Assembly (NCBI GenBank): GCA_947497145.1
Contig: CANMFQ010000007.1
Coordinates: forward strand, 1 to 64,000
Direction of reading: 5' to 3'
DNA from: an uncultured Flavobacteriaceae bacterium
GTDB lineage: Bacteria; Bacteroidota; Bacteroidia; Flavobacteriales; Flavobacteriaceae
Length of the DNA stretch: 64,000 nucleotides
Every line of letters starts with the position of its first letter. Position 1 is the first letter of the stretch. Positions 1 through 64,000 of the stretch are shown here, one piece after another. The translations under genes were made by a program, and so were the position numbers. The notes under the pieces are model-generated. The model made no database searches, had not been told where the DNA came from, and saw only the letters and a list, made by a program, of their open reading frames with translations.

Positions 1-1
1 T

Positions 2-31
2 ATCGGCAAAGCAGCCGGTTCAGTCAACAGC
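2..31 (+). repeat. Left arm of a 30-nt inverted repeat
   Basis: The reverse complement of this segment matches 1689-1718 at 28 of 30 positions, so the two arms bracket the 394-aa gene at 75-1259. The segment also lies in an open + frame that enters from outside the window and stops with TAG at 68-70 (22 codons, GC-richer than the surrounding DNA). This could be the tail of a gene outside the window, but it is too short to judge. Confidence 0.7.
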
Positions 32-74
32 GCCATCATGTTGGGTCGTACCGACCACACGAAGGCTTAGTTAT

Positions 75-1259
75 TTATGTAGCGTTTTTATTTACTTCTT
101 TTTTTAGTTTGTCAATATAGCTTTTCGGATTTTTCCCCTCAATTATTCCATCCAATACAAATTCCTCCAAAAGTCCTAAACCATAATCCACAGCAGGTTC
201 TACTACAGGTTTGGCAGCTGCTCCAACTACTCCTCCAATTGGTCCAGCAATTAGAGTGCCTAATCCAGACATTGCTCCAAAAAGAAATGTGTTTTTAACT
301 AGTTTACCTTTTGTTGTCTCAAAAAATTTTTTTGCTCCAGCAACTTCATTTATGTAAGCCTCCGTAATTTCACTTGAATCCGAATTTTCTCCAACTTGAT
401 TTATCCATTTTCTGAAATATTTTGCACTTGATAAATGCCGTAATTTGAAAATATCACTAATATCAAAACCTCCTTTATAAAACATAGCTTTTAGGTCAGG
501 TGTATTTTCTATTTTAAGAATTTCCGAAATATTTTCTGAAATTTTATAAGCTTTTCCAATGTTCTCAAGGTTCTTTTTTGAAATTTCTAAATGTTCATAG
601 TTATTGTAGCTTTTATATCCATTTTTAGCCAGAATAGAAGTGTCTAAAACAGTATGTCCTAAATCAAAAAGAATTTTTCTTTCCTCCATGTTTAAATCAA
701 AAGGGTCTTTTTCAAAGGGAAGTCCTAAGTTTTCTAGATTATTATTTACGTAGGCATCAGTAACAACTTTAGCAGCATTACTGCTAATTTCCAGTCCGTC
801 ATTTACAAGGTATTTTGGCACTATATTTTTGATTAGCCTATTTCTCTCTTTCTTGCTAAGTCCAAAGCGAACTAAAGCTCTGCAAATATTTATGCTCGGG
901 TCAATGTCATCTCCATTTAGACTTCCTCCAACTATTGGTGGTTGAGTATAAATAACAGATTCGTCAATAGTTCCATCTTCTCTTTGTCTGCCAGTTCGTG
1001 TAAATATTGCGGCAGATTTAATTGAAAAGAGAATATACCCACTTCTAATAAGTCGTTCTACTGTTTCAAGTCCAAGTTTTGAAATTAGAAAAACAAGAGT
1101 TAGATTATTTTTGTCCGTACTTAAAACAATCTTGTCAAAAAGTAAAAGTTGTTCAAATAAACCAGCAAGTATTTCAGACTCTTGTTGTGCAGTTAGTCTC
1201 GTTGTAGTTCCAAGTAATGAACCTTGAGTTATCGAATTATTAAATAGTATGTTTTTCAA
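75..1259 (-). CDS. Unknown 394-aa protein with glycine-rich hydrophobic C-terminal segment
   Basis: I do not recognise the family. The frame is long and intact. It starts at the first ATG and has no signal peptide. The first 310 residues look soluble and mixed alpha-helical, with many Leu, Ile, Lys and Asn. Near residues 320-350 there is a glycine/alanine-rich hydrophobic stretch (GAMSGLGTLIAGPIGG and onward) that could enter a membrane, followed by a charged lysine-rich tail. No catalytic motif is visible. The gene stands alone between the arms of a 30-nt inverted repeat (2-31 and 1689-1718) beside other non-core sequence, which suggests a mobile or cassette-like accessory gene. Toxin, defence or secreted-effector roles are possible, but nothing in the sequence decides between them. 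Confidence 0.75.
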   Translation of the reverse strand: MKNILFNNSITQGSLLGTTTRLTAQQESEILAGLFEQLLLFDKIVLSTDKNNLTLVFLISKLGLETVERLIRSGYILFSIKSAAIFTRTGRQREDGTIDESVIYTQPPIVGGSLNGDDIDPSINICRALVRFGLSKKERNRLIKNIVPKYLVNDGLEISSNAAKVVTDAYVNNNLENLGLPFEKDPFDLNMEERKILFDLGHTVLDTSILAKNGYKSYNNYEHLEISKKNLENIGKAYKISENISEILKIENTPDLKAMFYKGGFDISDIFKLRHLSSAKYFRKWINQVGENSDSSEITEAYINEVAGAKKFFETTKGKLVKNTFLFGAMSGLGTLIAGPIGGVVGAAAKPVVEPAVDYGLGLLEEFVLDGIIEGKNPKSYIDKLKKEVNKNAT

Positions 1260-1968
1260 ATTTTCCTAGCTGTTGGTTTAAATGCTGCACAACACAAATA
1301 TATGTATAATTAATAATAAATAAAATCCATTGTATTAAGCGTGTTATAAGTCTTATTACTAATGTAATAACAGACTTTTTATATATGTTTATTTTGTATA
1401 TACTAAAGTAATTTTCAGCTTAATAATATATACAAAATACACCATAAATTTTTCTAAATATTCATTTTCCGTAGCAACACATCGAGATAAAAAAGTTATC
1501 TGGGTTACGTTTCCTTTTAATCAACAGTTAACAAAAGATTTATGTAAACGCTTCCCATCTGGCGTTGGAGACGGCTCTCCTTAGAGCATGCTGCGCGAAG
1601 TTTGCAACTTCGTACCGTCAACAGTAAGCCATGCGAGTAAGAAATAAAAGAGAGCTATAGCAGTATTTGTTGTATTTTTCAGGTTGCAGCTGTTGACTAA
1701 ATCGGCTGCTTTGCCGATGCTTTGGAGATTACTTTGTTTTTGTAGTGTTTTAGAGGTATTAAATAGAGGGTAGGTGTTGTTGCTGAATAGTTGATTTATG
1801 CGCTACCAAAATTAGCTACCTTGTAGACGCTGTGAGTTTTAGTTATTTTTTAATTTAGATGATTGATAGGAATGCGCTTTTTGCTGAATACTTCAGTCCG
1901 TTTGTATCATACAGCAATTGAAAATACGATAGTTACAAACTAAGCGCATAAAAATGATAGTAATACTT
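1260..1968. other. Gene-free accessory stretch with hairpins
   Basis: No convincing gene is present. The stretch holds a bulged hairpin at 1348-1377 (arms around TTATTAC/GTAATAA), a GC-richer patch at 1555-1635 containing the small hairpin CGAAGTTTGCAACTTCG, and the right arm of the inverted repeat at 1689-1718. A further partial copy of the repeat's GTCAACAG core lies at 1617-1624, in the same orientation as the left arm. Confidence 0.5.
1689..1718 (-). repeat. Right arm of the 30-nt inverted repeat
   Basis: It is 28/30 identical to the reverse complement of 2-31. Its outer part is itself a short hairpin, ATCGGC-TGCTTT-GCCGAT, at 1701-1718. Together with the left arm it flanks one unknown gene. 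No transposase is visible in this window. Confidence 0.7.
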
Positions 1969-2829
1969 ATGAAGTTTATAAAAGAAATTTTCAGTCATTT
2001 TATTGAAAGTAATACATTTCAAAAAGGAGCAGCATTAGCTTATTACGCCGTATTTTCATTATTACCTATGATTATTATAATCACGTCGCTTTTAGGATTG
2101 TTTTTTGGTAAACATGCGGTTTCAGGAGAAATTTATACCCAATTAAAGGATGTATTGGGTACTGATGCTGCGATGCAGTTACAGCACATTATTAAAAATC
2201 AACACACAAGTTATAATAGTGTATTTACTGCAGTTATTGGGTTTTGCACTTTAGTTTTTAGTGCTTCAGGCATGTTTGGTCAAATACATAATGCTTTTAA
2301 TAGCGTATGGAATATTAAAGCAAAACCAAAACGTAGTATGCTCAACTATTTGTCAAAACATATGGTGTCTTTCTTTATCTTGATTGCATCATTTTTTGTC
2401 ATTTTGATAAGTACAATTATAAGTAGTTTTATCATTAAATATGCTGACAACTTTCATAGTGATTATGTGTCTTTATATGTGTATAATCACTTTTTATCAT
2501 TTGTTGTAATGAGTATTGTTTTTGCTCTAATGTTTCGCTTTTTAGGCGATGCAGTAATAAATTGGAAGGTCACTATTATCGGAGGGATGTGCACTTCTTT
2601 ACTCTTTGTTTTTGGAAAAGCGGCTATCAGCATGTATATTGGTCACAGCCATATTTCTTCTACTTTTGGTTCAACAAGTGTTTTAGCTTTACTTATGTTG
2701 TGGGTGTATTACACATCACAAATTATTTTTCTGGGAGCTTCTTTTATTTACGTGCTTAGCGATAAGCTTGGTTATGCTATCAAGCCAAATAACAATGCAG
2801 TAAAAATTAAAAATGTTGAAATACATTAA
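1969..2829 (+). CDS. YihY/BrkB (virulence factor BrkB family) inner-membrane protein
   Basis: This is a polytopic membrane protein of about 286 aa. The N-terminus has the family signature GAALAYYAVFSLLP, followed by a hydrophobic helix and the motif FGQIHNAFNSVWNI. Four or five further hydrophobic helices end near LLMLWVYYTSQIIFLGASF. Length and order fit the YihY/UPF0761 family. The biochemical role of this family is not settled; the old label ribonuclease BN is a misannotation, and a transporter role has been suggested. I prefer the ATG at 1969 because it puts MKF directly before the family N-terminus; an in-frame ATG at 1954 would add five residues. The gene is monocistronic, with loose intergenic DNA on both sides. 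Confidence 0.9.
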   Translation: MKFIKEIFSHFIESNTFQKGAALAYYAVFSLLPMIIIITSLLGLFFGKHAVSGEIYTQLKDVLGTDAAMQLQHIIKNQHTSYNSVFTAVIGFCTLVFSASGMFGQIHNAFNSVWNIKAKPKRSMLNYLSKHMVSFFILIASFFVILISTIISSFIIKYADNFHSDYVSLYVYNHFLSFVVMSIVFALMFRFLGDAVINWKVTIIGGMCTSLLFVFGKAAISMYIGHSHISSTFGSTSVLALLMLWVYYTSQIIFLGASFIYVLSDKLGYAIKPNNNAVKIKNVEIH

Positions 2830-3347
2830 TGGGTAGCCGCCAATATTGTTAAGCATTGAACAAGTAATAAATCCATAGCAGTTAATGATAAAAAGTGATT
2901 TTAATATGTCGTCGATTTTTTGTTATCCGCAAACACCTTACTCTAAATACACGCGCTGCTATATTTTGTTGTTTGTAGGTCATATACCGACCTCATTTAT
3001 TGTTTTTTGGTTTCATTCTTAGTCAAGCCTACGCCTGAGTGTAGTTGATTGTAGTTGCTCTTTTTGAGTTAGACGCCATAAGTTTTAGAAAAGAACGCCT
3101 CATGATATAGATTGAACCTATATGTAAAAGTCGGAGGGTGAAACTACGGTAATTTACACCCATGTAGCAGTAAATATCTTTACAAGCAGCAGATTTAATA
3201 GCGTAGTATGCCTACTTATTGCGAGTTCAATTCCACCTATTAAAATTTCATCATCTTTTGTATTTCGTTTGTATTTAGCAAATTAGGGGCTACAATATGC
3301 AACAAACGATATGTAAAAACGTTCAATGTATTAGCAAAAAGTGTAAT
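2830..3347. other. Gene-free stretch
   Basis: I see no supported gene. There is a small hairpin near 2976-2993 (AGGTC...GACCT). A T-loop-like string near 3220-3238 is not embedded in a tRNA fold. Frames in this interval are short and unconvincing. Confidence 0.4.
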
Positions 3348-4082
3348 ATGAATTTATTTAAAAAACTTTTCGGAAGAGCAGAAGAAAAGGAAATTAAACA
3401 AGAAGAGCCGATAGTTCAAAACCAAAAGAAAGAGGAACAGGTAAATAATCAAAATGAAAGTCAAGAATCAATGGGAGAATCAGTCAAAGTACTTCCAAGG
3501 ATCAAAGTTGATTATTCACATGAAATTTATGTTGAAGACCAATCAAAATCATTTTCAGGAAATTCATTGCCCGAAGGAATAGAATTTCCTGAAAATCAAA
3601 AACCAATTGTAAAGCCGCTATATGAAGATTTGATTTTATGTTTTGCAGTTGACGAAGGGAATTGTTATAAAATTCTTCAAAAGAAAATTTTTGAAAAGAA
3701 TCCCAATCTTAATGAAGATATTCTCCAGGAAGTTAGTGTAAATGCCCTAATAGCTGAAATAGGTGAGGAAATACGTGTAAATGGAGATCCTGACGATATT
3801 ATGATGGTAACAGCAGGCGGTAACTTTGAGGCTGCAATAATTTTGATAGATAATTTTTGGGAACAAATGCATCAAATAATTAAAGGAAATGCTGTAATAG
3901 CTATACCCGCAAAAGACTTGCTTTTTATTTGTAAAGAAGATAATCAAGAGGCAATTCAAAAGTTAAAAGAAATTACAAAAGGGTATTTTGATAATCCTGA
4001 AACTCAAGGCCTTTTATCAAAAGCATTATATTTGAAAGAATCGGGGAATACAGCATTGAAAATTCTAGAAAAAACATTTTAA
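3348..4082 (+). CDS. DUF1444 (YtpQ/UPF0354-like) protein
   Basis: The protein is about 244 aa from the ATG at 3348. An upstream ATG at 3297 gives 17 extra, Cys-rich residues that do not look native. The start MNLFKKLFGRAEEKE leads into a charged, low-complexity linker of about 45 residues. The C-terminal 150 residues carry the DUF1444 pattern: an opening like KPLYEDLILCFAVDE, then MMVTAGGNFEAAIILID, then VIAIPAKDLLFICKEDN near the end. The family is cytosolic and functionally uncharacterised. The gene stands alone, with long non-coding DNA on both sides. Family assignment is from remembered motif order only. Confidence 0.7.
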   Translation: MNLFKKLFGRAEEKEIKQEEPIVQNQKKEEQVNNQNESQESMGESVKVLPRIKVDYSHEIYVEDQSKSFSGNSLPEGIEFPENQKPIVKPLYEDLILCFAVDEGNCYKILQKKIFEKNPNLNEDILQEVSVNALIAEIGEEIRVNGDPDDIMMVTAGGNFEAAIILIDNFWEQMHQIIKGNAVIAIPAKDLLFICKEDNQEAIQKLKEITKGYFDNPETQGLLSKALYLKESGNTALKILEKTF

Positions 4083-4098
4083 AAAGAAAATACCACAC

Positions 4099-4203
4099 TT
4101 AATAGTCAAGCCATCGTTTGCTTTCTAAAGCTAAACCCCGTGCGTCATATTCAGCCTTCTCAATACCAACTGCCAAAGTATTGAATTCACATATACATAG
4201 CTG
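4099..4203 (-). pseudogene. Orphan C-terminal coding remnant (about 34 codons)
   Basis: On the minus strand an open frame without any start codon ends in TAA at 4099-4101. Its translation has a protein-like composition (VGIEKAEYDARGLALESKRW near the end) unlike the surrounding DNA, and it begins right after an in-frame TAG. It looks like the surviving 3' end of a deleted gene. The parent family is not recognised, and a chance frame cannot be excluded. Confidence 0.35.
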
Positions 4204-4452
4204 CTATAGTTCTCTTAAATAGTAAAAATCCCCATTAATGGGTATTGGCACTGTATAGCAATTAGTATAGTTTTAAACCGCATAAATAAACGGTTATTAA
4301 TGCTTTAAAAGCTATTTAAACCTGATCATTAAATTCAATCAAAAGCCACCAAAAATACTTTTTAGTACGTAATCATCGTATTATTTTTTGTAGTCAAAGT
4401 AAAAAACTGTCGTTAGGTGACTAAACCAATAGAACTATAAATAACCATTAAC
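4204..4452. other. Non-coding stretch downstream of the fucosidase gene
   Basis: AT-rich sequence between the remnant at 4099-4203 and the fucosidase terminator. I see no gene, repeat or RNA in it. Confidence 0.4.
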
Positions 4453-4518
4453 AAAACCCTCTATAAAAACAAGACATATAATTTGGGGGAAATTAGCCTT
4501 GCTAAGGTAGAGGGTTTC
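4453..4518 (-). terminator. Structured terminator of the fucosidase gene
   Basis: Arms AAACCCTCTA and TAGAGGGTTT pair around a long loop that contains a second small hairpin, CCTTGCTAAGG. It lies just after the stop codon at 4529 on the minus strand. The long loop is unusual for a simple intrinsic terminator. Confidence 0.45.
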
Positions 4519-4528
4519 TTACAATGTT

Positions 4529-6634
4529 TTAATTTGTAGCTTGTGTAACAACGCCAACTTCAGCAAATGAAGCCCGGCTATCTTCACCGTCTACGGTAAC
4601 GGCTTTTAATTTTATATACCTTCCTTTGGTGGTATTGAAAGCTACTTTTTGTTGCAAACGACTATTAACTACATTAGAAAACTCGCCCTTAGCTACCGAT
4701 TTCCAGTTGGTATTATCAGTACTAACCGAAAAATCATAATTGGTAACAATACCAAAAGGATAGCGATTTTGAATTGGCCAATAGGTAAAGCCCTTTAAAT
4801 CATACATTGCACCTAAATCAATAACCACCTCTTGCGGTTTTGTTACCTTTTCAGCCGTAGCCCAAAAAGTATTTGGATTTTCATCTATTAAAAGGTTTGC
4901 TTTTTCAAGCTCGCCTGAGCTTACACGTATTACTTTCCAGTCTTTTTTTGCAATATCTATAGCAACACTTACGGCTTGCGTTTGCTGCTTGGTTTTGCTA
5001 TCATAACTAATTGCTTTAAGCGTAGCTGGCTTTGCTACAACAAACGGATTTGTGTATTTTGTTGCATTGCTTGAAGGTTCACTACCGTCTAATGTATAAT
5101 AGATAGCCACACTTTTATCAGGTACTGACATACTAACCGTACCTTCTTTTGTACGTGTTATAGTAGGTTCAACTAAGAAGTTTGGCGCTCTATACAGTCC
5201 TAAAGTTGCAATTGTTACCGGGCCTTTAGCGTCTAGTATATGTACTCGTATTTTTGTTGCTTTTACCGTGTCAAAGCGTAAAATACGTTTGTAGCCAATT
5301 GTTGTTTGCGTAGCAACAGTTTTCCATTTGCCATTAATCTCTGCATCAACAGCAAACTTTTTTACACGCTGCCCCAGAGGAATGTATTCTTGTAGCGCTA
5401 CACGATTAATTTCAGTAGGGGTATCAAAACTTACCGTAAGCGAGGCATCAATAACACCGTCATTGGTTGCCCAGTAAGTGTTCGTATCGCCGTCAATGGC
5501 ATTTTTAGCGGCATAGTCACTATTATTTCCACGAGTGTCAGAAGCGACTATTTGTTGTCCTACGGCCTCGTTTGTTTTAAAATCGGCGTCAAGTTGCTTT
5601 TTTAGAGCCATTAATTGCTTTACATCATTCTCATGCACTAGCCCTCTGTTGTCTACAGGGAGGTTTAGTAGCAGATTAGAATTTCGACCGACAGAACCGT
5701 AATAGATATCTACCAAATGCGGTAAGGTCTTAACTTGATGGTCTTCTCCCGGGTGGTAGTACCAACCTGGTCGAATAGAAGTGTCAGCCTCGGCAGGAAG
5801 CCAGTGAGTACCATCTTCATGACCTGAACGCAATTCTACATAACGTGGCCAACCCGGATAAATTTCATCCCTTCTCATAACACTCCAATTAGTTTCATTG
5901 GCAAAACCTTCTTCGTTACCTACCCACCGAATATCAGGCCCGGCATCACTGAAAATAACTGCATTAGGTTGTAGTTCACGTACAATGGCTGTTGCTTTAT
6001 CCCATTGGTAATAGGTTTTATTGTCTATTTTACGTGTTTCATTAGCACCGCCATAATAGCCAGATCCGCCATTAGCACCATCAAACCAAACTTCGAAAAT
6101 GGTTCCGTAATTGGTTAGCAATTCCCGTAGTTGCTCGTGAAAATTAGCTACATATTCTGGCTGGCCATAATTGCCCGCATTTCTATCCCACGGTGAAAGG
6201 TACACGCCAAATTTTAAACCATATTCAGCACAAGCTTCTGAGATTTCTTTAACCAAATCACCTTTTCCATCTCGCCAAGGAGAATTTTTAACAGAGTGTT
6301 CGGTAGTTTTTGTTGGCCACAAACAAAAGCCATCATGATGTTTGGCAGTAATAATAATACCTTTCATACCTGCTTCTTTAGCTACCCTTGCCCATTGGCG
6401 GGCATCTAACTCGGTAGGGTTAAATTGTGCGGGTTTTTCACCTCCCGTACCCCATTCCATATTAGTAAAGGTGTTCATGTTAAAATGAACAAAGGCATAA
6501 TATTCCATTTCATGCCAAGGTAAATGCCGTGCTTCGGGCACAGGTGTAATGGGAGTAGGGGGTGCTACTTGGGTGCTGCTACCACAGGAAACGAATAGGG
6601 TTGATAGGACTAAAAGGACAATAAATTTTTTCAC
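4529..6634 (-). CDS. Secreted GH29 alpha-L-fucosidase lipoprotein with chitobiase-like and F5/8-type C domains
   Basis: 701 aa. The N-terminus MKKFIVLLVLSTLFVSCGSS is a lipoprotein signal with the lipid-bearing Cys at 17. Residues about 35-360 form the GH29 barrel, with KHHDGFCLWPT at 98-109 and the nucleophile region VWFDGANGG with Asp185. A discoidin-like F5/8 type C module follows at about 370-485, then a chitobiase C-terminal-like module (YYTLDGSEPSSNATKY), then a second discoidin-like module to the end. The expected reaction is retaining hydrolysis of alpha-L-fucosides from algal or animal glycans at the cell surface; substrate linkage cannot be read from the sequence. No susC/susD pair, sulfatase or other glycosidase lies nearby, so this is a lone gene rather than part of a polysaccharide utilisation locus. 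Confidence 0.93.
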   Translation of the reverse strand: MKKFIVLLVLSTLFVSCGSSTQVAPPTPITPVPEARHLPWHEMEYYAFVHFNMNTFTNMEWGTGGEKPAQFNPTELDARQWARVAKEAGMKGIIITAKHHDGFCLWPTKTTEHSVKNSPWRDGKGDLVKEISEACAEYGLKFGVYLSPWDRNAGNYGQPEYVANFHEQLRELLTNYGTIFEVWFDGANGGSGYYGGANETRKIDNKTYYQWDKATAIVRELQPNAVIFSDAGPDIRWVGNEEGFANETNWSVMRRDEIYPGWPRYVELRSGHEDGTHWLPAEADTSIRPGWYYHPGEDHQVKTLPHLVDIYYGSVGRNSNLLLNLPVDNRGLVHENDVKQLMALKKQLDADFKTNEAVGQQIVASDTRGNNSDYAAKNAIDGDTNTYWATNDGVIDASLTVSFDTPTEINRVALQEYIPLGQRVKKFAVDAEINGKWKTVATQTTIGYKRILRFDTVKATKIRVHILDAKGPVTIATLGLYRAPNFLVEPTITRTKEGTVSMSVPDKSVAIYYTLDGSEPSSNATKYTNPFVVAKPATLKAISYDSKTKQQTQAVSVAIDIAKKDWKVIRVSSGELEKANLLIDENPNTFWATAEKVTKPQEVVIDLGAMYDLKGFTYWPIQNRYPFGIVTNYDFSVSTDNTNWKSVAKGEFSNVVNSRLQQKVAFNTTKGRYIKLKAVTVDGEDSRASFAEVGVVTQATN

Positions 6635-7000
6635 AAGTATATGTTTAGGAATTAGAAGTGGTTAAAAATTATATTACGTATTCCAAAAATATAAAAACAA
6701 AACGGATAAAATTACTGTTGCGTTAAATTGCTTTTTAAATGAACTAAAAAAGTAGCCCTAAGTTTGGTTTAAAGACAATTTAAAGGGTGTTTTGTACATG
6801 GCTCATGATGTGAGCATGATATAATAAATGCTTTAAAACCAGGAAAAAAGCCTTAGATTAGTATTGACAGAATAAACGGTCAAAAATACATATTGTAATA
6901 AAGTCTAAACTAGGACTACATCAAAAGGTATACATTTATTAAGCCTACCAAAATTTTAATTCTACTTTTTGAGGGAATTAGTAAGAAAGGAAAAATAAAA
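6635..7000. other. Non-coding stretch upstream of the fucosidase gene
   Basis: AT-rich DNA with no supported gene. It should hold the fucosidase promoter, reading leftward, but I could not identify a convincing TAnnTTTG box on that strand. Confidence 0.35.
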
Positions 7001-7084
7001 ATGAAATTTCCGTATTATGTAATAGCGTTATCACTTATTTTTAGTGCTACTTTTCATGTACCGAACCATGGTGCTGCATTTTGA
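7001..7084 (+). CDS. Possible 27-aa signal-peptide-like microprotein
   Basis: A short frame begins MKFPYYVIALSLIF and ends in TGA at 7082-7084. It looks like a bare export signal: a basic start, a hydrophobic core, then a polar tail. A purine-rich tract (AAGGAAAAATAAAA) lies directly before the ATG. It may be the truncated head of a lost exported protein, or a leader before the VOC gene 17 bp downstream. Support is weak because of its size. Confidence 0.3.
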   Translation: MKFPYYVIALSLIFSATFHVPNHGAAF

Positions 7085-7101
7085 TAAAATAATACTAAGT
7101 T

Positions 7102-7563
7102 ATGATTAAAGGACTTTATGAAACCCATTTATATGTTGAGAATTTAGAAAAATCAATTGAATTTTATTCTAAAGTTCTTGGTCTAAAGCAATGTCGCTTT
7201 GGAGCAGAAAGGAGAACGGCATTTTTTTGGATTGGAGAAGATAAACAGGCGATGCTCGGATTGTGGGAAAAGCCTAAAGAAGAGATTGATTTAAGACATT
7301 TTGCCTTTGAATGTGATCCTGATTGGATACTAAATGAATCTGTTAACTTTTTAAAATCTAACAGCCTAAACTTTTGGAATTTTTTACAAGATGACAATGA
7401 AAAACCAATGGTTTTTTGCTGGATGCCAGCAGTATCCATATATTTTAGTGACCCAGATGGGCATTATCTTGAATTCATTGGCATTTTACCCGGAAAAACC
7501 AAATCTAATGAAGAAAAAAGAGTTGTAACGTACGAACAATGGCTCAAAATAAAAGGGGAATAG
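7102..7563 (+). CDS. VOC (glyoxalase/dioxygenase) superfamily protein
   Basis: 153 aa, one vicinal-oxygen-chelate unit of two beta-alpha-beta-beta-beta modules. The start ETHLYVENLEKSIEFYSKVLG is a classic first module; later come DLRHFAFEC and YFSDPDGHYLEFIG. Candidate metal ligands are His9, His66 and Glu124, all present, so a metal-dependent enzyme such as a glyoxalase-I-like, fosfomycin-resistance-type or extradiol-type protein is possible. The substrate cannot be assigned. The C-terminal tail of about 25 residues is polar and probably flexible. It is a single-gene unit facing away from the fucosidase. Confidence 0.88.
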   Translation: MIKGLYETHLYVENLEKSIEFYSKVLGLKQCRFGAERRTAFFWIGEDKQAMLGLWEKPKEEIDLRHFAFECDPDWILNESVNFLKSNSLNFWNFLQDDNEKPMVFCWMPAVSIYFSDPDGHYLEFIGILPGKTKSNEEKRVVTYEQWLKIKGE

Positions 7564-7712
7564 CAAACTCCCTACGATAACCAAGTCTTGGAGAAATAGC
7601 AAGCTTGATGGTGTTCCATTTGATATTTTGTTATCGCAAGATGGCACAATATGAAGGAAGAATATTGCTATAGCAGAATTAATTCAACTTTTGAGATAAT
7701 AACTAAGGCTTC

Positions 7713-7865
7713 ATGTGGTTCGTACACCCCAACCCAAAAGCATTGATAACTGAATTGACTGTTACGGGGTTGCTGAATGTTTGTGGTATTTTATTAAGGA
7801 CGAAAGCTCTTTTAGTAGCTGTCTTCCTTATTTATGGCAGTATTGTAGCCTTCCTTACAGTCTAA
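7713..7865 (+). CDS. Small 50-aa membrane ORF, possibly a remnant
   Basis: An ATG frame of 50 codons begins right after an in-frame TAA. It encodes a hydrophobic peptide with two likely helices (LTVTGLLNVCGILL and LLVAVFLIYGSIVAFLTV) linked by RTKA. The composition is membrane-protein-like, and it resembles part of a larger small-integral-membrane family. It could be an intact microprotein or a fragment left after decay. No partner gene is evident. Confidence 0.35.
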   Translation: MWFVHPNPKALITELTVTGLLNVCGILLRTKALLVAVFLIYGSIVAFLTV

Positions 7866-8023
7866 AAATGCCTTTAAGTAATTCATAGAATCCCCTATTT
7901 CAGGAAATATTTGTCGATTTTCTATTCGGTTTTACTTTATTAACCACTTTATAAGAACAAGGTGTTTACAGGAAACTTCTCAAATACGCACCGATATCCC
8001 ATAAAATAAGCCAAATACTTTTT
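7866..8023. other. Short non-coding stretch
   Basis: AT-rich DNA between the small membrane ORF and the DUF6438 gene. No feature is seen. Confidence 0.3.
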
Positions 8024-8443
8024 TTAGTTGATTGCTAATTGTGCTACTAAATTTTCTATAACTGTGTTTATTTTTTTTAAATTCCCTGAAGTATTGGTAG
8101 CATGGTAGCTGTATTTCTTTTGATTGTATTTTAATACAGTCACCGGTTTATCACGTATTTTTTTAAACGGTTTTGGAGAGTCCATTTCTTTTAAAAGAGC
8201 CAGTAATGAGGTAAGTTCTTGGGGCGATAATTTTTTAGTTTGCTTACCGAGTACAGGCACATTGCGTAATCCATTATAAGACAGTATTCCGTTTTGGTCT
8301 ATTGCTACATCGTAAACAGGGCAGTTACCCAAACAAGCTCCTTTTGAATAGCTTAACAATGTTTCAGACGCTGATTGTTGTGCTTTTTGGGTAGTTTTAC
8401 AAGATAGTAAAGTCAAAATCATCATGGCGAGTAGTCTTTTCAT
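8024..8443 (-). CDS. DUF6438-family lipoprotein
   Basis: 139 aa. The lipobox LLSC puts the lipidated Cys at 15. The mature part begins with the family signature SKGACLGNCPVYDVAID (Cys37 and Cys41), followed by ILSYNG and a C-terminal LKYNQKKYSYH segment. This fits the small beta-rich DUF6438 domain, often found as a lipoprotein in Bacteroidota; its function is unknown. The two conserved cysteines could form a disulfide in the periplasm. It lies 57 bp downstream of the metallopeptidase lipoprotein gene on the same strand, so the two may be cotranscribed. Confidence 0.8.
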   Translation of the reverse strand: MKRLLAMMILTLLSCKTTQKAQQSASETLLSYSKGACLGNCPVYDVAIDQNGILSYNGLRNVPVLGKQTKKLSPQELTSLLALLKEMDSPKPFKKIRDKPVTVLKYNQKKYSYHATNTSGNLKKINTVIENLVAQLAIN

Positions 8444-8500
8444 TTCAAATTATTTAAAAAATTGTATTCGTTGATTTGTTTGTAAACAGGCGTTACAATT

Positions 8501-9598
8501 TTAGTGTTTGAAACAGGTAGACCGTTTGGGGTTTCCAAAAGTTGAGGCCCTTTTCCAGGTTCCTGCTTTTGGTAAAAAGCCTTTTGTTTTTGAAGAAACA
8601 CCACCATTATCTCTAATAAAAGCTCTTAGTTCAACCAATTCTGTATTATTATACATGAACTGTATTTTTTGTTCAGCAATCGATGTTCCGTTCGCACCAC
8701 CATCTCGTGTTACAAATGTCGCAAATACTTCTGCAATATCTTCTGGAGGATTGGTTGAAGCGTATCGAGTAACGAAACGATCTTGATAGGTATTGTAAAA
8801 GTTATCCTGTGCAGTTGATCCTTCTAGTTGGTCATGTTCTTCTGCAATATCTGCCCAATAATTTGAAAAGAGGGTATTAATATACGCAGGTGTTTTTGCA
8901 CAGCCTTCACCGGGGTAATAGTTTGCGCAATTCGCTTCTGTAATAGCGCTATCTATTTGTGTGTCATTTAACGTTAATATATGGCCAAACTCATGCACAA
9001 TAGTGTATGCCAATTCGCCATCGGCATTAAAACCTCCCTCATAAGCAAGATCAATAGCAATAGCAAATTGCCATTTCGATAAGCTACTATTAGTTTGATT
9101 GACGAAACCAAGCGTTTCATTTTGTTCTCCCGAAAAAATTAGAAAATGGCTAATTTTTTCTAAATACCTAGGTGGAACAATTTTTTTTATCAAGCCCCAA
9201 ATTTCAGCATGTTTATCGGTGTCGTTTTGATATGTTAAGTCGGTACCTGAAACCATATAGTCCCTATCTTTGGTAATGGTAGTGCCATTTACTAGATAAC
9301 GAGTAATTGCGCCTTCCTCTTCAACATCATTTTCGGTGGTGTCGGTATTGGAGTTATTGTTATTATTGTTGTTATCAGTGTTATTATTGTTATCAGTATT
9401 GTTATTGTTGTCAGTGTTGTTATTGTCTTCAGTATCTGTTTCGGTATCCGAGTCGTCAGTGGTAGCATCGTTATTATCGGTATCCGTTTCTTCAGTGGTT
9501 GCGTCATTGTTAGCAACATCATCTTTGTCACATGATTGAATTAGAGTAAAGGCAAGAAATAAGACGAGTAAGAGTCGTAGTTTAAAAAAGTTTTTCAT
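8501..9598 (-). CDS. Zinc-metallopeptidase lipoprotein with Asn/Asp/Thr repeat linker
   Basis: 365 aa. A lipoprotein signal ends at Cys23 (LIQSC). Residues about 25-95 are a low-complexity tether built from N, D and T, including the repeated unit NNNNTD. The folded domain follows with the zinc motif HEFGH at residues 202-206 in the stretch YTIVHEFGHILTLN, typical of gluzincin/metzincin-like putative zinc-binding peptidases. A further ligand is not obvious. It is probably anchored on the outer membrane with the domain held away from the surface. The last 30 residues (starting GVSSKTKGFLPKAG) are basic and look unlike the rest of the domain, so a late frameshift or added tail is possible. Confidence 0.8.
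   Translation of the reverse strand: MKNFFKLRLLLVLFLAFTLIQSCDKDDVANNDATTEETDTDNNDATTDDSDTETDTEDNNNTDNNNNTDNNNNTDNNNNNNNSNTDTTENDVEEEGAITRYLVNGTTITKDRDYMVSGTDLTYQNDTDKHAEIWGLIKKIVPPRYLEKISHFLIFSGEQNETLGFVNQTNSSLSKWQFAIAIDLAYEGGFNADGELAYTIVHEFGHILTLNDTQIDSAITEANCANYYPGEGCAKTPAYINTLFSNYWADIAEEHDQLEGSTAQDNFYNTYQDRFVTRYASTNPPEDIAEVFATFVTRDGGANGTSIAEQKIQFMYNNTELVELRAFIRDNGGVSSKTKGFLPKAGTWKRASTFGNPKRSTCFKH
9370..9430 (-). repeat. Simple-sequence repeat encoding (NNNNTD)n
   Basis: An imperfect repeat of an 18-nt unit (AAC/AAT codons plus ACT/ACA-GAT) inside the metallopeptidase gene. It encodes the flexible linker. Such tracts can expand or contract without breaking frame because the unit is a multiple of three. 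Confidence 0.6.
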
Positions 9599-9738
9599 GA
9601 TTTGTTTTAATTATTCAGCGGCATGGCTACTAACATAACGGAATTGTTGGCAAAATCATATTTTTTGTAGTCAATTCTGTTTAATGGAATGATTTTACCG
9701 TTTTAGGTTGTATTCTTAAGTTTTAAGAAAGGCTTTTA

Positions 9739-9812
9739 GCGTTGGCTTTCGAATCCCGTAGGTGAAACGAAAAAAACCACCCAAAAGGTGGTTTTTTGTA
9801 GTGGCGCCGGAG
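9739..9812 (-). repeat. Partial duplicate of tmRNA 3' end and terminator (copy 1)
   Basis: This segment matches 9870-9944 with one substitution and one A-run length difference. It repeats the region after tmRNA, the terminator hairpin (CCACC/GGTGG), and the last ~11 bases of the tmRNA acceptor. It lacks the T-arm, so it is not a second tmRNA. Confidence 0.75.
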
Positions 9813-9869
9813 ACGACCAAGCGTTAAGAAAAGGTCTAGTAGCCCTTTTTAGCGATGGTGCGAGTTGGC

Positions 9870-9944
9870 GCGTTGGCTTTCGAATCCCGTAGGTGAAACG
9901 AAAAAAAACCACCCAAAAGGTGGTTTTTTGTAGTGGAGCCGGAG
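9870..9944 (-). repeat. tmRNA 3' end and terminator (copy 2, native)
   Basis: The native copy, continuous with the tmRNA body. Together with copy 1 it forms a direct repeat separated by 57 bp that contains a degraded piece resembling the tmRNA T-arm. Confidence 0.75.
9904..9930 (-). terminator. Intrinsic terminator of tmRNA
   Basis: Hairpin CCACC-TTTTG-GGTGG with T-runs on both sides, directly after the mature tmRNA 3' end. The same hairpin occurs again at about 9773-9798 in the duplicated copy. Confidence 0.8.
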
Positions 9945-10328
9945 GGATTCGAACCCTCGTCCAAACAAGCAATTACAAAGCTTTCTACATGTTTAGTTTC
10001 TGTTTGATTTTCGATGTATGCCTGACCAGAAACCGCCTAACATACACTTAGCTTCTTAAGATTTTGGTGCTACTATCGAAGCGCTAGTAGCCTTATATCG
10101 ACATTTATGGTGCTCCGAATTGAATCGCCGTCGACAGAGGCTATTCAGGAACATCTCGCTTCTCTACCTTGTAGAGACGAGGCTAATCTTACTATAATTC
10201 AGATTAAGCGGCAAGAGCGTAATTATTTTCGCCAATTAAAAGTGTGGAAAATGAGATTTACGAGCTGTTTACCAGCGCTCGACATGCTTACATTGCCATT
10301 GGTCTCGCTGTCAAAACCAGTCGGCCCC
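9934..10328 (-). ncRNA. ssrA: Transfer-messenger RNA (tmRNA)
   Basis: The gene runs leftward. Its 5' end GGGGCCGACTGGTTTTGACAG is the classic tmRNA start, and its 3' end is the tRNA-like half with T-arm GGGTTCGAATCC and acceptor CGGCTCCA. The 5' GGGGCCG pairs with 3' CGGCTCC over seven base pairs. The tag frame at 10204-10233 reads GENNYALAA then TAA, a tag known from Bacteroidota. CCA is not encoded: the template continues CTA after the discriminator A. The RNA rescues stalled ribosomes together with SmpB and marks the nascent chain for proteolysis. Confidence 0.97.
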
Positions 10329-10389
10329 AATATGTTAATGAACTTTTTGTGTTTCCTACTTTTATGAAAATCAGCTTTTTGAACTAATC

Positions 10390-10503
10390 TTAACTACTGC
10401 GTATCTTTTTACGTTTAAGCAAAAGTTTGTAGGTAAACACTACTAGTACTAATACCAGTTGGTAAATATACCCCAAAAAGTATTCCAAAAAAAGTTTTGT
10501 CAT
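10390..10503 (-). CDS. Possible 37-aa single-helix membrane microprotein
   Basis: A short frame on the minus strand starts MTKLFLEYFLGYIYQ and ends in TAA. It has one hydrophobic helix (about residues 4-28) followed by a strongly basic tail (KLLLKRKKIR), the usual topology of single-pass small proteins with a cytosolic C-terminus. It lies 61 bp upstream of tmRNA on the same strand. No homologue is recognised; the amino-acid pattern, not length, is the support. Confidence 0.4.
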   Translation of the reverse strand: MTKLFLEYFLGYIYQLVLVLVVFTYKLLLKRKKIRSS

Positions 10504-10713
10504 GGTGTAGGCATCGGTTAAATTTGAAGACGAAACAAACCTCGTGTTGTAGTAAGGTTATTGTTGTGGTTGTTTTTTAAAATAAAACTGTACCATACAT
10601 TTGAAATGAGGATAGCCTCAAAAGTTTTGGAATGCTTTATTGGCGCCAAATAAAAAGGTTTTAACACCATTTCATCCTTAGGGTATCAACTGAAGTTATA
10701 GAATTACTTACCT

Positions 10714-11919
10714 ATGAAATTTGGCATCATTAGAGAACGAAAAAACCCACCAGATAGGCGTGTGGTATTGTCACCAGAAGCTTGCAAAGAAGTGCTTGCC
10801 AATCACCCAAAAGCACAAATTATAGTAGAGCCTTCGCCTATAAGGGTCTTTACTGATGCTGAGTATACAGCAGCGGGTATTGAAGTTGCAGCTAAAATGG
10901 AAACATGTGAGGTGCTTTTGGGGGTAAAAGAAGTTCCTATAGAAGCTCTTGTGCCAAATAAGAAATATTTTTTCTTTTCCCATACGATAAAGAAGCAGTC
11001 ATACAATAGAAAATTGTTACAAGCGGTAATTGAGAAGCATATAGAACTGTATGATCATGAGGTGATTACTAATGCGAAAGGACAGCGTTTAGTAGCCTTT
11101 GGGCGATATGCAGGTATTGTAGGAGCGTATAATGGCTTTCGTGCATACGGGCTTAAATACGATCTTTTTGAACTACCAAAAGCGGAAACTCTGACAGATC
11201 AGCAGGCCTTAATTACGGCTTTGAAACAAATAAAACTTCCCAATATAAAGATTATTCTAACCGGAAAGGGTAGGGTAGGTAACGGCGCTAAAGAAATGCT
11301 TGATGGAATGGGACTTAAAAATGTTACCATCTCAGAATATTTAAATGAAGAGTTTGACGAACCGGTTTATTGCCAAATAGATGCGTCTGATTATAATAAA
11401 CGGAAGGATGGAGTTCGCGGAAATAAGGCCGATTTTTTTGAAAATCCTGAAGCGTACAAAAGTAATTTTTTCCGCTTTGCTGCGGTTAGTGATTTTTATA
11501 TTGCAGGTCACTTTTATGGCGATGGAGCGCCCTATTTATATAGTCGCGAAGATGCAAAACATCCTGATTTTAAAATTAAAGTAGTCGCAGATATTAGTTG
11601 TGATATTGATGGCCCAGTTGCAACTACTATTCGTCCTTCTACAATTGCTGATCCTATTTATGGTTATGATCCTATAACAGAAACTGAAACCGACTTTAAA
11701 TCAAAAGCTGCAATTGCTGTAATGGCGGTTGATAACCTTCCATGTGAGCTGCCCCGTGATGCTAGTGTTGGTTTTGGAGCAGCATTTGTGAAATATGTAA
11801 TTCCGGCATTTTTTAATGATGATGAAGATGGCATATTACAACGTGCTCGCATGACGAAAAACGGAAAACTCACCAAGCGTTATGCGTATTTACAAGATTT
11901 TCTTGATGGGAAGGAATAA
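10714..11919 (+). CDS. Saccharopine/alanine-dehydrogenase-like NAD(P)-dependent oxidoreductase
   Basis: 401 aa. The N-terminus MKFGIIRERKNPPDRRVVLS is typical of the AlaDH/PNT N-terminal domain shared by alanine dehydrogenase, transhydrogenase and lysine-forming saccharopine dehydrogenase. A dinucleotide-binding site is likely at KIILTGKGRVGNGAKEML (about residues 180-197). Length and the motif DISCDIDGPV favour the saccharopine dehydrogenase (NAD+, L-lysine-forming) or lysine-ketoglutarate-reductase-like branch. A soluble cytosolic enzyme is expected; the substrate is not proven, and no lysine-pathway gene is adjacent (dapB at 50 kb is distant). The gene is monocistronic. Confidence 0.82.
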   Translation: MKFGIIRERKNPPDRRVVLSPEACKEVLANHPKAQIIVEPSPIRVFTDAEYTAAGIEVAAKMETCEVLLGVKEVPIEALVPNKKYFFFSHTIKKQSYNRKLLQAVIEKHIELYDHEVITNAKGQRLVAFGRYAGIVGAYNGFRAYGLKYDLFELPKAETLTDQQALITALKQIKLPNIKIILTGKGRVGNGAKEMLDGMGLKNVTISEYLNEEFDEPVYCQIDASDYNKRKDGVRGNKADFFENPEAYKSNFFRFAAVSDFYIAGHFYGDGAPYLYSREDAKHPDFKIKVVADISCDIDGPVATTIRPSTIADPIYGYDPITETETDFKSKAAIAVMAVDNLPCELPRDASVGFGAAFVKYVIPAFFNDDEDGILQRARMTKNGKLTKRYAYLQDFLDGKE

Positions 11920-12151
11920 ATCATTAATTAAGATTAATCTTACACTTTATCGGTTTTTAACCTACTTTCGTCGACCTTTTGTCGATGTAATGCATTTCTT
12001 GTTAAAATTTATTTAAATTTATATTTCATTTGTTATATAAAATAACCTGATGGCTAATTAGTTAGGTTTTTATGTGATTTTTTTTGATAAAAAATATTTA
12101 GATTTCTTTAACAAATAGCTATATTGCTATACGTCATTTTAAATCAGCGCT

Positions 12152-12412
12152 ATGAATTTTAATTGGATTGGTAATCAAGATATAGATGAAAATCTCCTCA
12201 AGAAATGTGTTGATTTAGAGTTTGAACTTCGTTATAAAATCACCAAATTTCTTATTCGAAGACTTGATGTTGAGTGTAACATTGATTTTACTAGATTTTA
12301 TTTTGACGTGGACATGACCACCAAAACGATTCGAATTTCAGAAAAAACGCCGCAAGAATATGTACAAGAAGTAGCAGCTGATTTTTACAAAGAAATGGGA
12401 CAAAGTAATTAG
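12152..12412 (+). CDS. Small conserved-looking hypothetical protein
   Basis: 86 aa with no signal peptide and no membrane helix. The composition is charged and amphipathic (FELRYKITKFLIRRLDVEC, then FYFDVDMTTKTIRI), which suggests a small alpha/beta domain. The family is not recognised. The frame begins with a clear ATG and lies alone between the dehydrogenase gene and the leftward membrane cluster. I consider it real because the codon use and the hydrophobic spacing are protein-like. Confidence 0.6.
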   Translation: MNFNWIGNQDIDENLLKKCVDLEFELRYKITKFLIRRLDVECNIDFTRFYFDVDMTTKTIRISEKTPQEYVQEVAADFYKEMGQSN

Positions 12413-12497
12413 CAGTGCAACAAATGCCGTTTGAAATGCGATTGTATCTTATAATCTCTTCAATTATTTCATCATATGACCTAAATATAGCCCGCCC

Positions 12498-13169
12498 TTA
12501 GCGCCTTAAAAAAGCTTGTTTTATTTTTAGTACCGACTGTAATATGGAAAATAAAATCCATAGAAATCCGCCAAAGGCAAATGTTATTAACCATACTTTT
12601 GGCTCTTGAAAACTTTGTAGTATTTTAGTGAATAAGGTTAGGGGTTTTGTAGTGATATCCCAAGAATTAAAACGTAAAAAACGTCCTAAGTAAATACCAT
12701 ACCCACATAAAAGGCATACACAAAATAAGGTGTATGTAGCAATGCGTTTACCATACTGTTCTCTAATTAGGGCAAACATATCTAACATTGACAATAAGCC
12801 GAGAAGCAACCCGTTAAAAGCAAAAACAAAAACCAAAAAGAGATCTAACCAAACCATACTTGAAAGTTCATTTTGTAAATGAACAAGATCGGTTATGATA
12901 TAGGGACTATTTGGTAAAAATAGCAGCCAAATACAAAAGGCTATTGCAGGGGTAAATCTATGCGATCGTAACTTTTTGTTTACTTGAAACAATTGTGTAA
13001 TCGCAAACGGAATACCTGCCAAAAAAAGATTCCATACTAGAAAAATATAAAAGGAATCTCCTGTTATTTTTATCCTTAAAAACAGTAAAAGAAAGGCAAA
13101 GCATATTGATAAGGCAATATTAATATATAAACTGCGGTGTTTTGCTATTTGAAAGTTCTTGAAATTCAT
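12498..13169 (-). CDS. DUF1361 integral membrane protein
   Basis: 223 aa with about six hydrophobic helices. The central motif FCIWLLFLPNSPYIITDLVHL is the family hallmark. It lies in the cytoplasmic membrane; function unknown. It is the last gene of a leftward cluster of membrane proteins and begins one base after the stop codon of the 99-aa membrane gene (13171), so it is very likely cotranslated with it. Confidence 0.88.
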   Translation of the reverse strand: MNFKNFQIAKHRSLYINIALSICFAFLLLFLRIKITGDSFYIFLVWNLFLAGIPFAITQLFQVNKKLRSHRFTPAIAFCIWLLFLPNSPYIITDLVHLQNELSSMVWLDLFLVFVFAFNGLLLGLLSMLDMFALIREQYGKRIATYTLFCVCLLCGYGIYLGRFLRFNSWDITTKPLTLFTKILQSFQEPKVWLITFAFGGFLWILFSILQSVLKIKQAFLRR

Positions 13170-13170
13170 T

Positions 13171-13470
13171 TTACAGTAGGTTTATAAGATAAATATACAA
13201 TAGTGCGCTCGCTACATTCATTGATATTATAACGAAGGTCAACAAGTGTTCTTGTGCATTTTTAAAATTCATTAGTAATTGAGTAGCTATAGAAAGCATA
13301 GTGATGAGGGTTACTGCAATACACACACCGAAGACGGTATAAAACATACAGTGAATATACGGGTCACTTGACATAAGGCATAGTAAGAACAGGAAACTTC
13401 CTAAACAGAAGGTAGTCATAGCCATTTTTACAGCTGTTATATTCCAACGATTTTTAAAAAGTGTGATCAT
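13171..13470 (-). CDS. Small four-helix membrane protein, paralogue 1 of 3
   Basis: 99 aa, almost wholly hydrophobic, with about three or four membrane segments separated by short loops. It shares layout with the products of 15014-15292 and 15355-15648: a basic start (M..LFKN or FKH then N.T), a first helix ending near residue 30, an acidic or polar loop, then MLSIATQLLMNFKNAQEHL corresponding to LLFNAIANYKDYSENL. Its start overlaps the end of the DUF4173 gene by 17 bp. Function unknown. Confidence 0.75.
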   Translation of the reverse strand: MITLFKNRWNITAVKMAMTTFCLGSFLFLLCLMSSDPYIHCMFYTVFGVCIAVTLITMLSIATQLLMNFKNAQEHLLTFVIISMNVASALLYIYLINLL

Positions 13471-14866
13471 TTTTATGTGTATTTAGAACGTGGTACAGTG
13501 TGTATTCTTGCCAAGTTTTTTCTACTTGTTTTGTTTTGTAACTATGGTATTTTTCAATAATAGCAGTTGACAAGGGGGTAGCAACTTGTGCCCTGTTCTT
13601 TTTTACATAGTGATATAATTGAAGGCTATTACTATCGCCAAGATTAATAAGATATTCAATATCAGTGTTTTTAATAGCAGCTAGGTTATAGGATGTAATA
13701 ATTTTATCCCATGGTATAGCTGCACTAATAATTAAAAACGCAAAAACAGCTGCAATATTGGTTCGAACGAGGAAGATAAAATTTTTAATCTGCGCTACTT
13801 TTATGAAGGCTATTACCAAACCTGTAAGCGTGAGTACTAAATATACTAGTACCCCAATACGCTTATAAGTGAGCCCCAAAGCTTCAATATAACTGTAATT
13901 TTTATAGGCAGTAAAGAGTACAAGAATGGTATTGAGTATAACCCATAAAAAAGTTAATTTTTTAATCTGCTTATTATTTTCATAAAAATTGAGATTGCCT
14001 CTAAAAAAATAAAGTATCAGTGCAATAGCGCAAACAATTGAAAATACTAAAGCATATATGCCTTGGTGTACTGATTTTGAGTAGTCTGCATTGGTTAAAT
14101 CTGTTTCTTGCAGTAGGTATAGTACATCGGTAATTAAAAAGAAAAGCAATAAGAGATTAAGCGCCCCAAAAACCATACTACCAATAGTATGTTCACGCTC
14201 TAGTTTTTTCTTATTTTGTATGAGTACCAATTCAACTGGTTTTTCAAGTGAATTACCTCTTTTCGCATCAAAATCAATCAATTCTGCCGCATTAAAGGGT
14301 TGCAATAGGTGAAGAAATAGTAAATAACCTAAAAAAGTAAAAAGTAACCAAGGAATACTGATGAAGCTCAGGTCTATTTGTGCAATAAGATTTCCAAATA
14401 CTGGGTTGGCGTCTTTATATAGCAGTGAAAAAACACCGATAAGGAATACCGCAATAGTGCCTCCTGTTATATAATTTATAGTTTTAGTAGAGGTTTTTTT
14501 GCTATGTGATTTTTCTTTTGACTTGTTTTCTGATAACCTTATGAGTGATGAAAAAAGAAGGTTAAGCGTACCAATAAACCACGATATGTATAACGAACTT
14601 TTTGAAGAAATGGATTTTCCAATAAACACGATCAAAGTCATGAAATGTACAAAAATGGTAAACCCACTTGGGTTGAGAAAAACTAAAATTGCCGTAAGTA
14701 TATAAAGTGATGAATACCACCATGAAACCCTATTTTCACGTTTCAGGGTAGTAAGTAACACTACGGTCAAAATTGAAATTAATACTAAATTAAGACCAAA
14801 ACTTTTGCCGTAAAATAGCAAGCTAAAGGCGATGGCAGAAAGAATTGATTTTATATGAATGTTCAT
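13454..14866 (-). CDS. DUF4173-family polytopic membrane protein
   Basis: 470 aa with about ten to twelve hydrophobic helices. A soluble C-terminal tail of about 80 residues (NTDIEYLINLGDSNSLQLYH) resembles a helical repeat. The central LNLLLLFFLITDVLYLL segment fits the DUF4153/DUF4173 group of membrane proteins. No catalytic residues are evident. Its end overlaps the next gene, and it follows a 33-aa peptide gene by 13 bp, so it sits in the middle of a tight leftward operon. Confidence 0.75.
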   Translation of the reverse strand: MNIHIKSILSAIAFSLLFYGKSFGLNLVLISILTVVLLTTLKRENRVSWWYSSLYILTAILVFLNPSGFTIFVHFMTLIVFIGKSISSKSSLYISWFIGTLNLLFSSLIRLSENKSKEKSHSKKTSTKTINYITGGTIAVFLIGVFSLLYKDANPVFGNLIAQIDLSFISIPWLLFTFLGYLLFLHLLQPFNAAELIDFDAKRGNSLEKPVELVLIQNKKKLEREHTIGSMVFGALNLLLLFFLITDVLYLLQETDLTNADYSKSVHQGIYALVFSIVCAIALILYFFRGNLNFYENNKQIKKLTFLWVILNTILVLFTAYKNYSYIEALGLTYKRIGVLVYLVLTLTGLVIAFIKVAQIKNFIFLVRTNIAAVFAFLIISAAIPWDKIITSYNLAAIKNTDIEYLINLGDSNSLQLYHYVKKNRAQVATPLSTAIIEKYHSYKTKQVEKTWQEYTLYHVLNTHKNDHTF

Positions 14867-14879
14867 AATACGTTGATTT

Positions 14880-14981
14880 TTATAGTGAGAAAAATGATTT
14901 GATGCGCACGGCTGTTAGCATTATAATAAAACCGATAACAAGGACTAGATTTTGGTATACGATCTGAATTTTTGAAGTCAT
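14880..14981 (-). CDS. 33-aa single-helix membrane microprotein
   Basis: A short frame in the membrane-protein operon. It begins MTSKIQIVYQN and then has one hydrophobic helix (LVLVIGFIIMLTAV) and a basic end (RIKSFF). The ATG follows the purine-rich AATAAAGAA, and the stop lies 13 bp before the DUF4173 start. Position between two membrane genes and typical single-pass topology support it being translated. Function unknown. Confidence 0.5.
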   Translation of the reverse strand: MTSKIQIVYQNLVLVIGFIIMLTAVRIKSFFSL

Positions 14982-15013
14982 TTCTTTATTTTTTGAATCT
15001 GTTGATTTTTTGA

Positions 15014-15292
15014 TTAATACAGCAATACAAGAGGAATGTTGATAGCCACAAGCAAGAGTGCCTTTATATGCTCTTTATAATCTTTAAATTGACGAATAGC
15101 ATTGACTATTAAAGAAAGTAAGAGTAGCATATTTCCTAAGGTAGAAAGTAATATGTAGAAATAGCCAATGGCAAAGAAGCCAGTATCACTACTATTTTTT
15201 AATATCAGTAGGCAGAAGCAACTGATACCAAAACTTGTAATTGCCATTAATGCGGCTGTGTAGTTAATTGGGTGTTTGAATGAATTTTTCAT
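15014..15292 (-). CDS. Small four-helix membrane protein, paralogue 2 of 3
   Basis: 92 aa. The start MKNSFKHPINYTAALMAITS and the segment LLSLIVNAIRQFKDYKEHIK match the adjacent 97-aa protein (MKHIFKHTANYTGVILAIAS and VLLFNAIANYKDYSENLG), so the two arose by tandem duplication. Four hydrophobic helices are likely. Function unknown; inner membrane expected. Confidence 0.75.
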   Translation of the reverse strand: MKNSFKHPINYTAALMAITSFGISCFCLLILKNSSDTGFFAIGYFYILLSTLGNMLLLLSLIVNAIRQFKDYKEHIKALLLVAINIPLVLLY

Positions 15293-15354
15293 AGTCGCGT
15301 ATTTAATTAATTAGAACATGAACAATAGCTGTTATTTGTATGTTGATGTGGTTT

Positions 15355-15648
15355 TTAAAGTGCAATTTCCATATAGAGCAAGGTGATGGGAATGTTGACT
15401 AATGTCCCAGCGATTGTGCCCAAATTTTCAGAATAATCTTTGTAATTCGCAATGGCATTAAAGAGTAAAACAAGTACCATTAGTGTGTTGACAATTACGG
15501 CTAAGCAGGTATAGTAAAACCCTAGTATTAGAAGGTCTTCAGCAGCTGTTATTTTATATGCTAGTAGTAATAAAGTGCCAATGGTAAAGCTAGCTATGGC
15601 CAAGATAACACCGGTGTAGTTTGCTGTATGTTTAAAAATATGTTTCAT
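15355..15648 (-). CDS. Small four-helix membrane protein, paralogue 3 of 3
   Basis: 97 aa, the closest relative of the 15014-15292 product. Shared features are FKH..NYT at the start, a GFYYT or GYFYI segment in the middle, a conserved NAI...YKDY motif before the last helix, and NIP.TLLY at the end. It lies 14 bp downstream of the Coq4-like gene, so they are probably one transcript. Confidence 0.75.
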   Translation of the reverse strand: MKHIFKHTANYTGVILAIASFTIGTLLLLAYKITAAEDLLILGFYYTCLAVIVNTLMVLVLLFNAIANYKDYSENLGTIAGTLVNIPITLLYMEIAL

Positions 15649-15662
15649 CTGTATGATTATTA

Positions 15663-16118
15663 TTAGTGAATTAAAAATGTGTTTTTGATACGTGCTATGG
15701 GTTGGTCTAGTAGTTTTAAAAAGTTGAGATGGTGAAAGACCAGCGCTTTTTTACCACGACGATATGCCTTTGTGAAAAGAGCGATATAATCAGGATACAA
15801 TAGTGTACCTAATATAATTACCGCATATTGGTACAAACTTCGTTTACCATTGCCCCAGAGGTAGTATTGCATGCTTATTTCTTCGGGTACCGTAGTGCCT
15901 GTTTCGGTGAGTACGTGAAAGACGTCATGGTCTTCAAGCTTTGGCTGTATTTCAAAATTGTGTTTTAAAAGAAAGCAAGCCAAGTGAAAGCCTAAAGTGG
16001 TGGAGGGGTAGTGCATAAGGTCTTTTATACCCAGTGCCCAAGGATCATTCTTTTTTATGAACTTTTGATAGGGTTTCTTGCTCCATTCGTACAGGGTTTC
16101 TAATAGTAGTGCTCTCAT
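15663..16118 (-). CDS. Coq4-like protein
   Basis: 151 aa, soluble. The Coq4 signature HDxxH(x11)E is present as HDVFHVLTETGTTVPEE (His64, Asp65, His68, Glu80), followed by a hydrophobic helix near YQYAVIILGTLL. In eukaryotes and proteobacteria Coq4 binds lipid and metal and supports ubiquinone synthesis. Flavobacteria generally use menaquinone, so the role here must differ or be indirect. The start codon lies 15 bp from a palindrome (16134-16150) that matches another before 17123. It heads the downstream part of the membrane cluster. Confidence 0.75.
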   Translation of the reverse strand: MRALLLETLYEWSKKPYQKFIKKNDPWALGIKDLMHYPSTTLGFHLACFLLKHNFEIQPKLEDHDVFHVLTETGTTVPEEISMQYYLWGNGKRSLYQYAVIILGTLLYPDYIALFTKAYRRGKKALVFHHLNFLKLLDQPIARIKNTFLIH

Positions 16119-16133
16119 AACTGTATTTAAAGT

Positions 16134-16150
16134 ACTTTGAAATTCAAAGT
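16134..16150. promoter_or_regulatory. Palindromic operator before the Coq4-like gene
   Basis: ACTTTGA-AAT-TCAAAGT is a perfect 7-bp inverted repeat with a 3-bp centre, inside the longer shared string AAGTACTTTGAAAT. It lies 15 bp upstream of the ATG at 16118. The near-identical site at 17132-17148 and the winged-helix gene between them suggest the regulator binds here. Inference, not shown. Confidence 0.65.
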
Positions 16151-16172
16151 AAGTGTTTAAAAAAATAGATGC

Positions 16173-16463
16173 TTACCGTCCAATTAGTTTTTCAAGGGCA
16201 TCAATATGTTTTTGAAAAGCTGCTTTTCCTAAGGGGGTAGCAGAATAACGTGTATTTGGCTTTCTGCCTATAAACTGTTTTTCAACTTTTACGTATGCCT
16301 CTTTTTCTAGCGCCTTTGTATGACTAGCTAAATTGCCATCTGTTGCTCCTAATAGCTCTTTGAGCATATTAAAATCGGCATAATCATTCACCATAAGAAT
16401 TGACATAATGCCCAAACGTATACGGTGATCAAATGCTTTATTTATGTTGTTTATGATACTCAT
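16173..16463 (-). CDS. Winged-helix transcriptional regulator (HTH_34-like)
   Basis: 96 aa, one domain. The recognition region DFNMLKELLGATDGNLASHT followed by LEKEAYVKVEKQFIGRKPNT and YSATPLGKAAFQKHI is the PF13601-type winged helix (helix-turn-helix, wing with GRKP.T.Y, C-terminal helix). Such proteins are dimeric repressors or activators that sense unknown signals. It is 54 bp downstream of the 201-aa membrane protein gene and upstream of the Coq4-like gene. The two palindromes at 16134 and 17132 are candidate operators, giving probable autoregulation of 17123-16173 and control of the downstream membrane cluster. Confidence 0.85.
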   Translation of the reverse strand: MSIINNINKAFDHRIRLGIMSILMVNDYADFNMLKELLGATDGNLASHTKALEKEAYVKVEKQFIGRKPNTRYSATPLGKAAFQKHIDALEKLIGR

Positions 16464-16517
16464 TTAGTTGTTGTTTCAGTAGCCTATTTAGTGGGCTAGA
16501 AGGCAATATAGTATAGG

Positions 16518-17123
16518 TTATTTTCGATCATATTTAAAATGCATCAACGACCCGTAGAGGATATGACAAACCCCAAAACCTGCTGCCCAAAAGAATAAAC
16601 CATAGCCCGTAAAGTAGGCAGATAACAGCCCCAATATAATCACGGTAATACCTAGGTAGCGAACATCACGTAGGGTGTATTTGCTGGCGTTTAAACATGC
16701 CATTCCGTAAAAAATAAGGGTTGATGGCGCTATCATTATCCAGTACTCCAATCGTATTAACAGTAAAACAAAAATACCACCAGTTAGTAACGGAATCAAA
16801 AAATTGGCCAACAATCGTTTTGATGAGGTATTCCAAATAGATTCACCACTTTTTTTCGCCTTTCTAAAAGTCAGTAGGGCAGCGGTTATTATAGCCAATA
16901 AGGCTACCGCTGTAGCTACAGCAAGTAGAGCCATTTGAATATCTTGGTAACTATCAAACTTCCAATCACTGGGGTAGAGTATTAAATAGGCAATATAAGC
17001 ACCTATTAAAGCATATATGCCAGCTAAGATGCCTGATAATCCACTCAATGAGATAAACCGTGATGATCGGCTCATCATATTTTTAATTTCGGAAATGTCG
17101 TCTAGGTATTTGCTTGAATCCAT
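16518..17123 (-). CDS. Membrane protein paired with the winged-helix regulator
   Basis: 201 aa. A short cytosolic start (DSSKYLDDISEIKNMMSRSS) is followed by about six hydrophobic helices and a basic C-terminus. The arrangement of a soluble N-terminal helix carrying I..I..MM.RS..F and membrane segments in front of a small winged-helix gene recurs in Bacteroidota as far as I recall. It is the first gene of the regulator operon, with a palindrome 8 bp before the ATG. A sensor or membrane partner for the regulator is plausible; not proven. Confidence 0.7.
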   Translation of the reverse strand: MDSSKYLDDISEIKNMMSRSSRFISLSGLSGILAGIYALIGAYIAYLILYPSDWKFDSYQDIQMALLAVATAVALLAIITAALLTFRKAKKSGESIWNTSSKRLLANFLIPLLTGGIFVLLLIRLEYWIMIAPSTLIFYGMACLNASKYTLRDVRYLGITVIILGLLSAYFTGYGLFFWAAGFGVCHILYGSLMHFKYDRK

Positions 17124-17131
17124 TTTAAAGT

Positions 17132-17148
17132 ACTTTGAAATACAAAGT
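17132..17148. promoter_or_regulatory. Palindromic operator before the regulator operon
   Basis: ACTTTGA-AAT-ACAAAGT matches the site at 16134-16150 with one change, within a shared 15-bp block AAAGTACTTTGAAAT. It is 8 bp upstream of the ATG at 17123, a position where bound protein would block transcription or translation start. Confidence 0.65.
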
Positions 17149-17502
17149 TAATTAAATATTTTAATTTTGAGTTATGAATTCAAAAAAAGTATGCGTTTTA
17201 TTGCAAGGGGTAAGGGTAAGTTGTTTGTTATAAGTGTATTAACAGTAAGTGAATATTGTTTTATAGAAGTATACCTTGATACTCTTGAGGAGCAGTTGTA
17301 GATTTGGGTACCTTGGATGTTTGCTCTTTTTTCGTGCAGTGTAGCGGTCTTTAAGTTAGATTAACGGAGATTTTGTTTTGTAAAGCATAGGTTCTATACT
17401 TTTAGTATCTTAAAAATTTCAGGGAGTAAAATTGGCAGGAGTATAATTTATCTCGATAAAAAACAAGCTATCTTTATATCCTTTGGAAACCGTATTTTTG
17501 AT
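17149..17502. other. Divergent intergenic region
   Basis: Promoter region between the leftward regulator operon and the rightward exonuclease gene. Apart from the palindrome at 17132 I see no gene, repeat or RNA. Confidence 0.4.
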
Positions 17503-18888
17503 GTGATGTATACGATTGTTGACATAGAAACTACAGGTAATGGTATTCTAGGAAATAAGATTACGGAGATAGCAATCTTTAAATATGATGGAAATACTGT
17601 AATTGATGAATTTACATCATTGGTGAATCCTGAATGTGAAATTCCGTATTTCATTACTAGTTTAACGGGTATTGATAATCAAATGGTACGCAATGCACCT
17701 ACCTTTAGGGAAGTTGTAGATAAAATAGATGAAATTACCACCGATACCATTTTTGTAGCACATAGCGTAAATTTTGATTATAACGTTATTAAAAATGAAT
17801 TTACGAATCTGGGACGTGAGTTTGTTAGAAAGAAGCTTTGTACCGTGAGGCTTTCTAGAAAATTACTACCAGGGTATCATTCATATAGTCTGGGAAAATT
17901 ATGTTCAGCACTTGAAATTCCTTTAACTGATAGACATCGGGCAAGGGGAGATGCACATGCTACAGTACTGCTTTTTCAAAAACTTTTGGCAACTACTGGG
18001 GCACAATCGGTTTTTAAATCCTTTTTAAATGCACGTTCACAAGAAGCAACGCTACCACCTTCTTTACCTCGAAAAGCTTTTGAGCAACTGCCAGAATTAC
18101 CCGGTATTTATATTTTTAAAAATGCAAAAGGAGCCATTATTTATATCGGAAAAGCTATCAATATAAAGAAGCGTGTGTTAAGTCACTTTTATAATAAATC
18201 TACCAAAGAAGTAAGCATGTGCCAAGAAATTACAGCGATAGATTTTGAGCTTTCAGGCAGTGAACTAGTGGCACTACTTATGGAGTCTGATGCCATAAAA
18301 ACCCATTATCCACCCTATAACAGGGCTCAAAAGAAAACGATTCAGCAATATGCTATTTTTTCTTATGAAGACAGAAATGGTATTATGCATTTGGCGCACA
18401 ATAAAGTGAAGGCAGCACCCAACCCTTTAAAAATGTATTACAGTATTACAGCCTGCAGAGAAGCAATAGAAGAGTTGTGTAAGGCTTTTAAATTATGCCC
18501 TAAATATTGTCATTTACAAGAAGGCGTAGCACATTGCTCGCATCATAGTATCGGAATATGTGCAGGCATTTGTACTGGTGCCGAAACAACCAGTAGTTAC
18601 AATGCCAAAGTTACTCAAGCAATAAAAAGTTTACAGACAGAAAACGATAGTTTTGTATTTCAGGAAAAGGGTAGAGTTGTGGAAGAAACAGCGTTTATTT
18701 GGGTTGAAGATGGCAGATATGCAGGTTATGGTTTTGTTCCAGAAGAAGAAACAATACACTCGTATAAAGATTTGGATGCTTTTTTGATTCGCAAAAAAAA
18801 TACCCACGAAAGCCAACGTATTGTACAGTCATATTTGGCTAAACACCCGTACAAAGAAAAATTTCCAATTACCGAGGCTATCCTATAA
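17503..18888 (+). CDS. DEDDh 3'-5' exonuclease fused to a GIY-YIG (UvrC/Cho-like) nuclease
   Basis: 461 aa with two nuclease domains. Residues 1-165 are a DnaQ-like exonuclease with all five DEDDh residues: Asp7 and Glu9 in VDIETTG, Asp92 in FDYN, His145 and Asp150 in HRARGD. Residues about 195-275 are a GIY-YIG domain: GIYIF (201), YIG (214), Arg224 and Glu261. The remainder contains several Cys (LCPKYCHLQ...HCSHHSIGICAGICTG), as in the UvrC N-terminal half. The UvrC C-terminal endonuclease and helix-hairpin-helix parts are absent, so it is Cho-like. A DNA-repair role is expected. The start could be either ATG of the ATGATG pair; the gene is monocistronic. Confidence 0.88.
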   Translation: MMYTIVDIETTGNGILGNKITEIAIFKYDGNTVIDEFTSLVNPECEIPYFITSLTGIDNQMVRNAPTFREVVDKIDEITTDTIFVAHSVNFDYNVIKNEFTNLGREFVRKKLCTVRLSRKLLPGYHSYSLGKLCSALEIPLTDRHRARGDAHATVLLFQKLLATTGAQSVFKSFLNARSQEATLPPSLPRKAFEQLPELPGIYIFKNAKGAIIYIGKAINIKKRVLSHFYNKSTKEVSMCQEITAIDFELSGSELVALLMESDAIKTHYPPYNRAQKKTIQQYAIFSYEDRNGIMHLAHNKVKAAPNPLKMYYSITACREAIEELCKAFKLCPKYCHLQEGVAHCSHHSIGICAGICTGAETTSSYNAKVTQAIKSLQTENDSFVFQEKGRVVEETAFIWVEDGRYAGYGFVPEEETIHSYKDLDAFLIRKKNTHESQRIVQSYLAKHPYKEKFPITEAIL

Positions 18889-18930
18889 TATGAAGTTTTC
18901 TATCTCACTACGGGAAAGCTCAAAAACAAA

Positions 18931-18961
18931 AAAAAGCAACTAGGTTAGCTAGCTGCTTTTT
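18931..18961. terminator. Bidirectional terminator
   Basis: Arms AAAAGCAACTAG and CTAGCTGCTTTT pair with one mismatch around a short loop and are flanked by A- and T-runs. It sits between converging genes ending at 18888 and 18987, and it resembles the hairpin after the neighbouring paralogue at 19656-19681. Confidence 0.7.
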
Positions 18962-18986
18962 CATGAAAAGTAAGTGTTGGGGAAAT

Positions 18987-19472
18987 TTATTTAAAAACCA
19001 TCACATTGGTATCACTATTTTCAGGGTCACCTAAATAAATCAATAGCTCATTATTTTTAATTTCGAAATAGGTAGCATTTGTACCTAAGTTCGTTAAAAA
19101 ATTGTGTTCTATCGCATTTTCTTCATCACTCCCACCAATAAGTGTTGAAGCAAGCTGATCAGTTTCAATAATTAAACGAGCACTGTTATCTATTTTAAAT
19201 TTTCCAAAATATCTGTTCAAAAGATTATTTCCATTAAAGTTGATAAAATTCTCATTTAAACTATCAAAATTTAGCGTTATGCTATCTTCATAAGCGCTAT
19301 CAACTGGAGTTTTAGTGTAATTGTTAAATGTCCAATTGGTATTATTTAAAGTAGTTAATGAAGCAGCTGTAAGTCTTGTTGAATTTTCAACAGGGGTTTC
19401 GTCGTTGTCTTTAGAACAAGAAGTTAGTTGAAATGCAGCTATGATGGTTAAAACTAAAATTACTTTTTTCAT
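18987..19472 (-). CDS. META/HslJ-like lipoprotein, copy A
   Basis: 161 aa. A lipoprotein signal ends at SC (Cys19). The mature region starts with SLTTLNNTNWTFNNYT, a META/HslJ-type opening, and ends in a beta-rich segment (FEIKNNELLIYLGDPENSD). It is a near-twin of the product of 19704-20189; most changes fall in residues 80-140. Probably a periplasmic or outer-membrane-anchored small beta protein; function unknown. Confidence 0.75.
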   Translation of the reverse strand: MKKVILVLTIIAAFQLTSCSKDNDETPVENSTRLTAASLTTLNNTNWTFNNYTKTPVDSAYEDSITLNFDSLNENFINFNGNNLLNRYFGKFKIDNSARLIIETDQLASTLIGGSDEENAIEHNFLTNLGTNATYFEIKNNELLIYLGDPENSDTNVMVFK

Positions 19473-19655
19473 GAATAGATTATTTATTGTTTTTTAAGTA
19501 GATGCAGATTATTGTAATAGGTTGCGTTTGAAGTAGAAAGAAAGTGATTTTTTTATTCATTAATCGGCTTTGTTCATTTGTACTTTGTTATGAGGTTTAA
19601 AAGTATCAATAAAATACCGACTTCAAATCACTGTAAATGGTTAGCGTATAAATAA

Positions 19656-19681
19656 AAAGCAGCTAGTTAACCAGCTGCTTT
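19656..19681 (-). terminator. Terminator of lipoprotein copy B
   Basis: AAAGCAGCT/AGCTGCTTT hairpin followed on the minus strand by a T-rich run. It is homologous to the one after copy A, so the duplicated unit included the terminator. Confidence 0.7.
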
Positions 19682-19703
19682 CTAAGTATATATGTTATAA
19701 AGT

Positions 19704-20189
19704 TTATTTAAAAACCATCACATTGGTATCACTATTCTCAGGGTCACCTAAATAAATTAATAATTCATTGTTTTTAATTTCAAAGAAGGTAGCACTTGTT
19801 GTTAAGTTATTTAAATAGGTGTTTTCTACAGCATTTTCTTCATCGGTCTCACCAACTAGTGTTGAAGCAAGTTCATTCGTTTCAATAATTAAGCCTGCAC
19901 TTTCATCCACTTTAAATTTTCCTGAGTATTGATTAACAATGTTATTTCCAGCAAACGTGATAAAAGTTTCGTTTAAAGTGTCAAAATTTAGTGTTATTCT
20001 ATCTTCATAAGCACTATCAACAGGAGTTTTAGTGTAATTGTTAAATGTCCAGTTGGTATTATTTAAGGTAGTTAATGAAGCAGCCGTAAGTCTTGTTGAA
20101 TTTGGAGCAGTAGTCTCCTCGTTGTCTTTGTCACAAGAAATTAGTTGGAATGCAGCTAAGATGGTTAAAACTAAAATTACTTTTTTCAT
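19704..20189 (-). CDS. META/HslJ-like lipoprotein, copy B
   Basis: 161 aa, same length and signal peptide as copy A (MKKVILVLTILAAFQLISC). Identical blocks include TRLTAASLTTLNNTNWTF and the last 20 residues. The upstream regions of both copies also match (for example GATTATTGTAATAGG before each gene), showing a whole-gene tandem duplication of about 0.72 kb. Substitutions lie mostly in the central strand region, consistent with diverging copies rather than a recent assembly artefact. Confidence 0.75.
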   Translation of the reverse strand: MKKVILVLTILAAFQLISCDKDNEETTAPNSTRLTAASLTTLNNTNWTFNNYTKTPVDSAYEDRITLNFDTLNETFITFAGNNIVNQYSGKFKVDESAGLIIETNELASTLVGETDEENAVENTYLNNLTTSATFFEIKNNELLIYLGDPENSDTNVMVFK

Positions 20190-20378
20190 GAATAGATTAT
20201 TTAATGTTTTTTAAGTAGATACAGATTATTGTAATAGGTTGCGTTTGAAGTGAAAAAAAATTAATTTTTTATCTAGGTTATTTAAATGAAGGAAGTAAAT
20301 CGCCTAACTAAAATTGCATTGGTTTATCTTTTTACCGCTTTAAAAATCACCAATTTTTCTTGTTAGCTGATGTTCGTT

Positions 20379-20483
20379 TTAACGGGTAGCCTTTCGTTTT
20401 ATTAAAACCGAGGCAATAAATAAAATTGAAAAATTAATACCTAATGCCAACGCTATATACAGGGGTAGCTGTTTGCTATATCT
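20379..20483 (-). pseudogene. C-terminal remnant of a membrane protein
   Basis: A minus-strand frame without a start codon reads one long hydrophobic helix (LYIALALGINFSILFIASVL) followed by the basic end IKRKATR and a TAA stop. It looks like the final helix and tail of a deleted membrane protein. The rest of the 20190-20680 interval shows no gene. Chance cannot be excluded. Confidence 0.35.
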
Positions 20484-20680
20484 TTATGAAAGAGAAATGA
20501 AAAACACCTTTTGTAAATGGTATTGTATTTAAAATCAATATTTTGCATGGTGGTATACATGTTTTTTTATAAATTTAAGAGAACAATATAGCAGTGCCGA
20601 AAAATACCCTTTTATGGGGGTTTTTATTCCCATTAAAACAGTGTACATTCATCATATAATAACAACTAAAAACCATTAAG

Positions 20681-21343
20681 ATGACCGATCATCATTCGCT
20701 TGAACAAATGGATATGTTTACTTCTGTCTTTATTTCAGAGAAAAATTTTTCCAAAGGAACTGGATTAGTACCCTATCAATTTTTATACGCATCACAACTT
20801 TATCAAACCATTTTTGCCGTGTATGGAACATTTAATTTTGAAAAATGTTCCAGTAAGGATAAAATATGTTTAAAAGACGTAACCCTGAGACTGGTAAATT
20901 ACAAGGGACCAATAAATCTTGGTCTTACAGATTTAGAATGTTTAAACTATTATGATAATAGCCAAGGACATAATATTTATTTCGGAGTACAAGCTTGTTC
21001 TAAAAAACTGCAAAAAACCGTAACATGCGAAGAGAAAATTGAAATTGTACAAGGAGAACCAACAAGAGTTACCTTTAATAGAATTTTAATACCCATGGAT
21101 GGTAAACTATTTGATCCAAAAAATAGACCAACTCCTATTCCTTTAAAGGAGGAGCAAGAATATTTTGATGAAGAATTTCATTTTAGAGATAACCCCAACC
21201 TTGGTAATAGACCATTAATGCCAGGTATGTATGGTTATCAAAATTTTGGTGCGAAGTGTTATAAGGAGGAAAAAGGTATGGAAAAATTGTTTATACCATC
21301 CCCTAGATGCCACCAAGGGTTTGTAAATATGTTTTATATATGA
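20681..21343 (+). CDS. Unknown 220-aa protein translationally coupled to a histidine kinase
   Basis: I do not recognise this family. There is no signal peptide or membrane helix. The sequence is rich in aromatic residues and has nine cysteines, some in pairs (CSSKDKIC, CSKKLQKTVTC), and a beta-rich middle (KICLKDVTLRLVNYKGPINL). The C-terminal half is polar and Pro-rich (KNRPTPIPLKEEQEYFDEEF, then NLGNRPLMPGMYGYQNFG). Its stop TGA overlaps the kinase start ATG (ATGA at 21340-21343), so the two proteins are made together. A signal-input or accessory role for the kinase is an inference from coupling. Confidence 0.75.
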   Translation: MTDHHSLEQMDMFTSVFISEKNFSKGTGLVPYQFLYASQLYQTIFAVYGTFNFEKCSSKDKICLKDVTLRLVNYKGPINLGLTDLECLNYYDNSQGHNIYFGVQACSKKLQKTVTCEEKIEIVQGEPTRVTFNRILIPMDGKLFDPKNRPTPIPLKEEQEYFDEEFHFRDNPNLGNRPLMPGMYGYQNFGAKCYKEEKGMEKLFIPSPRCHQGFVNMFYI

Positions 21344-23199
21344 AAATATGGGTTTTTACCTTTTTTTGCCTTCAGCCCTTTTTAATTTTTGGGTTTGATG
21401 ATAATGACTTAAGTACTTTTTTCTTTCATGTAAAGAGTTTGGAGTTTAGCAAAGCAAGAAGCACCCTAAATTCAATTACGGATAAGGATATTAAAAATGA
21501 ACTATCCCTTCATTTAGACATATTGTATTTTGAAGGTCAAAACCAGAACGATATTGTTCTAATTGACAAGGATGATGCCCAAAATAAAAAGACATACCGT
21601 TTACAGATTTTAAGGTTACTCAACCAAGGATACCATAGTTTGTTTAATGGGGAATTAGCTAAACTTGCTTATAAAAACTTTTACCAAGCGTATGAATTAG
21701 CAAATACCTATGAAGACCCTATACTACAAAAGACTTGTTTATTGGCTTTTTTAAAATATTATAATTTTGAAATTGCGCAAAACAGTAATGATTATCTGAA
21801 TTATTTACAACGTTTCAAGCAGTTGAAAACCGATCAGACTGATGCAATTTGGATTACCATTTATGAGATGATTTTTCACTCTAAATCCTTAACAAATCTT
21901 GATACTACCTATTATAAATTGGCAAAAAAACTAAATAAGTACGAACAAATTCTTTCTAGCGACAGTCCTTTATTAGGTCATGTGTATTATGAAAAGGCAA
22001 TGCAATACAATATTCTAAATAATAATTTAGAAGCTAAGCGATTTTATAAAAAGGCAATAGCTGTTTGTAAACCACACCCTTTTTTAAAAAAGATAGTCTT
22101 TTTTTCTTACATAAAATTAATGGTACTGGAGACTGATACAGCTGATTTTTTGAATGCGAGAGCGTTTTTAGACAGTGCTCAAAACTATATTAATATTGCT
22201 GACCCGCTAAGGTCTAGTTATTACGTAAACCTTTATAAATCACTTTTATTAAATGCCCAAAAGAAAAATGATAGTGCTTACGACTTACTCATGCAGGCCT
22301 ATAGACAAGAATTTCAGCTTGATTATAGGCGAAATACCTTGGAAGTTAATCGCTTAAACGTGGAGTTGGAAACTCAGCAGAAGGAAAGACAGATTCTTAA
22401 AGAGCAGCAGAGAGCTATTTCTAATCGAAACTGGTTTATTGCAGCTAGTGTTACCTTAATATTGGGAATAGGAATTGCTATTCTGTTATACAAAAACACT
22501 GCCAAAAAGCGAAAACTAGCAGAGCAGCAGCAGCAAATTGAGCACCAAAAAGTTGTAACATTATTGAAAGAACAAGAATTACATAGTATAGATGCCATGA
22601 TTGCTGGGCAAGAAAAGGAACGTATTAAAGTAGCCAATGAGTTGCATGATGACTTGGGGAGTTTAATGGCAACAGTGAAGCTACATTTTGATAATGTTAA
22701 GGTAGACCAAAAAGACCCCGCTTTAAAAAATGCCCAACGCCTGCTAGATGAAGCGTATCAAAAAATACGCACTATGGCGCATGCCAAAAATTCGGGTGTT
22801 ATGGCCAATCAAGGTTTAGTGCCCGCGGTTAAAAAAATGGCAAAAACAATTAGTGAAACCAATGCTTTGCAAATAACGGTTGAAGATTTTGGTTTGAATG
22901 AACGCCTAGAAAATGCACTAGAGCTTACTATTTTTAGAATCATTCAAGAATTGATAACCAATATTATTAAGCATGCCGAGGCAACAAAAGCGAGCATTCA
23001 ATTTACACAACATGAAGATAATTTAAACATCATAGTAGAAGATAACGGCAAAGGTTTTGATATTGCCGAAGTAAAACGAAAGGACAACGGCATGGGGTTG
23101 GGTAGCATAGAAAAACGTATCGAATTTTTGGAGGGTAGCTTTACCGTTGATAGCATTTTGCATAAAGGAACGTCTATTTTAATTGATATACCCGTATGA
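21340..23199 (+). CDS. Membrane-bound sensor histidine kinase (HisKA_3/NarX type) with TPR-like sensor region
   Basis: About 619 aa from the ATG at 21340, which gives a signal peptide (MKIWVFTFFCLQPFLIFGF). A helical, tetratricopeptide-like periplasmic region spans about 25-345. It is followed by a coiled coil, one membrane helix (WFIAASVTLILGIGIAILLY), a second coiled coil, and the dimerisation/phosphoacceptor region KVANELHDDLGSLMATVK with His436. The ATPase part has N-box IIQELITNIIKHAEA, DNGKGFD and GMGLGSI. This is the one-membrane-pass TPR kinase design common in Bacteroidota. The stop overlaps the response-regulator start (ATGA at 23196-23199), so the pair is cognate. Confidence 0.93.
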   Translation: MKIWVFTFFCLQPFLIFGFDDNDLSTFFFHVKSLEFSKARSTLNSITDKDIKNELSLHLDILYFEGQNQNDIVLIDKDDAQNKKTYRLQILRLLNQGYHSLFNGELAKLAYKNFYQAYELANTYEDPILQKTCLLAFLKYYNFEIAQNSNDYLNYLQRFKQLKTDQTDAIWITIYEMIFHSKSLTNLDTTYYKLAKKLNKYEQILSSDSPLLGHVYYEKAMQYNILNNNLEAKRFYKKAIAVCKPHPFLKKIVFFSYIKLMVLETDTADFLNARAFLDSAQNYINIADPLRSSYYVNLYKSLLLNAQKKNDSAYDLLMQAYRQEFQLDYRRNTLEVNRLNVELETQQKERQILKEQQRAISNRNWFIAASVTLILGIGIAILLYKNTAKKRKLAEQQQQIEHQKVVTLLKEQELHSIDAMIAGQEKERIKVANELHDDLGSLMATVKLHFDNVKVDQKDPALKNAQRLLDEAYQKIRTMAHAKNSGVMANQGLVPAVKKMAKTISETNALQITVEDFGLNERLENALELTIFRIIQELITNIIKHAEATKASIQFTQHEDNLNIIVEDNGKGFDIAEVKRKDNGMGLGSIEKRIEFLEGSFTVDSILHKGTSILIDIPV

Positions 23200-23813
23200 T
23201 AACTGTAGCCATAGCGGAAGACCATCAAGCTTTAATTGATGGTATTCAATCGTATTTAGCGTATGAAGATGATATTACCATTATTGGACATGCCAATGAT
23301 GGAGAAGCGCTGTTAGAATTGGTAAAAAGAAGGTCGCCAACAGTAGTGCTTTGCGATATTCGTATGCCCAAAGTTGACGGTATTGCGGCGGCTAAAGTTA
23401 TCCAAAAGGAATATCCAGCCACCAAAGTTATTGCTTTTACCATGTTTGATCAGGAACAGGCTATCAAACAAATGCTTGATGCAGGTGCGGTAGGGTATAT
23501 CTTAAAAAATTCGTCACTAAATATTGTTTTAGAAGCCATACGAGCCGTAGCCGAAGGAAAAACCTATTTTGATAATAAAATTCATTTACCTACAGCAACA
23601 AAAAATGGCTCTAAGAGTGTACTTTCTGCAAGAGAAAAGCAAATTTTAGGGTGTATAGCGAGGGGCAAAACATCACATGAAATTGCCAATGAACTGTTTA
23701 TAGGTAAGAGTACTGTTGATACACACCGTAAGAATATGATTCGCAAATTAGGTCTCAGTGGGGCAGGGGAGCTATTGCGGTATGCCGTAGAACGAAAATA
23801 TACATTTGAATAA
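23196..23813 (+). CDS. NarL/LuxR-type response regulator
   Basis: 205 aa. The receiver domain has the acidic pair in IAEDH, phosphoacceptor Asp54 in VVLCDIRMPK, a Thr/Ser switch in IAFTMF and Lys in GYILKNS. The C-terminal LuxR-type helix-turn-helix runs LSAREKQILGCIARGKTSHE, then ANELFIGKSTVDTHRKNMIR. It is coupled to the upstream kinase by a 4-bp overlap. Its targets are not in evidence. A strong hairpin at 23855-23894 closes the operon. Confidence 0.95.
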   Translation: MITVAIAEDHQALIDGIQSYLAYEDDITIIGHANDGEALLELVKRRSPTVVLCDIRMPKVDGIAAAKVIQKEYPATKVIAFTMFDQEQAIKQMLDAGAVGYILKNSSLNIVLEAIRAVAEGKTYFDNKIHLPTATKNGSKSVLSAREKQILGCIARGKTSHEIANELFIGKSTVDTHRKNMIRKLGLSGAGELLRYAVERKYTFE

Positions 23814-23854
23814 AGCGAGTACCACTATGGTAGGGCTGACATGTGCATATTAAA

Positions 23855-23894
23855 ACAACAAAGGTTTGACTTTTTTAAGTCAAACCTTTGTTGT
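23855..23894. terminator. Long perfect-stem bidirectional terminator
   Basis: An 18-bp perfect stem (arms starting ACAACAAAGGTTTGACTT) with a TTTT loop lies between the converging response-regulator and pirin genes. The stem carries the A- and T-tracts itself, so it can stop transcription from both sides. Confidence 0.8.
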
Positions 23895-23924
23895 TAGAAA
23901 TCGGTATCAATTTTAGTGTGAAAC

Positions 23925-24938
23925 CTATTTCGTTTCTTCATGACCATTGCTATGTAAAGCAAATCTTCCCTTTTCTCTAGGATGCACAACCTCTGTTTCA
24001 TTCCATGGCCAACCCCCAAATTGGGTTTTTCCATAGTCTTTCATAGCCTCGCGAATTTCTTCATGCGTATTCATTACAAAAGGGCCGTGTTTGGCTACAG
24101 GTTCACCTATGGGCTTGCCTTCTAAAATTAAAAAGTAGGCATCGGTATCACCATTTTCTATGGCAATATCCTCATTGGCAACGGTTTCAATCAGATGATT
24201 AGCTCCAATAGTTTCAGCTGCAATGTTTATGCTAGTCCCTTTGTAAAAAAAGATTGACCGGTTAGCTCCTTCCACTGTTTTTGGTAAAGTCCAGCTGGCA
24301 TTAGCTTCCATTTTTACGGTAAGCACAGCTACCGCATTATTGGGGTTTGACGCCCAAGAATCTGGGGTAGACGCTAAAGATGTTGTATCAGCTAGTGTGC
24401 CCGCAATGACATCAATTATAGTTAGTTTACCATCCTCATCTTTATGATGTACAACCGGAATATCTTCATTCCAAAGCATTTTAAAATGAGGGGCTACCAT
24501 TTTTGATACACTAGGAAGATTCAGCCATATTTGAAAAATTTCTAAAGGGTTTGGCTTGTCTTCATTAATTAAAGGAAACATTTCTGAATGTTGTACGCCT
24601 TTGCCAGCGGTCATCCATTGCACGTCACCTGCCATAAACCTACCTGCTGCCCCTAATGAATCAGAATGGTCTACAACACCTTCTTTATTTATGGTGATGG
24701 TTTCAAAACCTCTATGCGGATGATACGGAAATCCTGGTATGGTATTACCATGATACATGCGCCAGCCATCTTTTAGCATAAAATCTTGCCCAATGGCTCT
24801 TTCTTTTAACAGTTCAAAATCAACCCCCATCTTAGCATTTCCTGCGGGGTATTCGTCTCTATGATAGGCACAAAAAAGGAAAGGGTCTTGCGTTTTCCAG
24901 GGAAAACCTAGCGGCTCAATAGTTAGTATTTTTTTCAT
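23925..24938 (-). CDS. Pirin-family cupin
   Basis: 337 aa, two cupin barrels. The metal site of the N-terminal barrel is intact: HPHRGFET (His73, His75) and QHSEMFP (His117, Glu119). Pirins bind Fe(II) and some act as quercetin 2,3-dioxygenases or redox-sensitive cofactors; the natural role here is unknown. The protein is longer than the usual 230-290 aa because of insertions around residues 165-200. It lies 117 bp downstream of a Crp-type regulator on the same strand, which may control it. Confidence 0.92.
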   Translation of the reverse strand: MKKILTIEPLGFPWKTQDPFLFCAYHRDEYPAGNAKMGVDFELLKERAIGQDFMLKDGWRMYHGNTIPGFPYHPHRGFETITINKEGVVDHSDSLGAAGRFMAGDVQWMTAGKGVQHSEMFPLINEDKPNPLEIFQIWLNLPSVSKMVAPHFKMLWNEDIPVVHHKDEDGKLTIIDVIAGTLADTTSLASTPDSWASNPNNAVAVLTVKMEANASWTLPKTVEGANRSIFFYKGTSINIAAETIGANHLIETVANEDIAIENGDTDAYFLILEGKPIGEPVAKHGPFVMNTHEEIREAMKDYGKTQFGGWPWNETEVVHPREKGRFALHSNGHEETK

Positions 24939-25055
24939 CTGTATTGTGAATTAACGTCCTAAAAGGACAATTATTAATGTAATCATCATTTATACTACAA
25001 ATTTCAGCACGTAAAGATAACTGTGCATTCATCTAGATGAAGAAATTGCAAGTTA

Positions 25056-25595
25056 TTATTTTGAGCGTGCTATTTTTCCTCTAATGGTGCTAAGGGCTTG
25101 TGGCGTTATCCCTAGATAGGTTGCAATCATATGTTGCGGTATTCGATGTGGTAAATCAGGATAGGTTTTTAAAAAATAGGTGTAACGGTCTATAGCAGGC
25201 GCACTCAAAAGCATAAGAACCCTGCGCTGTAATTTGCCCATTCTACGGTATAAAATTTTAGAATTTTCAACAATAATATCCTTTGGTAAGTCGGCTTTAA
25301 ATAAGCAATCTTTATCAAACATGATAACTTCACTATCTTCTAAACAATCGATATAAAGCGCTGCGGGCTCATCAAATTCTATGGCTTCAATATCACCAAT
25401 TATCCAACCTTCAGGGGCAAACATATAAATGTGTTCTTTTCCTTTACTATCGATGATATAACTTCTTAAAAGGCCTTTTTTTACATAAAAAGACTGTGTG
25501 GTTATAGCTCCCTTTTGTTGTAGTACTTCTCTTTTCTTGAAATTCTTGGTTTTGGTTGGAGTGATTTTTTTTAATATGTCCTCTATTTTTTCCAA
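25056..25595 (-). CDS. Crp/Fnr-family transcriptional regulator
   Basis: 179 aa. A cyclic-nucleotide-binding-like beta-roll (about residues 15-110; FYVKKGLLRSYIIDSKGKEH) is followed by a long dimer helix and a helix-turn-helix (HMIATYLGITPQALSTIRGK). It lacks the Cys cluster of FNR and the full cAMP-binding motif, so it is of the short Crp-like type common in Bacteroidota. Upstream of, and codirectional with, pirin; regulation of that gene is plausible. Confidence 0.88.
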   Translation of the reverse strand: MEKIEDILKKITPTKTKNFKKREVLQQKGAITTQSFYVKKGLLRSYIIDSKGKEHIYMFAPEGWIIGDIEAIEFDEPAALYIDCLEDSEVIMFDKDCLFKADLPKDIIVENSKILYRRMGKLQRRVLMLLSAPAIDRYTYFLKTYPDLPHRIPQHMIATYLGITPQALSTIRGKIARSK

Positions 25596-25890
25596 ATCGA
25601 TTTGTATGAGATTGAGTTATTACGTTTTGAACTTTTTAGCCGTTATTTTTCTTTATCTGGTGCCATATGCTTTAGTGTTGCAATAGGGTATATTCAGATT
25701 ACAAGATACCAATAAATTTATGGTTTTACTAGGCAAGCACACTTATGTATTGTCTGGTTGAGCAGCGATTAATTTTTACAATTTGAATTGTTTTTTGATA
25801 GAAAAGGCACAAAAAGTAGTAAATGTACTAGTTGGTGTTTCTGCCCAAACACTATCTAGTACAGGTCTTAGTATTTTAGCGATATGTGTT
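25596..25890. other. Non-coding stretch
   Basis: AT-rich DNA upstream of the Crp-type gene. I see no gene or repeat. Confidence 0.35.
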
Positions 25891-25930
25891 TATATGCAAA
25901 AAGCCCATAAAAATGGACTTTTTGCATATA
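25891..25930 (-). terminator. Terminator of the amidohydrolase operon
   Basis: An 18-bp stem with one mismatch (arms TATATGCAAAAAGCCCAT and ATGGACTTTTTGCATATA) and an AAAA loop, 26 bp after the stop of the 25957 gene on the minus strand. Confidence 0.75.
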
Positions 25931-25956
25931 ACGTTGTTACGTAATAAGAAGAGGTT

Positions 25957-27246
25957 TTATTTTCCTTCATATTTACCCATATAGCGTTTCCAAAGCACTG
26001 TTTGGTGCGTTTCTAAAGAGATGTTTCTGCCATCAATAAAAGCATGACTTAGTTGATTTGTGCGCATATCTAAGGCATCGCCTTCAGAGATGAATAAGGT
26101 GGCACTTTTTCCAACAGCCAAGGTTCCGTAAGTAGCTTCAATACCTAATATTTGCGCCGTATTGCCTGTAATCATTTGCAGGGCTTTTTCTTTATCCATG
26201 CCTTGACCTACTACCTGACCAGCGTAAAAAGGGAGATTTCTAGTTTGAAAATTGGACGCATCACCGTTTTGTAGGGCTACTAAAATACCTGCATCCATAA
26301 GTAACTTAGGAAGTTTGTAAGGTAAATCATAATCATCATCATCTAAGTTGGGTAGGTTGTGGGTAAACTGTACCAATACAGGAATGTTATTTTTTTTCAA
26401 AAAATCGGTGATTTTGTACGCGTGATATCCACCTACTAAAACGACAGATTGCACACCAGCTTTTTTAACCATAGTAACGGCATCGATAATTTCTTTTTCT
26501 CCGTCTGCATATACGTAGAGTTTTTTTGAACCATCAAAAACTCCTTGCATGGCAGCAAAAGCAGGGTTGAGCTCTTTGGCAGTTACTTTACCGTAAGCTT
26601 CAGCGTTTTGTAAAAAGTTTTTTACTTCGCCTACTTGCTCTTGGTACTTTTTATTAGGTAATATACCTTTGGGCTCACCCATCCACCAGCGACCTCTTCT
26701 AAAGCTGGCAGGCCAATTTAAATGAATGCCATCATCTACTTTTACCGCAGCATCTTCCCAGTTCCAAGCATCAAATTGTACTATAGAAGAGGTGCCAGAA
26801 ATACGTCCGCCCTTTGGCGTTATTTGCCCCATTAAAACCCCATTAGGGCGCATGCTTTCTACTACTTTTGATTCTGCATTGTAGGCGATTAAACTACGTA
26901 CATGCGGAATCATATCGCCAATTTCATCATTGTCTTTACTTGCGCGTACAGCATTAATTTCTATTAGCCCCAGTTCTTTTGCAGGCGCAATAAAACCCGG
27001 GTATACGTGTTTTCCTGTGGCGTCAATAGATGTTCCTTTTATTGCAACACCTGTTCCTAAAGCGGTAATTTTTCCGTCCTCAAAAACAATGGTGCAGTTT
27101 TCTACAACAGTACCATCACCTATATGTGCTGTAGCTCCCGTTATGCTAATAGCTTCTTTTTGCTTAGCAGCAGGTGTTTGTTGCGCCCAACTAGCTAATC
27201 CTGTAAAAAGGAGTAGTGCAAGGCATATATTTAGTTGTTTTCTCAT
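25957..27246 (-). CDS. Exported amidohydrolase-fold protein with degenerate metal site
   Basis: About 429 aa from the ATG at 27246, which gives the signal peptide MRKQLNICLALLLFTGLASW; an upstream ATG adds 20 unlike residues. Domain order fits the amidohydrolase superfamily: a beta-sandwich start (AISITGATAHIGDGTVVENC) and a C-terminal GNTAQILGIEATYGTLAVGK. The first HxH ligand motif is missing (FIAPAKELGLIEI where PGxIDxHxH is expected). His is kept at GYHAYK and FTHNLP. It is probably non-catalytic or altered. It is encoded just downstream of a 985-aa relative. Confidence 0.82.
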   Translation of the reverse strand: MRKQLNICLALLLFTGLASWAQQTPAAKQKEAISITGATAHIGDGTVVENCTIVFEDGKITALGTGVAIKGTSIDATGKHVYPGFIAPAKELGLIEINAVRASKDNDEIGDMIPHVRSLIAYNAESKVVESMRPNGVLMGQITPKGGRISGTSSIVQFDAWNWEDAAVKVDDGIHLNWPASFRRGRWWMGEPKGILPNKKYQEQVGEVKNFLQNAEAYGKVTAKELNPAFAAMQGVFDGSKKLYVYADGEKEIIDAVTMVKKAGVQSVVLVGGYHAYKITDFLKKNNIPVLVQFTHNLPNLDDDDYDLPYKLPKLLMDAGILVALQNGDASNFQTRNLPFYAGQVVGQGMDKEKALQMITGNTAQILGIEATYGTLAVGKSATLFISEGDALDMRTNQLSHAFIDGRNISLETHQTVLWKRYMGKYEGK

Positions 27247-27309
27247 GATTATATTTTTAGTTTTTTGTAAAAAGAGCGAAGGGTTTATATGCATGATAAT
27301 TAGCAATCA

Positions 27310-30267
27310 TTATAAACTTTCGCAAGTCATAAGTTTTTTCTTTGACATTTTTGGAGCTTGTGTTTTTGAACCACCTGCTTTTTCTTTTAGCATCATATTG
27401 ATGAGTTTTGCTTTTTCTTTTTTAACAGCTTCGCGTTGTTGCTCATCTGCTTTTAAATCAAAATAAGTAACGCCTTCAATAAGGGTTTTTTCTGCCTTCG
27501 CATAAACGGATAAAGGGTGGTTGTTCCACAGTACTAAATCGGCATCTTTACCTTCTTTTATACTCCCTACACGCTCGTCAATATGTAATAATTTTGCAGG
27601 ATTGATGGTAACCATTTTCCATGCTTCTAATTCGGTCATACCACCATACTTTACCGTTTTACCAGCTTCTTGGTTTAAGCGACGTGCCATTTCTGCATCA
27701 TCACTATTAATGGCTACCGTTATACCTTGTTGTTGCATAATTGCGGCATTGTAGGGTATGGCATCATTTACTTCAAATTTATACGCCCACCAATCGCTGA
27801 ATGTACCAGCACCAACACCATGAGCTTTCATTTTATCAGCAACTTTATAACCTTCTAAAATATGGGTGAAGGTGTTTACTCTAAAGTTGAATTTCTCGGC
27901 AACTTTCATCATCATATTTATTTCACTCTGAACATAAGAGTGGCAGCTTATAAAACGTTCACCATTTAAAATTTCGGCAATGACTTCCATTTCTTCATCA
28001 TAGCGATACGGTTGGCCACTTTTCTTTTTGGTGTCATATTCCTTTGCACGCTGAAAGTAATTCATAAATAACTGTTCAACACCCATTCTCGTTTGTGGAA
28101 ACCTTGTTTGGTTACCCCAGTTTGATTGCTTTACATTTTCTCCTAAGGCGAATTTTATAAACTTTGGGGAGTTGTCGTAAATCATTTTTTCAGGAGACTC
28201 GCCCCATTTTAATTTTAATATGGCAGAACGTCCACCGATAGGATTTGCAGACCCATGTAAGAGCTGCGCAGAAGTTACACCGCCAGCGAGTTGACGGTAA
28301 ATATTGATATCTTCATAATCTACTACATCTTCCATTTTTACTTCGGCTGACGAGTTTTGTCCTCCTTCATTTACTGCTAGTGCTGCAATATGGGTATGTT
28401 CATCAACAATACCAGCAGTTAAATGTTTGCCGCTAGCATCAATCACTTGTGCGCGTCCCGCAGATAAATTTTGTCCTATTTTGGCAATTTTTCCTGCTTT
28501 TACCAGTACATCAGTGTTTTTTAAAATACCGGCATCTTCACTTGTCCATACCGTAGCATTTTTAAATAGAATGCTTGTTGCCTTTGGTTTGGTGCTGTAG
28601 CCAAAACCAACATTGGGGTAGGTGATACCTACCATTTCTGGGGTTGTTGCTGCTTTTTTGGTGTCTTTTTTCTTTTCAGTAAAACCACTTGTTTTTATAG
28701 CATTGAAAGTAGATTCATTACCGTTGGGAAGAATTAATCGCCCTTTAATATTATCAGAATTCTCATTAACCAAGCCTGTCATTAGATAATTTTTTGCTCC
28801 TTCATCAGTAGCAAACGAGAGGTTTAACCATTGGTTTTTATAGCTAATTTTAGATTTTAGCTTATTGGTATCTTGTTTAATTTCAATTTTAGGTTTACCA
28901 AGCTCACCTGTTATAGCCATTTTATAGGTTATGCCACCAGCAGCTAAATCATAGTTGCCACGGATGTCTTTTAGGCTTTTGTCTGCTATTACATTTTTAT
29001 GACCTTGTACCCAATTTTCATAAAGGACTGTTTTTTTATCAAAAATATCTCCCGATGTAATTAAGAAATTAGCATCTCGCCCTGTTTGTAATGAACCAAT
29101 GCGGTTCGATTTTTTTAGTATAGCAGCAGGAACGGTTGTTAAGGCTTCTAAAGCTTTGGTTTTTGGTAGCCCATATTCGATGGCTTTCATCAATCGTTCT
29201 TTAAATTTTGCTGGAGATTTTAAGTCATTGAGTGTAAACGAAAATGGCACACCATTATCGGCTAAAATTTTTGGGTTTGCGGGAGCCTGATTCCAATGCC
29301 GCATATCTTTAAGGCTAATCATTGCCGCTTGATATGGATTGGAAACATCATACGTATCAGGAAAATTTAAAGGCAAGATAAATTGTGCTCCTGTTGCTTT
29401 TATCTCAGCAATACGTTCGTATTCGTCTCCACCACCCAATATGGCGTATTGCACCCCGTTGGCATCACCTATTTTATCAGCACGTAGAGCGTTTCCTTTG
29501 TCCTTGGCTTCAAAAATTTGTACCAATCCTTTGTTGTTATTTAAGGCTTCTAGCGAGCGGTCTTTAGTAGTCACATTTCCTTGAGCGTACCATTTGGCAT
29601 CGGCATACATTTGGCGTAACAAGGCCATAGCTCCCATTAATGACGAAGGGTAGGCTTGCTTTTTGGTGATACTTTTAGAAAAAGAGAGGTATTGTGCTGA
29701 TTTATCATCTAAAATCCGTTGTGCATCGGTACCTGTTCCGTTTAAGGCAACAAGTACGCCTGTACCTCTCACAATACCATCATGAATATGTGCATTTACA
29801 ACACCAAAACCGATATTACGTAATTCTTTGGCCTTTTTATCATCATAGGTAAATTTATTGATTGCAGCATTTTCAGGCATTATATGGTCATTCCAATAAA
29901 AACCTTCTCTACTCGGGCCATACGATCCACTGCCAAAACCACCACCCACGGATTTTTTTGGTTGTGCTACCCCAAATTTACTGTAGATGTCAATAAATGA
30001 AGGGTAAATAGAATAGCCTTTTGCATCAACAATAACCGCATTTTTTGGGACTGTTATTGAACTACCTACCTGCTTTACTTTGCCATTTTGAATTAAGAGT
30101 GTACCGCTTTCAATCACTTGGGTAGGGGTAACATAAATTTTTGCATTTGTAAAAGCAGTGTAATTATTGTTTTTTGATTTTACGCCGTCATTGACAGGAA
30201 AGTAATCCTGAGCAAACAAGGCGGTGCCACACCAAAAAATGGCAAGGCTAAGAAGTCTCATTTTCAT
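27310..30267 (-). CDS. Exported two-domain amidohydrolase
   Basis: 985 aa with a signal peptide (LLSLAIFWCGTALFAQD). It contains two amidohydrolase-like units. The N-terminal unit (about 35-430) lacks the HxH motif (SFIDIYSKFG in its place). The C-terminal unit (about 560-960) keeps the ligands: DEHTHIAAL, ISCHSYVQ, NTFTHILEGY and the Asp in AINSDDAEMA. So only the second unit looks catalytic. Periplasmic hydrolysis of a cyclic amide or peptide-like substrate is expected (imidazolonepropionase/Xaa-Pro-dipeptidase-like family), not resolved further. It forms an operon with the 25957-27246 gene, 63 bp downstream. Confidence 0.88.
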   Translation of the reverse strand: MKMRLLSLAIFWCGTALFAQDYFPVNDGVKSKNNNYTAFTNAKIYVTPTQVIESGTLLIQNGKVKQVGSSITVPKNAVIVDAKGYSIYPSFIDIYSKFGVAQPKKSVGGGFGSGSYGPSREGFYWNDHIMPENAAINKFTYDDKKAKELRNIGFGVVNAHIHDGIVRGTGVLVALNGTGTDAQRILDDKSAQYLSFSKSITKKQAYPSSLMGAMALLRQMYADAKWYAQGNVTTKDRSLEALNNNKGLVQIFEAKDKGNALRADKIGDANGVQYAILGGGDEYERIAEIKATGAQFILPLNFPDTYDVSNPYQAAMISLKDMRHWNQAPANPKILADNGVPFSFTLNDLKSPAKFKERLMKAIEYGLPKTKALEALTTVPAAILKKSNRIGSLQTGRDANFLITSGDIFDKKTVLYENWVQGHKNVIADKSLKDIRGNYDLAAGGITYKMAITGELGKPKIEIKQDTNKLKSKISYKNQWLNLSFATDEGAKNYLMTGLVNENSDNIKGRLILPNGNESTFNAIKTSGFTEKKKDTKKAATTPEMVGITYPNVGFGYSTKPKATSILFKNATVWTSEDAGILKNTDVLVKAGKIAKIGQNLSAGRAQVIDASGKHLTAGIVDEHTHIAALAVNEGGQNSSAEVKMEDVVDYEDINIYRQLAGGVTSAQLLHGSANPIGGRSAILKLKWGESPEKMIYDNSPKFIKFALGENVKQSNWGNQTRFPQTRMGVEQLFMNYFQRAKEYDTKKKSGQPYRYDEEMEVIAEILNGERFISCHSYVQSEINMMMKVAEKFNFRVNTFTHILEGYKVADKMKAHGVGAGTFSDWWAYKFEVNDAIPYNAAIMQQQGITVAINSDDAEMARRLNQEAGKTVKYGGMTELEAWKMVTINPAKLLHIDERVGSIKEGKDADLVLWNNHPLSVYAKAEKTLIEGVTYFDLKADEQQREAVKKEKAKLINMMLKEKAGGSKTQAPKMSKKKLMTCESL

Positions 30268-30454
30268 CTTGAGTTTTATTGATTAATTAGTCGGTTTAAA
30301 TGTAAGGGAAGTATAGGGATTTATCAGGATGTTAGTTTTTTTTTAACATTTTAATCAGCACATCATGGGAAACAAGAGCAGGAAGAAGAGAGAGCAGGGA
30401 CACCCAAGCATTCAAGAATCAAGAATCAGGACATTCAAGCGTCTTTCTTCTTGG

Positions 30455-30483
30455 CTCTTGCAGCGCAGCGGTTTTTATTACTG
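30455..30483 (-). repeat. 3'-UTR repeat unit (CCGCTGCGCTGCAAGA family)
   Basis: Read leftward from just after the DUF3810 stop, it matches the segment that starts just after the PhoD-like stop at 37726 with few changes. See the finding on this repeat family. Confidence 0.6.
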
Positions 30484-31581
30484 CTATTTTAAACCTCCAC
30501 TTTCAAATGTAGGTTGCAGCGGGTGCTTCTCATGGTAACCAACCAATAATTGAACCACACGACTATAACTTTTAACGCCATCTGTTTGGTTATTGGCTTT
30601 TAAAAAGGCACTAAAAATAGAAGTGAATATAGGTTCAAATGGGTTTTCATAAGCAGCATTATAATCTTGTAACTCTTTGTAGTTCTTTTTAACGCCTTCA
30701 TTGATGTTATCATAGAGTTGTTTGGCTGCCTCTTTATCAAAAATATGCACAGCATTAAGGCAGTAACTCAGCGCATAAGCACTAGCAGCATATTGAAAAT
30801 AGATGTCTTTATTTTTAGCAGTAACCAAATACCCTATAAGATTGGTTTCGTTTTCAGCCGAATATCCTATTTGATGCCCAACTTCATGCGCTACCACAAC
30901 AGGAAATCTAAAAACAGGCGTATTACGATTAACCTGCGCTTCATTGGTAAACGGATTCAAATAACCGCCAATACCCATATAGCTTGAAACAGTACTAAAC
31001 ATTGATTTTTTTATACTAGAGTGCTTATAGGTTAATAGGGGCATATCATGCGCTAAACTATGGTAAGCATCAATTGTTTTTGTGAAGATTTCATTACGGG
31101 TATAGGGTAGTTGTACTAGTTGACTACTGTCTTGTGTAATTTGAAATTGCAATTGATTGGTTTGAGCAACTAAAGAGGCTGTTAGTTTTTTTACTTTTTC
31201 AAAGTTCACTTCTTCTTGTATGGCAAGGGTTTTTGATAATGGGCTGCGGTAATAGTTGAGTCCCCAAACAAGGTGAAAAGTAAAGTAAAAGACAGCAAGT
31301 ACCATAATAATATCTCGAAAAAAATATGCTGGTTGAGCTTTGATTTTTTTCCAGTTTTTAATACAATATCGTAGGCCTACAATGATTAATAAGGTATAGA
31401 TAACTTCTCCAACAGAAAAAGGAACCCATCCAAAGAGCATTCTAAAAAACGCACTTAGTACAGGGTAAATCCCTTTACTATACATGTTTTCTACCCAATC
31501 TGGGTGATTGGCTAGCCATTTTACGAGGATAATTTGAGGAATAAGGCTGAGGGCAATTCCGTTTTTAAGCTTGTTTTTCAA
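30484..31581 (-). CDS. DUF3810 membrane-anchored metallopeptidase-like protein
   Basis: 365 aa. Three N-terminal membrane helices (to about residue 115) precede a soluble domain with the zinc motif VVAHEVGHQIGYSAENETNLIGYL, in which a distal Glu/Asn segment follows HEVGH as in DUF3810. A membrane-tethered zinc peptidase is implied; its substrate is unknown. Divergent from PepD across a 118-bp spacer. Confidence 0.88.
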   Translation of the reverse strand: MKNKLKNGIALSLIPQIILVKWLANHPDWVENMYSKGIYPVLSAFFRMLFGWVPFSVGEVIYTLLIIVGLRYCIKNWKKIKAQPAYFFRDIIMVLAVFYFTFHLVWGLNYYRSPLSKTLAIQEEVNFEKVKKLTASLVAQTNQLQFQITQDSSQLVQLPYTRNEIFTKTIDAYHSLAHDMPLLTYKHSSIKKSMFSTVSSYMGIGGYLNPFTNEAQVNRNTPVFRFPVVVAHEVGHQIGYSAENETNLIGYLVTAKNKDIYFQYAASAYALSYCLNAVHIFDKEAAKQLYDNINEGVKKNYKELQDYNAAYENPFEPIFTSIFSAFLKANNQTDGVKSYSRVVQLLVGYHEKHPLQPTFESGGLK

Positions 31582-31699
31582 ATTTTGTATATCTATGAAT
31601 GTGCAGATTGTTTCGCTACGAAAGCCAATGGCTGCTCAAATTTAACGAATTATCATGGATACCAATTTTTGAGTCCGTATTTTTGAAAAAAAATAATAG

Positions 31700-33163
31700 A
31701 TGATGAGCGCTGAAATAAGAACCTTAGAACCCCAAGTGGTTTGGAATAAATTTGCCGATTTGAATGCTGTACCACGTCCTTCAAAAAAAGAGGAACAGGT
31801 AATTCAATTTATGGTTGATTTTGGTAAAGGCTTACAATTGGAAACCTTTACAGATGCTGTAGGTAATATAATCATTAGAAAACCTGCTACGGCTGGTATG
31901 GAAGATAGAAAATGCGTCACTTTACAGTCGCATGTAGATATGGTGCATCAAAAGAACAATAGCACTGTTTTTGATTTTGAGAAGCAGGGTATTGAAATGT
32001 TTGTAGATGGTGATTGGGTGAAAGCAAAAGGCACTACGCTAGGTGCAGATAATGGTATGGGCGTTGCGGCGATTATGGCTTTATTAGAAAGTACTACTAT
32101 TCCGCATCCACCACTAGAGGCATTATTTACGATTGACGAAGAAACGGGCATGACCGGTGCCATGGGGCTTGAAGCTGGTGTTTTAAAAGGTGAAATATTG
32201 TTAAACCTCGATACTGAAGAGGATGATGAGATAGATATTGGTTGCGCTGGAGGTATTGATGTAACAGCTACCAGAAGCTATAATGAAAAGGCACTACCAA
32301 GAGCCGTACAGGCATTTGAAATTACTGTAAAGGGCTTGAAAGGTGGCCACAGTGGTATGGATATTCATAGAGGACTTGGTAATGCCAATAAAATAATGAA
32401 CAGGTTGTTATACCATGCTTCTGTTAACTGCCAAGTTAGAATAGCTCGTATTGATGGTGGTAGTCTGCGCAATGCGATTCCTCGAGAGAGTACCGCTATT
32501 TTGGTGGTGTACAATAATCAAGTTGCTGCTTTTGAAAAGGGGATTCAAGGGTTACGTGATACCATTACAGCAGAATTGAAGACTGTAGAACCCAATTTAG
32601 AAATAACACTTTCAGCTACAAAAGCACCTAAGAAAGTAATGGGCTTGGGCTCGCAAGATAAATTACTCAAAGCTGTTTATGGGGCGCATAATGGAGTCTA
32701 CGCTATGAGTACCTCAATAGATGGTTTGGTGGAGACATCAAACAATATAGCACGTGTCATAGTAAAAGAGGGTAAAATTAAAATAGGATGCTTAACACGT
32801 TCTTCGGTAAATTCTGCCAAAATGGACCTAGCGGATGCTTTGAAGGCGACCTTTGAGTTGGGTGGTTTAGACGTCAGTTTTGATGGAGATTACCCTGGCT
32901 GGAATCCTAATCCCGATTCTGCTATTTTGAAGGTTTTGGAAGCCAAATATGAAAGTTTGTTTAATGAGAAGCCTAGAGTAGTAGCTTGCCATGCAGGATT
33001 GGAATGTGGTATTTTAGGAACGCATTATCCAACGATGGATATGATTAGTTTTGGTCCTACCATTAGAGGTGCGCATTCACCTGATGAGCGTGTGCAGATT
33101 TCTTCGGTGCAAAAATTTTGGAAATTTTTATGCGCTATTTTAAAGGATAGTCCTAAAAAATAA
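31700..33163 (+). CDS. pepD: Aminoacyl-histidine dipeptidase (PepD-like, M20)
   Basis: 487 aa. Metal and catalytic segments of the M20 PepD family are present: LQSHVDMVHQKN, LGADNGMGVA, IDEETGMTGAMG, VACHAGLECG and GPTIRGAHSPDERV. A lid domain lies between (KGLKGGHSGMDIH). Cytosolic hydrolysis of Xaa-His and other dipeptides is expected. Either ATG of the ATGATG pair could start it. It is followed by a hairpin terminator at 33169-33201. Confidence 0.93.
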   Translation: MMSAEIRTLEPQVVWNKFADLNAVPRPSKKEEQVIQFMVDFGKGLQLETFTDAVGNIIIRKPATAGMEDRKCVTLQSHVDMVHQKNNSTVFDFEKQGIEMFVDGDWVKAKGTTLGADNGMGVAAIMALLESTTIPHPPLEALFTIDEETGMTGAMGLEAGVLKGEILLNLDTEEDDEIDIGCAGGIDVTATRSYNEKALPRAVQAFEITVKGLKGGHSGMDIHRGLGNANKIMNRLLYHASVNCQVRIARIDGGSLRNAIPRESTAILVVYNNQVAAFEKGIQGLRDTITAELKTVEPNLEITLSATKAPKKVMGLGSQDKLLKAVYGAHNGVYAMSTSIDGLVETSNNIARVIVKEGKIKIGCLTRSSVNSAKMDLADALKATFELGGLDVSFDGDYPGWNPNPDSAILKVLEAKYESLFNEKPRVVACHAGLECGILGTHYPTMDMISFGPTIRGAHSPDERVQISSVQKFWKFLCAILKDSPKK

Positions 33164-33168
33164 ATTTT

Positions 33169-33201
33169 AAAAAAAGGAGCTGTTTGACGGCTCCTTTTTT
33201 T
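33169..33201. terminator. Terminator between pepD and DUF805 genes
   Basis: AAAAAGGAGC/GCTCCTTTTT hairpin with flanking A- and T-runs, placed between converging genes. Confidence 0.8.
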
Positions 33202-33217
33202 AATCGTGTTATTTCAA

Positions 33218-33574
33218 TTACATCTTTTGAAGGTCTGCATCTTCTACTTGTTTAGGATCTGGACCATATTCATTATCTCCTGCTTCACCTTCGGTTACAG
33301 CTAGAATGAAAGAGTAAATAGGTATGAGTACATACCATCCACTTTTGCCTACATCATGCATTCTTCGTACGGCTACGGCAAAAGAAGGAATAAGCACGCC
33401 AAAAAGATAGATCAGGTATACAAACATTAATGCCTGAATTTCTGTTGCGGCAGCTATAATGATGATTCCATATACGAATATCATATTGAAAAGGGTGAAC
33501 ATCCAATATTCTTTTCTTCGCGCCCGTCCGTTAAAATCAGCGTATTGTTTTAATACTTTTAAATACCAATTCAT
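33218..33574 (-). CDS. DUF805 membrane protein
   Basis: 119 aa from the ATG at 33574, where the family start MNWYLKVLKQYADFNGRARR begins; an upstream ATG adds 15 residues that do not fit. Three or four membrane helices follow, with the motif VRRMHDVGKSGWYVLIPI and an acidic tail (EGEAGDNEYGPDPKQ). DUF805 proteins are small inner-membrane proteins of unknown function. Confidence 0.9.
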   Translation of the reverse strand: MNWYLKVLKQYADFNGRARRKEYWMFTLFNMIFVYGIIIIAAATEIQALMFVYLIYLFGVLIPSFAVAVRRMHDVGKSGWYVLIPIYSFILAVTEGEAGDNEYGPDPKQVEDADLQKM

Positions 33575-33763
33575 AAAGTAGTTTTTTAGGTTAATACGAG
33601 AAAATAACGCTATTACTTTCATTATAGTATGTCTTTTTAGCTGAATGGTAACACTTTGATAATGTATTTGTTAAACAATACTGTTGCTGCTCAGTCTGAG
33701 TAAAAAAAAGAAAAAAATGTATAGTATGTTAGGTGTAGGGTAGTGCATGTAGCATTGTAAACA

Positions 33764-33795
33764 AAAAAAATCCCACTGACGAGCGGGATTTTTTT
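33764..33795. terminator. Terminator after the PPIase gene
   Basis: ATCCC...GGGAT hairpin with long A- and T-runs on each side (AAAAAATCCC/GGGATTTTTT), 21 bp from the PPIase stop. Confidence 0.8.
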
Positions 33796-33815
33796 ATCTT
33801 ATCTGGGTGTACGTA

Positions 33816-34964
33816 TTACTCTACAATACCGGTAATTTCTAAATCAAAAACCAAATCAGCATTTGGTGGTATTACATTACGGCTACCTTGTGGGCCATAA
33901 CCTAGGTGAGAGGGAATGAATACCCTTATTTTATCACCTACTTTCATAGTAAGCAATCCTTCACGGAAACCAGCTATTAACTGTGCATCTGGGCTGTAAG
34001 GCATTGGTATGGGCTCATATCCTCCTCCGTCTTTTCTGCGTTGGTCAAATTTGTTGTACAATGTAGCAACATCTTCATAATTACTGTCAAAGAGTGCCCC
34101 ATCCTCTAAATATCCTGCATATTTTACAAAGACTTGCGCGCCTTGCTTTGGCTTGTCACCACTGCCAGCGGTAAGGTTCAGTATCTTTAATCCAGAAGGT
34201 AAGCTTTTTGCTTTTGCTTTTTGATTTTCTAATTCAGCAACAAAGGCCTTTTTAATTTCTTGTACAGCTGCCATTTTAGCGGCATTTTCTTTTTCAATTT
34301 TGGCGAGGCGTTCCCCTTCTTTACTAAAATAATCAGTCATAACTGCTAAGGCATCAAAATTGCTAGCATCACTACCATTTCGAATAATCTCAACGCGGTT
34401 TATAACAACATCTGTTGTAGGTTTGTTACTTGGTTTTTCTACAGGTGTATTAGCGATCGAGTCTAAAACGTCAAAACCGAGCACAAGTTCTCCAAAAATA
34501 CTGTGTTTTCCATTTAACCATGGTGTTTCTTTATGTGTAATAAAAAATTGACTACCGTTAGTGTCTGGTGGTCCTGGGTTCGCCATAGATACAACTCCTT
34601 TTCTGTCATGTAATAAAGAATCGTCAAACTCATCCATAAATTTATAACCTGGTCCGCCGGTACCATTTCCTAAAGGATCACCACCTTGAATCATGAAGTC
34701 TTTCATTACTCTGTGAAAAATAAGACTGTCAAAATATCTTTTGCCTTTGTATTCATCACTTACAAAGGTACTTTCTCCTTCTGCTAAAGATACAAAGTTG
34801 GCTACCGTGACTGGTGTCTTTTCATATTCTAGTTTTATCACCATATCTCCTTTGGTGGTTTGAATTTCAGCGAAGAGACCATCACCTAATTCTGGGTATT
34901 TTGAAGACTTACAACTTGACAAGGTAAGTGCTACAGCAAAAAACAATACAAATATTCTTTTCAT
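33816..34964 (-). CDS. Cyclophilin-FKBP fusion peptidyl-prolyl isomerase lipoprotein
   Basis: 382 aa. A lipoprotein signal ends at LSSC (Cys18). Residues about 30-195 form a cyclophilin domain (IFHRVMKDFMIQGGDPLGNG; GSQFFITHKETPWLNGKHSI). A charged helical linker follows (about 205-255), then an FKBP domain (VFVKYAGYLEDGALFDSN; LGYGPQGSRNVIPPNADLVF) to the end. Both isomerase folds look complete, giving a two-domain periplasmic or outer-membrane foldase. This combination is known in Bacteroidota. It is adjacent to gldI on the same strand. Confidence 0.93.
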   Translation of the reverse strand: MKRIFVLFFAVALTLSSCKSSKYPELGDGLFAEIQTTKGDMVIKLEYEKTPVTVANFVSLAEGESTFVSDEYKGKRYFDSLIFHRVMKDFMIQGGDPLGNGTGGPGYKFMDEFDDSLLHDRKGVVSMANPGPPDTNGSQFFITHKETPWLNGKHSIFGELVLGFDVLDSIANTPVEKPSNKPTTDVVINRVEIIRNGSDASNFDALAVMTDYFSKEGERLAKIEKENAAKMAAVQEIKKAFVAELENQKAKAKSLPSGLKILNLTAGSGDKPKQGAQVFVKYAGYLEDGALFDSNYEDVATLYNKFDQRRKDGGGYEPIPMPYSPDAQLIAGFREGLLTMKVGDKIRVFIPSHLGYGPQGSRNVIPPNADLVFDLEITGIVE

Positions 34965-35045
34965 TAGTTTTAATTTTATTCGTTTATTAATTTTAGATTG
35001 GTCGTTATTAAATTTCTTGTTTTTGTTCGTGTTACAATTCGTTAT

Positions 35046-35603
35046 TTACAATAAACTGTCTTTTTCTTTTTTAATTTTTAAAACGGCTATTGTTGATTTA
35101 ATGGGCATATTAATTCCAATTTTATCACCATCACCCGGAACACCATAGCCTAAAGAGGAAGGGAATAAAAAGGTAGCAGTTTCATTTTCTTTTAAAAGCT
35201 TTACACTATTTTGTAGGCCAGTAAAAAGCTTTTGTTTGTCAACCTTATATTTGATAATACCGATATCTTCCATCGTGTAAATAGTATCATTTGTTAAGCT
35301 TAACACATTGTAGGTCATGGTTACCAAATCACCTGGCTGGGGGGTGTATGTTGCCTTTTTATTTTGTTTTATATAATGATACCAAGACCCCGAATTACTT
35401 TGGTAGTAGGTATTTGTTGAGTCTTGTGAAATAACAGTTTTAATGAGCTTTTCTTCTGCTTTTAATAATTTTTTATTACGCTCAATAGCCATTTGCGTAG
35501 CACTTGTAGTACTCCTTTTTACGGGATGTCTGGGTTGAGGTCCTTCGCAACTTATTAATGCAAAAAAACTAACTAAGAAAACAATCAAGACGGGCTGTTT
35601 CAT
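35046..35603 (-). CDS. gldI: Gliding-associated FKBP-type PPIase lipoprotein GldI
   Basis: 185 aa. A lipoprotein signal with Cys19 (FFALISC) is followed by a charged helix (IERNKKLLKAEEKLIK) and an FKBP domain with SLGYGVPGDGDKIGINMPIK near the end. GldI is required for gliding in Flavobacterium johnsoniae; gene order next to nrnA and a larger PPIase supports the name. The start codon ATG is right at the end of nrnA, so both are one transcript. Confidence 0.85.
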   Translation of the reverse strand: MKQPVLIVFLVSFFALISCEGPQPRHPVKRSTTSATQMAIERNKKLLKAEEKLIKTVISQDSTNTYYQSNSGSWYHYIKQNKKATYTPQPGDLVTMTYNVLSLTNDTIYTMEDIGIIKYKVDKQKLFTGLQNSVKLLKENETATFLFPSSLGYGVPGDGDKIGINMPIKSTIAVLKIKKEKDSLL

Positions 35604-36620
35604 TTATTTATTCAGTTTATCTGTATATAAGGGTAATAATGCTGTGAAATTTTTAACGGTTTCTTCAAGCGAAACGTCACTTCTTCCTCCAGCCGCATTG
35701 TCATGTCCTCCGCCGTTGAAGTGATTTCTTGCAAATTCATTAACAGAAAAATCACCTTGCGAACGAAAAGATATTTTTATAATACCCTCTTCTGTATTTT
35801 CAATAAAAATGACTGCAAAATGAATGCCATCTAGAGTGAGACCGTAGTTGACAAAACCTTCTGTATCTCCTTTTTTATAGGCATGCTTATCTAATTCTGC
35901 TTGGCTTAAGGTGATATAGGCTGTTTTATATTCGGGTAAAATCACCAAATTGTTTAACGCGCAGCCCAATAGACGCAATCGGCTAGGGGAATTTGTGTCG
36001 TAAATTTTGTTGTGAATAGTGGTGTTTTCGGCACCTTTGTCTATCAGATCAGCAATCACTAAGTGCGTTTTACTTGTGGTAGAAGCAAATTTAAAAGAAC
36101 CGGTATCGGTCATGATTCCAGTGTACAAACAATTCGCCATTTCAGGGGTGATTTTGTCAATATCCCCTAAGAAATCAATAAAATTATAAACCATCTCACA
36201 GGTAGAACTCATCTGTACATCAGAGTACATGATTGTAGCGTAGTCTGCTGGAGCTTGATGGTGGTCTATCATGATAAATTGAGCAGTAGATGCTTCTAAT
36301 ACAGGAGCTAGTTGCCCTGTTCTGCCAAAGTGATTAAAATCTAAAGTAAAAATGAGCGAGGCTTCATCTAGCGCTGCTTTTGCCTGTTTATTTTGCCCTT
36401 CAAAATTTAAAATAGCATCATTGCCTGGCATCCATTTTAAAAATTTAGGATAGTCGTTGGGAGCAACTATAGTGGCTGTTTGTCCTGCGTTTTTTAAATA
36501 GTGCCATAAACCAAGCGTTGAGCCAATTGCATCACCATCAGGGTTTTTGTGTGGTATAATAACAATTTTTTGTGGCTCAGCTAGTAAAGCTTTAACTGCT
36601 TTGATATCCTTTAAATTCAT
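35604..36620 (-). CDS. nrnA: DHH-family phosphoesterase, NrnA-like
   Basis: 338 aa. DHH motifs are intact: NPDGDAIGS, LDFNHFGR, MIDHHQAP, and the DHHA1 tail NHFNGGGHDNAAGG. NrnA degrades short oligoribonucleotides and dephosphorylates 3'-phosphoadenosine 5'-phosphate. Cytosolic. It directly precedes gldI with no gap. Confidence 0.92.
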   Translation of the reverse strand: MNLKDIKAVKALLAEPQKIVIIPHKNPDGDAIGSTLGLWHYLKNAGQTATIVAPNDYPKFLKWMPGNDAILNFEGQNKQAKAALDEASLIFTLDFNHFGRTGQLAPVLEASTAQFIMIDHHQAPADYATIMYSDVQMSSTCEMVYNFIDFLGDIDKITPEMANCLYTGIMTDTGSFKFASTTSKTHLVIADLIDKGAENTTIHNKIYDTNSPSRLRLLGCALNNLVILPEYKTAYITLSQAELDKHAYKKGDTEGFVNYGLTLDGIHFAVIFIENTEEGIIKISFRSQGDFSVNEFARNHFNGGGHDNAAGGRSDVSLEETVKNFTALLPLYTDKLNK

Positions 36621-36696
36621 GCGGGCAAAGATACAATAATATCATAGAGTGCTATTGTCTAAAACACTATTTTTGTTACGTTTAAAAGAAAAGTAC

Positions 36697-37725
36697 ATGT
36701 GGAAAATAAATAGTATTTTGAGTTGTTTTTTAATTGTTGTTTCGTGTAAAACAGCAAAAAATATAGAGGTTGCTGCGGTGAATGAAAGTGATTTTACTAT
36801 TGCTTTTGGCTCATGTAATAAACATAATGTTGCTAATTTGCTATGGGATGATATAAGCCAAGCAAAACCTAATATTTGGGTATGGGGCGGTGATATTGTG
36901 TATGCAGATACTGATGATATGACAAAATTAAAAGCGGTTTATGATGCGCAAAATGCTGTTTTGGGATATCAAAAGCTAAAAAATGAAATGCCCGTAATTG
37001 GCACATGGGATGATCATGATTACGGATTAAATGATGGGGGAGTAGCGTTTGGAGCAAAAAAAGAAAGTCAACAGGAGTTTTTAGATTTTATGGGTGTGGC
37101 AAAAAATAGCCCTCGAAGATCGCAAGAAGGGGTGTATACTGCACATGACTATACTGTACCACAAGGCAAGGTAAAGGTTATTATTTTAGATACCCGCTAT
37201 TTTAGAACAGCCCTTACTCCTGATACTGAAACTAAAAAACGCAACAAACCCAATGCCTATGGAGTGGGTACAATGTTGGGAGAAAAGCAATGGAAATGGT
37301 TGCAGCAGGAACTATTTAATTCTGATGCAGATTTTAATGTTTTGGTGAGTAGCGTTCAATTTTTGTCTAATGAGCATGGTTTTGAGTGCTGGGGTAATTT
37401 TCCGCATGAGGTAGATCGCTTAAAAAAAATGATTGCTGATTCTAAAGCAAAGGGGGTACTGATTTTATCTGGCGATCGCCATATTTCAGAATTTTCAAAA
37501 ACCCAGGTGAATGATATGCGCTATCCTTTGGTTGATTTTACGAGCAGTGGGTTAACTCATGTATACTCAAAATTTAAGGAAGAAGCTAACCCTTACCGAG
37601 TAGGAGAGGTGGTATCTAAAAAGAGTTTTGGCTTGGTGCATTTTAATTTTAAACAACGTAAAGCTACTTTTAAAATAGTAGGAAATAACGGAGAAGTATT
37701 TGGAGAACTACAACAGGCGTATTAG
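36697..37725 (+). CDS. PhoD-like alkaline phosphatase/phosphoesterase lipoprotein
   Basis: 342 aa from the ATG at 36697 (MWKINSILSCFLIVVSC, Cys17); an upstream ATG adds 16 unlike residues. Metallophosphatase motifs of the PhoD type follow: FGSCNKHN, WGGDIVYAD, TWDDHDYGLNDG and SGDRHISEFS. It is an exported, membrane-anchored phosphomonoesterase or phosphodiesterase. The 3' end runs straight into a repeat unit (37726 onward). Confidence 0.9.
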   Translation: MWKINSILSCFLIVVSCKTAKNIEVAAVNESDFTIAFGSCNKHNVANLLWDDISQAKPNIWVWGGDIVYADTDDMTKLKAVYDAQNAVLGYQKLKNEMPVIGTWDDHDYGLNDGGVAFGAKKESQQEFLDFMGVAKNSPRRSQEGVYTAHDYTVPQGKVKVIILDTRYFRTALTPDTETKKRNKPNAYGVGTMLGEKQWKWLQQELFNSDADFNVLVSSVQFLSNEHGFECWGNFPHEVDRLKKMIADSKAKGVLILSGDRHISEFSKTQVNDMRYPLVDFTSSGLTHVYSKFKEEANPYRVGEVVSKKSFGLVHFNFKQRKATFKIVGNNGEVFGELQQAY

Positions 37726-37800
37726 ACCGCTGCGTTGCAAGAACCAAGAATAAAGACCGCTGCGCTGCAAGAATAAAGAACAGAGAACAGAGAATAGTGT
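37726..37800 (+). repeat. Tandem 3'-UTR repeat units (CCGCTGCGCTGCAAGA family)
   Basis: Two units, at 37726-37742 and 37756-37772, each ACCGCTGCG(T/C)TGCAAGA and separated by ACCAAGAATAAAG. They are followed by short purine-rich repeats (AGAACAGAGAACAGAGAA). A further unit lies after 30484 in the opposite genomic direction, again immediately downstream of a stop codon. Confidence 0.65.
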
Positions 37801-37876
37801 ACGTCTCTCGCTTCTCTCTGCTCTCTGCTCTCTGTCCCCAGATAACGAAGTTCCAATGTATAAAGCGAGTTAAAAG

Positions 37877-37906
37877 TTGTCTGTTTTTAAATAAACTGTA
37901 CTTTTG
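37877..37906 (+). promoter_or_regulatory. Bacteroidota sigma-type promoter before ndk
   Basis: TTG at 37877-37879, then 19 bp, then TACTTTTG at 37899-37906, a match to the -33 TTG and -7 TAnnTTTG elements. The ATG of ndk is 18 bp downstream. Confidence 0.6.
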
Positions 37907-37923
37907 CACAAAATTTTGAAATT

Positions 37924-38343
37924 ATGAGTACAAATAGAACTTTTACAATGATTAAGCCTGATGCTGTTGAAAACGGGCATATTGGTGGTATTTTAGAAAA
38001 GATCACATCGGCTGGGTTTAAGATTGTAGCCATGAAGTATACACAGTTAAGTACAAGAGATGCGCAAGAATTTTATGCGATTCACAAAGAACGTCCGTTT
38101 TATGGTGAATTAGTAGAATTCATGACAAGAGGCCCTATTGTTGCTGCTATTTTAGAAAAAGAAAATGCAGTTGAAGATTTTAGAGCTTTAATTGGTGCAA
38201 CCAATCCGGCTGAGGCGGCTGAAGGTACGATACGAAAAATGTTTGCTACTGATATTGCAGAAAATGCAGTACACGGTTCTGATAGTGATGAGAACGCAGC
38301 TATTGAGGGTGCTTTTCACTTCTCAGGTAGAGAAATTTACTAG
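37924..38343 (+). CDS. ndk: Nucleoside-diphosphate kinase
   Basis: 139 aa, the standard length. [17 protein letters not shown] at the start and the active-site segment [12 protein letters not shown] with phosphohistidine His117 are present. It transfers the gamma phosphate between NTPs and NDPs, balancing pools for RNA and DNA synthesis. It has its own promoter (37877-37906) and a terminator after it (38360-38397). Confidence 0.97.
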
Positions 38344-38359
38344 AAAAAAACGAAATAAT

Positions 38360-38397
38360 AAAACCCCAATAGTTGAAAAAGCTATTGGGTTTTTTTT
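38360..38397. terminator. Terminator between ndk and DUF721 genes
   Basis: CCCAATAG/CTATTGGG hairpin followed by a run of T, serving two converging genes. Confidence 0.85.
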
Positions 38398-38409
38398 TAT
38401 GCTATTATA

Positions 38410-38706
38410 TTATCGTAAAACGAGTTTTTTAATTAAATCTTTGCCCAATTCTTCATTGAGCATCGTGATGATTTTTGATTTTCCTAAGCTCAGTTCTTCT
38501 CTTAGTACTGATGAAGAAAGGGCAACAAATAAGGTGTCGTTTCGCAGTTCAATAGCTGTGGTGTAGTTGTTTACGCCATTTCCCATTAGCCTTTCCCAGG
38601 CTGTTTGCGCATCTACTTTGTCGATACCTTTTTCTAGTTTATTAGCTTGGATGAATTCTTGTAAGGCTTCACCCATATTAAGGTTGTTGTCTCTTCTTTT
38701 TGCCAT
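38410..38706 (-). CDS. DUF721 (DciA-like) protein
   Basis: 98 aa. The DUF721 pattern is visible: LGEALQEFI-like start (MGEALQEFIQANKLEKGIDK), AWERLMGNGVNNYTTAIELR, and LREELSLGKSKIITMLNEEL. Related DciA proteins load DnaB helicase. It is the third gene of the recF unit; its ATG overlaps the stop of the preceding lipoprotein gene by one base. Confidence 0.85.
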   Translation of the reverse strand: MAKRRDNNLNMGEALQEFIQANKLEKGIDKVDAQTAWERLMGNGVNNYTTAIELRNDTLFVALSSSVLREELSLGKSKIITMLNEELGKDLIKKLVLR

Positions 38707-39125
38707 TATTTGTGTATTTCTATGGGGTGAAAACGTTTGTATGTATAGGTTAATGTGTCTTGATTAATTACTGAAAATTGCTCTTTTGATACCGACAAAA
38801 TTTGTTCTTTCCATTCACTCATTTCATTTTTGTAATAAAACTCAAAAGCACCTTTGGTTTGTATTATTGTAAAGGGTTCTGCATCGTTTGAAGTGGTATA
38901 GCTTCCGTCAAACTTTGGCTGCATTTTTTTTCGAAAACCCTTTGTGCCGTCCCATTCAATATAATCAATATTTGGGTTTACCGTGTAGGTTTTGGTTTCT
39001 CCATCAGGAAAAGCAACTTTTTCTATCTCCCAATAGCCATTTAAATGCTTGAGATCTTCGTTGGTCACTTTGCTAGTACATCCAAAGCACACAAAACAAA
39101 TAAGAATGTAAAAGGAATATTTCAT
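38706..39125 (-). CDS. Small lipocalin-like lipoprotein
   Basis: 139 aa with lipoprotein Cys16 (FVCFGC). The mature part begins LKHLNGYWEIEKVAFPDGET, a lipocalin-like opening strand with G.W, and continues as beta strands (FEFYYKNEMSEWKEQI; DTLTYTYKRF). Its function is unknown. It lies between recF (1 bp gap) and the DUF721 gene (1 bp overlap). Confidence 0.75.
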   Translation of the reverse strand: MKYSFYILICFVCFGCTSKVTNEDLKHLNGYWEIEKVAFPDGETKTYTVNPNIDYIEWDGTKGFRKKMQPKFDGSYTTSNDAEPFTIIQTKGAFEFYYKNEMSEWKEQILSVSKEQFSVINQDTLTYTYKRFHPIEIHK

Positions 39126-39126
39126 G

Positions 39127-40206
39127 TTATAATTTAAAAATTTTATACGATTGATGAATGTTTTTTACCACATTTTCTGTACGTTCGGCATGGGTATCGC
39201 TAATAAATATCTGTCCAAAATTTTCATTATTCACCAATGCGATAATTTGACTCACCCTGTTTTCGTCTAGTTTGTCAAAAATATCATCTAATAACAATAT
39301 AGGCGTTGTACCTGCTTGCATTTTCATAAAGTAAAATTGAGCAAACTTCAGTGCTATTAAAAATGATTTTTGTTGTCCTTGGCTTCCAAATTTTTTAATG
39401 GGATGTCCTTTAATTTTAAAACTGAGATCATCTTTATGTATACCTACACTGGTATATTGTAAGGCTCTATCACGATCAATATTGGTTTCAAGCAAGTTAA
39501 GGAATTCTTTATCACTTAGTTTGCTTTCATAGCGCAATGAAACGGCTTCTTTTCCTCCTGAAATGATGCTATACTGTTCTTTAAAAATAGGTGTGAGGGC
39601 TTCAACAAAGGCGGTTCGTTTTTCAAAAATAGGAACTCCGTAACTTACCAATTGCTCGTTGTAAACAGCTAAGGTGGTAGCATCAAAGGTTTGGTTAATG
39701 GCAAAATATTTTAAAAGCGAGTTGCGTTGCGACAATACCTTATTATATTTTATCAATTTTTGAAGATAATTTTTGTCTGATTGAGCAATTACACCATCAA
39801 TAAATTTACGTCGCGTATCACTACCTTCAATAATAAGGTCTCTATCGGCAGGAGAAATAATCACCAGTGGTAACAAGCCAACATGATCAGATAGGCGTTC
39901 ATAGGCTTTTCCATTTCGCTTGATTATTTTTTTTGAACCACGTTTTAAACTACAAATAACCTTCTCTTCGCGATCATCTTTTTCGTAAAAACCGTCAATT
40001 ACAAAGAAATCGGCATCATGATTGATGTTTTGAGCAGCAATTGGGTTGAAATAACTTTTACCAAGACTTAGGTGGTAGATAGCATCAAGTGCATTGGTTT
40101 TTCCAATACCGTTAGCCCCTACAAAACAGTTGATTTTGTTATCAAAATCAAAGTGTTGTGATTCAAAGTTTTTGTAATTAATAAGGGATATATTTTTTAA
40201 AAGCAT
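39127..40206 (-). CDS. recF: RecF recombination/repair ATPase
   Basis: 359 aa. Walker [14 protein letters not shown], signature region [17 protein letters not shown] and Walker [16 protein letters not shown] are intact. RecF works with RecO and RecR to load RecA at single-strand gaps. It heads a three-gene unit with a lipoprotein gene and the DUF721 gene. DnaA, DnaN and GyrB, which neighbour recF in many bacteria, are not in this window. Confidence 0.96.
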
Positions 40207-40329
40207 TTCAAATACCGCTGCATTTTGAATTGAATTATAAGATAAGGCGCAAAATATCGAAAAATAACGAATAAATAGCCCCTCGATTTCAATAAAAACT
40301 TTATTTTTGCGCCACCAATAAATTTTCTA

Positions 40330-41097
40330 ATGGCTACATATAAAAAGCGAGGTTTTAAACCAAAAAATAAAGAAGAGCAACAGCAGTTTGACGAGCAAGA
40401 AAGCGCAACAGCTGAGGTATTTAGTACCTTAGACGAAAGTGCTTCAAAAAGTGAGGAGTGGGTTGCGAAAAATCAAAACTACATTCTTGGTGTTATAGGC
40501 GTTATAGCTGTTGGTATTTTGGGATATTTAGCATACAATCAATTTGTGCAAAGCCCTAAAGAGGCTAATGCTGCTAATGAATTGTATTATCCGCAACAAC
40601 TTTTTGATCAAGCGCTTACCAACACACAAGCACAAGATTCATTATACAACTTAGCATTAAACGGTGCTGAGGGTAAATACGGGTTTTTAGACATTATTGC
40701 GGAATATCCTGGTACTGAAGCTGCTAATTTGGCTACCTATGAGGCAGGTATGGCATATATGAATATGCAGAAGTATGAAGAGGCTATTGATTATTTAGAA
40801 GATTTTTCATCTGATGAGGCGGTTGTGGCAGCAGTGGCTAAAGGACGTATAGGTGATGCTTTCATGCAATTAAACCAGCCAGCCGATGCCTTAGGTTATT
40901 ACGAACAGGCTATTGCGAACGAGGCAAATGAATATACAACACCAATGTATTTGTATAAGGCAGGCTTGGCAGCATTAGAGTTGAAAGAAAATGATAAGGC
41001 GTTGCAGTATTTTCAAAGAATAAAAGACGAGTTTTCTCAGTCTGAACAAGCGAAAACCATCGATGCCTTTATAGGTATGGCTAAAAGTGGAAAATAA
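40330..41097 (+). CDS. Tetratricopeptide-repeat membrane protein (YfgM-like)
   Basis: 255 aa. A cytosolic N-terminal charged region (about 45 aa) precedes one membrane helix (YILGVIGVIAVGILGYLAYN) and then three or four TPR-like repeats in the periplasm (AGMAYMNMQKYEEAIDYLED; ADALGYYEQAIA). It resembles the YfgM/TPR_21 class linked to envelope protein traffic. A TATTTTTG box lies at 40303-40310. The stop overlaps the ribH start (TAATG). Confidence 0.85.
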   Translation: MATYKKRGFKPKNKEEQQQFDEQESATAEVFSTLDESASKSEEWVAKNQNYILGVIGVIAVGILGYLAYNQFVQSPKEANAANELYYPQQLFDQALTNTQAQDSLYNLALNGAEGKYGFLDIIAEYPGTEAANLATYEAGMAYMNMQKYEEAIDYLEDFSSDEAVVAAVAKGRIGDAFMQLNQPADALGYYEQAIANEANEYTTPMYLYKAGLAALELKENDKALQYFQRIKDEFSQSEQAKTIDAFIGMAKSGK

Positions 41098-41579
41098 TGG
41101 CCACAGCAAATAAAAATTTATCAGTTTACGATAAAGCAACAATCCCAAACGCGAAGGATCTTCGGTTTGGGATTGTTGTTTCTGAATGGAATGAAGAAAT
41201 CACCGAAGGGCTTTATACCGGCGCGGTAGACGCATTGTTAGATTGCGGTGCTGAAGTGGAATATATTACCAGATGGAATGTTCCCGGTAGTTTTGAATTG
41301 ACCTTTGGCTGCAAAAAAATGATTGAAACTACAAAGGTTGATGCCGTAATTGCTATTGGTAGTGTTATACAAGGCGAAACCAAACATTTTGATTTTGTGT
41401 GTAGCGCAACTGCGCAAGGAATTAAAGATTTAAACCTGAAATTTGATGTTCCTGTTATTTTCTGCGTACTTACAGATAATACATTACAACAGGCGCAAGA
41501 GCGTAGTGGAGGTAAACACGGTAATAAAGGTGCTGAAGCTGCCATAGCTGCCATTAAAATGGCAGTGCTTGGTGCATAA
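41097..41579 (+). CDS. ribH: 6,7-dimethyl-8-ribityllumazine synthase
   Basis: 160 aa, standard length. Core motifs are FGIVVSEWNEEITEGLYTGA, VPGSFELTFGCKKM, IAIGSVIQGETKHFDFV and GKHGNKGAEAA. It catalyses the penultimate step of riboflavin synthesis and forms icosahedral or pentameric assemblies. It overlaps the upstream TPR gene by one base. Confidence 0.96.
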   Translation: MATANKNLSVYDKATIPNAKDLRFGIVVSEWNEEITEGLYTGAVDALLDCGAEVEYITRWNVPGSFELTFGCKKMIETTKVDAVIAIGSVIQGETKHFDFVCSATAQGIKDLNLKFDVPVIFCVLTDNTLQQAQERSGGKHGNKGAEAAIAAIKMAVLGA

Positions 41580-41929
41580 GTATGTTTAAGTTATTGATTA
41601 GCTACTTTTTAGTGCTACTACAGGCGTTATTGCAAGTGATGTAAATAAGGTTGCTATTGTTTTTAGGCTTTGTAAGCCTTTTGTATATTTATCATGCTAA
41701 TTTCGTGGTACTTTGCCGTTGTTTTTAGAAACTTCCTTTTGGTATATCTTACATAAAGAAGTGTCCTATTTGAATATAACTAATAACTTCAATTGAAGCA
41801 CTTTTTGCGCGGTGTTAAAAAGGCATAGTTATTGCATTTTACCTTTTAGCATAAACTTGTGCTTTCTGTTAACAATTTTTGGCAGTAGAATAACCGCATT
41901 ATTTTTCATTTTAAGTAACTTTGAAGACC
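41580..41929. other. Intergenic region with small terminator
   Basis: AGGCTT-TGT-AAGCCT followed by TTTTG at 41665-41683 is a probable terminator for the ribH unit. The rest holds no gene. A TAACTTTG string sits at 41916-41923, but it is only 6 bp before the next ATG and lacks a TTG at the right distance. Confidence 0.45.
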
Positions 41930-42229
41930 ATGGGATTTATAAGCAGAATTACCAAATTACGTAAAAATAGGGAGTTTGATTACCAACCACGTTATTATGA
42001 CAATGAGAAGGATGGTAGTCCATTTAAAATAGAATATAAATTTGATCAGTACCGAAGTACTGTTGATATGCCAAGGGGTTTGAAAGGAAAATTTCAAAGT
42101 GCACTGGCTGATGCAAAAAGGAAGGGTGATCGAAATTTACGTATTCGGATGCTTGTTATTATTTCTATTCTAGTGCTTATTTTTCTGTACATAATTGATT
42201 TTGATCTCTCTATATTTTTTGGTAGCTAA
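41930..42229 (+). CDS. Small single-pass membrane protein upstream of mutL
   Basis: 99 aa from the ATG at 41930 (a TTG three codons upstream is less likely). A basic soluble N-terminus (FISRITKLRKNREFDYQPRY) of about 70 residues is followed by one membrane helix (MLVIISILVLIFLYIIDFDL) at the C-terminus. In flavobacterial genomes this protein is sometimes mislabelled riboflavin synthase subunit beta; I see no such domain. Its stop overlaps the mutL start (TAATG), so the pair is cotranslated. Confidence 0.8.
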   Translation: MGFISRITKLRKNREFDYQPRYYDNEKDGSPFKIEYKFDQYRSTVDMPRGLKGKFQSALADAKRKGDRNLRIRMLVIISILVLIFLYIIDFDLSIFFGS

Positions 42230-44094
42230 TGGCAGATATTATAAAACTCTTACCAGATCATGTTGCAAATCAAATCGCAGCAGGTGAGGTAGTACAACGA
42301 CCAGCTTCGGTCGTAAAAGAACTCTTAGAAAATGCAATTGATGCTGGTGCGAGCAGTATCATGCTTATTGTAAAGGATGGGGGTAAGGTGTTGATTCAAG
42401 TTGTTGATGACGGTGTGGGAATGACGGCTACAGATGCGCGATTGAGTTTTGAACGGCATGCTACTTCAAAAATACAAAAGGCAGAAGATCTTTTTAATTT
42501 AAATACCAAAGGCTTTAGAGGTGAAGCATTGGCTTCAATTGCTGCGATTGCTCATGTAGAAATGCAGACAAAAAATGAAACTGATGAACTGGGCAATGTA
42601 CTAAAAATAGAGGGCAGTAAAATAGTGTCGCAAGAAGTAGGGGCTATGGTGAAAGGCACTTCAATGGCGGTTAAGAATTTGTTTTTTAACATTCCTGCTC
42701 GCAGAAATTTTTTAAAATCAAACCAAGTTGAACTACGACATATTACAGATGAATTTCAGCGGGTAGCATTGGCGCATCCGTCTATTGCTTTTCATTTTCA
42801 TAATAATGGTGCAGAGATTTTTAACCTGCCTAAAAGCAATCAACGGCAACGTATTGTGCATATTTTTGGCAGCAAATCAAATCAAAAATTGGTACCCGTT
42901 AATGAAGAAACTCAGGTGGTTAAAATATCAGGTTTTATTGTTAAACCAGAATTTGCTAAAAAGAGTAGGGGCGAACAATTTTTCTTTGTCAATAATCGAT
43001 TTATTAAGAGCCCGTATTTACACCATGCGGTAGTTAGCGCTTTTGAAGGGCTTATAAAGCCCAATACATACCCGGGTTATTTTTTGTATTTAGACGTAGA
43101 CCCAGCATCAATTGATATTAATATTCATCCTACTAAAACAGAGGTGAAGTTTGATGATGAGCATACTTTGTACGCCATTTTAAGGTCAACAATAAAGCAT
43201 AGTTTGGGGCAATTTAACGTTGTTCCTGCTCTTGATTTTGAGCAGGATCAAAATTTAGAAACCCCTTATGCCTATAAAAATAAAAATGCCGAATTGCCCA
43301 AGGTTAGCGTTGACGCCGCCTTTAACCCTTTTCAAGATACGCCCCCTAAAAAACAGGCTGCTGGTTTTTCTTCTTTTAAAAGAGAAAGTGCTATGGCAGG
43401 TAAGGCATGGGAAGGACTTTATGTAGGGCTAGAATCTGAAGTGGGACAGGATGAAACTTTAGGGAGTATGCAATTTGAATCTGAGGCTATTACAGGTTCT
43501 ATTTTTGAAGGAAAACAAGAGTCTGTTGAATCTACAGCTACTACTTTTCAGTTACGCAGAAAATATATTGTTACAACTATAAAATCAGGCATGGTGGTTA
43601 TTGATCAAAGTAGGGCACATCAACGTGTGCTATATGAAAAATACCTAAAAAATATTACAGTAAAGAAAGCGGCTAGCCAACAGTTGTTGTTTCCTATAAT
43701 CCTTTCTTTTACTCCTGCTGATTTGGTCATACTAAAAGAGATAAAAGATAGTTTAACCACTATAGGTTTTATGTTTGGTGTGATGGAAGGAGAAACTGTT
43801 GAAATTACAGGGGTACCCATATTAGTTTCAGAAAGTGAGGTAGGAATGGTGTTAGATCAGTTAATATCAGACTGCCAAATGGAGGTGTTAGAAGATAGTT
43901 TTTCTCAGACGGATATTTTAGCGAAAACCTTGGCTAAAACCTTATCCGTAAAAACAGGAGAGGTGTTAGATAGCAATTCACAATTAGCATTGGTAAACGA
44001 TTTGTTCGCTTGTAAGGAGCCGCAAGTGAGTCCGTTTAACAAACCAGTATATGTAACCATTACTGAAAATGATATTGATAAAAAATTTATTTAG
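42229..44094 (+). CDS. mutL: DNA mismatch repair protein MutL
   Basis: 621 aa. The GHKL ATPase N-terminus is complete: VVKELLENAIDAGA, DDGVGMTATDARL, KGFRGEALASIAA and the ATP-lid GTSMAVKNLFFNIPARRNF. The C-terminal dimerisation domain (about 430-621) has DQSRAHQRVLYEKY where endonuclease-active MutL proteins carry DQHA..E. The variant removes the His, so nicking activity is uncertain. MutL links MutS to downstream excision. Confidence 0.96.
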   Translation: MADIIKLLPDHVANQIAAGEVVQRPASVVKELLENAIDAGASSIMLIVKDGGKVLIQVVDDGVGMTATDARLSFERHATSKIQKAEDLFNLNTKGFRGEALASIAAIAHVEMQTKNETDELGNVLKIEGSKIVSQEVGAMVKGTSMAVKNLFFNIPARRNFLKSNQVELRHITDEFQRVALAHPSIAFHFHNNGAEIFNLPKSNQRQRIVHIFGSKSNQKLVPVNEETQVVKISGFIVKPEFAKKSRGEQFFFVNNRFIKSPYLHHAVVSAFEGLIKPNTYPGYFLYLDVDPASIDINIHPTKTEVKFDDEHTLYAILRSTIKHSLGQFNVVPALDFEQDQNLETPYAYKNKNAELPKVSVDAAFNPFQDTPPKKQAAGFSSFKRESAMAGKAWEGLYVGLESEVGQDETLGSMQFESEAITGSIFEGKQESVESTATTFQLRRKYIVTTIKSGMVVIDQSRAHQRVLYEKYLKNITVKKAASQQLLFPIILSFTPADLVILKEIKDSLTTIGFMFGVMEGETVEITGVPILVSESEVGMVLDQLISDCQMEVLEDSFSQTDILAKTLAKTLSVKTGEVLDSNSQLALVNDLFACKEPQVSPFNKPVYVTITENDIDKKFI

Positions 44095-44841
44095 ATGATG
44101 TACCGAATGACAGAGGCTGTGAAGCATCTTCTTATAGTAAACGTGTTATTTTTTGTGGCAACTTCGCTGTATGGAGATGTTATGTATGAGTGGTTTGCAT
44201 TATGGTTTCCAAAGAATCAATATTTTCAAGTGTGGCAGGTGGTGAGCCATATGTTTATGCATGGTGGTATTGCCCACATTGGTTTTAATATGTTTGCTTT
44301 ATGGATGTTTGGTACTTCGGTAGAGCAGTATTTAGGAAAGAACCGCTTTTTATTCTTGTATTTTTCAGCAGGGATAGGAGCCGTAATTTTTCAGCTTGGT
44401 TTTTATTATCTGAATTACCTTCCCATACATACTGCGTTGATAGATACGGGCCTTACGGGAGATCAAATTACGCAAATGCTCACCTCAAACCATAGTGTTC
44501 AAGGTATAACACAGGGGCAGTTGTATTTACTTCAAAATGCCGCTTCAATATATAATGCATCAATGGTAGGGGCTTCAGGTTGTATTATGGGGCTTATGGC
44601 TGCTTTTGGTGTAATGAACCCCAATGCAGAACTCATGATGATATTCTTACCCATACCGATAAAAGCAAAGTATTTTATTCCGGGTATTATCTTGTTAGAT
44701 GTTATTTCTGCTATTACTGGACAATCGTTTTTTAGTCCCAGTAACACGGCCTATATGGCACATGTTGGTGGTGCTGTGATTGGCTTTTTAATTATGTGGT
44801 ATTGGAAAAAAAATCAGTTTAATCATAACCGTTGGAATTAA
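44095..44841 (+). CDS. Rhomboid-family intramembrane serine protease 1
   Basis: 248 aa, six helices. The catalytic Ser161 (GASGCIMG) and His223 (AHVGGAVIG) are present, together with the oxyanion-region HGGIAHIGFNMFALW. A longer loop (about 105-150) separates helices 3 and 4. It starts at the base after the mutL stop; another ATG lies one codon in. Tandem with a second rhomboid gene, one base apart. Confidence 0.92.
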   Translation: MMYRMTEAVKHLLIVNVLFFVATSLYGDVMYEWFALWFPKNQYFQVWQVVSHMFMHGGIAHIGFNMFALWMFGTSVEQYLGKNRFLFLYFSAGIGAVIFQLGFYYLNYLPIHTALIDTGLTGDQITQMLTSNHSVQGITQGQLYLLQNAASIYNASMVGASGCIMGLMAAFGVMNPNAELMMIFLPIPIKAKYFIPGIILLDVISAITGQSFFSPSNTAYMAHVGGAVIGFLIMWYWKKNQFNHNRWN

Positions 44842-44842
44842 G

Positions 44843-45703
44843 ATGACTACAGGAGGATTAAAATATCAATATGCGCGTTTAAATATTGCTGGAAAGCTCA
44901 TTGTAATCAATATTCTGGTGTTTGTCGTAATGGGATTAATCAAAAGATTGATTTTTCCTGCTGCAGAGAATTGGTTTGTACTACCAGCAGATTTTTTTGA
45001 TTTTTTGTTACAACCTTGGTCTATTGTCACCTATTCTTTTTTACATGGAGGCATTTTTCACCTGCTATGGAATATGTATGTGTTATATATTGCTAGTAAC
45101 ATATTATTGAACTTATTTGATGCCAAACGTTTTCTTAATATCTATTTCTTAGGTGTTATTTTAGGGGGATTGTTTTTTATACTTACAGATGCCTTATTTC
45201 TGCAAAGTGGCTCTGTTTTAGTTGGTGCTTCCGCAGGAGTAATGGCGGTCTTAATATTTGTGTGTACCTACTTGCCTAATCATGATATTCGGGTGTTTTT
45301 CTTTAATGTAAAATTATGGCATGTGGGTGTTTTTGTGGTGCTTATTGATCTGTTGCAGCTCAGTTCTGGTGGTGATAATTTTGGCGGTAGGGTTGCGCAT
45401 ATTGGTGGGGCATTACTTGGTTATCTTTATGCACGTCAATTGATGCAAGGTAATGATATTGGCGCAGGTTTTTCTAAGTTTGTTGATGGTTTAGTAAACA
45501 TATTTAAGGTGAAAGAGAAAAAAGCGCCTATGAAAACCGTATATAAAAATAGGAATACACCGAAAGCTACAAATACAAAACACAATAAAGAGAGCCATCA
45601 GCGACAAATAGACGATATCTTAGATAAGATTAGTAAATCTGGCTACGAGAGCTTGTCAAAGGCAGAAAAAGACTTTTTATTTAAAGCGGGTAAGAACGAT
45701 TAA
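44843..45703 (+). CDS. Rhomboid-family intramembrane serine protease 2 with C-terminal DUF6576-like tail
   Basis: 286 aa. The membrane part (about 15-205) has SFLHGGIFHLLWNMYVL, Ser130 (GASAGVMAV) and His186 (AHIGGALLGYLY). A basic linker leads to a 35-residue tail (QRQIDDILDKISKSGYESLS) that matches the short DUF6576 module known after rhomboids in Bacteroidota. It differs enough from the upstream rhomboid to be an old duplication. Confidence 0.9.
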   Translation: MTTGGLKYQYARLNIAGKLIVINILVFVVMGLIKRLIFPAAENWFVLPADFFDFLLQPWSIVTYSFLHGGIFHLLWNMYVLYIASNILLNLFDAKRFLNIYFLGVILGGLFFILTDALFLQSGSVLVGASAGVMAVLIFVCTYLPNHDIRVFFFNVKLWHVGVFVVLIDLLQLSSGGDNFGGRVAHIGGALLGYLYARQLMQGNDIGAGFSKFVDGLVNIFKVKEKKAPMKTVYKNRNTPKATNTKHNKESHQRQIDDILDKISKSGYESLSKAEKDFLFKAGKND

Positions 45704-45707
45704 GATT

Positions 45708-46739
45708 GTGAAAAAACTATCTTTAGTTGAAAAGTTGGTGTGGGTTATTAATGTGCTGGCAGTATTTTTATTGCTCTTAGCCTGTGCTGTTCCTTATATC
45801 TCATCAAGTAGTTTTGCCTTTTTATCATTTTTGAGTTTAAGCGTTCCTATACTTGTTTTTACGAACTTCATTTTTTTGCTCTACTGGGTTTTTAGAGGGA
45901 AAAAGCAATTTTTACCTTCTCTTTTGATACTTATTTTTGGCTATTTTATTCTTGGTGCTTTTTTGAAATTTAATGGGGGTGAAGATGAAATTTTAGAAGA
46001 GGATTTAAGCGTGATGAGTTTTAATGTGCATGTTTTTAATAAATATAACACGATAAAAAACCCCAGAGTTTTTGACGATGTAAAAGCCTTGGTAGATACC
46101 GAAAAGCCTGATATTATTTGTTTTCAAGAAGCGGGCTACGAACGAAAAAATGAATACCTGAAAGATTATCCTTATCATTCGTTGGAATACATTCATATGC
46201 AGGGTAAGATTCTATTAGGTTTTTTTTCTAAATATCCGATTATAAAAACTGATTTTATTTGGTTTCCCAATAGTGCCAATAATGCGGCATACGCCGATAT
46301 TGTGTATAAGAAAGATACCATACGGGTTTATAATGTACACTTAGAGTCTTTGGGTGTTACCCCTGGTTATGGCGTGCTAACCAAAGAGCCTTTGGATAGC
46401 CTGTACCTAAAACTTACCGATAGGTTTAAAAAGCAACAGGAACAGGCAAAAATGCTCGAAGCACATATGAAGGCTACAACCTATAAGCAAATTGTTTGTG
46501 GAGATTTTAATAATACTCAGTTTTCAAATGTGTATAAAACCATTAAAGGCGATAAGCAAGATACGTTTATAGAAAGGGGATTTGGATACGGGCGAACCCT
46601 AAATTTTCACAAACTCCCTGTACGCATTGATTTTATATTAGCTGATAAGGCTTTTGAGGTGAAAAGTCATAAAAATTTTGATGTAGAATACTCTGATCAC
46701 TTTCCTATTATGGCTTCATTTGAGTTGAAGGAGGAATAA
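45708..46739 (+). CDS. Membrane-anchored endonuclease/exonuclease/phosphatase-family protein
   Basis: 343 aa, beginning at GTG (45708), five bases after the previous stop. Three N-terminal membrane helices (to about residue 90) precede an EEP domain: MSFNVHVFN, IICFQEAGY, VHLESLG, CGDFNNTQF and SDHFPIMASF. The catalytic set looks complete. The substrate may be nucleic acid, sugar phosphate or phospholipid; not resolved. Last gene of the mutL-rhomboid unit. Confidence 0.9.
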   Translation: MKKLSLVEKLVWVINVLAVFLLLLACAVPYISSSSFAFLSFLSLSVPILVFTNFIFLLYWVFRGKKQFLPSLLILIFGYFILGAFLKFNGGEDEILEEDLSVMSFNVHVFNKYNTIKNPRVFDDVKALVDTEKPDIICFQEAGYERKNEYLKDYPYHSLEYIHMQGKILLGFFSKYPIIKTDFIWFPNSANNAAYADIVYKKDTIRVYNVHLESLGVTPGYGVLTKEPLDSLYLKLTDRFKKQQEQAKMLEAHMKATTYKQIVCGDFNNTQFSNVYKTIKGDKQDTFIERGFGYGRTLNFHKLPVRIDFILADKAFEVKSHKNFDVEYSDHFPIMASFELKEE

Positions 46740-46846
46740 TCTTGATAGATATTTCAAAACCAACTATTTTAACCCAAAAATACCTGGTGTACTTTGTGAA
46801 AAATGATCTTCTTTTCAAGACAAGTTTGATACAATAAAAGCCTTGG

Positions 46847-47164
46847 CTATTGCACTACGATTAAATAACAGTCTGTTGCGTCTGCTAAAATGTGTAGCAA
46901 TAACGCTATACCAAAGATTCGTGATTTTTTTGAAAACAGCAGAAAGCTATACAGGGCAATAGCCCAATAGCTGTGCAGCGGATGAAAATTGATACTACAG
47001 CGGTTAGGGTCAAAAATAGGATTTGCCAAAACATGATCAACATCAATAAGTATAGCTGCTAATAATATGATAATAGCGCTGGTTTTATTTTCCTTATAAA
47101 AAAGAAAACCAATGGCTATAGGAACCAGAAAGTGAATGCCATAATGAACTACAAACCGAAGCAT
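46847..47164 (-). CDS. DUF6122 membrane protein
   Basis: 105 aa with four helices. The pattern HYGIHFLVPIAIGFLFY, ILIDVDHVLANPIFDPNRCS and FHPLHSYWAI fits DUF6122, whose His and Asp residues recall the YdjM metal-dependent membrane hydrolase fold. It starts where the WbqC gene ends (1-bp overlap). Confidence 0.85.
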   Translation of the reverse strand: MLRFVVHYGIHFLVPIAIGFLFYKENKTSAIIILLAAILIDVDHVLANPIFDPNRCSINFHPLHSYWAIALYSFLLFSKKSRIFGIALLLHILADATDCYLIVVQ

Positions 47165-47790
47165 TAAAGCGAGGTTATTTTCAAGCCTTTTAAGTAGCCT
47201 AAGGCATTTGGTCCCTCGTTAAAAAGGAGGTCTAGCACACTTACATTCTCTAAAAAACCATGTCGTTCACCAAAAACTTGATGGTATACCGGTTGTGTAA
47301 AAGGGAGTTTCTTTTTGGCATCCACTAAAAATCGAAAATCTTCCTGCGATGGTAAATTTGCTTCAAAAGAGCTTGTTTTCTCTTGAGGCATGGCTATTTG
47401 AAGGCAATCACAGATAATTTCAATTGACTTTAGGTTATACGCCAATAGATGTGTATATGTTTGGGTATATAAAGGCGCAATTTCATCTTCATAAAACTCA
47501 AAATAGGGCGAAGTTCTATAGGCTGTTTGTAATGTTCTCCAATGTTGTCGCTGCCAATTATAGGCATTTTCAACCCGTACATCTTTGTACAATTGTCGAC
47601 CTTGATCTTTACCCACATGTTGAATAGGGATATTGAGCATTAACCGACCGCGATCTGTGCAAATATAGGCACGGTTTCGGTAGGTTTGTTTTTGAAAATT
47701 ATCGCATACCTCCCAGCAAACGTCGTTTTGAGCAATAGCAGCAAAGGTAGCTATATTAGGTATGTTGGCAGGGTGTATAACTATTGACAC
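47164..47790 (-). CDS. WbqC-family protein
   Basis: 208 aa. The family opening is IHPANIPNIATFAAIAQNDV with YRNRAYICTDRGRLMLNIPI and WQRQHWRTLQTAYRTSPYFE. WbqC proteins are often linked with surface polysaccharide clusters, but here it sits beside lepB; the biochemical role is unknown. Confidence 0.9.
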   Translation of the reverse strand: MSIVIHPANIPNIATFAAIAQNDVCWEVCDNFQKQTYRNRAYICTDRGRLMLNIPIQHVGKDQGRQLYKDVRVENAYNWQRQHWRTLQTAYRTSPYFEFYEDEIAPLYTQTYTHLLAYNLKSIEIICDCLQIAMPQEKTSSFEANLPSQEDFRFLVDAKKKLPFTQPVYHQVFGERHGFLENVSVLDLLFNEGPNALGYLKGLKITSL

Positions 47791-47977
47791 GATGGATATA
47801 TTACAGGTATTAGGGTGTTGTTTTAGTAAATTAAAAGATGTAATTCTGTTATAGGTTTACTATAAATGTATCGTTTATCATTGGCGCGTAGTATATTTAA
47901 ATAGCACTCAATAAGCTAATAGTATAGCCGTTAGTTGCTTTTTTATCTCAATACGCACCTTCAATCTTTCTTATATG

Positions 47978-49687
47978 TTATTCACTTTTCGTTTTCTTCT
48001 TTTTTCTAAAATAATCAAAAGCAAACCAGGCCGCTAGCGCAATTAAGAAATAACGGAAATACGAAACAGGCTGTCCTGTTCCATTAACGGTAGTGAAAAT
48101 TCTATCCCAACGGGGTTTCCATTTCCAAGGTGGATTTGTTTTTCCATTGGCATCAACAAAATTGTCAACACTCATCCATATAAAAATAGGCGTACCTACG
48201 ATATGATTTTCAGGAACATAGCCCCATATACGACTATCTTCAGAGCTGTGGCGATTGTCGCCCATCATCCAATAATAGTCTTGTTTAAAGGTGTATGTTT
48301 CTGCAACTTCCCCATTGATAAGTACTTGGTTGCCTTTTACGCCAACAGTGTTGCCTTCGTAGTCTTTAAGAATCTTTTTATACCATGGCAGCGTACTTAC
48401 GTTTAAGGAAATAGTAGCCCCTTTTTTAGGAATATAGATGGGGCCAAAATTATCAACAGTGCCTTTAAGGGCGTTATGTTGGGGAAAAACACGTGTATTC
48501 GGATTGGTTTCTTCAAATTTATCAATCTTTATAATACCATTTTTGCCTTCTAAGCTCTTGGCTTCTTTTTCAACAAGGTTAAACAACCCCATGTTAGATA
48601 CAGACTTTACTTCTAAGATATTGGCAATACGTTGGTCTGTTATATTACCAGCGTAGTAAACAAAGGAAGAATCTCTTCGTACTTCATTTAGGCCTGCAAT
48701 TTTTATAATCTCTTTGGCCTTATCTTTTTCTAATACATGCGTAGGCATTTGCATAATTCGCCCTCTAAAATTCTCACGCCCTAGCACATTAGCAATCTTT
48801 ACTATATCGGTATCAGCTGTTACTACATGCTGATACATAGGTTTGGCACGGTCTGGTAATTCTAATTGTTTTCCATTTACAAAAACATAGCCGTTAATAA
48901 TTTGCAAGGAATCGCCAGGTAAGCCAACGCAGCGTTTTACATAATTCGATTTTTTGTCAATTGGTTTTTTAACTCCTTTTTCGCGTTTAAAAAAACGACG
49001 TACGGTATCTGCTGGCCAGCTAAAAACGACAATTTCTTTTCGTTTAATGTCTTTAAAACCGGGTAAGCGAAAATAGGGTAGTTGTGGTTTGTTTAAATAC
49101 GATGGAATATTTAAAATAGGCAGCGTATCATGAACCATTGGAGCCGAAATAGGGGTCATTGGGGTTCGGGCACCATAGTGAAATTTACTCACAAAAAGTA
49201 AATCGCCAATACGCAGTGTACGTTCTAATGAACCTGTAGGAATCACATACGGCTGAATAAAATAGGTGTGTACCAAGGTGGCAGCTACAACCGCAAAAAC
49301 AATTGAACTTACCCACTCGCCAGCAACGCTTTGTGGTTGTAGGCTTCTATTCTCAACATAGCTAACATCTAAACTGTAATTAACATAATAGATGTAAAAA
49401 CCTAGTGTTAAAATAACTAACCATGTTTCTTTTAGGCTAGTACGACCAAAACTTCGAATGGTTTCAACCCAAATAACAGGAAACATCAATAAGTTTATGA
49501 TGGGAATGAATAATAATAGTACCCACCACTTAGGGCGTTTAATAATTTTCATTAATATGATGGCATTGTAAACAGGTACTGCTGCTTCCCAAGCCTTATG
49601 ACCTGCTTTTACATATAATTTCCAAGTTCCTAAAAAATGAATAAGCTGAACAATAAGAATAAATAAGAGCCATTGTGTTGCGTTCAT
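47978..49687 (-). CDS. lepB: Signal peptidase I, flavobacterial long form
   Basis: 569 aa, much longer than the typical 250-320 aa. About 100 residues of membrane helices precede the catalytic part. Catalytic Ser153 (YVIPTGSLERTLRIGDLL) and Lys251 (SNYVKRCVGLPGDSL) are present, with MMGDNRHSSEDSRIWGYV near residue 490. An insertion of roughly 200 residues (about 265-460) lies between them. A membrane helix and basic tail end the protein. It removes signal peptides from exported proteins. It lies downstream of dapB, 145 bp away. Confidence 0.94.
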   Translation of the reverse strand: MNATQWLLFILIVQLIHFLGTWKLYVKAGHKAWEAAVPVYNAIILMKIIKRPKWWVLLLFIPIINLLMFPVIWVETIRSFGRTSLKETWLVILTLGFYIYYVNYSLDVSYVENRSLQPQSVAGEWVSSIVFAVVAATLVHTYFIQPYVIPTGSLERTLRIGDLLFVSKFHYGARTPMTPISAPMVHDTLPILNIPSYLNKPQLPYFRLPGFKDIKRKEIVVFSWPADTVRRFFKREKGVKKPIDKKSNYVKRCVGLPGDSLQIINGYVFVNGKQLELPDRAKPMYQHVVTADTDIVKIANVLGRENFRGRIMQMPTHVLEKDKAKEIIKIAGLNEVRRDSSFVYYAGNITDQRIANILEVKSVSNMGLFNLVEKEAKSLEGKNGIIKIDKFEETNPNTRVFPQHNALKGTVDNFGPIYIPKKGATISLNVSTLPWYKKILKDYEGNTVGVKGNQVLINGEVAETYTFKQDYYWMMGDNRHSSEDSRIWGYVPENHIVGTPIFIWMSVDNFVDANGKTNPPWKWKPRWDRIFTTVNGTGQPVSYFRYFLIALAAWFAFDYFRKKKKTKSE

Positions 49688-49832
49688 GTGATAAATTTAA
49701 GTTCAATCATAAATAGTATTCGCTAAAGCACTCTCTTTAAACGGACTACTATTGTTTTTAATATGTTTTCATCTCATAAGTTTGGCTTGAGATGGTATTT
49801 TCTTTACTTTTTTAAAGCAAATGTACAGGGTA

Positions 49833-50531
49833 TTACAACCCAAGTACATCTTTCATGGTAAAGACTCCTTTTTTGTTTGCAATCCATTCGGAAGCAATTA
49901 CGGCGCCAAGGGCAAAACCTTCTCTATTGTGGGCTGTGTGTTTTATGGTAATACTGTCTACAGCACTATCATAAGCGACCGTATGCGTACCCGGTACCGT
50001 TCCTATACGTTTTGAGGTAATCGGAATTTCATCTTTTGGGGCTTGGTCTAGTTTCCAATCTTTATAATTAGAATTTGCTATTATGCCTTCTGCTAATGTT
50101 ATGGCGGTACCACTTGGCGCATCTAATTTTTGTGTATGATGAATTTCTTCCATACTCACCTCGTATTCATTTAGACTTTTCATCATGCGAGCTAAATAGG
50201 CATTCAGCTCAAAGAAAACATTAACGCCTAAACTAAAATTTGATGCATAGATGAAGGCACCATTTTTTTCTTCACACAAGGCAACGGCTTTTTCGTAATC
50301 ATCAAGCCAGCCCGTAGTACCTGAGATAACGGGTACGTTATTTTCTATACAGCTGCTAATATTTTTATAGGCAGCATTTGGCATACTAAAATCGATAGCA
50401 ACATCCATAGCAGAAAAATCAATTTCTGTGGTATCTACATCAATTTTTGCTACGATGGTATGTCCTCTTTTTTCGGCAATTTGGGCAATCATTTTTCCCA
50501 TTTTTCCATAGCCAAATAATGCAATCTTCAT
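49833..50531 (-). CDS. dapB: 4-hydroxy-tetrahydrodipicolinate reductase
   Basis: 232 aa, slightly shorter than average. The NAD(P)-binding GYGKMGKMI at the start, ISGTTGW, and EIHHTQKLDAPSGTA, which carries the catalytic His and Lys, are intact. Second step of the lysine/diaminopimelate branch, cytosolic. It follows the DUF5683 gene by 6 bp. Confidence 0.96.
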   Translation of the reverse strand: MKIALFGYGKMGKMIAQIAEKRGHTIVAKIDVDTTEIDFSAMDVAIDFSMPNAAYKNISSCIENNVPVISGTTGWLDDYEKAVALCEEKNGAFIYASNFSLGVNVFFELNAYLARMMKSLNEYEVSMEEIHHTQKLDAPSGTAITLAEGIIANSNYKDWKLDQAPKDEIPITSKRIGTVPGTHTVAYDSAVDSITIKHTAHNREGFALGAVIASEWIANKKGVFTMKDVLGL

Positions 50532-50537
50532 TTTTTT

Positions 50538-51197
50538 TTAAAATTTTACAATTAATGCCATCCCATAATTTGGGTCATAGCTTATTGGAGTGATATCTAA
50601 ATACGGTTTTATGGTCATGTCAAGCCCTAGTTTGTCATCAACATTAAATTGCTTTAAGTGGGCATCGACATTGGCGTCTACCACATTGAGGGCGTATAAA
50701 AGTATAGTGACCAACAAGGTTAAGTCACGATCATTTTGTCGATCGTTTTGTAATCTTTCTAAGCGTTGATTATCTATTTCTGGGGTCGTTCTGGTAGTTA
50801 CTTCCCCTGGTTGTAGTCTTAGGTCGTAAAACTTGTCATCGGTAAAGCCAGCACGTCGCCTTTTAAAGGCTTGTCGTAAATCTTTGTATTCTTTGTCGTA
50901 AAAGGTGTAACCATAGATACCCGCGCCGATAGCACCCCATACAATAGGAACTTTCCAATACTTTTTATTGTAAATTTGTCCCAGACCTGGTATTGCTGCA
51001 GACAAAAAAGCCGCTCTACTAGGCCCTAAAGGGTTGATCACTTTTTTACTAGTAAATAAAGAATCAACAACAACACCTTCTTTGTTTACCGCTGTTTTTA
51101 CCGAATCAGCTGCAGTAGGAGGTTGCTTTTCTTGCCCCACACAAAAGGATGCAAAAAGTAAAAAAAGTCCAGTAAAAATAAATTTGTTAATGCCCAA
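50538..51197 (-). CDS. DUF5683 exported protein
   Basis: 219 aa with an N-terminal signal-like helix (FIFTGLFLLFASFCVGQ). The family core is RAAFLSAAIPGLGQIYNKKY and VPIVWGAIGAGIYGYTFYDK; it ends with PNYGMALIVKF. The first 10 bp overlap the end of parB. Function unknown; conserved order parA-parB-DUF5683-dapB-lepB suggests a stable core operon. Confidence 0.88.
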   Translation of the reverse strand: MGINKFIFTGLFLLFASFCVGQEKQPPTAADSVKTAVNKEGVVVDSLFTSKKVINPLGPSRAAFLSAAIPGLGQIYNKKYWKVPIVWGAIGAGIYGYTFYDKEYKDLRQAFKRRRAGFTDDKFYDLRLQPGEVTTRTTPEIDNQRLERLQNDRQNDRDLTLLVTILLYALNVVDANVDAHLKQFNVDDKLGLDMTIKPYLDITPISYDPNYGMALIVKF

Positions 51198-52092
51198 TGA
51201 GTAGTTTTTTTATTCTGAGAAATTCTTCTTGAGAGTTAAAAGGTATGGTGATTTTCCCTTTGCCATTTTCTGTAGCCTGAACCGCAACTTTTGAAGATAG
51301 GTGCTGGCTAAGTTCATTTTTTGCACTTTTTACAAAATCAGGCGTTTTTGCCGCTGTTGATGTTGCTTTTTGAGGAGTACCATTACCTTCTTGATATGCT
51401 TTTACCAAACGTTCAGTATCACGAACGGATAAATTTTGACCTACTATTTTTTCATAAATAGCAATCTGATCTTCTTTTTTGTCAATATTAACCAAGGTTC
51501 TGCCGTGTCCCATACTTAAAAAACCATCGCGAATACCGGTTTGTACGATAGGGTCTAGTTTTAATAGACGCAGGTAATTGGCGATTGTAGAGCGTTTTTT
51601 TCCTACACGGTCACTCAATTTCTCTTGGGTTAACTGTATTTCATCTATCAATCGTTGGTATGATAGTGCTATTTCAATAGGGTCTAAATCTTGCCTTTGA
51701 ATGTTTTCAACCAAAGCCATTTCTAACGATTCTTGATCGTTAGCAATACGAATATATGCAGGGATGGTTTCTAAACCTACCAGCTTGGATGCTCTATACC
51801 GTCGTTCTCCAGAAACTAATTGAAAATTATTAAAATCGAGTTTTCTAACGGTAATGGGTTGTATTACACCCAATTCGCGAATTGAGGTTGCTAATTCTTG
51901 CAAGGCTTCATCATTAAAGTATGATCTTGGTTGAAAAGGATTTACCTCTATGGCATCAATATCCAATTCAACAATATTGCCTACTACCTTATCTGCATTT
52001 TTATCTGAAGCTGATTGTATATCGTTTTCGGGATCTTTTAATAAAGCAGAGAGCCCTCTCCCTAAAGCCTGTTTTTTTGTTGCTTTTGCCAT
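51187..52092 (-). CDS. parB: ParB/Spo0J chromosome partitioning protein
   Basis: 301 aa. LGRGLSALL at the start, the CTP/ParB box FQPRSYF and SGERRYRASK, and the helix-turn-helix TQEKLSDRVGKKRSTIANYL are visible. It binds parS sites and spreads on DNA. No clear 16-bp parS palindrome is seen in this window. It follows parA by 9 bp. Confidence 0.96.
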   Translation of the reverse strand: MAKATKKQALGRGLSALLKDPENDIQSASDKNADKVVGNIVELDIDAIEVNPFQPRSYFNDEALQELATSIRELGVIQPITVRKLDFNNFQLVSGERRYRASKLVGLETIPAYIRIANDQESLEMALVENIQRQDLDPIEIALSYQRLIDEIQLTQEKLSDRVGKKRSTIANYLRLLKLDPIVQTGIRDGFLSMGHGRTLVNIDKKEDQIAIYEKIVGQNLSVRDTERLVKAYQEGNGTPQKATSTAAKTPDFVKSAKNELSQHLSSKVAVQATENGKGKITIPFNSQEEFLRIKKLLIGH

Positions 52093-52101
52093 TTACGCTA
52101 T

Positions 52102-52866
52102 TTACTTATTTTTTTTAACCACCTCATTAGCCAAATTCAAATAATTGGCAGCACCTTTACTACTTGCATCATATTTAATAATACTTTCTCCATAGCTAGG
52201 GGCTTCACTAAGGCGAACGTTACGTTGTATAATCGTATCAAAAACCATATCGGCAAAATGCTTACGCACTTCTTCTACAACTTGGTTTGATAAACGCAGT
52301 CTTGAATCATACATGGTAAGTAGCATACCTTCAATATCAAGTTCTGAGTTATGTATTTTTTGTACACTTTTAATAGTGTTTAAAAGCTTTCCTAAGCCTT
52401 CGAGTGCAAAGTATTCACATTGAATAGGAATAATTACAGCATCAGCCGCCGTTAAAGCATTGAGTGTAAGTAAACCAAGCGAAGGGGCACAATCAATAAG
52501 TACATAATCATACATATCTTTAAGCTCTTGTACAGCCTTCTTCATCATGTATTCGCGCTGATCTTTGTCAACCAATTCAATCTCAATAGCTACCAAATCA
52601 ATATGAGAGGGAATTAAATCAACATTTGGCGATGTTGTTTCAATAATGGTTTCTTTGGCGGTTTTTGTGTGTTCTAGCAATTGATAAGTACCTAGTTCTA
52701 CATCTTCAACCGCTATACCAAGACCAGAAGTGGCATTGGCCTGGGGGTCTGCATCAATTAATAACACTTTCTTCTCCAACACGCCTAAAGCAGCAGCAAG
52801 GTTAACCGTAGTAGTGGTTTTACCTACGCCTCCTTTTTGATTTGCAATTGCAATTATCTTGCCCAT
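52102..52866 (-). CDS. parA: ParA/Soj chromosome partitioning ATPase
   Basis: 254 aa. The deviant Walker A (KGGVGKTTTTVNLAAAL), LLIDADPQANATSG and the ParA motif YVLIDCAPSLGLLTLNAL are intact. It is the first gene of the parA-parB-DUF5683-dapB-lepB run. Its upstream spacer (52867-53176) shows no gene. Confidence 0.97.
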   Translation of the reverse strand: MGKIIAIANQKGGVGKTTTTVNLAAALGVLEKKVLLIDADPQANATSGLGIAVEDVELGTYQLLEHTKTAKETIIETTSPNVDLIPSHIDLVAIEIELVDKDQREYMMKKAVQELKDMYDYVLIDCAPSLGLLTLNALTAADAVIIPIQCEYFALEGLGKLLNTIKSVQKIHNSELDIEGMLLTMYDSRLRLSNQVVEEVRKHFADMVFDTIIQRNVRLSEAPSYGESIIKYDASSKGAANYLNLANEVVKKNK

Positions 52867-53176
52867 AAAGTTCTTTTACATTAGCTCGTAAAAATACAAT
52901 TATTTACGATGCTATTTTGCGATTTTTGTTAACACAAAGTGAATAATTGGTTTACCTAGCGTTAAATACCGTTAAATTTAATGATGTAAGGGTATTGTTG
53001 GTTTGTTTTGACCTAGTTAGCCAACATGCAGGTTGTTAGTGTTTTTTGTAATTGTCAGTAGGTTGTTTTTTCTGAATACCTACTAAATGTACCTTTTTAA
53101 CAACTTGTGGACAACAATGTACTGGGGCTCGGGTAAAGCTAAAAATGAAGCAGCGAAGTTTGAAAACTAAGCTAGG
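52867..53176. other. Promoter region upstream of parA
   Basis: About 310 bp with no gene. One DnaA-box-like string (TTGTGGACAA) lies near 53104-53113 and is isolated, so it does not support a replication origin. Confidence 0.35.
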
Positions 53177-53521
53177 TTATTTATTATTGTTTTTTTGAAG
53201 CAAGCTATCTTCATATTCAATGAGGTATATTTCCTCATTTTTTTTCTTCAAATAGTATTGTTCTCGTGCAAATTTTTCAAGTTCCTCAGGATCTGACAGT
53301 TTTTCAATTATCTTTTTGTCGTTTGCAATCTGTTCTTTGAGGTACTCTTTTTGTTTTTCAAGGCTTTCTATTTCATTTTTTAATTCCATGTGAATGCGCA
53401 ATGAATTGGTGTCAAAAAAAATCATCCAAACAATAAAAGCGGTAAGGGTAATAACATAAATACTACTAAAAATAGAAAGTACCTTAAACCACTTACTTTT
53501 TTTAAATTTCTGCCAACCCAT
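53177..53521 (-). CDS. FtsB/DivIC-like septum formation initiator
   Basis: 114 aa. A short basic N-terminus, one membrane helix (VLSIFSSIYVITLTAFIVWM) and a coiled coil (KNEIESLEKQKEYLKEQIAN) with the conserved EELEKFAREQYYLKKKNEEI form the DivIC pattern. It recruits late cell-division proteins. The start follows the udk stop by 2 bp. Confidence 0.9.
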   Translation of the reverse strand: MGWQKFKKSKWFKVLSIFSSIYVITLTAFIVWMIFFDTNSLRIHMELKNEIESLEKQKEYLKEQIANDKKIIEKLSDPEELEKFAREQYYLKKKNEEIYLIEYEDSLLQKNNNK

Positions 53522-53523
53522 AC

Positions 53524-54132
53524 TTAAATTAGTTTTTCGTTGACAACACTACGAACAACATCAACGGCAACCGTATTATATTTATTATTGGGTATGATGA
53601 TATCAGCAAATTCCTTTGAGGGTTCAATAAACTGATCGTGCATTGGTTTCAAAATGCTTTGATATTTACTTATGGTTTCGTCTAAATCCCACCCTCGTTC
53701 ATTAACATCTCTTTTTAGTCTTCGTATGAGTCGCTCGTCAGAATCTGCATGAACAAATATTTTGATATCACACATATCGCGAATCTCTTTGTTTGTTAAA
53801 ATAAGAATACCTTCAACGATGATTACTTTGGTAGGATGGGTAGGAATAGTTTCATTGGTACGGTTGCACTCTAAGAAAGAGTATACAGGTTGTTGTATCG
53901 ATTTACCTGCTTTTAATTCTTTTAAATGTGTTTCAAGTAACTCAAAATCAATAGAGTTAGGATGATCAAAGTTGGTTTCTCTTCGTTCAGGAAGCGTTAG
54001 GTGCGAAAGGTCATTGTAATACGAATCTTGCGTGATAACACCTACTTCTTCATCGGGCAATTCATTGATAATTTGATTGACCACCGTTGTTTTACCACAG
54101 CCAGTACCTCCAGCAATACCTATAATTAACAT
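53524..54132 (-). CDS. udk: Uridine kinase
   Basis: 202 aa. Walker A GIAGGTGCGKTTV, QDSYYNDLSHL, FDHPNSIDFELLETHL and VEGILILTNKE are present. It phosphorylates uridine and cytidine for pyrimidine salvage. It overlaps no gene but is 2 bp before the DivIC-like gene, so they are cotranscribed. Confidence 0.95.
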   Translation of the reverse strand: MLIIGIAGGTGCGKTTVVNQIINELPDEEVGVITQDSYYNDLSHLTLPERRETNFDHPNSIDFELLETHLKELKAGKSIQQPVYSFLECNRTNETIPTHPTKVIIVEGILILTNKEIRDMCDIKIFVHADSDERLIRRLKRDVNERGWDLDETISKYQSILKPMHDQFIEPSKEFADIIIPNNKYNTVAVDVVRSVVNEKLI

Positions 54133-54222
54133 TCTTTCTCTTATTTGATTACAAAAATAGCAAACTTTTGGGAGGGTATGCCAGTATGGTGCACCACAAA
54201 TTTTTTGAAATATACAATTCTG

Positions 54223-55035
54223 TTAATCGCTTGGGGTGTCTGTAGTTTTAAATGTGATACTTTTAGTTTTTAAGTAGTCCCATACTTTTTCCATATCGTC
54301 TTGTTGTGCTACTTCAATAAAATCATCTTGCGATAGGCAATAGGTAAGAAACCCATCAATATTACTCTCGGGGATATTGAAATCGGCTGCGATTGTTTTT
54401 TTTGAAAATTTAGCTATGATCTCTTTTTCAAATGCCATGTTTTTATCACGGGTAACCATTTCTTCGATGGTCTTGGTTCGTCCTGAGACTTTGTTCAATA
54501 TTTTGTGTAAGTTTATGCTCATGGCAATAACATAATAATAAATATATTTTCCACTATTGGCCTTAAAAAGTAGGCGTTCACTTTGGCTTATTTTTCTAAT
54601 ATTAGCGTTGGGCAAACCTATTGATGATGCCGTAACGGTGGGGACAATAGGTAATTTTTCTATGTCTGTAGCCAATTTGCCTGTTAGGTTGTAGGGCATT
54701 ACAGTAGCTTCGTTTAATTGTATTACCTTCTCTATCAAATTTACAACAAGCCAGTTTTTATGAAAAATAGTATCGGTAATACTGATTTTTTTAGTGTGGT
54801 ATTGAACCGCCATAAATTGAAGCGAATCTTTTAATTGCACCTCAATAGCAAAGTGGCCTAAAGCATCAGTTATTGTTGATTTTTTGGTATTTAAATTTAT
54901 AATTAAAATGTCAGCAACATCATTTTTAGCATTTTTAACCTTCCCATTTAATACCCTCGTGTTTTGTTGACCAAAGCCTGTAAAAGCAGATAATGCAACT
55001 AGTAGTAATAGTGAAAGTTTTAAGTATTGTTGCAA
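54223..55035 (-). CDS. Exported protein with carboxypeptidase-regulatory-like (CarbopepD_reg) domain
   Basis: 270 aa. The signal peptide ends at FTGFGQQ. Residues about 25-110 form a beta-sandwich (VLNGKVKNAKNDVADILIIN, DALGHFAIEV) as seen at the N-terminus of TonB-dependent receptors. The remainder is an alpha-rich part (KFSKKTIAADFNIPESNIDG) of unknown type. Periplasmic or surface protein. Confidence 0.75.
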   Translation of the reverse strand: MQQYLKLSLLLLVALSAFTGFGQQNTRVLNGKVKNAKNDVADILIINLNTKKSTITDALGHFAIEVQLKDSLQFMAVQYHTKKISITDTIFHKNWLVVNLIEKVIQLNEATVMPYNLTGKLATDIEKLPIVPTVTASSIGLPNANIRKISQSERLLFKANSGKYIYYYVIAMSINLHKILNKVSGRTKTIEEMVTRDKNMAFEKEIIAKFSKKTIAADFNIPESNIDGFLTYCLSQDDFIEVAQQDDMEKVWDYLKTKSITFKTTDTPSD

Positions 55036-55335
55036 AATTTACATTTTAGAATGACCATAAAATAAGTGATAAAAATCAACTACGGCTTTAGCGATAACGA
55101 AATTTTTAACCTAGGGAAACTAAACCAAAAAGCGCTTTGTTTTTGGGTTGATATATAGCTGTTAATTTTTTTTGTATGCTGCATACGACTATGCTAAAGG
55201 TATGAAAAAAAGCAGTATACCGGTTGTGACGCATGGCGAATAAAGTTAGCAATGAAGGTTTAGCATCAGGTATGTAGCTGTTTAAGCGCATAGTGCCGTC
55301 ATGTAACCTTGTGCGACCATAGGAAGGTTTCGTTA
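55036..55335. other. Non-coding stretch
   Basis: Intergenic DNA with only short basic frames of unlikely composition. No feature is supported. Confidence 0.35.
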
Positions 55336-55875
55336 CTACAGGTTATTTTCAATTTCATACAGTACACATTTTTTCAATTCTTTATATTCAGTAAGTAAGG
55401 GATGATTGAAGGTTTTCGTTTTCTTCATTCCAATTTTTTTCATCACATTCTCTGATTTATAATTGGTTTCAGGACAGATTGCTTTGATGTTTTTTAGTCC
55501 GATTTTGTTAAAGGCAAATTCAAGGCATTTTTTTGCACCTTCTGTAGCAAAACCTTTTCCCCATTCTACCTGAGCTATTCTCCAACCAATATCTACGCAA
55601 GGAGTGAAATCAGCTTCAAAAGTCTGTTCGGAAATTCCAATAAAACCTATGAATTCAGTATTTTCAAGTTTATCAACGGCAAAATAGCAAAATCCATTTT
55701 CTGAAAATTGAGTCTTCATTCTGTCAATGAATTCGTTGGTTTGTTTTTGTGTTTGTAGCGTAGGGAAATGTTGCATCACTTTTGGGTTTGAGTTAATCAC
55801 GCCCATTTTAGTTTTATCTTTCTCTGCCCAATTTCGAAATCCTAATCTTTCTGATTTGAATATATATTTCTTCAT
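55336..55875 (-). CDS. GNAT-family N-acetyltransferase (RimJ/RimL type)
   Basis: 179 aa, one GNAT domain. The start FKSERLGFRNWAEKDKTKM, FIGFIGISEQTF, the acetyl-CoA loop VEWGKGFATEGAKKCLEFAF and NYKSENVMKKIGMKKTKTFN are typical. It could acetylate a protein N-terminus or a small amine; not resolved. Monocistronic. Confidence 0.9.
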   Translation of the reverse strand: MKKYIFKSERLGFRNWAEKDKTKMGVINSNPKVMQHFPTLQTQKQTNEFIDRMKTQFSENGFCYFAVDKLENTEFIGFIGISEQTFEADFTPCVDIGWRIAQVEWGKGFATEGAKKCLEFAFNKIGLKNIKAICPETNYKSENVMKKIGMKKTKTFNHPLLTEYKELKKCVLYEIENNL

Positions 55876-56221
55876 GCTGTTTTAAAAATATGTGATAACA
55901 TGTACACATAAGCACCTTGAATGGTATCTTTTTTTGTACTAACAAGTTAATCGATTTTCATCACTTTTAAAAGTATGGTGTTGCTGTTTTCATGAGCGTG
56001 CAAACCAACGGTTGAGTAAAATGAGTAGTATAATGGCAGGCCATCACTTACTTTGCTGTGTGTTATTAATGATGTAAAACCCTGCTTTTAGCAACTTGAT
56101 TGTTGTTGGGCGGTCATTGTTCAAATACCAATAAGAAAATTATAGCTAATTGCTAAATTATTTTCAAATCAGATAGCGATAGGCAAGGGGTTAAATCGGT
56201 AACAGTACGTATGGCTTTTAG
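55876..56221. other. Non-coding stretch
   Basis: AT-rich intergenic DNA; nothing recognised. Confidence 0.3.
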
Positions 56222-57610
56222 TTATTTTTTACTACTTAAAAATTCAATAGCTTTATCTAAAACAGGGTCTTTATTTTCGATATAATCAGACAAGCTTTTA
56301 CTTATTTTAATATCAGGTTTAATACCAACACCAACAAACTCTTCTCCATTCGGATAAGTGTCTTTTTTAGTGCAAATTCTTGCCTGCCCACCGTTTGGTA
56401 AATCAAATAGCATTGGTTGTCCTGTGCTACCAAAAGTAGGTTCGCCAATTTTTGTCATATGTTTTTGGTTGTCGGCATAGATTAAAAAATCTTCAGCCGA
56501 TGAAGCTGTATCATGGCCAATTAAAATTACAGTAGGTACAATAATTCTTTTGCCTTTGAGTGTTTTTCGCTCAGCAACACTTATCGTATCAGGAGCATAT
56601 GGAAAATCGTGATAAAATTCATCTCGGTATGATAAATATGCCTGTTTTGACCAAGTATTGTTTATGGTATCTTTTGCTTCTGTCCACTTACCCCAAGCTT
56701 TAAAACTTGGAATATGTAATCTGCTCTGCGTTTTTGAGCCGTACAAAATGGTATCATTTGTGAGGTATTTAAAAATATCAAAACCTATTTGAGTACTTCC
56801 GCCGCCATTATTTCTCAAATCTATAATAAGGGCTTTTGCTTTTTTTAGTTCGGGAAGTTTTTGATAAAATAGGCTATCTATTTTTTTGTCAACAAAAGAG
56901 TTTAATGCAACGTAAGCAATTTTATCATCATACCATTTTAAATCTAACAATTGTCTTTTTTTAAATTTAGGAAATACCGCTTCTTCCGTTGTTTTTGAAT
57001 GTGTCAATGTCAAATTTTTAATTTTCCCATTGGGTAGTTTCAATTCTAAATCGTATTGTGTGCCAGCGTATCCTTCTAAAAGCTTCCAAATAGCCCAGTC
57101 TTCAAGTATATAATCAGTTGAAGAAGCAATGTATGGTAATACATTTTTTTTGAGGTAGTCGCGAGTCGGAATGCCATTTACTTTACTAATTTCAGTTCCA
57201 ATTGGGATTTCTTTTTTCTTGCTTTCATTTACTCTTGTAATTATCGCTTTGCCTTCAATATTGGAAAGAAAAATTCTATATGCACCAAAGTGCGTGTTGT
57301 AAATACTGTCATGAATATTTTTTGGAAAGTAAATGTTAGTATGACCGTCTTTTAGAAAGGCACAAAATTTTTGCAATAAACGGTAATATTCATAATCATT
57401 TTTGGTTTCTTGAACTTTAGTAATGTATTCCTTGTACAGAGAATCCCACTCCGTTTTATCTACCTTGTTTAAGTAAATAAAGTTATAATTGGTTTCTTGC
57501 CAAAATTTAGATAATCCATACACTTTTTCGGTATTGGATAATTGATTGGGAATTTGAGCATTAACTAAACTAGCCAAACAGCTTACGAGGATGAAGATTT
57601 TTTTGGTCAT
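56222..57610 (-). CDS. Exported S41-family (C-terminal-processing-like) peptidase
   Basis: 462 aa. A signal peptide (KIFILVSCLASLVNAQ) precedes a helical domain (about 25-110), a PDZ-like segment (IEGKAIITRVNESKKKEIPI), and the S41 core (KALIIDLRNNGGGSTQIG, LIGHDTASSAEDFLIYADN with the serine of TASSAE). A PNGGQARICTKKDTYPNGEE strand follows. Periplasmic peptidase; substrate unknown. Confidence 0.88.
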   Translation of the reverse strand: MTKKIFILVSCLASLVNAQIPNQLSNTEKVYGLSKFWQETNYNFIYLNKVDKTEWDSLYKEYITKVQETKNDYEYYRLLQKFCAFLKDGHTNIYFPKNIHDSIYNTHFGAYRIFLSNIEGKAIITRVNESKKKEIPIGTEISKVNGIPTRDYLKKNVLPYIASSTDYILEDWAIWKLLEGYAGTQYDLELKLPNGKIKNLTLTHSKTTEEAVFPKFKKRQLLDLKWYDDKIAYVALNSFVDKKIDSLFYQKLPELKKAKALIIDLRNNGGGSTQIGFDIFKYLTNDTILYGSKTQSRLHIPSFKAWGKWTEAKDTINNTWSKQAYLSYRDEFYHDFPYAPDTISVAERKTLKGKRIIVPTVILIGHDTASSAEDFLIYADNQKHMTKIGEPTFGSTGQPMLFDLPNGGQARICTKKDTYPNGEEFVGVGIKPDIKISKSLSDYIENKDPVLDKAIEFLSSKK

Positions 57611-57931
57611 TGAAAATTGGTTTTATACTATAGACTCTTTGATTTCAAATTTGTTACACCGATTTTTTTAAATTGTAAAAAATAATCGAATGTACTGATC
57701 AAACATCTGTTTTTTTTTGGTTATTAGGTTGCTTTTACACTGTTTTTTTAAAGTATTATTTGTGGTATGTATAAGAGTTTTAATGGTTTTACATGAAAGT
57801 GCTTGAGTTTACCTTTAGGCTATCGGTGTAGTTAAAAATCTACTCAGTTTTAAATTGGTGTAAAATATAAGTTTTACAACTATTTGTATGGTAGATATCG
57901 TTTTGAAGCTTCTTTATTTTTCTCTACTAAA
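57611..57931. other. Non-coding stretch
   Basis: AT-rich DNA between the S41 and M20 genes; nothing recognised. Confidence 0.3.
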
Positions 57932-59445
57932 TTATAGTTTCTCAGCCAATATGGCAATCATTGTTTTAATACCTTCCCTATAGTTGCCTAATCTGATATT
58001 TTCGTTTGGACTATGTTGGTTATTATCACTATTTACTGTAGGAACAATGACTGCGGGAGTCTTAAGCTCAATTACAAATGGTGAAATTGGTATCGATCCG
58101 CCAGCTATTCGTATCATTATGGGATCAGTACCAAAGGCATTTTTCATGGCGTTTTGCAACCAAATGCCTACTTCAGAGTTAAAATCTGTTCTAAAAGATT
58201 GATATGAAATTTCAGATGTAAACGAAGCTATTTTTTCATTTTTTAAGCGTTCTTCTTTGGTAGGTGTTTTATGGGTGATAAAATAACCTTCATTTTCGAT
58301 ATGTTTTTTAACGAGGTTTATTAATCTTTTAGGATCAGACTCTAAAACCAATCGGATATCAATTTCTGCTCTTGCCCAGGCTGGTACAATAGTTCTAGTT
58401 TGCTCATCAATCCAACCAGATTGCATTCCGATAATGTTTAAGGAAGGATATTGCATGGCTTCTTGATAATTATTGCCCACTTTATCAATACTACCAATTT
58501 GTAGTTTATCTTTAAATTCTGATTCATCGTCAGGAACAGATTGCAATATTTTTTTTGTTTCAGCATCTAATGAAATACCCTGATAGTAACCAGGTATTAT
58601 AACCTTTCCGTTGTCATCTTTCATAGATGCCAAAAGTTTAGATAATCTCAATGCGGGGTTTGGTGCGTAGTTTCCAAAATGACCACTATGCTGAGGAACT
58701 ATTGGTCCATAAGTGGTTAAGGTAATTGTAGCAATTCCGCGTGCTCCAAAAGTTAAGGTAGGTTTATTGGTGATATGACGCGGACCATCAAATATAATCA
58801 GCATATCTGATTTTAGTAATTCAGTATTTTTAGCAACCGCTTTTGGCAATCGCGGAGAGCCCAATTCTTCTTCAAAATCCATTATGACTTTAATAGTGTA
58901 ATTTGGATTAATTTTTTCTTCGGCAATAGCATCTAAAGCTGCAAGAAACATAGCTATTGGCCCCTTAGCGTCTGATGCTGATCTTGCAAAAACCCTCCAG
59001 TCATCATTGTAATTCTCTATTAAGTTCCAGGGTATTTGCTCCCAATCGTTATTGATTGTTGGTTTTTTTAACACCGGTTTGTACGGATTTTTTTGATGCC
59101 ATCGTGTAGTATCAACAGGTTGACCATCTACTTGAAGATATATGAGTACTGTCTTTTTTGCATTTTTTGCTTTTCGCTCGGAAATAATAGAGGTACTGTT
59201 TCCGTTTCAAGTCTTAATGTAGTAAAGTTTCTTTTTTGGAATTCGTTTTCACACCATAGTATGTTTTTTTCAATATTTTCAGGATAAAAAGCATCATTAG
59301 GTATACTCAGCAAATCCTTGAGTATTGGAAAGGATTTAATAGTATGTTTTTTAGATAATTCAGTAAGACGCTTTTGATTTATCTGCTGAGCACTAATGTT
59401 AATTGAAAAAAAAAGGATGCATGCTAAAAATATTACGCTTTTCAT
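57932..59445 (-). pseudogene. Exported M20/M25/M40-family metallopeptidase, broken by a frameshift
   Basis: Two frames make one protein of about 504 aa. The 5' part (59445 to about 59165) has a signal peptide (MKSVIFLACILFFSINISAQ) and the helical start of the family. The 3' part continues in another frame with VLIYLQVDGQPVDTTRWHQK, FARSASDAKGPIA, FEEELGSPRLP, HSGHFGNYAPNPALRL and IRIAGGSIPISPF, an intact M20 body. The shift falls in a six-T run (59163-59168); seven bases there would restore the frame. It is either a recent inactivation, a sequencing error, or slippage. The conventional first His ligand is replaced here by Gln in YLQVDG. Confidence 0.85.
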
Positions 59446-59641
59446 AAATTTGGTGGCTTTTTAATCTCGAATTTTATTTAGGACTCCGTGATGAGACTTA
59501 AAAGTACACTAAAATATTGCGTTTTTAAAATTTTGGCATAGTGTTACTGTGCTCAAAAAAATGCAGTATACTATTTAATTAGATTACCATTTCTTGATTC
59601 TTTGAGTTAATCGAATCACGGATTGGAATACAAATATTTCC

Positions 59642-60253
59642 TCATTTTTTAGATTTAATATCTATTCCAAACATAATGTAACCCAACGAGAAATAATTGT
59701 TCCCAAATTGGATACTAATAGGTCGAATCTCATAGGCTAATCTTTTGTTAGTTCGATCAAATCTAATTCCAAGAGAAACATTTCCACCAAAATAGAGGGC
59801 GCTAAAATACTCAGAATAGTTATTGTTTGCTTCAGGCCACCCGTCTGTTCCTAAGAGGCCCCTTGAGTGATTCATGAATCCACCGCCTGTTGTAACTATT
59901 GAAAATGCTTTGTATTTGATAATATCATAATGAAGGTTGAAGCCAAGCGATGTAATTCGATAGAATTGGTCTCTTGTGTCTGTAATTCCTAATGGTAAAA
60001 AACCTCCGATTATCAAATTAGGATTTAATCTAAGTTTATTTTTCTTTCCAAAACTTTTTTGCCAACCGATTGAATAGATGATACCAAAACCTGATTCTCT
60101 TTTACCTTCATTGTATCCAATACCGATACCAGTTCTAATTGAACTTCGTTTAAATTCTACTTCTTGCGCATTCGATTGATAACACATAATTAGTACAGTA
60201 AACAAACTCAGGTAGCACTGTTTTAATTTGTTGGTTATAGCTACGTTATTCAT
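59642..60253 (-). CDS. Putative outer-membrane beta-barrel protein
   Basis: 203 aa from the ATG at 60253; an upstream ATG adds 17 polar residues. A signal peptide (LSLFTVLIMCYQSNAQE) precedes strands alternating polar and hydrophobic residues with many Gly and aromatic residues (IRTGIGIGYNEGKRESGFGI, YSIGWQKSFG, YEIRPISIQFGNNYFSLGYI). The end MFGIDIKSKK lacks the common terminal Phe. Probably a small barrel of unknown function. Confidence 0.7.
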   Translation of the reverse strand: MNNVAITNKLKQCYLSLFTVLIMCYQSNAQEVEFKRSSIRTGIGIGYNEGKRESGFGIIYSIGWQKSFGKKNKLRLNPNLIIGGFLPLGITDTRDQFYRITSLGFNLHYDIIKYKAFSIVTTGGGFMNHSRGLLGTDGWPEANNNYSEYFSALYFGGNVSLGIRFDRTNKRLAYEIRPISIQFGNNYFSLGYIMFGIDIKSKK

Positions 60254-60304
60254 TTCATTCTTTTTGATTTGCGATTGTGCTAAAGTATTTTTAAACCTAC
60301 TCAT

Positions 60305-60738
60305 CCAATGGCAATATAAAATACTATTGAGGTATCAATATCAGTGCTTAAGGCTTACTAAACTAAGCGATTTTTTGTGTTTTTAAAAGTATTTATTGGT
60401 GTTTTGTAGAAATTAATGAGCACTTAAACCAAGGGATGTTTTGTAGAAAGTATAAAACGAGAGATTCTCACCTGCGGTTCTATCGTCTCGCAGAGGACTT
60501 TTATTTGTGCTTGCCTCGTTAACCAGCGTTGTTTTTTAGATGCTGAAAACAATAAGTTTATATCAGCATAGCCTGCTAGTTGTGTACATGTGATTCTACT
60601 AGATATATGGTTTGGATAAATTTTGAAACTATACCTTACTATAAATTTATAAAATGGAAGCCGTATACAGTTCACTGATCTGCACGTATCTATTTTTTTC
60701 TAGTGATTCTTATTTATTCCCATAATACTGGGGTTTAA
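60305..60738. other. Intergenic region with GC-richer patch
   Basis: A basic 83-codon frame at 60424-60675 (minus) is open, but I do not trust it as a gene. The patch around 60465-60535 is richer in GC than its surroundings and could be a decayed element or RNA. No defined feature. Confidence 0.3.
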
Positions 60739-61899
60739 TTAAGATCGATAATGAACAGCAATTTGTGCCAATTGCCCTACAATTTTTACTGAATCGCTCA
60801 TTGATAGTTTAGAGCCATCGGCGTGAATCCATCTTTTTAGGGGTTTTTCACAAATCATTTTAACAGCTTCTTTTCTGCCATAAAACCTGCGCATTCGCAT
60901 GAAAATTTCCACATCAAATAACCATTTGGTAATAAATTTGTTTTTAAACATTTCGGCTGCAATTTCTCTATCCATCACCTTAGCACCACATTGCGTGTCA
61001 TTAAAAGGCATTTTTAGGATATTACGTATGATGAGGTTTATGGTTTTACTTATAATTTTACGGGCTGATTCTTTGGTGATATCAGCACCCATTCGATTCA
61101 TTCGCGATCCACTTACAATTTTAAAATCGGAGTTTTCTATGGTACTTACAAGGTCATTAAAGTCTCTAAAATCAGTTGATAAGTCGGCATCAAGGTAACC
61201 TATATAGTCTAGTTGGTGGTCTTTTAAAAGATGTTGTATTCCTTGGCGAACAGCTTCGGCTTTTCCACCATTTTTTTTACAATTGTACACACTGATATTC
61301 GATTCGTTGCCTTGTTGAAGTTCATAAAGTACCTGAAGAGTACTATCTGTACTTCCATCATTTACAAAACAAAGGTGATATCCTAAATTTTTATGCGCAA
61401 AATCTCTAAATGTATCGCTTAGTAATCGTGTTTCTTCATTATAGCAGGGTATGACTACACCTACACAGTTTTTTTGTAGCATTCTAGCACCAGCAGTTCT
61501 TACGGTTTCTTTTTCCATTTCAGGACTGCCAATAATTCGTTTTATGCGAACCGTCATTTCTTCTAAACTGACAGGTTTTTTCATGTAATCATTTACGCCA
61601 AGGTTGAAGTTTTCTAAAATCACCGATTCATTCGTATTACCTGACATAACCAAAATTGGCGTGTCTTTTTTAAGTAATACACGTATATATTTCACCATTT
61701 CGGTACCTGTAGTCTCTATTACACCTGATATTTCGGGCATATTCATATCTAAAAGTACCAGGTCAGGATTGAAAGAGTTAAACACTTTAATTCCTTCTTC
61801 GGTGTTCCTAGCAGTTTTTACTTCATACCCAAGTTGAGATAACCATTTCTGTACAGATAGGAGGATAAGCTGTTGATCATCAATTGCTAATATTTTCAT
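60739..61899 (-). CDS. CheY-like receiver fused to a DPM1-like family 2 glycosyltransferase
   Basis: 386 aa. Residues 1-125 are a complete receiver: acidic pair Asp7/Asp8 (AIDDQQ), phosphoacceptor Asp51 (LVLLDMNMPE), Ser86 (LVMSGNTN) and Lys108 (MKKPVS). After a short linker, residues 146-375 are a GT2 domain: VVIPCYNEETRLL, NDGSTDSTLQV, KKNGGKAEAVRQG, YLDADLSTDF (DAD at 237-239) and NDTQCGAKVM. This is the order of dolichyl/polyprenyl-phosphate mannose or glucose synthases. No C-terminal membrane helix is present. No kinase lies next to it. It is divergent from the membrane gene at 62110, 210 bp away. Confidence 0.9.
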   Translation of the reverse strand: MKILAIDDQQLILLSVQKWLSQLGYEVKTARNTEEGIKVFNSFNPDLVLLDMNMPEISGVIETTGTEMVKYIRVLLKKDTPILVMSGNTNESVILENFNLGVNDYMKKPVSLEEMTVRIKRIIGSPEMEKETVRTAGARMLQKNCVGVVIPCYNEETRLLSDTFRDFAHKNLGYHLCFVNDGSTDSTLQVLYELQQGNESNISVYNCKKNGGKAEAVRQGIQHLLKDHQLDYIGYLDADLSTDFRDFNDLVSTIENSDFKIVSGSRMNRMGADITKESARKIISKTINLIIRNILKMPFNDTQCGAKVMDREIAAEMFKNKFITKWLFDVEIFMRMRRFYGRKEAVKMICEKPLKRWIHADGSKLSMSDSVKIVGQLAQIAVHYRS

Positions 61900-62109
61900 A
61901 GGTTAAGTATTAGTTTTTATGCTGTTGTAATCAGTTGGTTTTTCTGAGGCAATATGTAAATATAGTATTTAACTTACAAATAATGTACGAATAAGGCTCA
62001 ATTACCGTTTTCTGTAGATGAATGGTCATATAGTGATGTTTATTTGATATGTATAAGTTTTTTAAATAAGTCAAAATAATATTGTTATATTTTCCTACAT
62101 TTATTGTTG
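61900..62109. promoter_or_regulatory. Shared intergenic region of the divergent glycosyltransferase pair
   Basis: About 210 bp between two divergent genes, AT-rich, with no gene of its own. It should contain both promoters; I could not assign a clean TTG/TAnnTTTG pair by eye. Confidence 0.4.
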
Positions 62110-64000
62110 ATGAAGAACACAAACACATTGTTAGTTTTAGCCCTATTTGTGGGGGTAGCGTTTCATGGATCTAGCATCTTTTTTACTTTAGAAACTACTT
62201 ACGATGCCTTAATTCATCTATTTTTTGCCGATCATTATGCAAAAAGTTGGTTTGAACCATGGGATTATCGCTGGTATACGGGTTTTACCGTACAGGGATA
62301 TCCTCCTTTGGTACATCAAAGTATAGGCATTTTATCATATATAGGAGGTTTAAAGTTTGGCCTATTTACCGTAGGGCTTTTTGCAATAATTCTATTCATT
62401 ACAGGCACATATAGATTTGCATTATTGATGACAGCAAATAGAAAAATTGCTGGCTATACAGCTATATTGGCTGTTTTTTCTTCAACTTTTATTGAAACGC
62501 TTCATGTATTTGGGCAATTGCCGAGTATTGTAGGGCTTTCAATACTGCTGCATTCTATGCCTGAAATATACCTATGGATTAAAACCGGTAACTACAGATA
62601 TTTGGTAACTTCCTTGTCCTTAATAGCAGTTACCGTAACATCGCACCATGTCACACCAATTTTTGGGATGGTATTTTTTATTTTTCCTTTGATAGGTATG
62701 GTTATTATGGATACCTCTATTGATAAAGTTCATGTCAATAGCGCGCTTACTTTTAAAGTGTTTTTGGCGTCCTTTAAAAAACTGTTTTGGCGTATTGTAA
62801 GTTTTGGGTTTTCTTCTTTGTTTCTTATTGTGGTATGTATTTTACCCTATTGGATTAATACGAAGAAAAACCCCATTACGCAGGTACCTATTCCACATGG
62901 TTCTCGCGATAACTTTTTAGAAGTAACCTCTTCGGGGCTTGTTTTTTTCGTCATTCCTTGGGGTTTACTTACGTTTTTAATGCCCTATATATTTTATCGT
63001 TTCTTTAGCAAGCGTTATCTGTTTTTTGGATTATCAATGGTTATTTTAACCATTTTAGGTACCGGTGGTACCACGCCCATACCCTTAATTGTATTGGGTA
63101 AAACTGCATTTAATATTTTAACGCTTGACCGTTTTACACTTTGGGCAACTATTATGGCATTGCCCATTTTTGGTGAATTCACGTATCGAATGGTGGCGGG
63201 CGATTTAAAGCAACAACTACAAAAACGTTTTGGCGGTATTTATCATCGACTTTTGGGTGGAGCCATAGCGGGAGGGGTATTGTTTATGGTTATGTTTACA
63301 ATGAGTTTGGGGTATTTTAGACCCTCGCAACCGCAAAAAATTAATATGTTGCCTATTGTTAATTTTTTAAGCCAAGACCAGCATGACCAATGGCGTTATC
63401 TACCGCTAGGTTTTGGAGATCAAATGGCATGGCTGTCGGCACAAACCAATGCAATGACTGTAGATGGTAATTATCACTCGGCAAGACGACTACCTGAGCT
63501 AACCACAAGAGCAATAGAACGTCTCGAAAATTCAAAATTTAGAGGTGTTGAAGGTATTGGATCATTACAACAGTTTTTAACGGTGCCCGAGAAGTATAAT
63601 TTGAAATATATTTTTAGTAATGATAAATTTTATGATCCTATTCTTTATTTCTGCGGATGGCAACGACTGCAACAACTAGAAAATGGAATAATGGTTTGGG
63701 AGCGGCTAAATGTTCCTCCAATGCCTAAAATACTGCCTAAAGAAGATGTTGCCCAATGGCTAAAAATCATGTGGGGTATTATACCCATATTAACCGTGCT
63801 CATTGCATTTTTTATTAATATTCAATTATTGTGGTATCGGGTATTGAAATACAAGAAGTTACATATGCCTGATTATATGAAGTATCCCCTTGATTTTCAT
63901 GATTTTCCTAGGCTAATGGTAAACATTAACCACATTTGGGCATTTTTAGTGCTTGCTTGCTTGGGCTTTGGCATTTATGAATTTTACCTATTTAACGCAA
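62110..64000 (+). CDS. Large polytopic membrane protein, PTPS-related/GT-C-like (truncated at window edge)
   Basis: An open frame of at least 630 codons runs from ATG 62110 to the end of the window. Ten or more hydrophobic helices are visible. After the first helix comes a loop with acidic and aromatic residues (TYDALIHLFFADHYAKSWFE, WDYRWYTGFTVQGYPPL), typical of GT-C enzymes and of the membrane family related to 6-pyruvoyl-tetrahydropterin synthase (PF10131). A soluble segment (about 415-530; VNFLSQDQHDQWRYLPLGFG, MTVDGNYHSARRLPE) lies between later helices. It probably transfers sugars from polyprenyl-phosphate donors, matching the divergent DPM1-like neighbour. Confidence 0.7.
   Translation, partial: MKNTNTLLVLALFVGVAFHGSSIFFTLETTYDALIHLFFADHYAKSWFEPWDYRWYTGFTVQGYPPLVHQSIGILSYIGGLKFGLFTVGLFAIILFITGTYRFALLMTANRKIAGYTAILAVFSSTFIETLHVFGQLPSIVGLSILLHSMPEIYLWIKTGNYRYLVTSLSLIAVTVTSHHVTPIFGMVFFIFPLIGMVIMDTSIDKVHVNSALTFKVFLASFKKLFWRIVSFGFSSLFLIVVCILPYWINTKKNPITQVPIPHGSRDNFLEVTSSGLVFFVIPWGLLTFLMPYIFYRFFSKRYLFFGLSMVILTILGTGGTTPIPLIVLGKTAFNILTLDRFTLWATIMALPIFGEFTYRMVAGDLKQQLQKRFGGIYHRLLGGAIAGGVLFMVMFTMSLGYFRPSQPQKINMLPIVNFLSQDQHDQWRYLPLGFGDQMAWLSAQTNAMTVDGNYHSARRLPELTTRAIERLENSKFRGVEGIGSLQQFLTVPEKYNLKYIFSNDKFYDPILYFCGWQRLQQLENGIMVWERLNVPPMPKILPKEDVAQWLKIMWGIIPILTVLIAFFINIQLLWYRVLKYKKLHMPDYMKYPLDFHDFPRLMVNINHIWAFLVLACLGFGIYEFYLFNA

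Follow-up and report, generated by a model that had tools for sequence, protein, structure and literature searches.

A candidate new protein family encoded in front of one kind of sensor kinase and varying with its predicted TPR-like sensor

Gene organization of the locus

The window analysed here, the whole 64,000-nucleotide stretch of DNA, contains an operon on the forward strand in which a gene for a small protein, hereafter X, precedes genes for a sensor histidine kinase (HK) and a response regulator (RR), with a palindromic sequence lying upstream.

20602..20623, + strand: NarL-type 7-2-7-like palindrome, predicted RR operator, diverged copy AAATACCCTTTTATGGGGGTTT (comparison with family consensus)
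20681..21343, + strand: X, 220-aa leaderless protein, predicted beta-sandwich, putative new-family member (ORF, profiles, structure model)
20897..20899, + strand: Asn73 of X, identical in 35/35 rows of alignment A3 and at least 90% in A4
21308..21310, + strand: Cys210 of X, about 10 residues before the C-terminus, identical in 35/35 rows (A3) and 30/30 (A4)
21340..23199, + strand: sensor histidine kinase (HK), 619 aa (ORF and Pfam)
21397..22329, + strand: predicted periplasmic TPR-like sensor, about aa 20-330, alpha-solenoid (AlphaFold2 model; location from hydropathy)
22432..22497, + strand: transmembrane segment preceding the kinase core (hydropathy)
22618..23193, + strand: HisKA_3 and HATPase_c kinase core, aa 427-618 (Pfam)
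23196..23813, + strand: NarL/LuxR-type response regulator (RR), 205 aa, with REC at aa 4-115 and GerE at aa 141-197 (ORF and Pfam)

An earlier sequence-only reading had described 4-bp overlaps at the X/HK and HK/RR junctions, and both do read ATGA. At the HK/RR junction a gap of -4 was the rule among relatives (83 of 94 units); at the junction between small gene and HK, just 2 of 94 units, the window included, had an ATG in frame where the ATGA lies, so that this overlap is not conserved. The stoichiometric translation proposed from the overlaps is thus not supported, since such an overlap suggests coupling rather than stoichiometry. The HK could also start at an ATG at 21307, giving 630 aa, instead of at the ATG in the overlap (619 aa), while two in-frame stops directly upstream of the ATG of X make a longer N-terminus of X impossible.

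All domains of the pair (HisKA_3 and HATPase_c in the HK, REC and GerE in the RR) scored above their Pfam cut-offs, HisKA_3 narrowly so (24.9 vs 24), and the cut-offs of NCBIfam equivalogs were not reached by the HK-RR pair. The kinase had been called a TPR kinase, a label that found no Pfam TPR match at E ≤ 1 but is supported by the AlphaFold2 model. In Foldseek, the top matches of the sensor model were the Rap and Tom71 TPR peptide receptors, including Rap with bound peptide (4i9c, E 3e-4; 8rte, E 3.2e-4; TM about 0.5), and we take this modelled likeness to Rap to be one of shared fold only. Hydropathy suggests that the TPR sensor is held in the inner membrane and exposed to the periplasm.

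Properties of protein X

X contains 7 Cys and 13 Tyr in 220 residues, and its start was not flagged by hydropathy, in agreement with the earlier statement that it lacks an export signal. No match to X was found among Pfam, NCBIfam or PDB entries. When genomes were searched by contig, a single X sequence gave no match and an alignment query found X; by profile search it was present in 32 of 396 genomes of the same family. In the structure model, Cys210 directly precedes the last beta-strand (213-219) and follows a low-confidence linker (181-202). The model yielded no Foldseek fold match at E ≤ 1e-3 and a top Z of 4.0 in VIA, to a generic adaptin-ear/Ig-like fold; the known folds considered (adaptin ear, MALT1 Ig3, arrestin, TRAF/MATH) were such generic low-Z matches and were not used as evidence. 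A mobile or phage origin of X was rejected: tblastn of the window's X against phages and plasmids found no match, profile A2 found no viral contig, and PHROGs, compared with 30 members of the X family, gave weak single-member matches only. With PADLOC profiles of described anti-phage defence systems (2023 library), X and the HK had no match and the RR had weak CARF3 matches only.

Distribution of the small gene in front of the kinase

The earlier reading had tied X to the kinase-regulator pair and proposed looking for its homologues beside kinases. Among 56 distinct X loci recovered by X searches (query excluded), 55 adjoined this HK type, in many genera, so X homologues do not lie mostly away from kinases and the proposed tie is borne out. 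The sole exception (L066) holds a 72-aa X remnant without an HK, and in L041 the HK is truncated by the contig end. The order X-HK-RR is far from chance, and by sequence X appears to be a member of a new protein family located almost exclusively 5' of one kind of sensor kinase. Within the genus, X lay upstream of 7 of 7 close HKs, and an X match was found at 0 of 14 more distant ones. In a phylum-wide draw, 3 of 395 genomes had matches, none additional to the genomes already found; the draw says little on other families because all listed rows belong to the same family.

A further 40 loci came from an HK search, and 39 of them carried a small same-strand gene (139-278 aa) 5' of the HK, L121 being the single case with none. 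The spacing to the HK was within 60 nt in 34 of these, 63-128 nt in four and 179 nt in L124, where the small gene was picked by hand in preference to a 52-aa ORF. Leaders were absent from 80 of 94 small proteins: hydropathy flagged 17, of which 14 were counted as leader-bearing and three (L054, L109, L114) were dropped by eye. Three X homologues with signal-peptide-like starts (L007, L044, L047) occupy the same gene position, and one of all 17 flagged small proteins (L109) is accompanied by a protease.

Co-variation of the small protein with the sensor

Across 56 of the 59 X units, X identity correlated with that of the TPR sensor (r 0.75, or 0.72 as a partial correlation controlling for core and RR; Mantel 0/2000) and far less with that of the kinase core (r 0.30) or RR (r 0.27). 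The unit with the nearest TPR had a small protein of the same class in 78 of 79 cases; for the unit with the nearest core this held in 46 of 79. Class b included L123 on a 15-column match only, and the neighbour test was repeated without it; with stricter classes the TPR neighbour agreed in 75 of 76 units and the core in 44 of 76, against a mean of 31.9 and a maximum of 48 for shuffled labels. X therefore follows the predicted periplasmic TPR sensor and not the catalytic core. As X and the TPR-coding part are adjacent on the DNA, a single recombination tract could move both without any contact between the proteins.

Protease genes in related units

Directly 5' of the small gene, 28 of 94 units carried a protease gene of subtilisin, caspase, papain-like or trypsin-like type, and the protease fold was tied to small-protein class (0/5000 shuffles). 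Because the other 66 units, the window's included, lack a protease gene at that position, proteolysis cannot be an essential step. Catalytic residues were partly confirmed by simple motifs, 26 of 28 proteases were under the hydropathy threshold (L055 and L116 above), and single caspase or subtilase models of PADLOC matched three of them. In L087 a caspase with EAD11 stands beside X, near a 1091-aa gene with no Pfam match, and caspases adjoin or follow other units.

A NarL-type palindrome and possible targets

TACCC-N(5-7)-GGGTA with at most one mismatch preceded 57 of 93 operons, about 76 nt away (Markov control mean 1.75), and has the same form as the engineered NarL 7-2-7 site TACCCCTAAAGGGGTA in the accessible text of PMC4549865. 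In the window, TACCC begins 76 nt 5' of the X start codon, and the palindrome differs from the family consensus at 3 of 18 specified positions and 2 of 10 in the TACCC-N6-GGGTA core, a level of core mismatch reached on average by 13.7 of 93 random sequences. As a sequence feature, then, the inverted heptamer appears to be present at family level, with a diverged copy in the window.

The palindrome also precedes many neighbouring genes in relatives. The earlier view that no target gene is adjacent holds for the window beyond the operon, where the best match after the RR has two mismatches, but not for relatives, in which a site with at most one mismatch was found within 400 nt after the RR in 44 of 91 units (background upstream of other genes in the same loci, 92 of 832). 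In the window's genome the exact palindrome occurs in 2 copies vs 7 for a control pattern, which is no excess and led us to reject a global regulon there; an extended pattern with up to three mismatches gave 19+15 vs 7+10 for the control. An exact-core site stands before a gene of this genome whose MACPF domain scores 22.9 bits in Pfam (cut-off 21.5), with the spacing seen at X; this target is a lead only, because the gene is absent from the 13 other genomes of the genus.

Proposed mechanism and alternatives

Together, the small gene, the sensor and the optional protease point to a modular signalling system. With modest confidence, we favour X as the cognate partner of the HK sensor, X and TPR sensor together making up a recognition module that can be exchanged on a fixed NarL-type core, a reading based directly on gene order, co-variation, site conservation and protease co-occurrence. 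Binding of X, or a change in it, would set kinase activity; phosphorylated RR would bind the 7-2-7 palindrome and adjust its own operon, in the window by way of the diverged copy upstream of X. In relatives, neighbouring genes, whose products are often exported, would respond as well. An upstream protease, in units that have one, may switch the small protein by cleaving its flexible linker ahead of the C-terminal strand that carries the Cys. That X touches the TPR sensor directly, that the RR occupies the site, that X is cleaved and that leaderless X meets a periplasmic sensor are all inferred; such contact is not explained by this scheme, because most small proteins are leaderless while the TPR sensor looks periplasmic.

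A less likely alternative is a cytosolic X acting on the inner side (on kinase core, RR or protease) and co-inherited with the TPR sensor through adjacency. The leaderless majority and the proteases under the hydropathy threshold agree with it, and adjacency permits joint transfer, but X follows neither the kinase core nor the RR, and the three homologues with signal-peptide-like starts take the same place. It is quite unlikely that X, with the protease where present, is a toxin-like or immune-like effector under control of a two-component system whose HK senses another cue, such as envelope damage: the EAD11 caspase beside X in L087, the caspases at other units and peptidases of kinds found in conflict systems (accessible part of PMC7159879) fit such a role, but a small-protein class locked to the sensor domain is unexpected for a plain output gene, and most units have no protease directly upstream. 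The sole point for an unrelated gene sharing the operon by chance is that X has no known domain; the near-constant neighbourhood of the same HK type across many genera counts strongly against it and makes it highly improbable.

An extension of the recognition-module reading, which we regard as doubtful, is a proteolysis-gated protein signal, in which interchangeable proteases would each cleave a small protein of their own at the linker preceding its C-terminal strand, the released tail or activated protein being read by the Rap-like TPR in the membrane kinase. If true, Gram-negative bacteria would have an equivalent of Rap/Phr in which signal, protease and receptor diversify as a self-specific set, and sensing of kin or danger once cells lyse would account for the arrival of leaderless proteins at a periplasmic sensor. 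Delivery of leaderless X to neighbours' periplasm by T6SS was rejected as a general route, though not for single species: the sheath VipB (PF05943) was found in 0 of 36 unit-bearing genomes, by a search whose control matched in E. coli only and which may therefore miss Bacteroidota sheaths, and TssO (PF17561) was above cut-off in 5 of 36, not including the window's genome (control matched 0 of 14).

Comparison with known systems

NarL/FixJ two-component systems (NarX-NarL, UhpB-UhpA) share the HisKA_3 and HATPase_c kinase, the REC and GerE regulator and the 7-2-7 palindrome, but the X-HK system differs in its TPR-like sensor, swappable small gene in front and optional protease. Rap/Phr and other RRNPP proteins are TPR peptide receptors of Firmicutes; the predicted alpha-solenoid in the HK and the adjacent small gene resemble them, whereas in the X-HK system the TPR is built into a membrane kinase, and the adjacent gene encodes not a short exported pro-peptide but a leaderless protein of 220 aa predicted to fold as a beta-sandwich. 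In CpxP-type two-component systems an accessory third protein tunes the sensor, a likeness to the role proposed for X, but here X and the sensor domain have diverged in step while the core has stayed conserved.

The conflict systems described in the accessible part of Kaur et al. 2020 (PMC7159879) use caspase, trypsin and subtilisin peptidases interchangeably, and no histidine kinase domains are reported there among vWA-associated effectors. Exchangeable peptidases also occur here, in relatives rather than the window, together with the EAD11 caspase beside X in L087; in contrast to those systems, as far as the accessible text describes them, the core is an HK-RR pair, and the window operon has no MoxR-vWA, STAND or GTPase gene. 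A two-component switch linked to bacterial proteases was not described in the accessible text of the literature searched, mostly outside subscription journals and including PMC7159879 and PMC8195603. The protease step, if real, would tie caspase-like and other bacterial proteases to such a switch. X, so far an orphan "unknown protein", now stands for a family whose position within a signalling system is fixed. Its members co-vary with the sensor domain and, in units that have one, with the protease, so that each of these parts can be swapped and assayed.

Small families other than X were not joined to it by profile (hhalign 8-14% for the main one), the best single profile comparison being L109, at 72% over 55 columns. 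By eye, many of these non-X small proteins appear to share a C-terminal G-x-I-[IVL] tail.

The window operon and its small protein

All three ORFs of the sequence-only reading, together with its two ATGA junctions, were confirmed on the sequence, and the N-terminus of the first protein (X) cannot extend further because two in-frame stops sit just upstream. The claimed absence of an export signal in X was also borne out, with a leader scan not flagging it.

20681-21343 (+), X, leaderless protein of 220 aa
21340-23199, HK, sensor histidine kinase with HisKA_3 and HATPase_c (Pfam)
23196-23813, RR, response regulator with REC and GerE (Pfam)

X of the window gave no match in Pfam, NCBIfam, PADLOC or PDB sequences, and other family members gave only scattered weak database hits. 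Its AlphaFold2 model (35 sequences) is a beta-sandwich (mean pLDDT 77.7, pTM 0.78) with low confidence at residues 181-202 and a last strand (213-219) just after Cys210; comparison with solved folds returned generic matches only, none significant. Asn73 and Cys210 were invariant in all 35 rows of family alignment A3; Cys210 was likewise invariant across the 30 rows of A4, a more diverse alignment. Queried with the single sequence, the 13 other genomes of the genus gave only weak hits, in three of them. A four-sequence profile matched 32 of 396 same-family genomes, a count that includes the window's genome. With an 18-sequence profile, GTDB contigs yielded 35 loci; most belong to Flavobacteriaceae (Leeuwenhoekiella, Aquimarina, Maribacter, Dokdonia, Croceivirga and Hyunsoonleella), with Roseivirga also represented, as are a small number of less well resolved Bacteroidetes bins. 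Two near-alike tandem 161-aa lipoprotein-like genes (18987-19472 and 19704-20189, minus strand) lie between X and a 461-aa gene (17503-18888) that is exonuclease-like by eye; the latter has close look-alikes near X in three other loci (L038, L041 and L044) and is a possible syntenic anchor.

Linkage of the small gene to the kinase

Once identical HK ends were removed, 108 HK-bearing loci reduced to 95 units. X was present in 59 units, comprising the window as query, four from the HK search (L107, L114, L130 and L134) and 54 further units from X searches alone, which also found two X loci outside the unit count. A check proposed earlier, whether X homologues adjoin such kinases, came out in favour of the linkage: 55 of 56 X-search loci adjoin this HK, since it is there in the 54 units and in L041 (where it runs off the contig) and is missing from L066, a 72-aa X remnant.

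HK was found at E<=1e-40 in 113 of 396 same-family genomes. Among the best-scoring 40 HK loci from genomes without X by the four-sequence profile, 39 carried a same-strand small gene (139-278 aa) 5' of HK, at a distance of <=60 nt in 34, 63-128 nt in four and 179 nt in L124, while L121 had none; by profile, 35 of these 39 small genes were non-X and belonged to several families. By eye, many products of the non-X small genes (L108-L146) finish with a linker and then a short G-x-I-[IVL] tail, which is possibly an analogue of X's terminal Cys strand. Within the genus, X lay upstream of all seven close HKs (cut by the contig edge in genome G007), and none of 14 more distant HKs had an X match upstream, a single one (L173) having an unrelated 178-aa ORF at comparable distance. 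Many units (L046, L048-L050, L052, L053, L057, L062, L063, L065, L067 and others) seem to occupy one chromosomal place, neighboured by genes starting MKxKIxxVxxFHxxF and M[FI]SxGQ, and look as if the part preceding a fixed HK-RR core had been exchanged in place.

Joint divergence of the small protein and the sensor

In 56 of the 59 X units (incomplete L068, L074 and L104 excluded), mean pairwise identities were 0.23 (X), 0.22 (TPR part, the predicted sensor domain of HK), 0.58 (kinase core) and 0.63 (RR). X identity followed that of the TPR part (r 0.75; 0.72 with core and RR removed; Mantel 0/2000) and barely tracked core (r 0.30) or RR (r 0.27); in seven relatives the core was 81-84% identical to the window's, with X and TPR parts at just 19-32%. 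A neighbour test covered 79 units sorted into four classes of small protein, with 15 unclassified or incomplete units omitted; the class equalled that of the nearest TPR neighbour in 78 units versus 46 for the nearest core neighbour, and under stricter classes in 75 versus 44 of 76, where shuffled labels gave a mean of 31.9 agreements (maximum 48). These agreements and correlations indicate that the small protein and the sensor change together, as a single unit, while the signalling core that they sit on is more conserved; co-inheritance through adjacency can contribute to this joint divergence.

Pfam called no TPR in the window's HK, and a model of residues 1-405 (33 sequences, pLDDT 86.8) showed an alpha-solenoid and, after it, a long helix, with Rap peptide receptors and Tom71 as top PDB matches. 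By hydropathy, 91 of 95 HKs have an N-terminal hydrophobic segment (the window's scores 1.85, just below the threshold of 2.0) and 92 of 95 a pre-kinase TM, with none in the TPR region, so the sensor should face the periplasm. A lipoprotein or signal-peptide-like start occurred in 14 of 94 small proteins (X homologues L007, L044, L047 and L134 included) and was absent from 80; Type VI delivery of the leaderless ones was rejected as a general route in the unit-bearing genomes examined.

Protease genes ahead of the small gene

In 28 of the 94 units the gene immediately 5' of the small gene encodes a protease, lying within 30 nt in 27 and at 135 nt in L104; these are 7 subtilases, 2 caspases, 4 papain-like and 15 trypsin-like enzymes. 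The subtilases (complete triad by simple motifs in 4/7) and caspase L059 were clear in Pfam, and caspase L060 was assigned on PADLOC. Only L061 among the papain-like proteases passed the Pfam cut-off, the others having sub-cut-off scores with Cys and His motifs. Four trypsin-like proteases passed a cut-off (L117, L123, L129 and L143), the remainder being placed by sub-cut-off scores, a local profile (L113, L128 and L141) or GDSG alone (L109); GDSG is present in all 15, with the His unconfirmed.

Subtilases occurred solely with classic X (7/7), caspases and papain-like proteases solely with MHEN-type X (6/6), and trypsin-like proteases mainly beside another small family (13/15), a pairing equalled in 0 of 5000 shuffles. 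None of 14 units with a leader-bearing small protein had an upstream protease versus 28 of 80 leaderless ones (Fisher p 0.009). The window has no protease upstream of X, where 491 nt separate X from a lipoprotein-like gene on the opposite strand. Elsewhere, caspases are divergent from the operon in L053, L087 (with EAD11) and L090 (by similarity of protein start), caspases follow RR in L079 and L136, and a papain-like protease lies two genes upstream in L065. The EAD11-domain caspase (L087:4361-5572, Bacteroidia MAG) adjoins a 1091-aa gene without Pfam hit, and the L090 caspase, whose start resembles it, is from Aquimarina sp. Aq78.

A NarL-type palindrome upstream of the operon

We scanned upstream of each operon's first gene (the protease where present) in 93 units, L068 being omitted at a contig edge. 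TACCC-N5-7-GGGTA with <=1 mismatch preceded 57 operons, 25 exactly, and in 20 sets of first-order Markov sequences no site was exact and a mean of 1.75 had <=1 mismatch. The spacer was 6 in 69 of 72 sites with <=2 mismatches, and the start codon lay a median of 76 nt away. An engineered NarL 7-2-7 site, TACCCCTAAAGGGGTA (PMC4549865), shares the form of this palindrome, and none of 14 control HKs had the palindrome within 400 nt. Position, symmetry and RR class suggest that RR binds it.

20602-20623, predicted operator of the window, diverged copy, 2 core mismatches, 76 nt (exactly the family distance)

Two core mismatches were reached by random sequences in 13.7 of 93 cases. The palindrome also occurred within 400 nt 3' of RR in 44 of 91 units and in 92 of the 832 regions upstream of the loci's remaining genes. 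It stood 40-100 nt before the start of 62 non-operon genes, six of which head trypsin-type operons; among complete ORFs, a hydrophobic N-terminus was found in 44 of 59 palindrome-preceded genes versus 237 of 543 others, and those identified include DUF5723, PD40 and T9SS-tail proteins and a caspase (L136). Exact palindromes showed no enrichment in the window's genome.

Proposed mechanism and related systems

Observed here are a conserved order of genes, the joint divergence of small protein and sensor, the classes of protease and a palindrome that is conserved. In the reading that we slightly favour, X or a processed form of it would directly regulate the TPR sensor, RR would bind the palindrome, and proteases, where present, would act on the small protein. 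Direct X-TPR contact has roughly even chances, and protease cleavage of X-type proteins is a tentative, somewhat less probable proposal.

The core is an ordinary member of NarL-type two-component systems, and the sensor resembles members of the Rap/RRNPP group but is not one. In its association with proteases the unit is reminiscent of the conflict systems described by Kaur et al. (PMC7159879), whose NTPase core is missing in the window. A search of literature that includes only a minority of subscription journals returned no paper on a TPR kinase-regulator pair joined to a small protein and to exchangeable proteases.

Other palindrome-associated genes

In the window's genome, an exact TACCC-N6-GGGTA (contig C32:1656-1677) stands at the same distance as in X from the start of a gene (L199:118-1443) for a 441-aa leader-bearing MACPF-domain protein with a tail-collar-like end by eye, a gene absent from 13 other genus genomes. 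A second operator-like palindrome in the window (4226-4247, 2/18 mismatches) lies between convergent genes 3297-4082 and 4529-6634, the latter fucosidase-like by eye, with no start codon within 400 nt. Finally, five loci encode, 3' of RR, a protein of 123-126 aa whose C-terminal end is an RR-like HTH stretch, with an operator-like site ~50 nt before its start:

L062:10313-10690
L065:3414-3794
L067:9876-10247
L104:9139-9519
L140:1196-1576

Follow-up and report, generated by a model that had tools for sequence, protein, structure and literature searches.

A Receiver-Glycosyltransferase Fusion Paired with a Predicted GT-C-Fold Membrane Protein in an Apparent Exopolysaccharide Locus of Flavobacteriaceae

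Introduction

Fusions of receiver domains to GT2 glycosyltransferases are already known from the Methanobacteriaceae, in which REC-BcsA-like proteins such as MTH_548 carry one or more receivers on a GT2-type enzyme (PMC5847659). The flavobacterial protein analyzed here, REC-GT2, likewise joins a receiver to a GT2 domain and has a narrow lineage range. A preliminary description of this DNA had called such fusions unusual. In contrast to the MTH_548-type proteins, which are archaeal and cellulose-synthase-like (PF13641), REC-GT2 has a GT2 domain of the ArnC/GtrB/DPMS type that falls outside PF13641 (21.4 bits, under the Pfam cutoff of 27), and the available part of PMC5847659 mentions neither a linked GT-C gene nor an NO relay for the archaeal fusions. 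Bacterial fusions of the REC-GT2 type were not described in the papers covered by a partial literature search.

The second set of related systems comprises the H-NOX and NosP proteins, which control biofilm via kinases in other bacteria (PMC8738867, PMC12570481). In Vibrio, Shewanella, Legionella, and Burkholderia, these heme-based NO sensors act with histidine kinases and receivers to give a biofilm output, mostly through c-di-GMP enzymes or quorum sensing, whereas the output at the locus described here is apparently LytTR and perhaps a GT2 enzyme. For the question of how Bacteroidota control surface polysaccharides without c-di-GMP, this locus offers a compact and testable answer, in which a gas-sensing relay is linked to a conserved polysaccharide cluster and a clear operator is common to both. 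Here we describe, from computation, the fusion and its conservation, the surrounding locus, the GT-C fold of the neighboring protein, the linkage to the relay, and the shared motif.

Results and Discussion

The window, meaning the whole stretch of DNA that was analyzed, is 64,000 nucleotides long, and features past position 64000 lie on the same contig and follow the same numbering. Two divergent genes at its right end are central to this analysis.

60739 to 61899, minus strand: REC-GT2 fusion, 386 amino acids (receiver, residues 1 to 123; linker, about 124 to 144; GT2, 146 to 386)
62110 to 64000, on to contig position 65190, plus strand: predicted GT-C-fold membrane protein (membrane part, about residues 1 to 630)

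REC-GT2 is encoded by a single unbroken open reading frame, in which Pfam detects a receiver (PF00072, residues 3 to 119, E = 1.9e-22, 80 bits) and a GT2 domain (PF00535, residues 148 to 317, E = 1.7e-23, 83.8 bits). Both domains are intact, as first described, with Asp51, Lys108, and the DAD motif at residues 237 to 239 in place. The full-length fusion (essentially residues 1 to 385) is found at 80 Flavobacteriaceae loci in independent assemblies, with 66 to 76% identity. Because these loci encode the same fusion, a frame error or the joining of two genes is ruled out, and the fusion reported in the preliminary description is genuine.

In the set of 101 fused proteins, the receiver residues Asp51, Ser/Thr86, Lys108, and Pro109 are each present in all members, D7 in 100, and D8 in 99. 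Judged by its sequence, REC-GT2 thus has the architecture of a response regulator, with a phosphorylatable Asp, an acidic pocket, the Ser/Thr and Lys residues, and a fused effector. The receiver could instead work without phosphorylation, as a dimerization, localization, or scaffold module on a constitutive GT2, and some duplicated copies (such as the L118 copy), in which the GT2 catalytic site is damaged and the receiver intact, would fit such a role. We consider this very improbable, as a scaffold would not need the acidic pocket, Asp51, Ser/Thr86, Tyr/Phe105, and Lys108, which are preserved in nearly all 101 fusions.

The GT2 domain finds its best sequence and fold matches among ArnC, GtrB, and DPM1, with a conserved DXD motif (Asp237 and Asp239 are each present in 100 of the 101 fused proteins). 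The nearest solved structures in Foldseek and PDB profile searches are ArnC, DPMS, and GtrB, with Foldseek E values of 1.1e-11 for ArnC and 7.6e-10 for DPMS. The domain had been called DPM1-like; the polyprenyl-phosphate transferase type stands, although ArnC/GtrB-type structures are nearer than DPM1. These comparisons predict a GT-A fold of the polyprenyl-phosphate-sugar-synthase type, for which polyprenyl phosphate would be the acceptor. Membrane helices are present at the C termini of ArnC and GtrB. REC-GT2 differs from ArnC, GtrB, and DPM1 in carrying a receiver, and no transmembrane segment is predicted across its 386 residues.

The membrane gene starts at an ATG at position 62110, 210 bp from REC-GT2, and runs divergently past the window, as reported before, to give a protein of about 1026 to 1028 residues. 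We found nothing above the cutoff for this protein in Pfam, NCBIfam, or PDB sequence searches; PF10131 (PTPS_related) gave weak matches in 6 of 30 relatives at E ≤ 0.1 (best, 0.0011) and left this protein unmatched. A structure model of modest confidence (pLDDT of 62.5) was compared with solved structures by VIA-align, in which residues of about 1 to 410 had STT3, AglB, ArnT, AftA, Pmt4, and PglB as top matches, with Z scores of 12 to 16.6 over 303 to 341 residues at 9 to 13% identity. The GT-C fold is visible only by VIA-align and not by plain Foldseek, in which GT-C matches reach an E of only about 0.01 and the best match (E = 0.002) is to unrelated soluble proteins. On the strength of the model, the protein is predicted to have a multihelix GT-C fold, in agreement with the earlier proposal of a GT-C-like neighbor. 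This membrane fold would be common to STT3/PglB/AglB, ArnT, AftA, and Pmt enzymes; the neighbor protein differs from the solved GT-C enzymes in its extra domains, an NTF2-like domain and beta-sandwich regions, C-terminal to the membrane part.

The preliminary description had proposed a survey of co-occurrence and an inspection of the genes to the right of position 64000. In the survey, the GT-C gene is present in 58 of the 59 genomes with the fusion. The inspection revealed a phosphorelay operon, described below, and an exopolysaccharide-type locus.

65192 to 66421, plus strand: Ig-like lipoprotein
66408 to 67949, plus strand: glycoside hydrolase, clan-A
68168 to 69400, minus strand: GT4 (Pfam PF13692/PF00534)
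69671 to 70906, minus strand: Wzx/MOP flippase (Pfam PF13440/PF01943)
71240 to 73303, plus strand: TPR porin resembling PgaA (NCBIfam TIGR03939, 44.7 bits, not reaching the cutoff of 366.65)

These neighbors of the REC-GT2/GT-C pair are preserved across Flavobacteriaceae, and the pair appears, by gene content, to belong to a conserved exopolysaccharide locus whose product would be an exopolysaccharide. Pel systems combine a GT4, an MOP flippase, a TPR porin, and a hydrolase. The locus is like Pel in this layout, although neither the GT4 nor the flippase matched a Pel-specific model among the hits listed at E ≤ 0.1, which gives no support for PelF or PelG family membership. The likeness of the porin to PgaA is a works-like resemblance only, and REC-GT2 and the GT-C protein are absent from Pel and PNAG systems.

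Surface or protein glycosylation had been suggested as the process served. The setting is of an exopolysaccharide type, and protein glycosylation is not evident. General O- or N-glycosylation of proteins, in place of secreted polysaccharide synthesis, would suit a membrane protein that folds like STT3, AglB, PglB, and Pmt, but we regard it as improbable given the conserved PgaA-like porin, glycoside hydrolase, and flippase, which are the set of secreted-exopolysaccharide systems.

This GT2 is found in every one of the 74 genomes that have a GT-C gene of full length, in 71 of them less than 12 kb away from it, and this constant pairing is what would be expected of a donor maker and its user. 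A different division of labor is conceivable. The GT2 would act in the cytosol, adding sugar directly to a growing exopolysaccharide repeat or its lipid-PP carrier, and the GT-C protein would polymerize or ligate the units flipped by Wzx instead of using a polyprenyl-P-sugar. The cluster contains Wzx/MOP and GT4 genes, no separate Wzy is recognized in its conserved part, and the membrane protein is closest in fold to oligosaccharyltransferases, enzymes whose substrates are lipid-PP-glycans. Direct transfer nevertheless seems to us somewhat unlikely, as the GT2 is nearest to the polyprenyl-phosphate transferases ArnC, GtrB, and DPMS and is inseparable from the GT-C gene. The reading in which REC-GT2 supplies a lipid-linked sugar to the GT-C protein is therefore the one carried forward here.

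Relatives without the receiver, together with a neighbor from an unrelated transporter family, had been named in advance as counting against the proposal. Half of this applies, in that the locus and the relay are also present in a sister clade whose GT2 is unfused (16 clusters). On the tree, the fused GT2s group as a single clade (SH-aLRT, 98) with one state change, and the receiver was therefore gained once. Since these 16 clusters function with a receiver-less GT2 beside the relay, the receiver is dispensable for the pathway. Having the same cluster with and without a receiver on the GT2, the sister lineages provide a natural experiment.

The preliminary description found no adjacent kinase and left the signal input blank. 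The former is correct inside the window; on the contig, however, a PAS-histidine kinase lies in a relay operon 12 to 16 kb from the REC-GT2/GT-C pair, which supplies a candidate input.

73537 to 74244, minus strand: LytTR
74248 to 74568, minus strand: Hpt
74565 to 76556, minus strand: PAS-histidine kinase
76534 to 77118, minus strand: H-NOX (PF07700, E = 2.2e-38)
77152 to 77592, minus strand: CheY

H-NOX is encoded together with a histidine kinase and Hpt, as in H-NOX/NosP relays. It contains the proximal His and the YxSxR motif, and NO is its presumed ligand. The relay operons of relatives often add a NosP-type FIST protein (E of about 1e-42) beside the kinases and Hpt; the relay operon of this contig showed no FIST gene. 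Hpt lies less than 9 kb from the porin gene in 25 of 27 fused and 9 of 11 unfused clusters. Both GT-C and H-NOX genes occur in 67 genomes, GT-C alone in 7, H-NOX alone in 37, and neither in 187 (P values for this co-occurrence ignore shared ancestry), and 53 of the 57 same-contig pairs are within 25 kb.

The relay and REC-GT2 also have a promoter motif in common, 32 bp long, with two directly repeated half-sites at 21-bp spacing, or roughly two helical turns, upstream of the core promoter.

61994 to 62025, minus strand: putative LytTR site CCATTCATCTACAGAAAACGGTAATTGAGCCT with a 21-bp half-site spacing, located 95 bp upstream of REC-GT2 and reading toward it
61957 to 61964, minus strand: Bacteroidota -7 box-like TATATTTA, 29 bp after the putative LytTR site
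69481 to 69512, minus strand: further motif site
71097 to 71128, minus strand: further motif site
77617 to 77648, minus strand: further motif site

Sites are found upstream of REC-GT2, GT4, Wzx, and the CheY/phosphorelay operon. Within the 64-kb window, only the REC-GT2 site (PWM score, 35.1 bits) exceeds 8 bits, and it is also the top match in the 5.1-Mb genome. Across 1.56 Mb of loci, 153 distinct sites score above 18 bits, against 0 in shuffled sequence, and a -7 box follows the motif by 29 to 31 bp at 87 of 247 sites, compared to no more than 8 for any one position in shuffled sequence. In three genomes (G607, G404, and G556), LytTR is encoded elsewhere in the genome, where motif sites are also present, and the sites are absent from the exopolysaccharide cluster. 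Because the motif relocates with LytTR, LytTR probably binds it and controls REC-GT2 transcription. Together, the shared operator and the gas-sensor genes beside the cluster suggest that a phosphorelay controls surface-polymer production in these marine flavobacteria.

In the model that we propose, REC-GT2 would be a response regulator with an enzyme output, a soluble polyprenyl-phosphate-sugar synthase that hands a lipid-linked sugar to the adjoining GT-C-fold protein, and both would act inside the assembly and export locus formed by the GT4, Wzx/MOP flippase, glycoside hydrolase, and TPR porin. In a transcription layer, LytTR, the last member of the relay (sensor, kinase, CheY-like receiver, Hpt, and LytTR), would bind the repeats about 30 bp before the -7 box at the REC-GT2, GT4, flippase, and relay promoters. 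In an enzyme layer, GT2 activity would change when Asp51 is phosphorylated, with this relay as the most likely source of the phosphoryl group; here we infer the effect of phosphorylation on the GT2 domain, the sign of that effect, and the phosphodonor of REC-GT2. We judge this model as a whole to be evenly poised, and switching of donor synthesis by phosphorylation, as first suggested, is plausible. If phosphorylation gates the enzyme, REC-GT2 would exemplify a response regulator with a lipid-linked-sugar synthase as its output.

GGDEF domains are absent from this genome and present in only 1 of 149 genomes of the family, and Flavobacteriaceae are mostly without c-di-GMP synthases. Asp51 phosphorylation could stand in for the role that c-di-GMP has with matrix polysaccharides elsewhere. 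The fuller version of this idea, which we hold to be possible but doubtful, is that a heme-based NO (or O2) relay acts without a second messenger, with LytTR activating the genes and Asp phosphorylation gating the donor-making enzyme, such that the receiver replaces c-di-GMP in Flavobacteriaceae.

The receiver of REC-GT2 might alternatively be served by a different, unlinked kinase, in which case it would integrate a second signal and the local relay would act solely via LytTR transcription. In a partial Mantel analysis, Hpt co-varies with CheY (r = 0.43) and LytTR (r = 0.27) and shows no co-evolution with the REC-GT2 receiver (r = 0.05, P = 0.28), in a test that is noisy enough for the Hpt-glycoside hydrolase pair also to reach 0.23. 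The relay is retained in unfused clusters, and the 45 receiver-domain matches in the genome mean that other partners exist. We nonetheless think a separate kinase unlikely, since the relay is the sole conserved two-component neighbor of the fusion, with no other kinase linked consistently, and its promoter motif is common to REC-GT2; phosphorylation from the linked relay is the reading that we prefer.

A loss of LytTR in Euzebyella/Pseudozobellia-type genomes was considered and rejected, as an ortholog with 72 to 76% identity is present elsewhere in these genomes and has its own motif sites. LytTR has moved and is not lost, and the argument for REC-GT2 as the sole remaining output was therefore dropped. 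The sequence CCATTC presumably resembles the BtsR/YehT operator.

REC-GT2 fusion and its origin

60739-61899 (-): REC-GT2, receiver-GT2 glycosyltransferase fusion, 386 aa
62110 (ATG) to contig position 65190 (+): GT-C gene, divergent from REC-GT2

The REC-GT2 protein joins a receiver (Pfam PF00072, residues 3-119) to a GT2 domain (PF00535, residues 148-317), and the residues named in the preliminary description are at the positions it gave. Scanning a single genome for each species, we found the same fusion end to end in 80 loci, all titled Flavobacteriaceae or Flavobacteriaceae-like MAGs. Asp51, Lys108, and Pro109 are invariant across 101 fused proteins, among which each Asp of the GT2 DXD motif is missing in just one copy. 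In an AlphaFold model (pLDDT 78), the N-terminal part resembles receivers by fold match and the C-terminal part resembles ArnC, DPMS, and GtrB, a likeness also found by sequence profile; no transmembrane segments were predicted in REC-GT2.

The fused GT2s group as a single clade with an SH-aLRT of 98, the tree requiring one change. Beside this clade stand unfused GT2s from the same place in the same locus, and sixteen GT-C clusters contain only an unfused GT2. On the simplest reading of these sequences, the receiver would have been gained once. Among 395 evenly sampled Bacteroidota genomes, both the fusion and the GT-C gene were confined to the window's family and one genome from another family of the class. 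Receiver-GT2 fusions have been described in Methanobacteriaceae, with a BcsA-like GT domain (PMC5847659). A literature search of limited coverage returned no account of this bacterial REC-GT2 type or its locus and no LytTR/H-NOX-controlled polysaccharide cluster in Bacteroidota.

Genomes of the Maribacter type carry REC-GT2 in duplicate, with about 10 kb between the copies. In the second copy of one related locus (L118:8212-9303 (-)), which has a very long tree branch, GT2 catalytic residues are changed or lost while the receiver residues are intact, so it is possibly a catalytically dead regulatory paralog. Locus L147 (genome G628) holds both forms, with the unfused GT2 adjoining the GT-C gene and REC-GT2 adjoining the flippase, an arrangement suggesting that each form can have a role of its own.

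GT-C-fold neighbor

Matches of the GT-C protein in sequence libraries are weak: among 30 relatives, 6 hit PTPS_related (PF10131), the best with an E value of 0.0011. When the model of its relative from locus L043 (pLDDT 62.5) was re-aligned to PDB chains, STT3, AglB, ArnT, AftA, Pmt4, and PglB gave Z scores of 12 to 16.6 over 303 to 341 residues, mostly within the first ~410, so the earlier "GT-C-like" assignment is supported as a predicted fold. The model also has an NTF2-like domain at ~634-741. All 74 genomes with a full-length GT-C gene also have this GT2, fused or unfused, and it lies within 12 kb of the GT-C gene in 71. After the main membrane part, the conserved segment GDQMAWLSAQTNAMTVDGNYHS (~residue 440) may resemble the WWDYG region of STT3 oligosaccharyltransferases, a likeness that would favor an oligosaccharide-transfer role.

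Probable polysaccharide locus and linked H-NOX phosphorelay genes

Genes past the window were read on the same contig, with continuing numbering.

65192-66421 (+): Ig/invasin-like probable lipoprotein
66408-67949 (+): clan-A glycoside hydrolase (GH)
68168-69400 (-): GT4
69671-70906 (-): Wzx/MOP flippase
71240-73303 (+): TPR porin resembling PgaA
73537-74244 (-): LytTR
74248-74568 (-): Hpt
74565-76556 (-): PAS histidine kinase
76534-77118 (-): H-NOX
77152-77592 (-): CheY

The first five of these genes, lipoprotein to porin, make up the kind of set found in secreted polysaccharide systems; their order is repeated in most related loci, and from gene content we read them as a probable exopolysaccharide (EPS) locus. 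Directly past the porin lies the minus-strand relay operon (CheY, H-NOX, PAS kinase, Hpt, LytTR), into which a NosP-type FIST protein and another kinase are often inserted in relatives. In 25 of 27 fused and 9 of 11 unfused clusters, Hpt lies close to the porin. Among 298 family genomes, 67 have both H-NOX and the GT-C gene, 7 only GT-C, 37 only H-NOX, and 187 neither (Fisher P = 2e-31, overstated because the sampled genomes are related); where the two genes share a contig, 53 of 57 pairs are no more than 25 kb apart. H-NOX and NosP regulate biofilm via kinases, mostly through c-di-GMP (PMC8738867, PMC12570481); a search for GGDEF found none in the window's genome and found it in 1 of 149 family genomes.

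Putative operator motif

From k-mers common to the two divergent promoters, we traced a 32-bp motif of two half-sites spaced 21 bp. At scores above 18 bits, 1.56 Mb of loci contain 153 distinct sites, and shuffled sequence contains none. The genes 3' of the motif in the same orientation include the CheY operon (31), GT4 (25), Wzx (15), GT2 or REC-GT2 (22, and another 7 in which the end of the fetched sequence leaves just the receiver), an 810- to 960-aa protein (16; T9SS-type where examined), and a small ORF (27), typically with 90 to 115 bp between motif and start. At 87 of 247 sites, the motif is followed after 29 to 31 bp by a TAnnTTTG-like -7 box (at most 8 per position in shuffles). The two highest-scoring matches across the window's genome precede REC-GT2 (61994-62025) and GT4; weaker matches stand ahead of Wzx and of the relay operon. 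Three genomes have the LytTR orthologue at another place, and their motif sites occur there, with none at the EPS cluster; LytTR is thus the likely binder.

In the genomes of L193, L194, and L195, LytTR adjoins a CheY-like gene that has motif sites there, and in L195 Wzx and GT4 genes, divergently oriented, are found at that place too, perhaps a second polysaccharide mini-cluster. In many loci, the 810- to 960-aa ORFs separate LytTR from the porin, as at L153:5713-8145 (-), whose product has DUF4114 and a Por secretion tail. This large secreted protein, a recurrent motif-regulon member absent from the window's own locus, is possibly a matrix or adhesin protein.

Proposed control

In the mechanism that we grade most likely, NO or another heme ligand would presumably act on H-NOX/NosP, and the signal would pass, in the putative order, through kinases, the CheY-like receiver, and Hpt to LytTR. 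LytTR would alter transcription of the polysaccharide genes and its own relay, and REC-GT2, with a presumptive phosphodonor, would add post-translational control of lipid-linked sugar supply; we infer the sign of both effects. Partial Mantel tests (controls: GT-C, GT4, and porin) support Hpt-CheY and Hpt-LytTR. The same test gave no support for Hpt-REC-GT2, which tends to count against that link, and also flagged Hpt-GH, probably spuriously.

Elsewhere in the window, an M20-type peptidase-like gene (57932-59445 (-)) looks broken: its N-terminal 105 aa, which include a signal peptide, are encoded at 59128-59445, and the remaining 380 aa lie in a different frame at 57932-59074.
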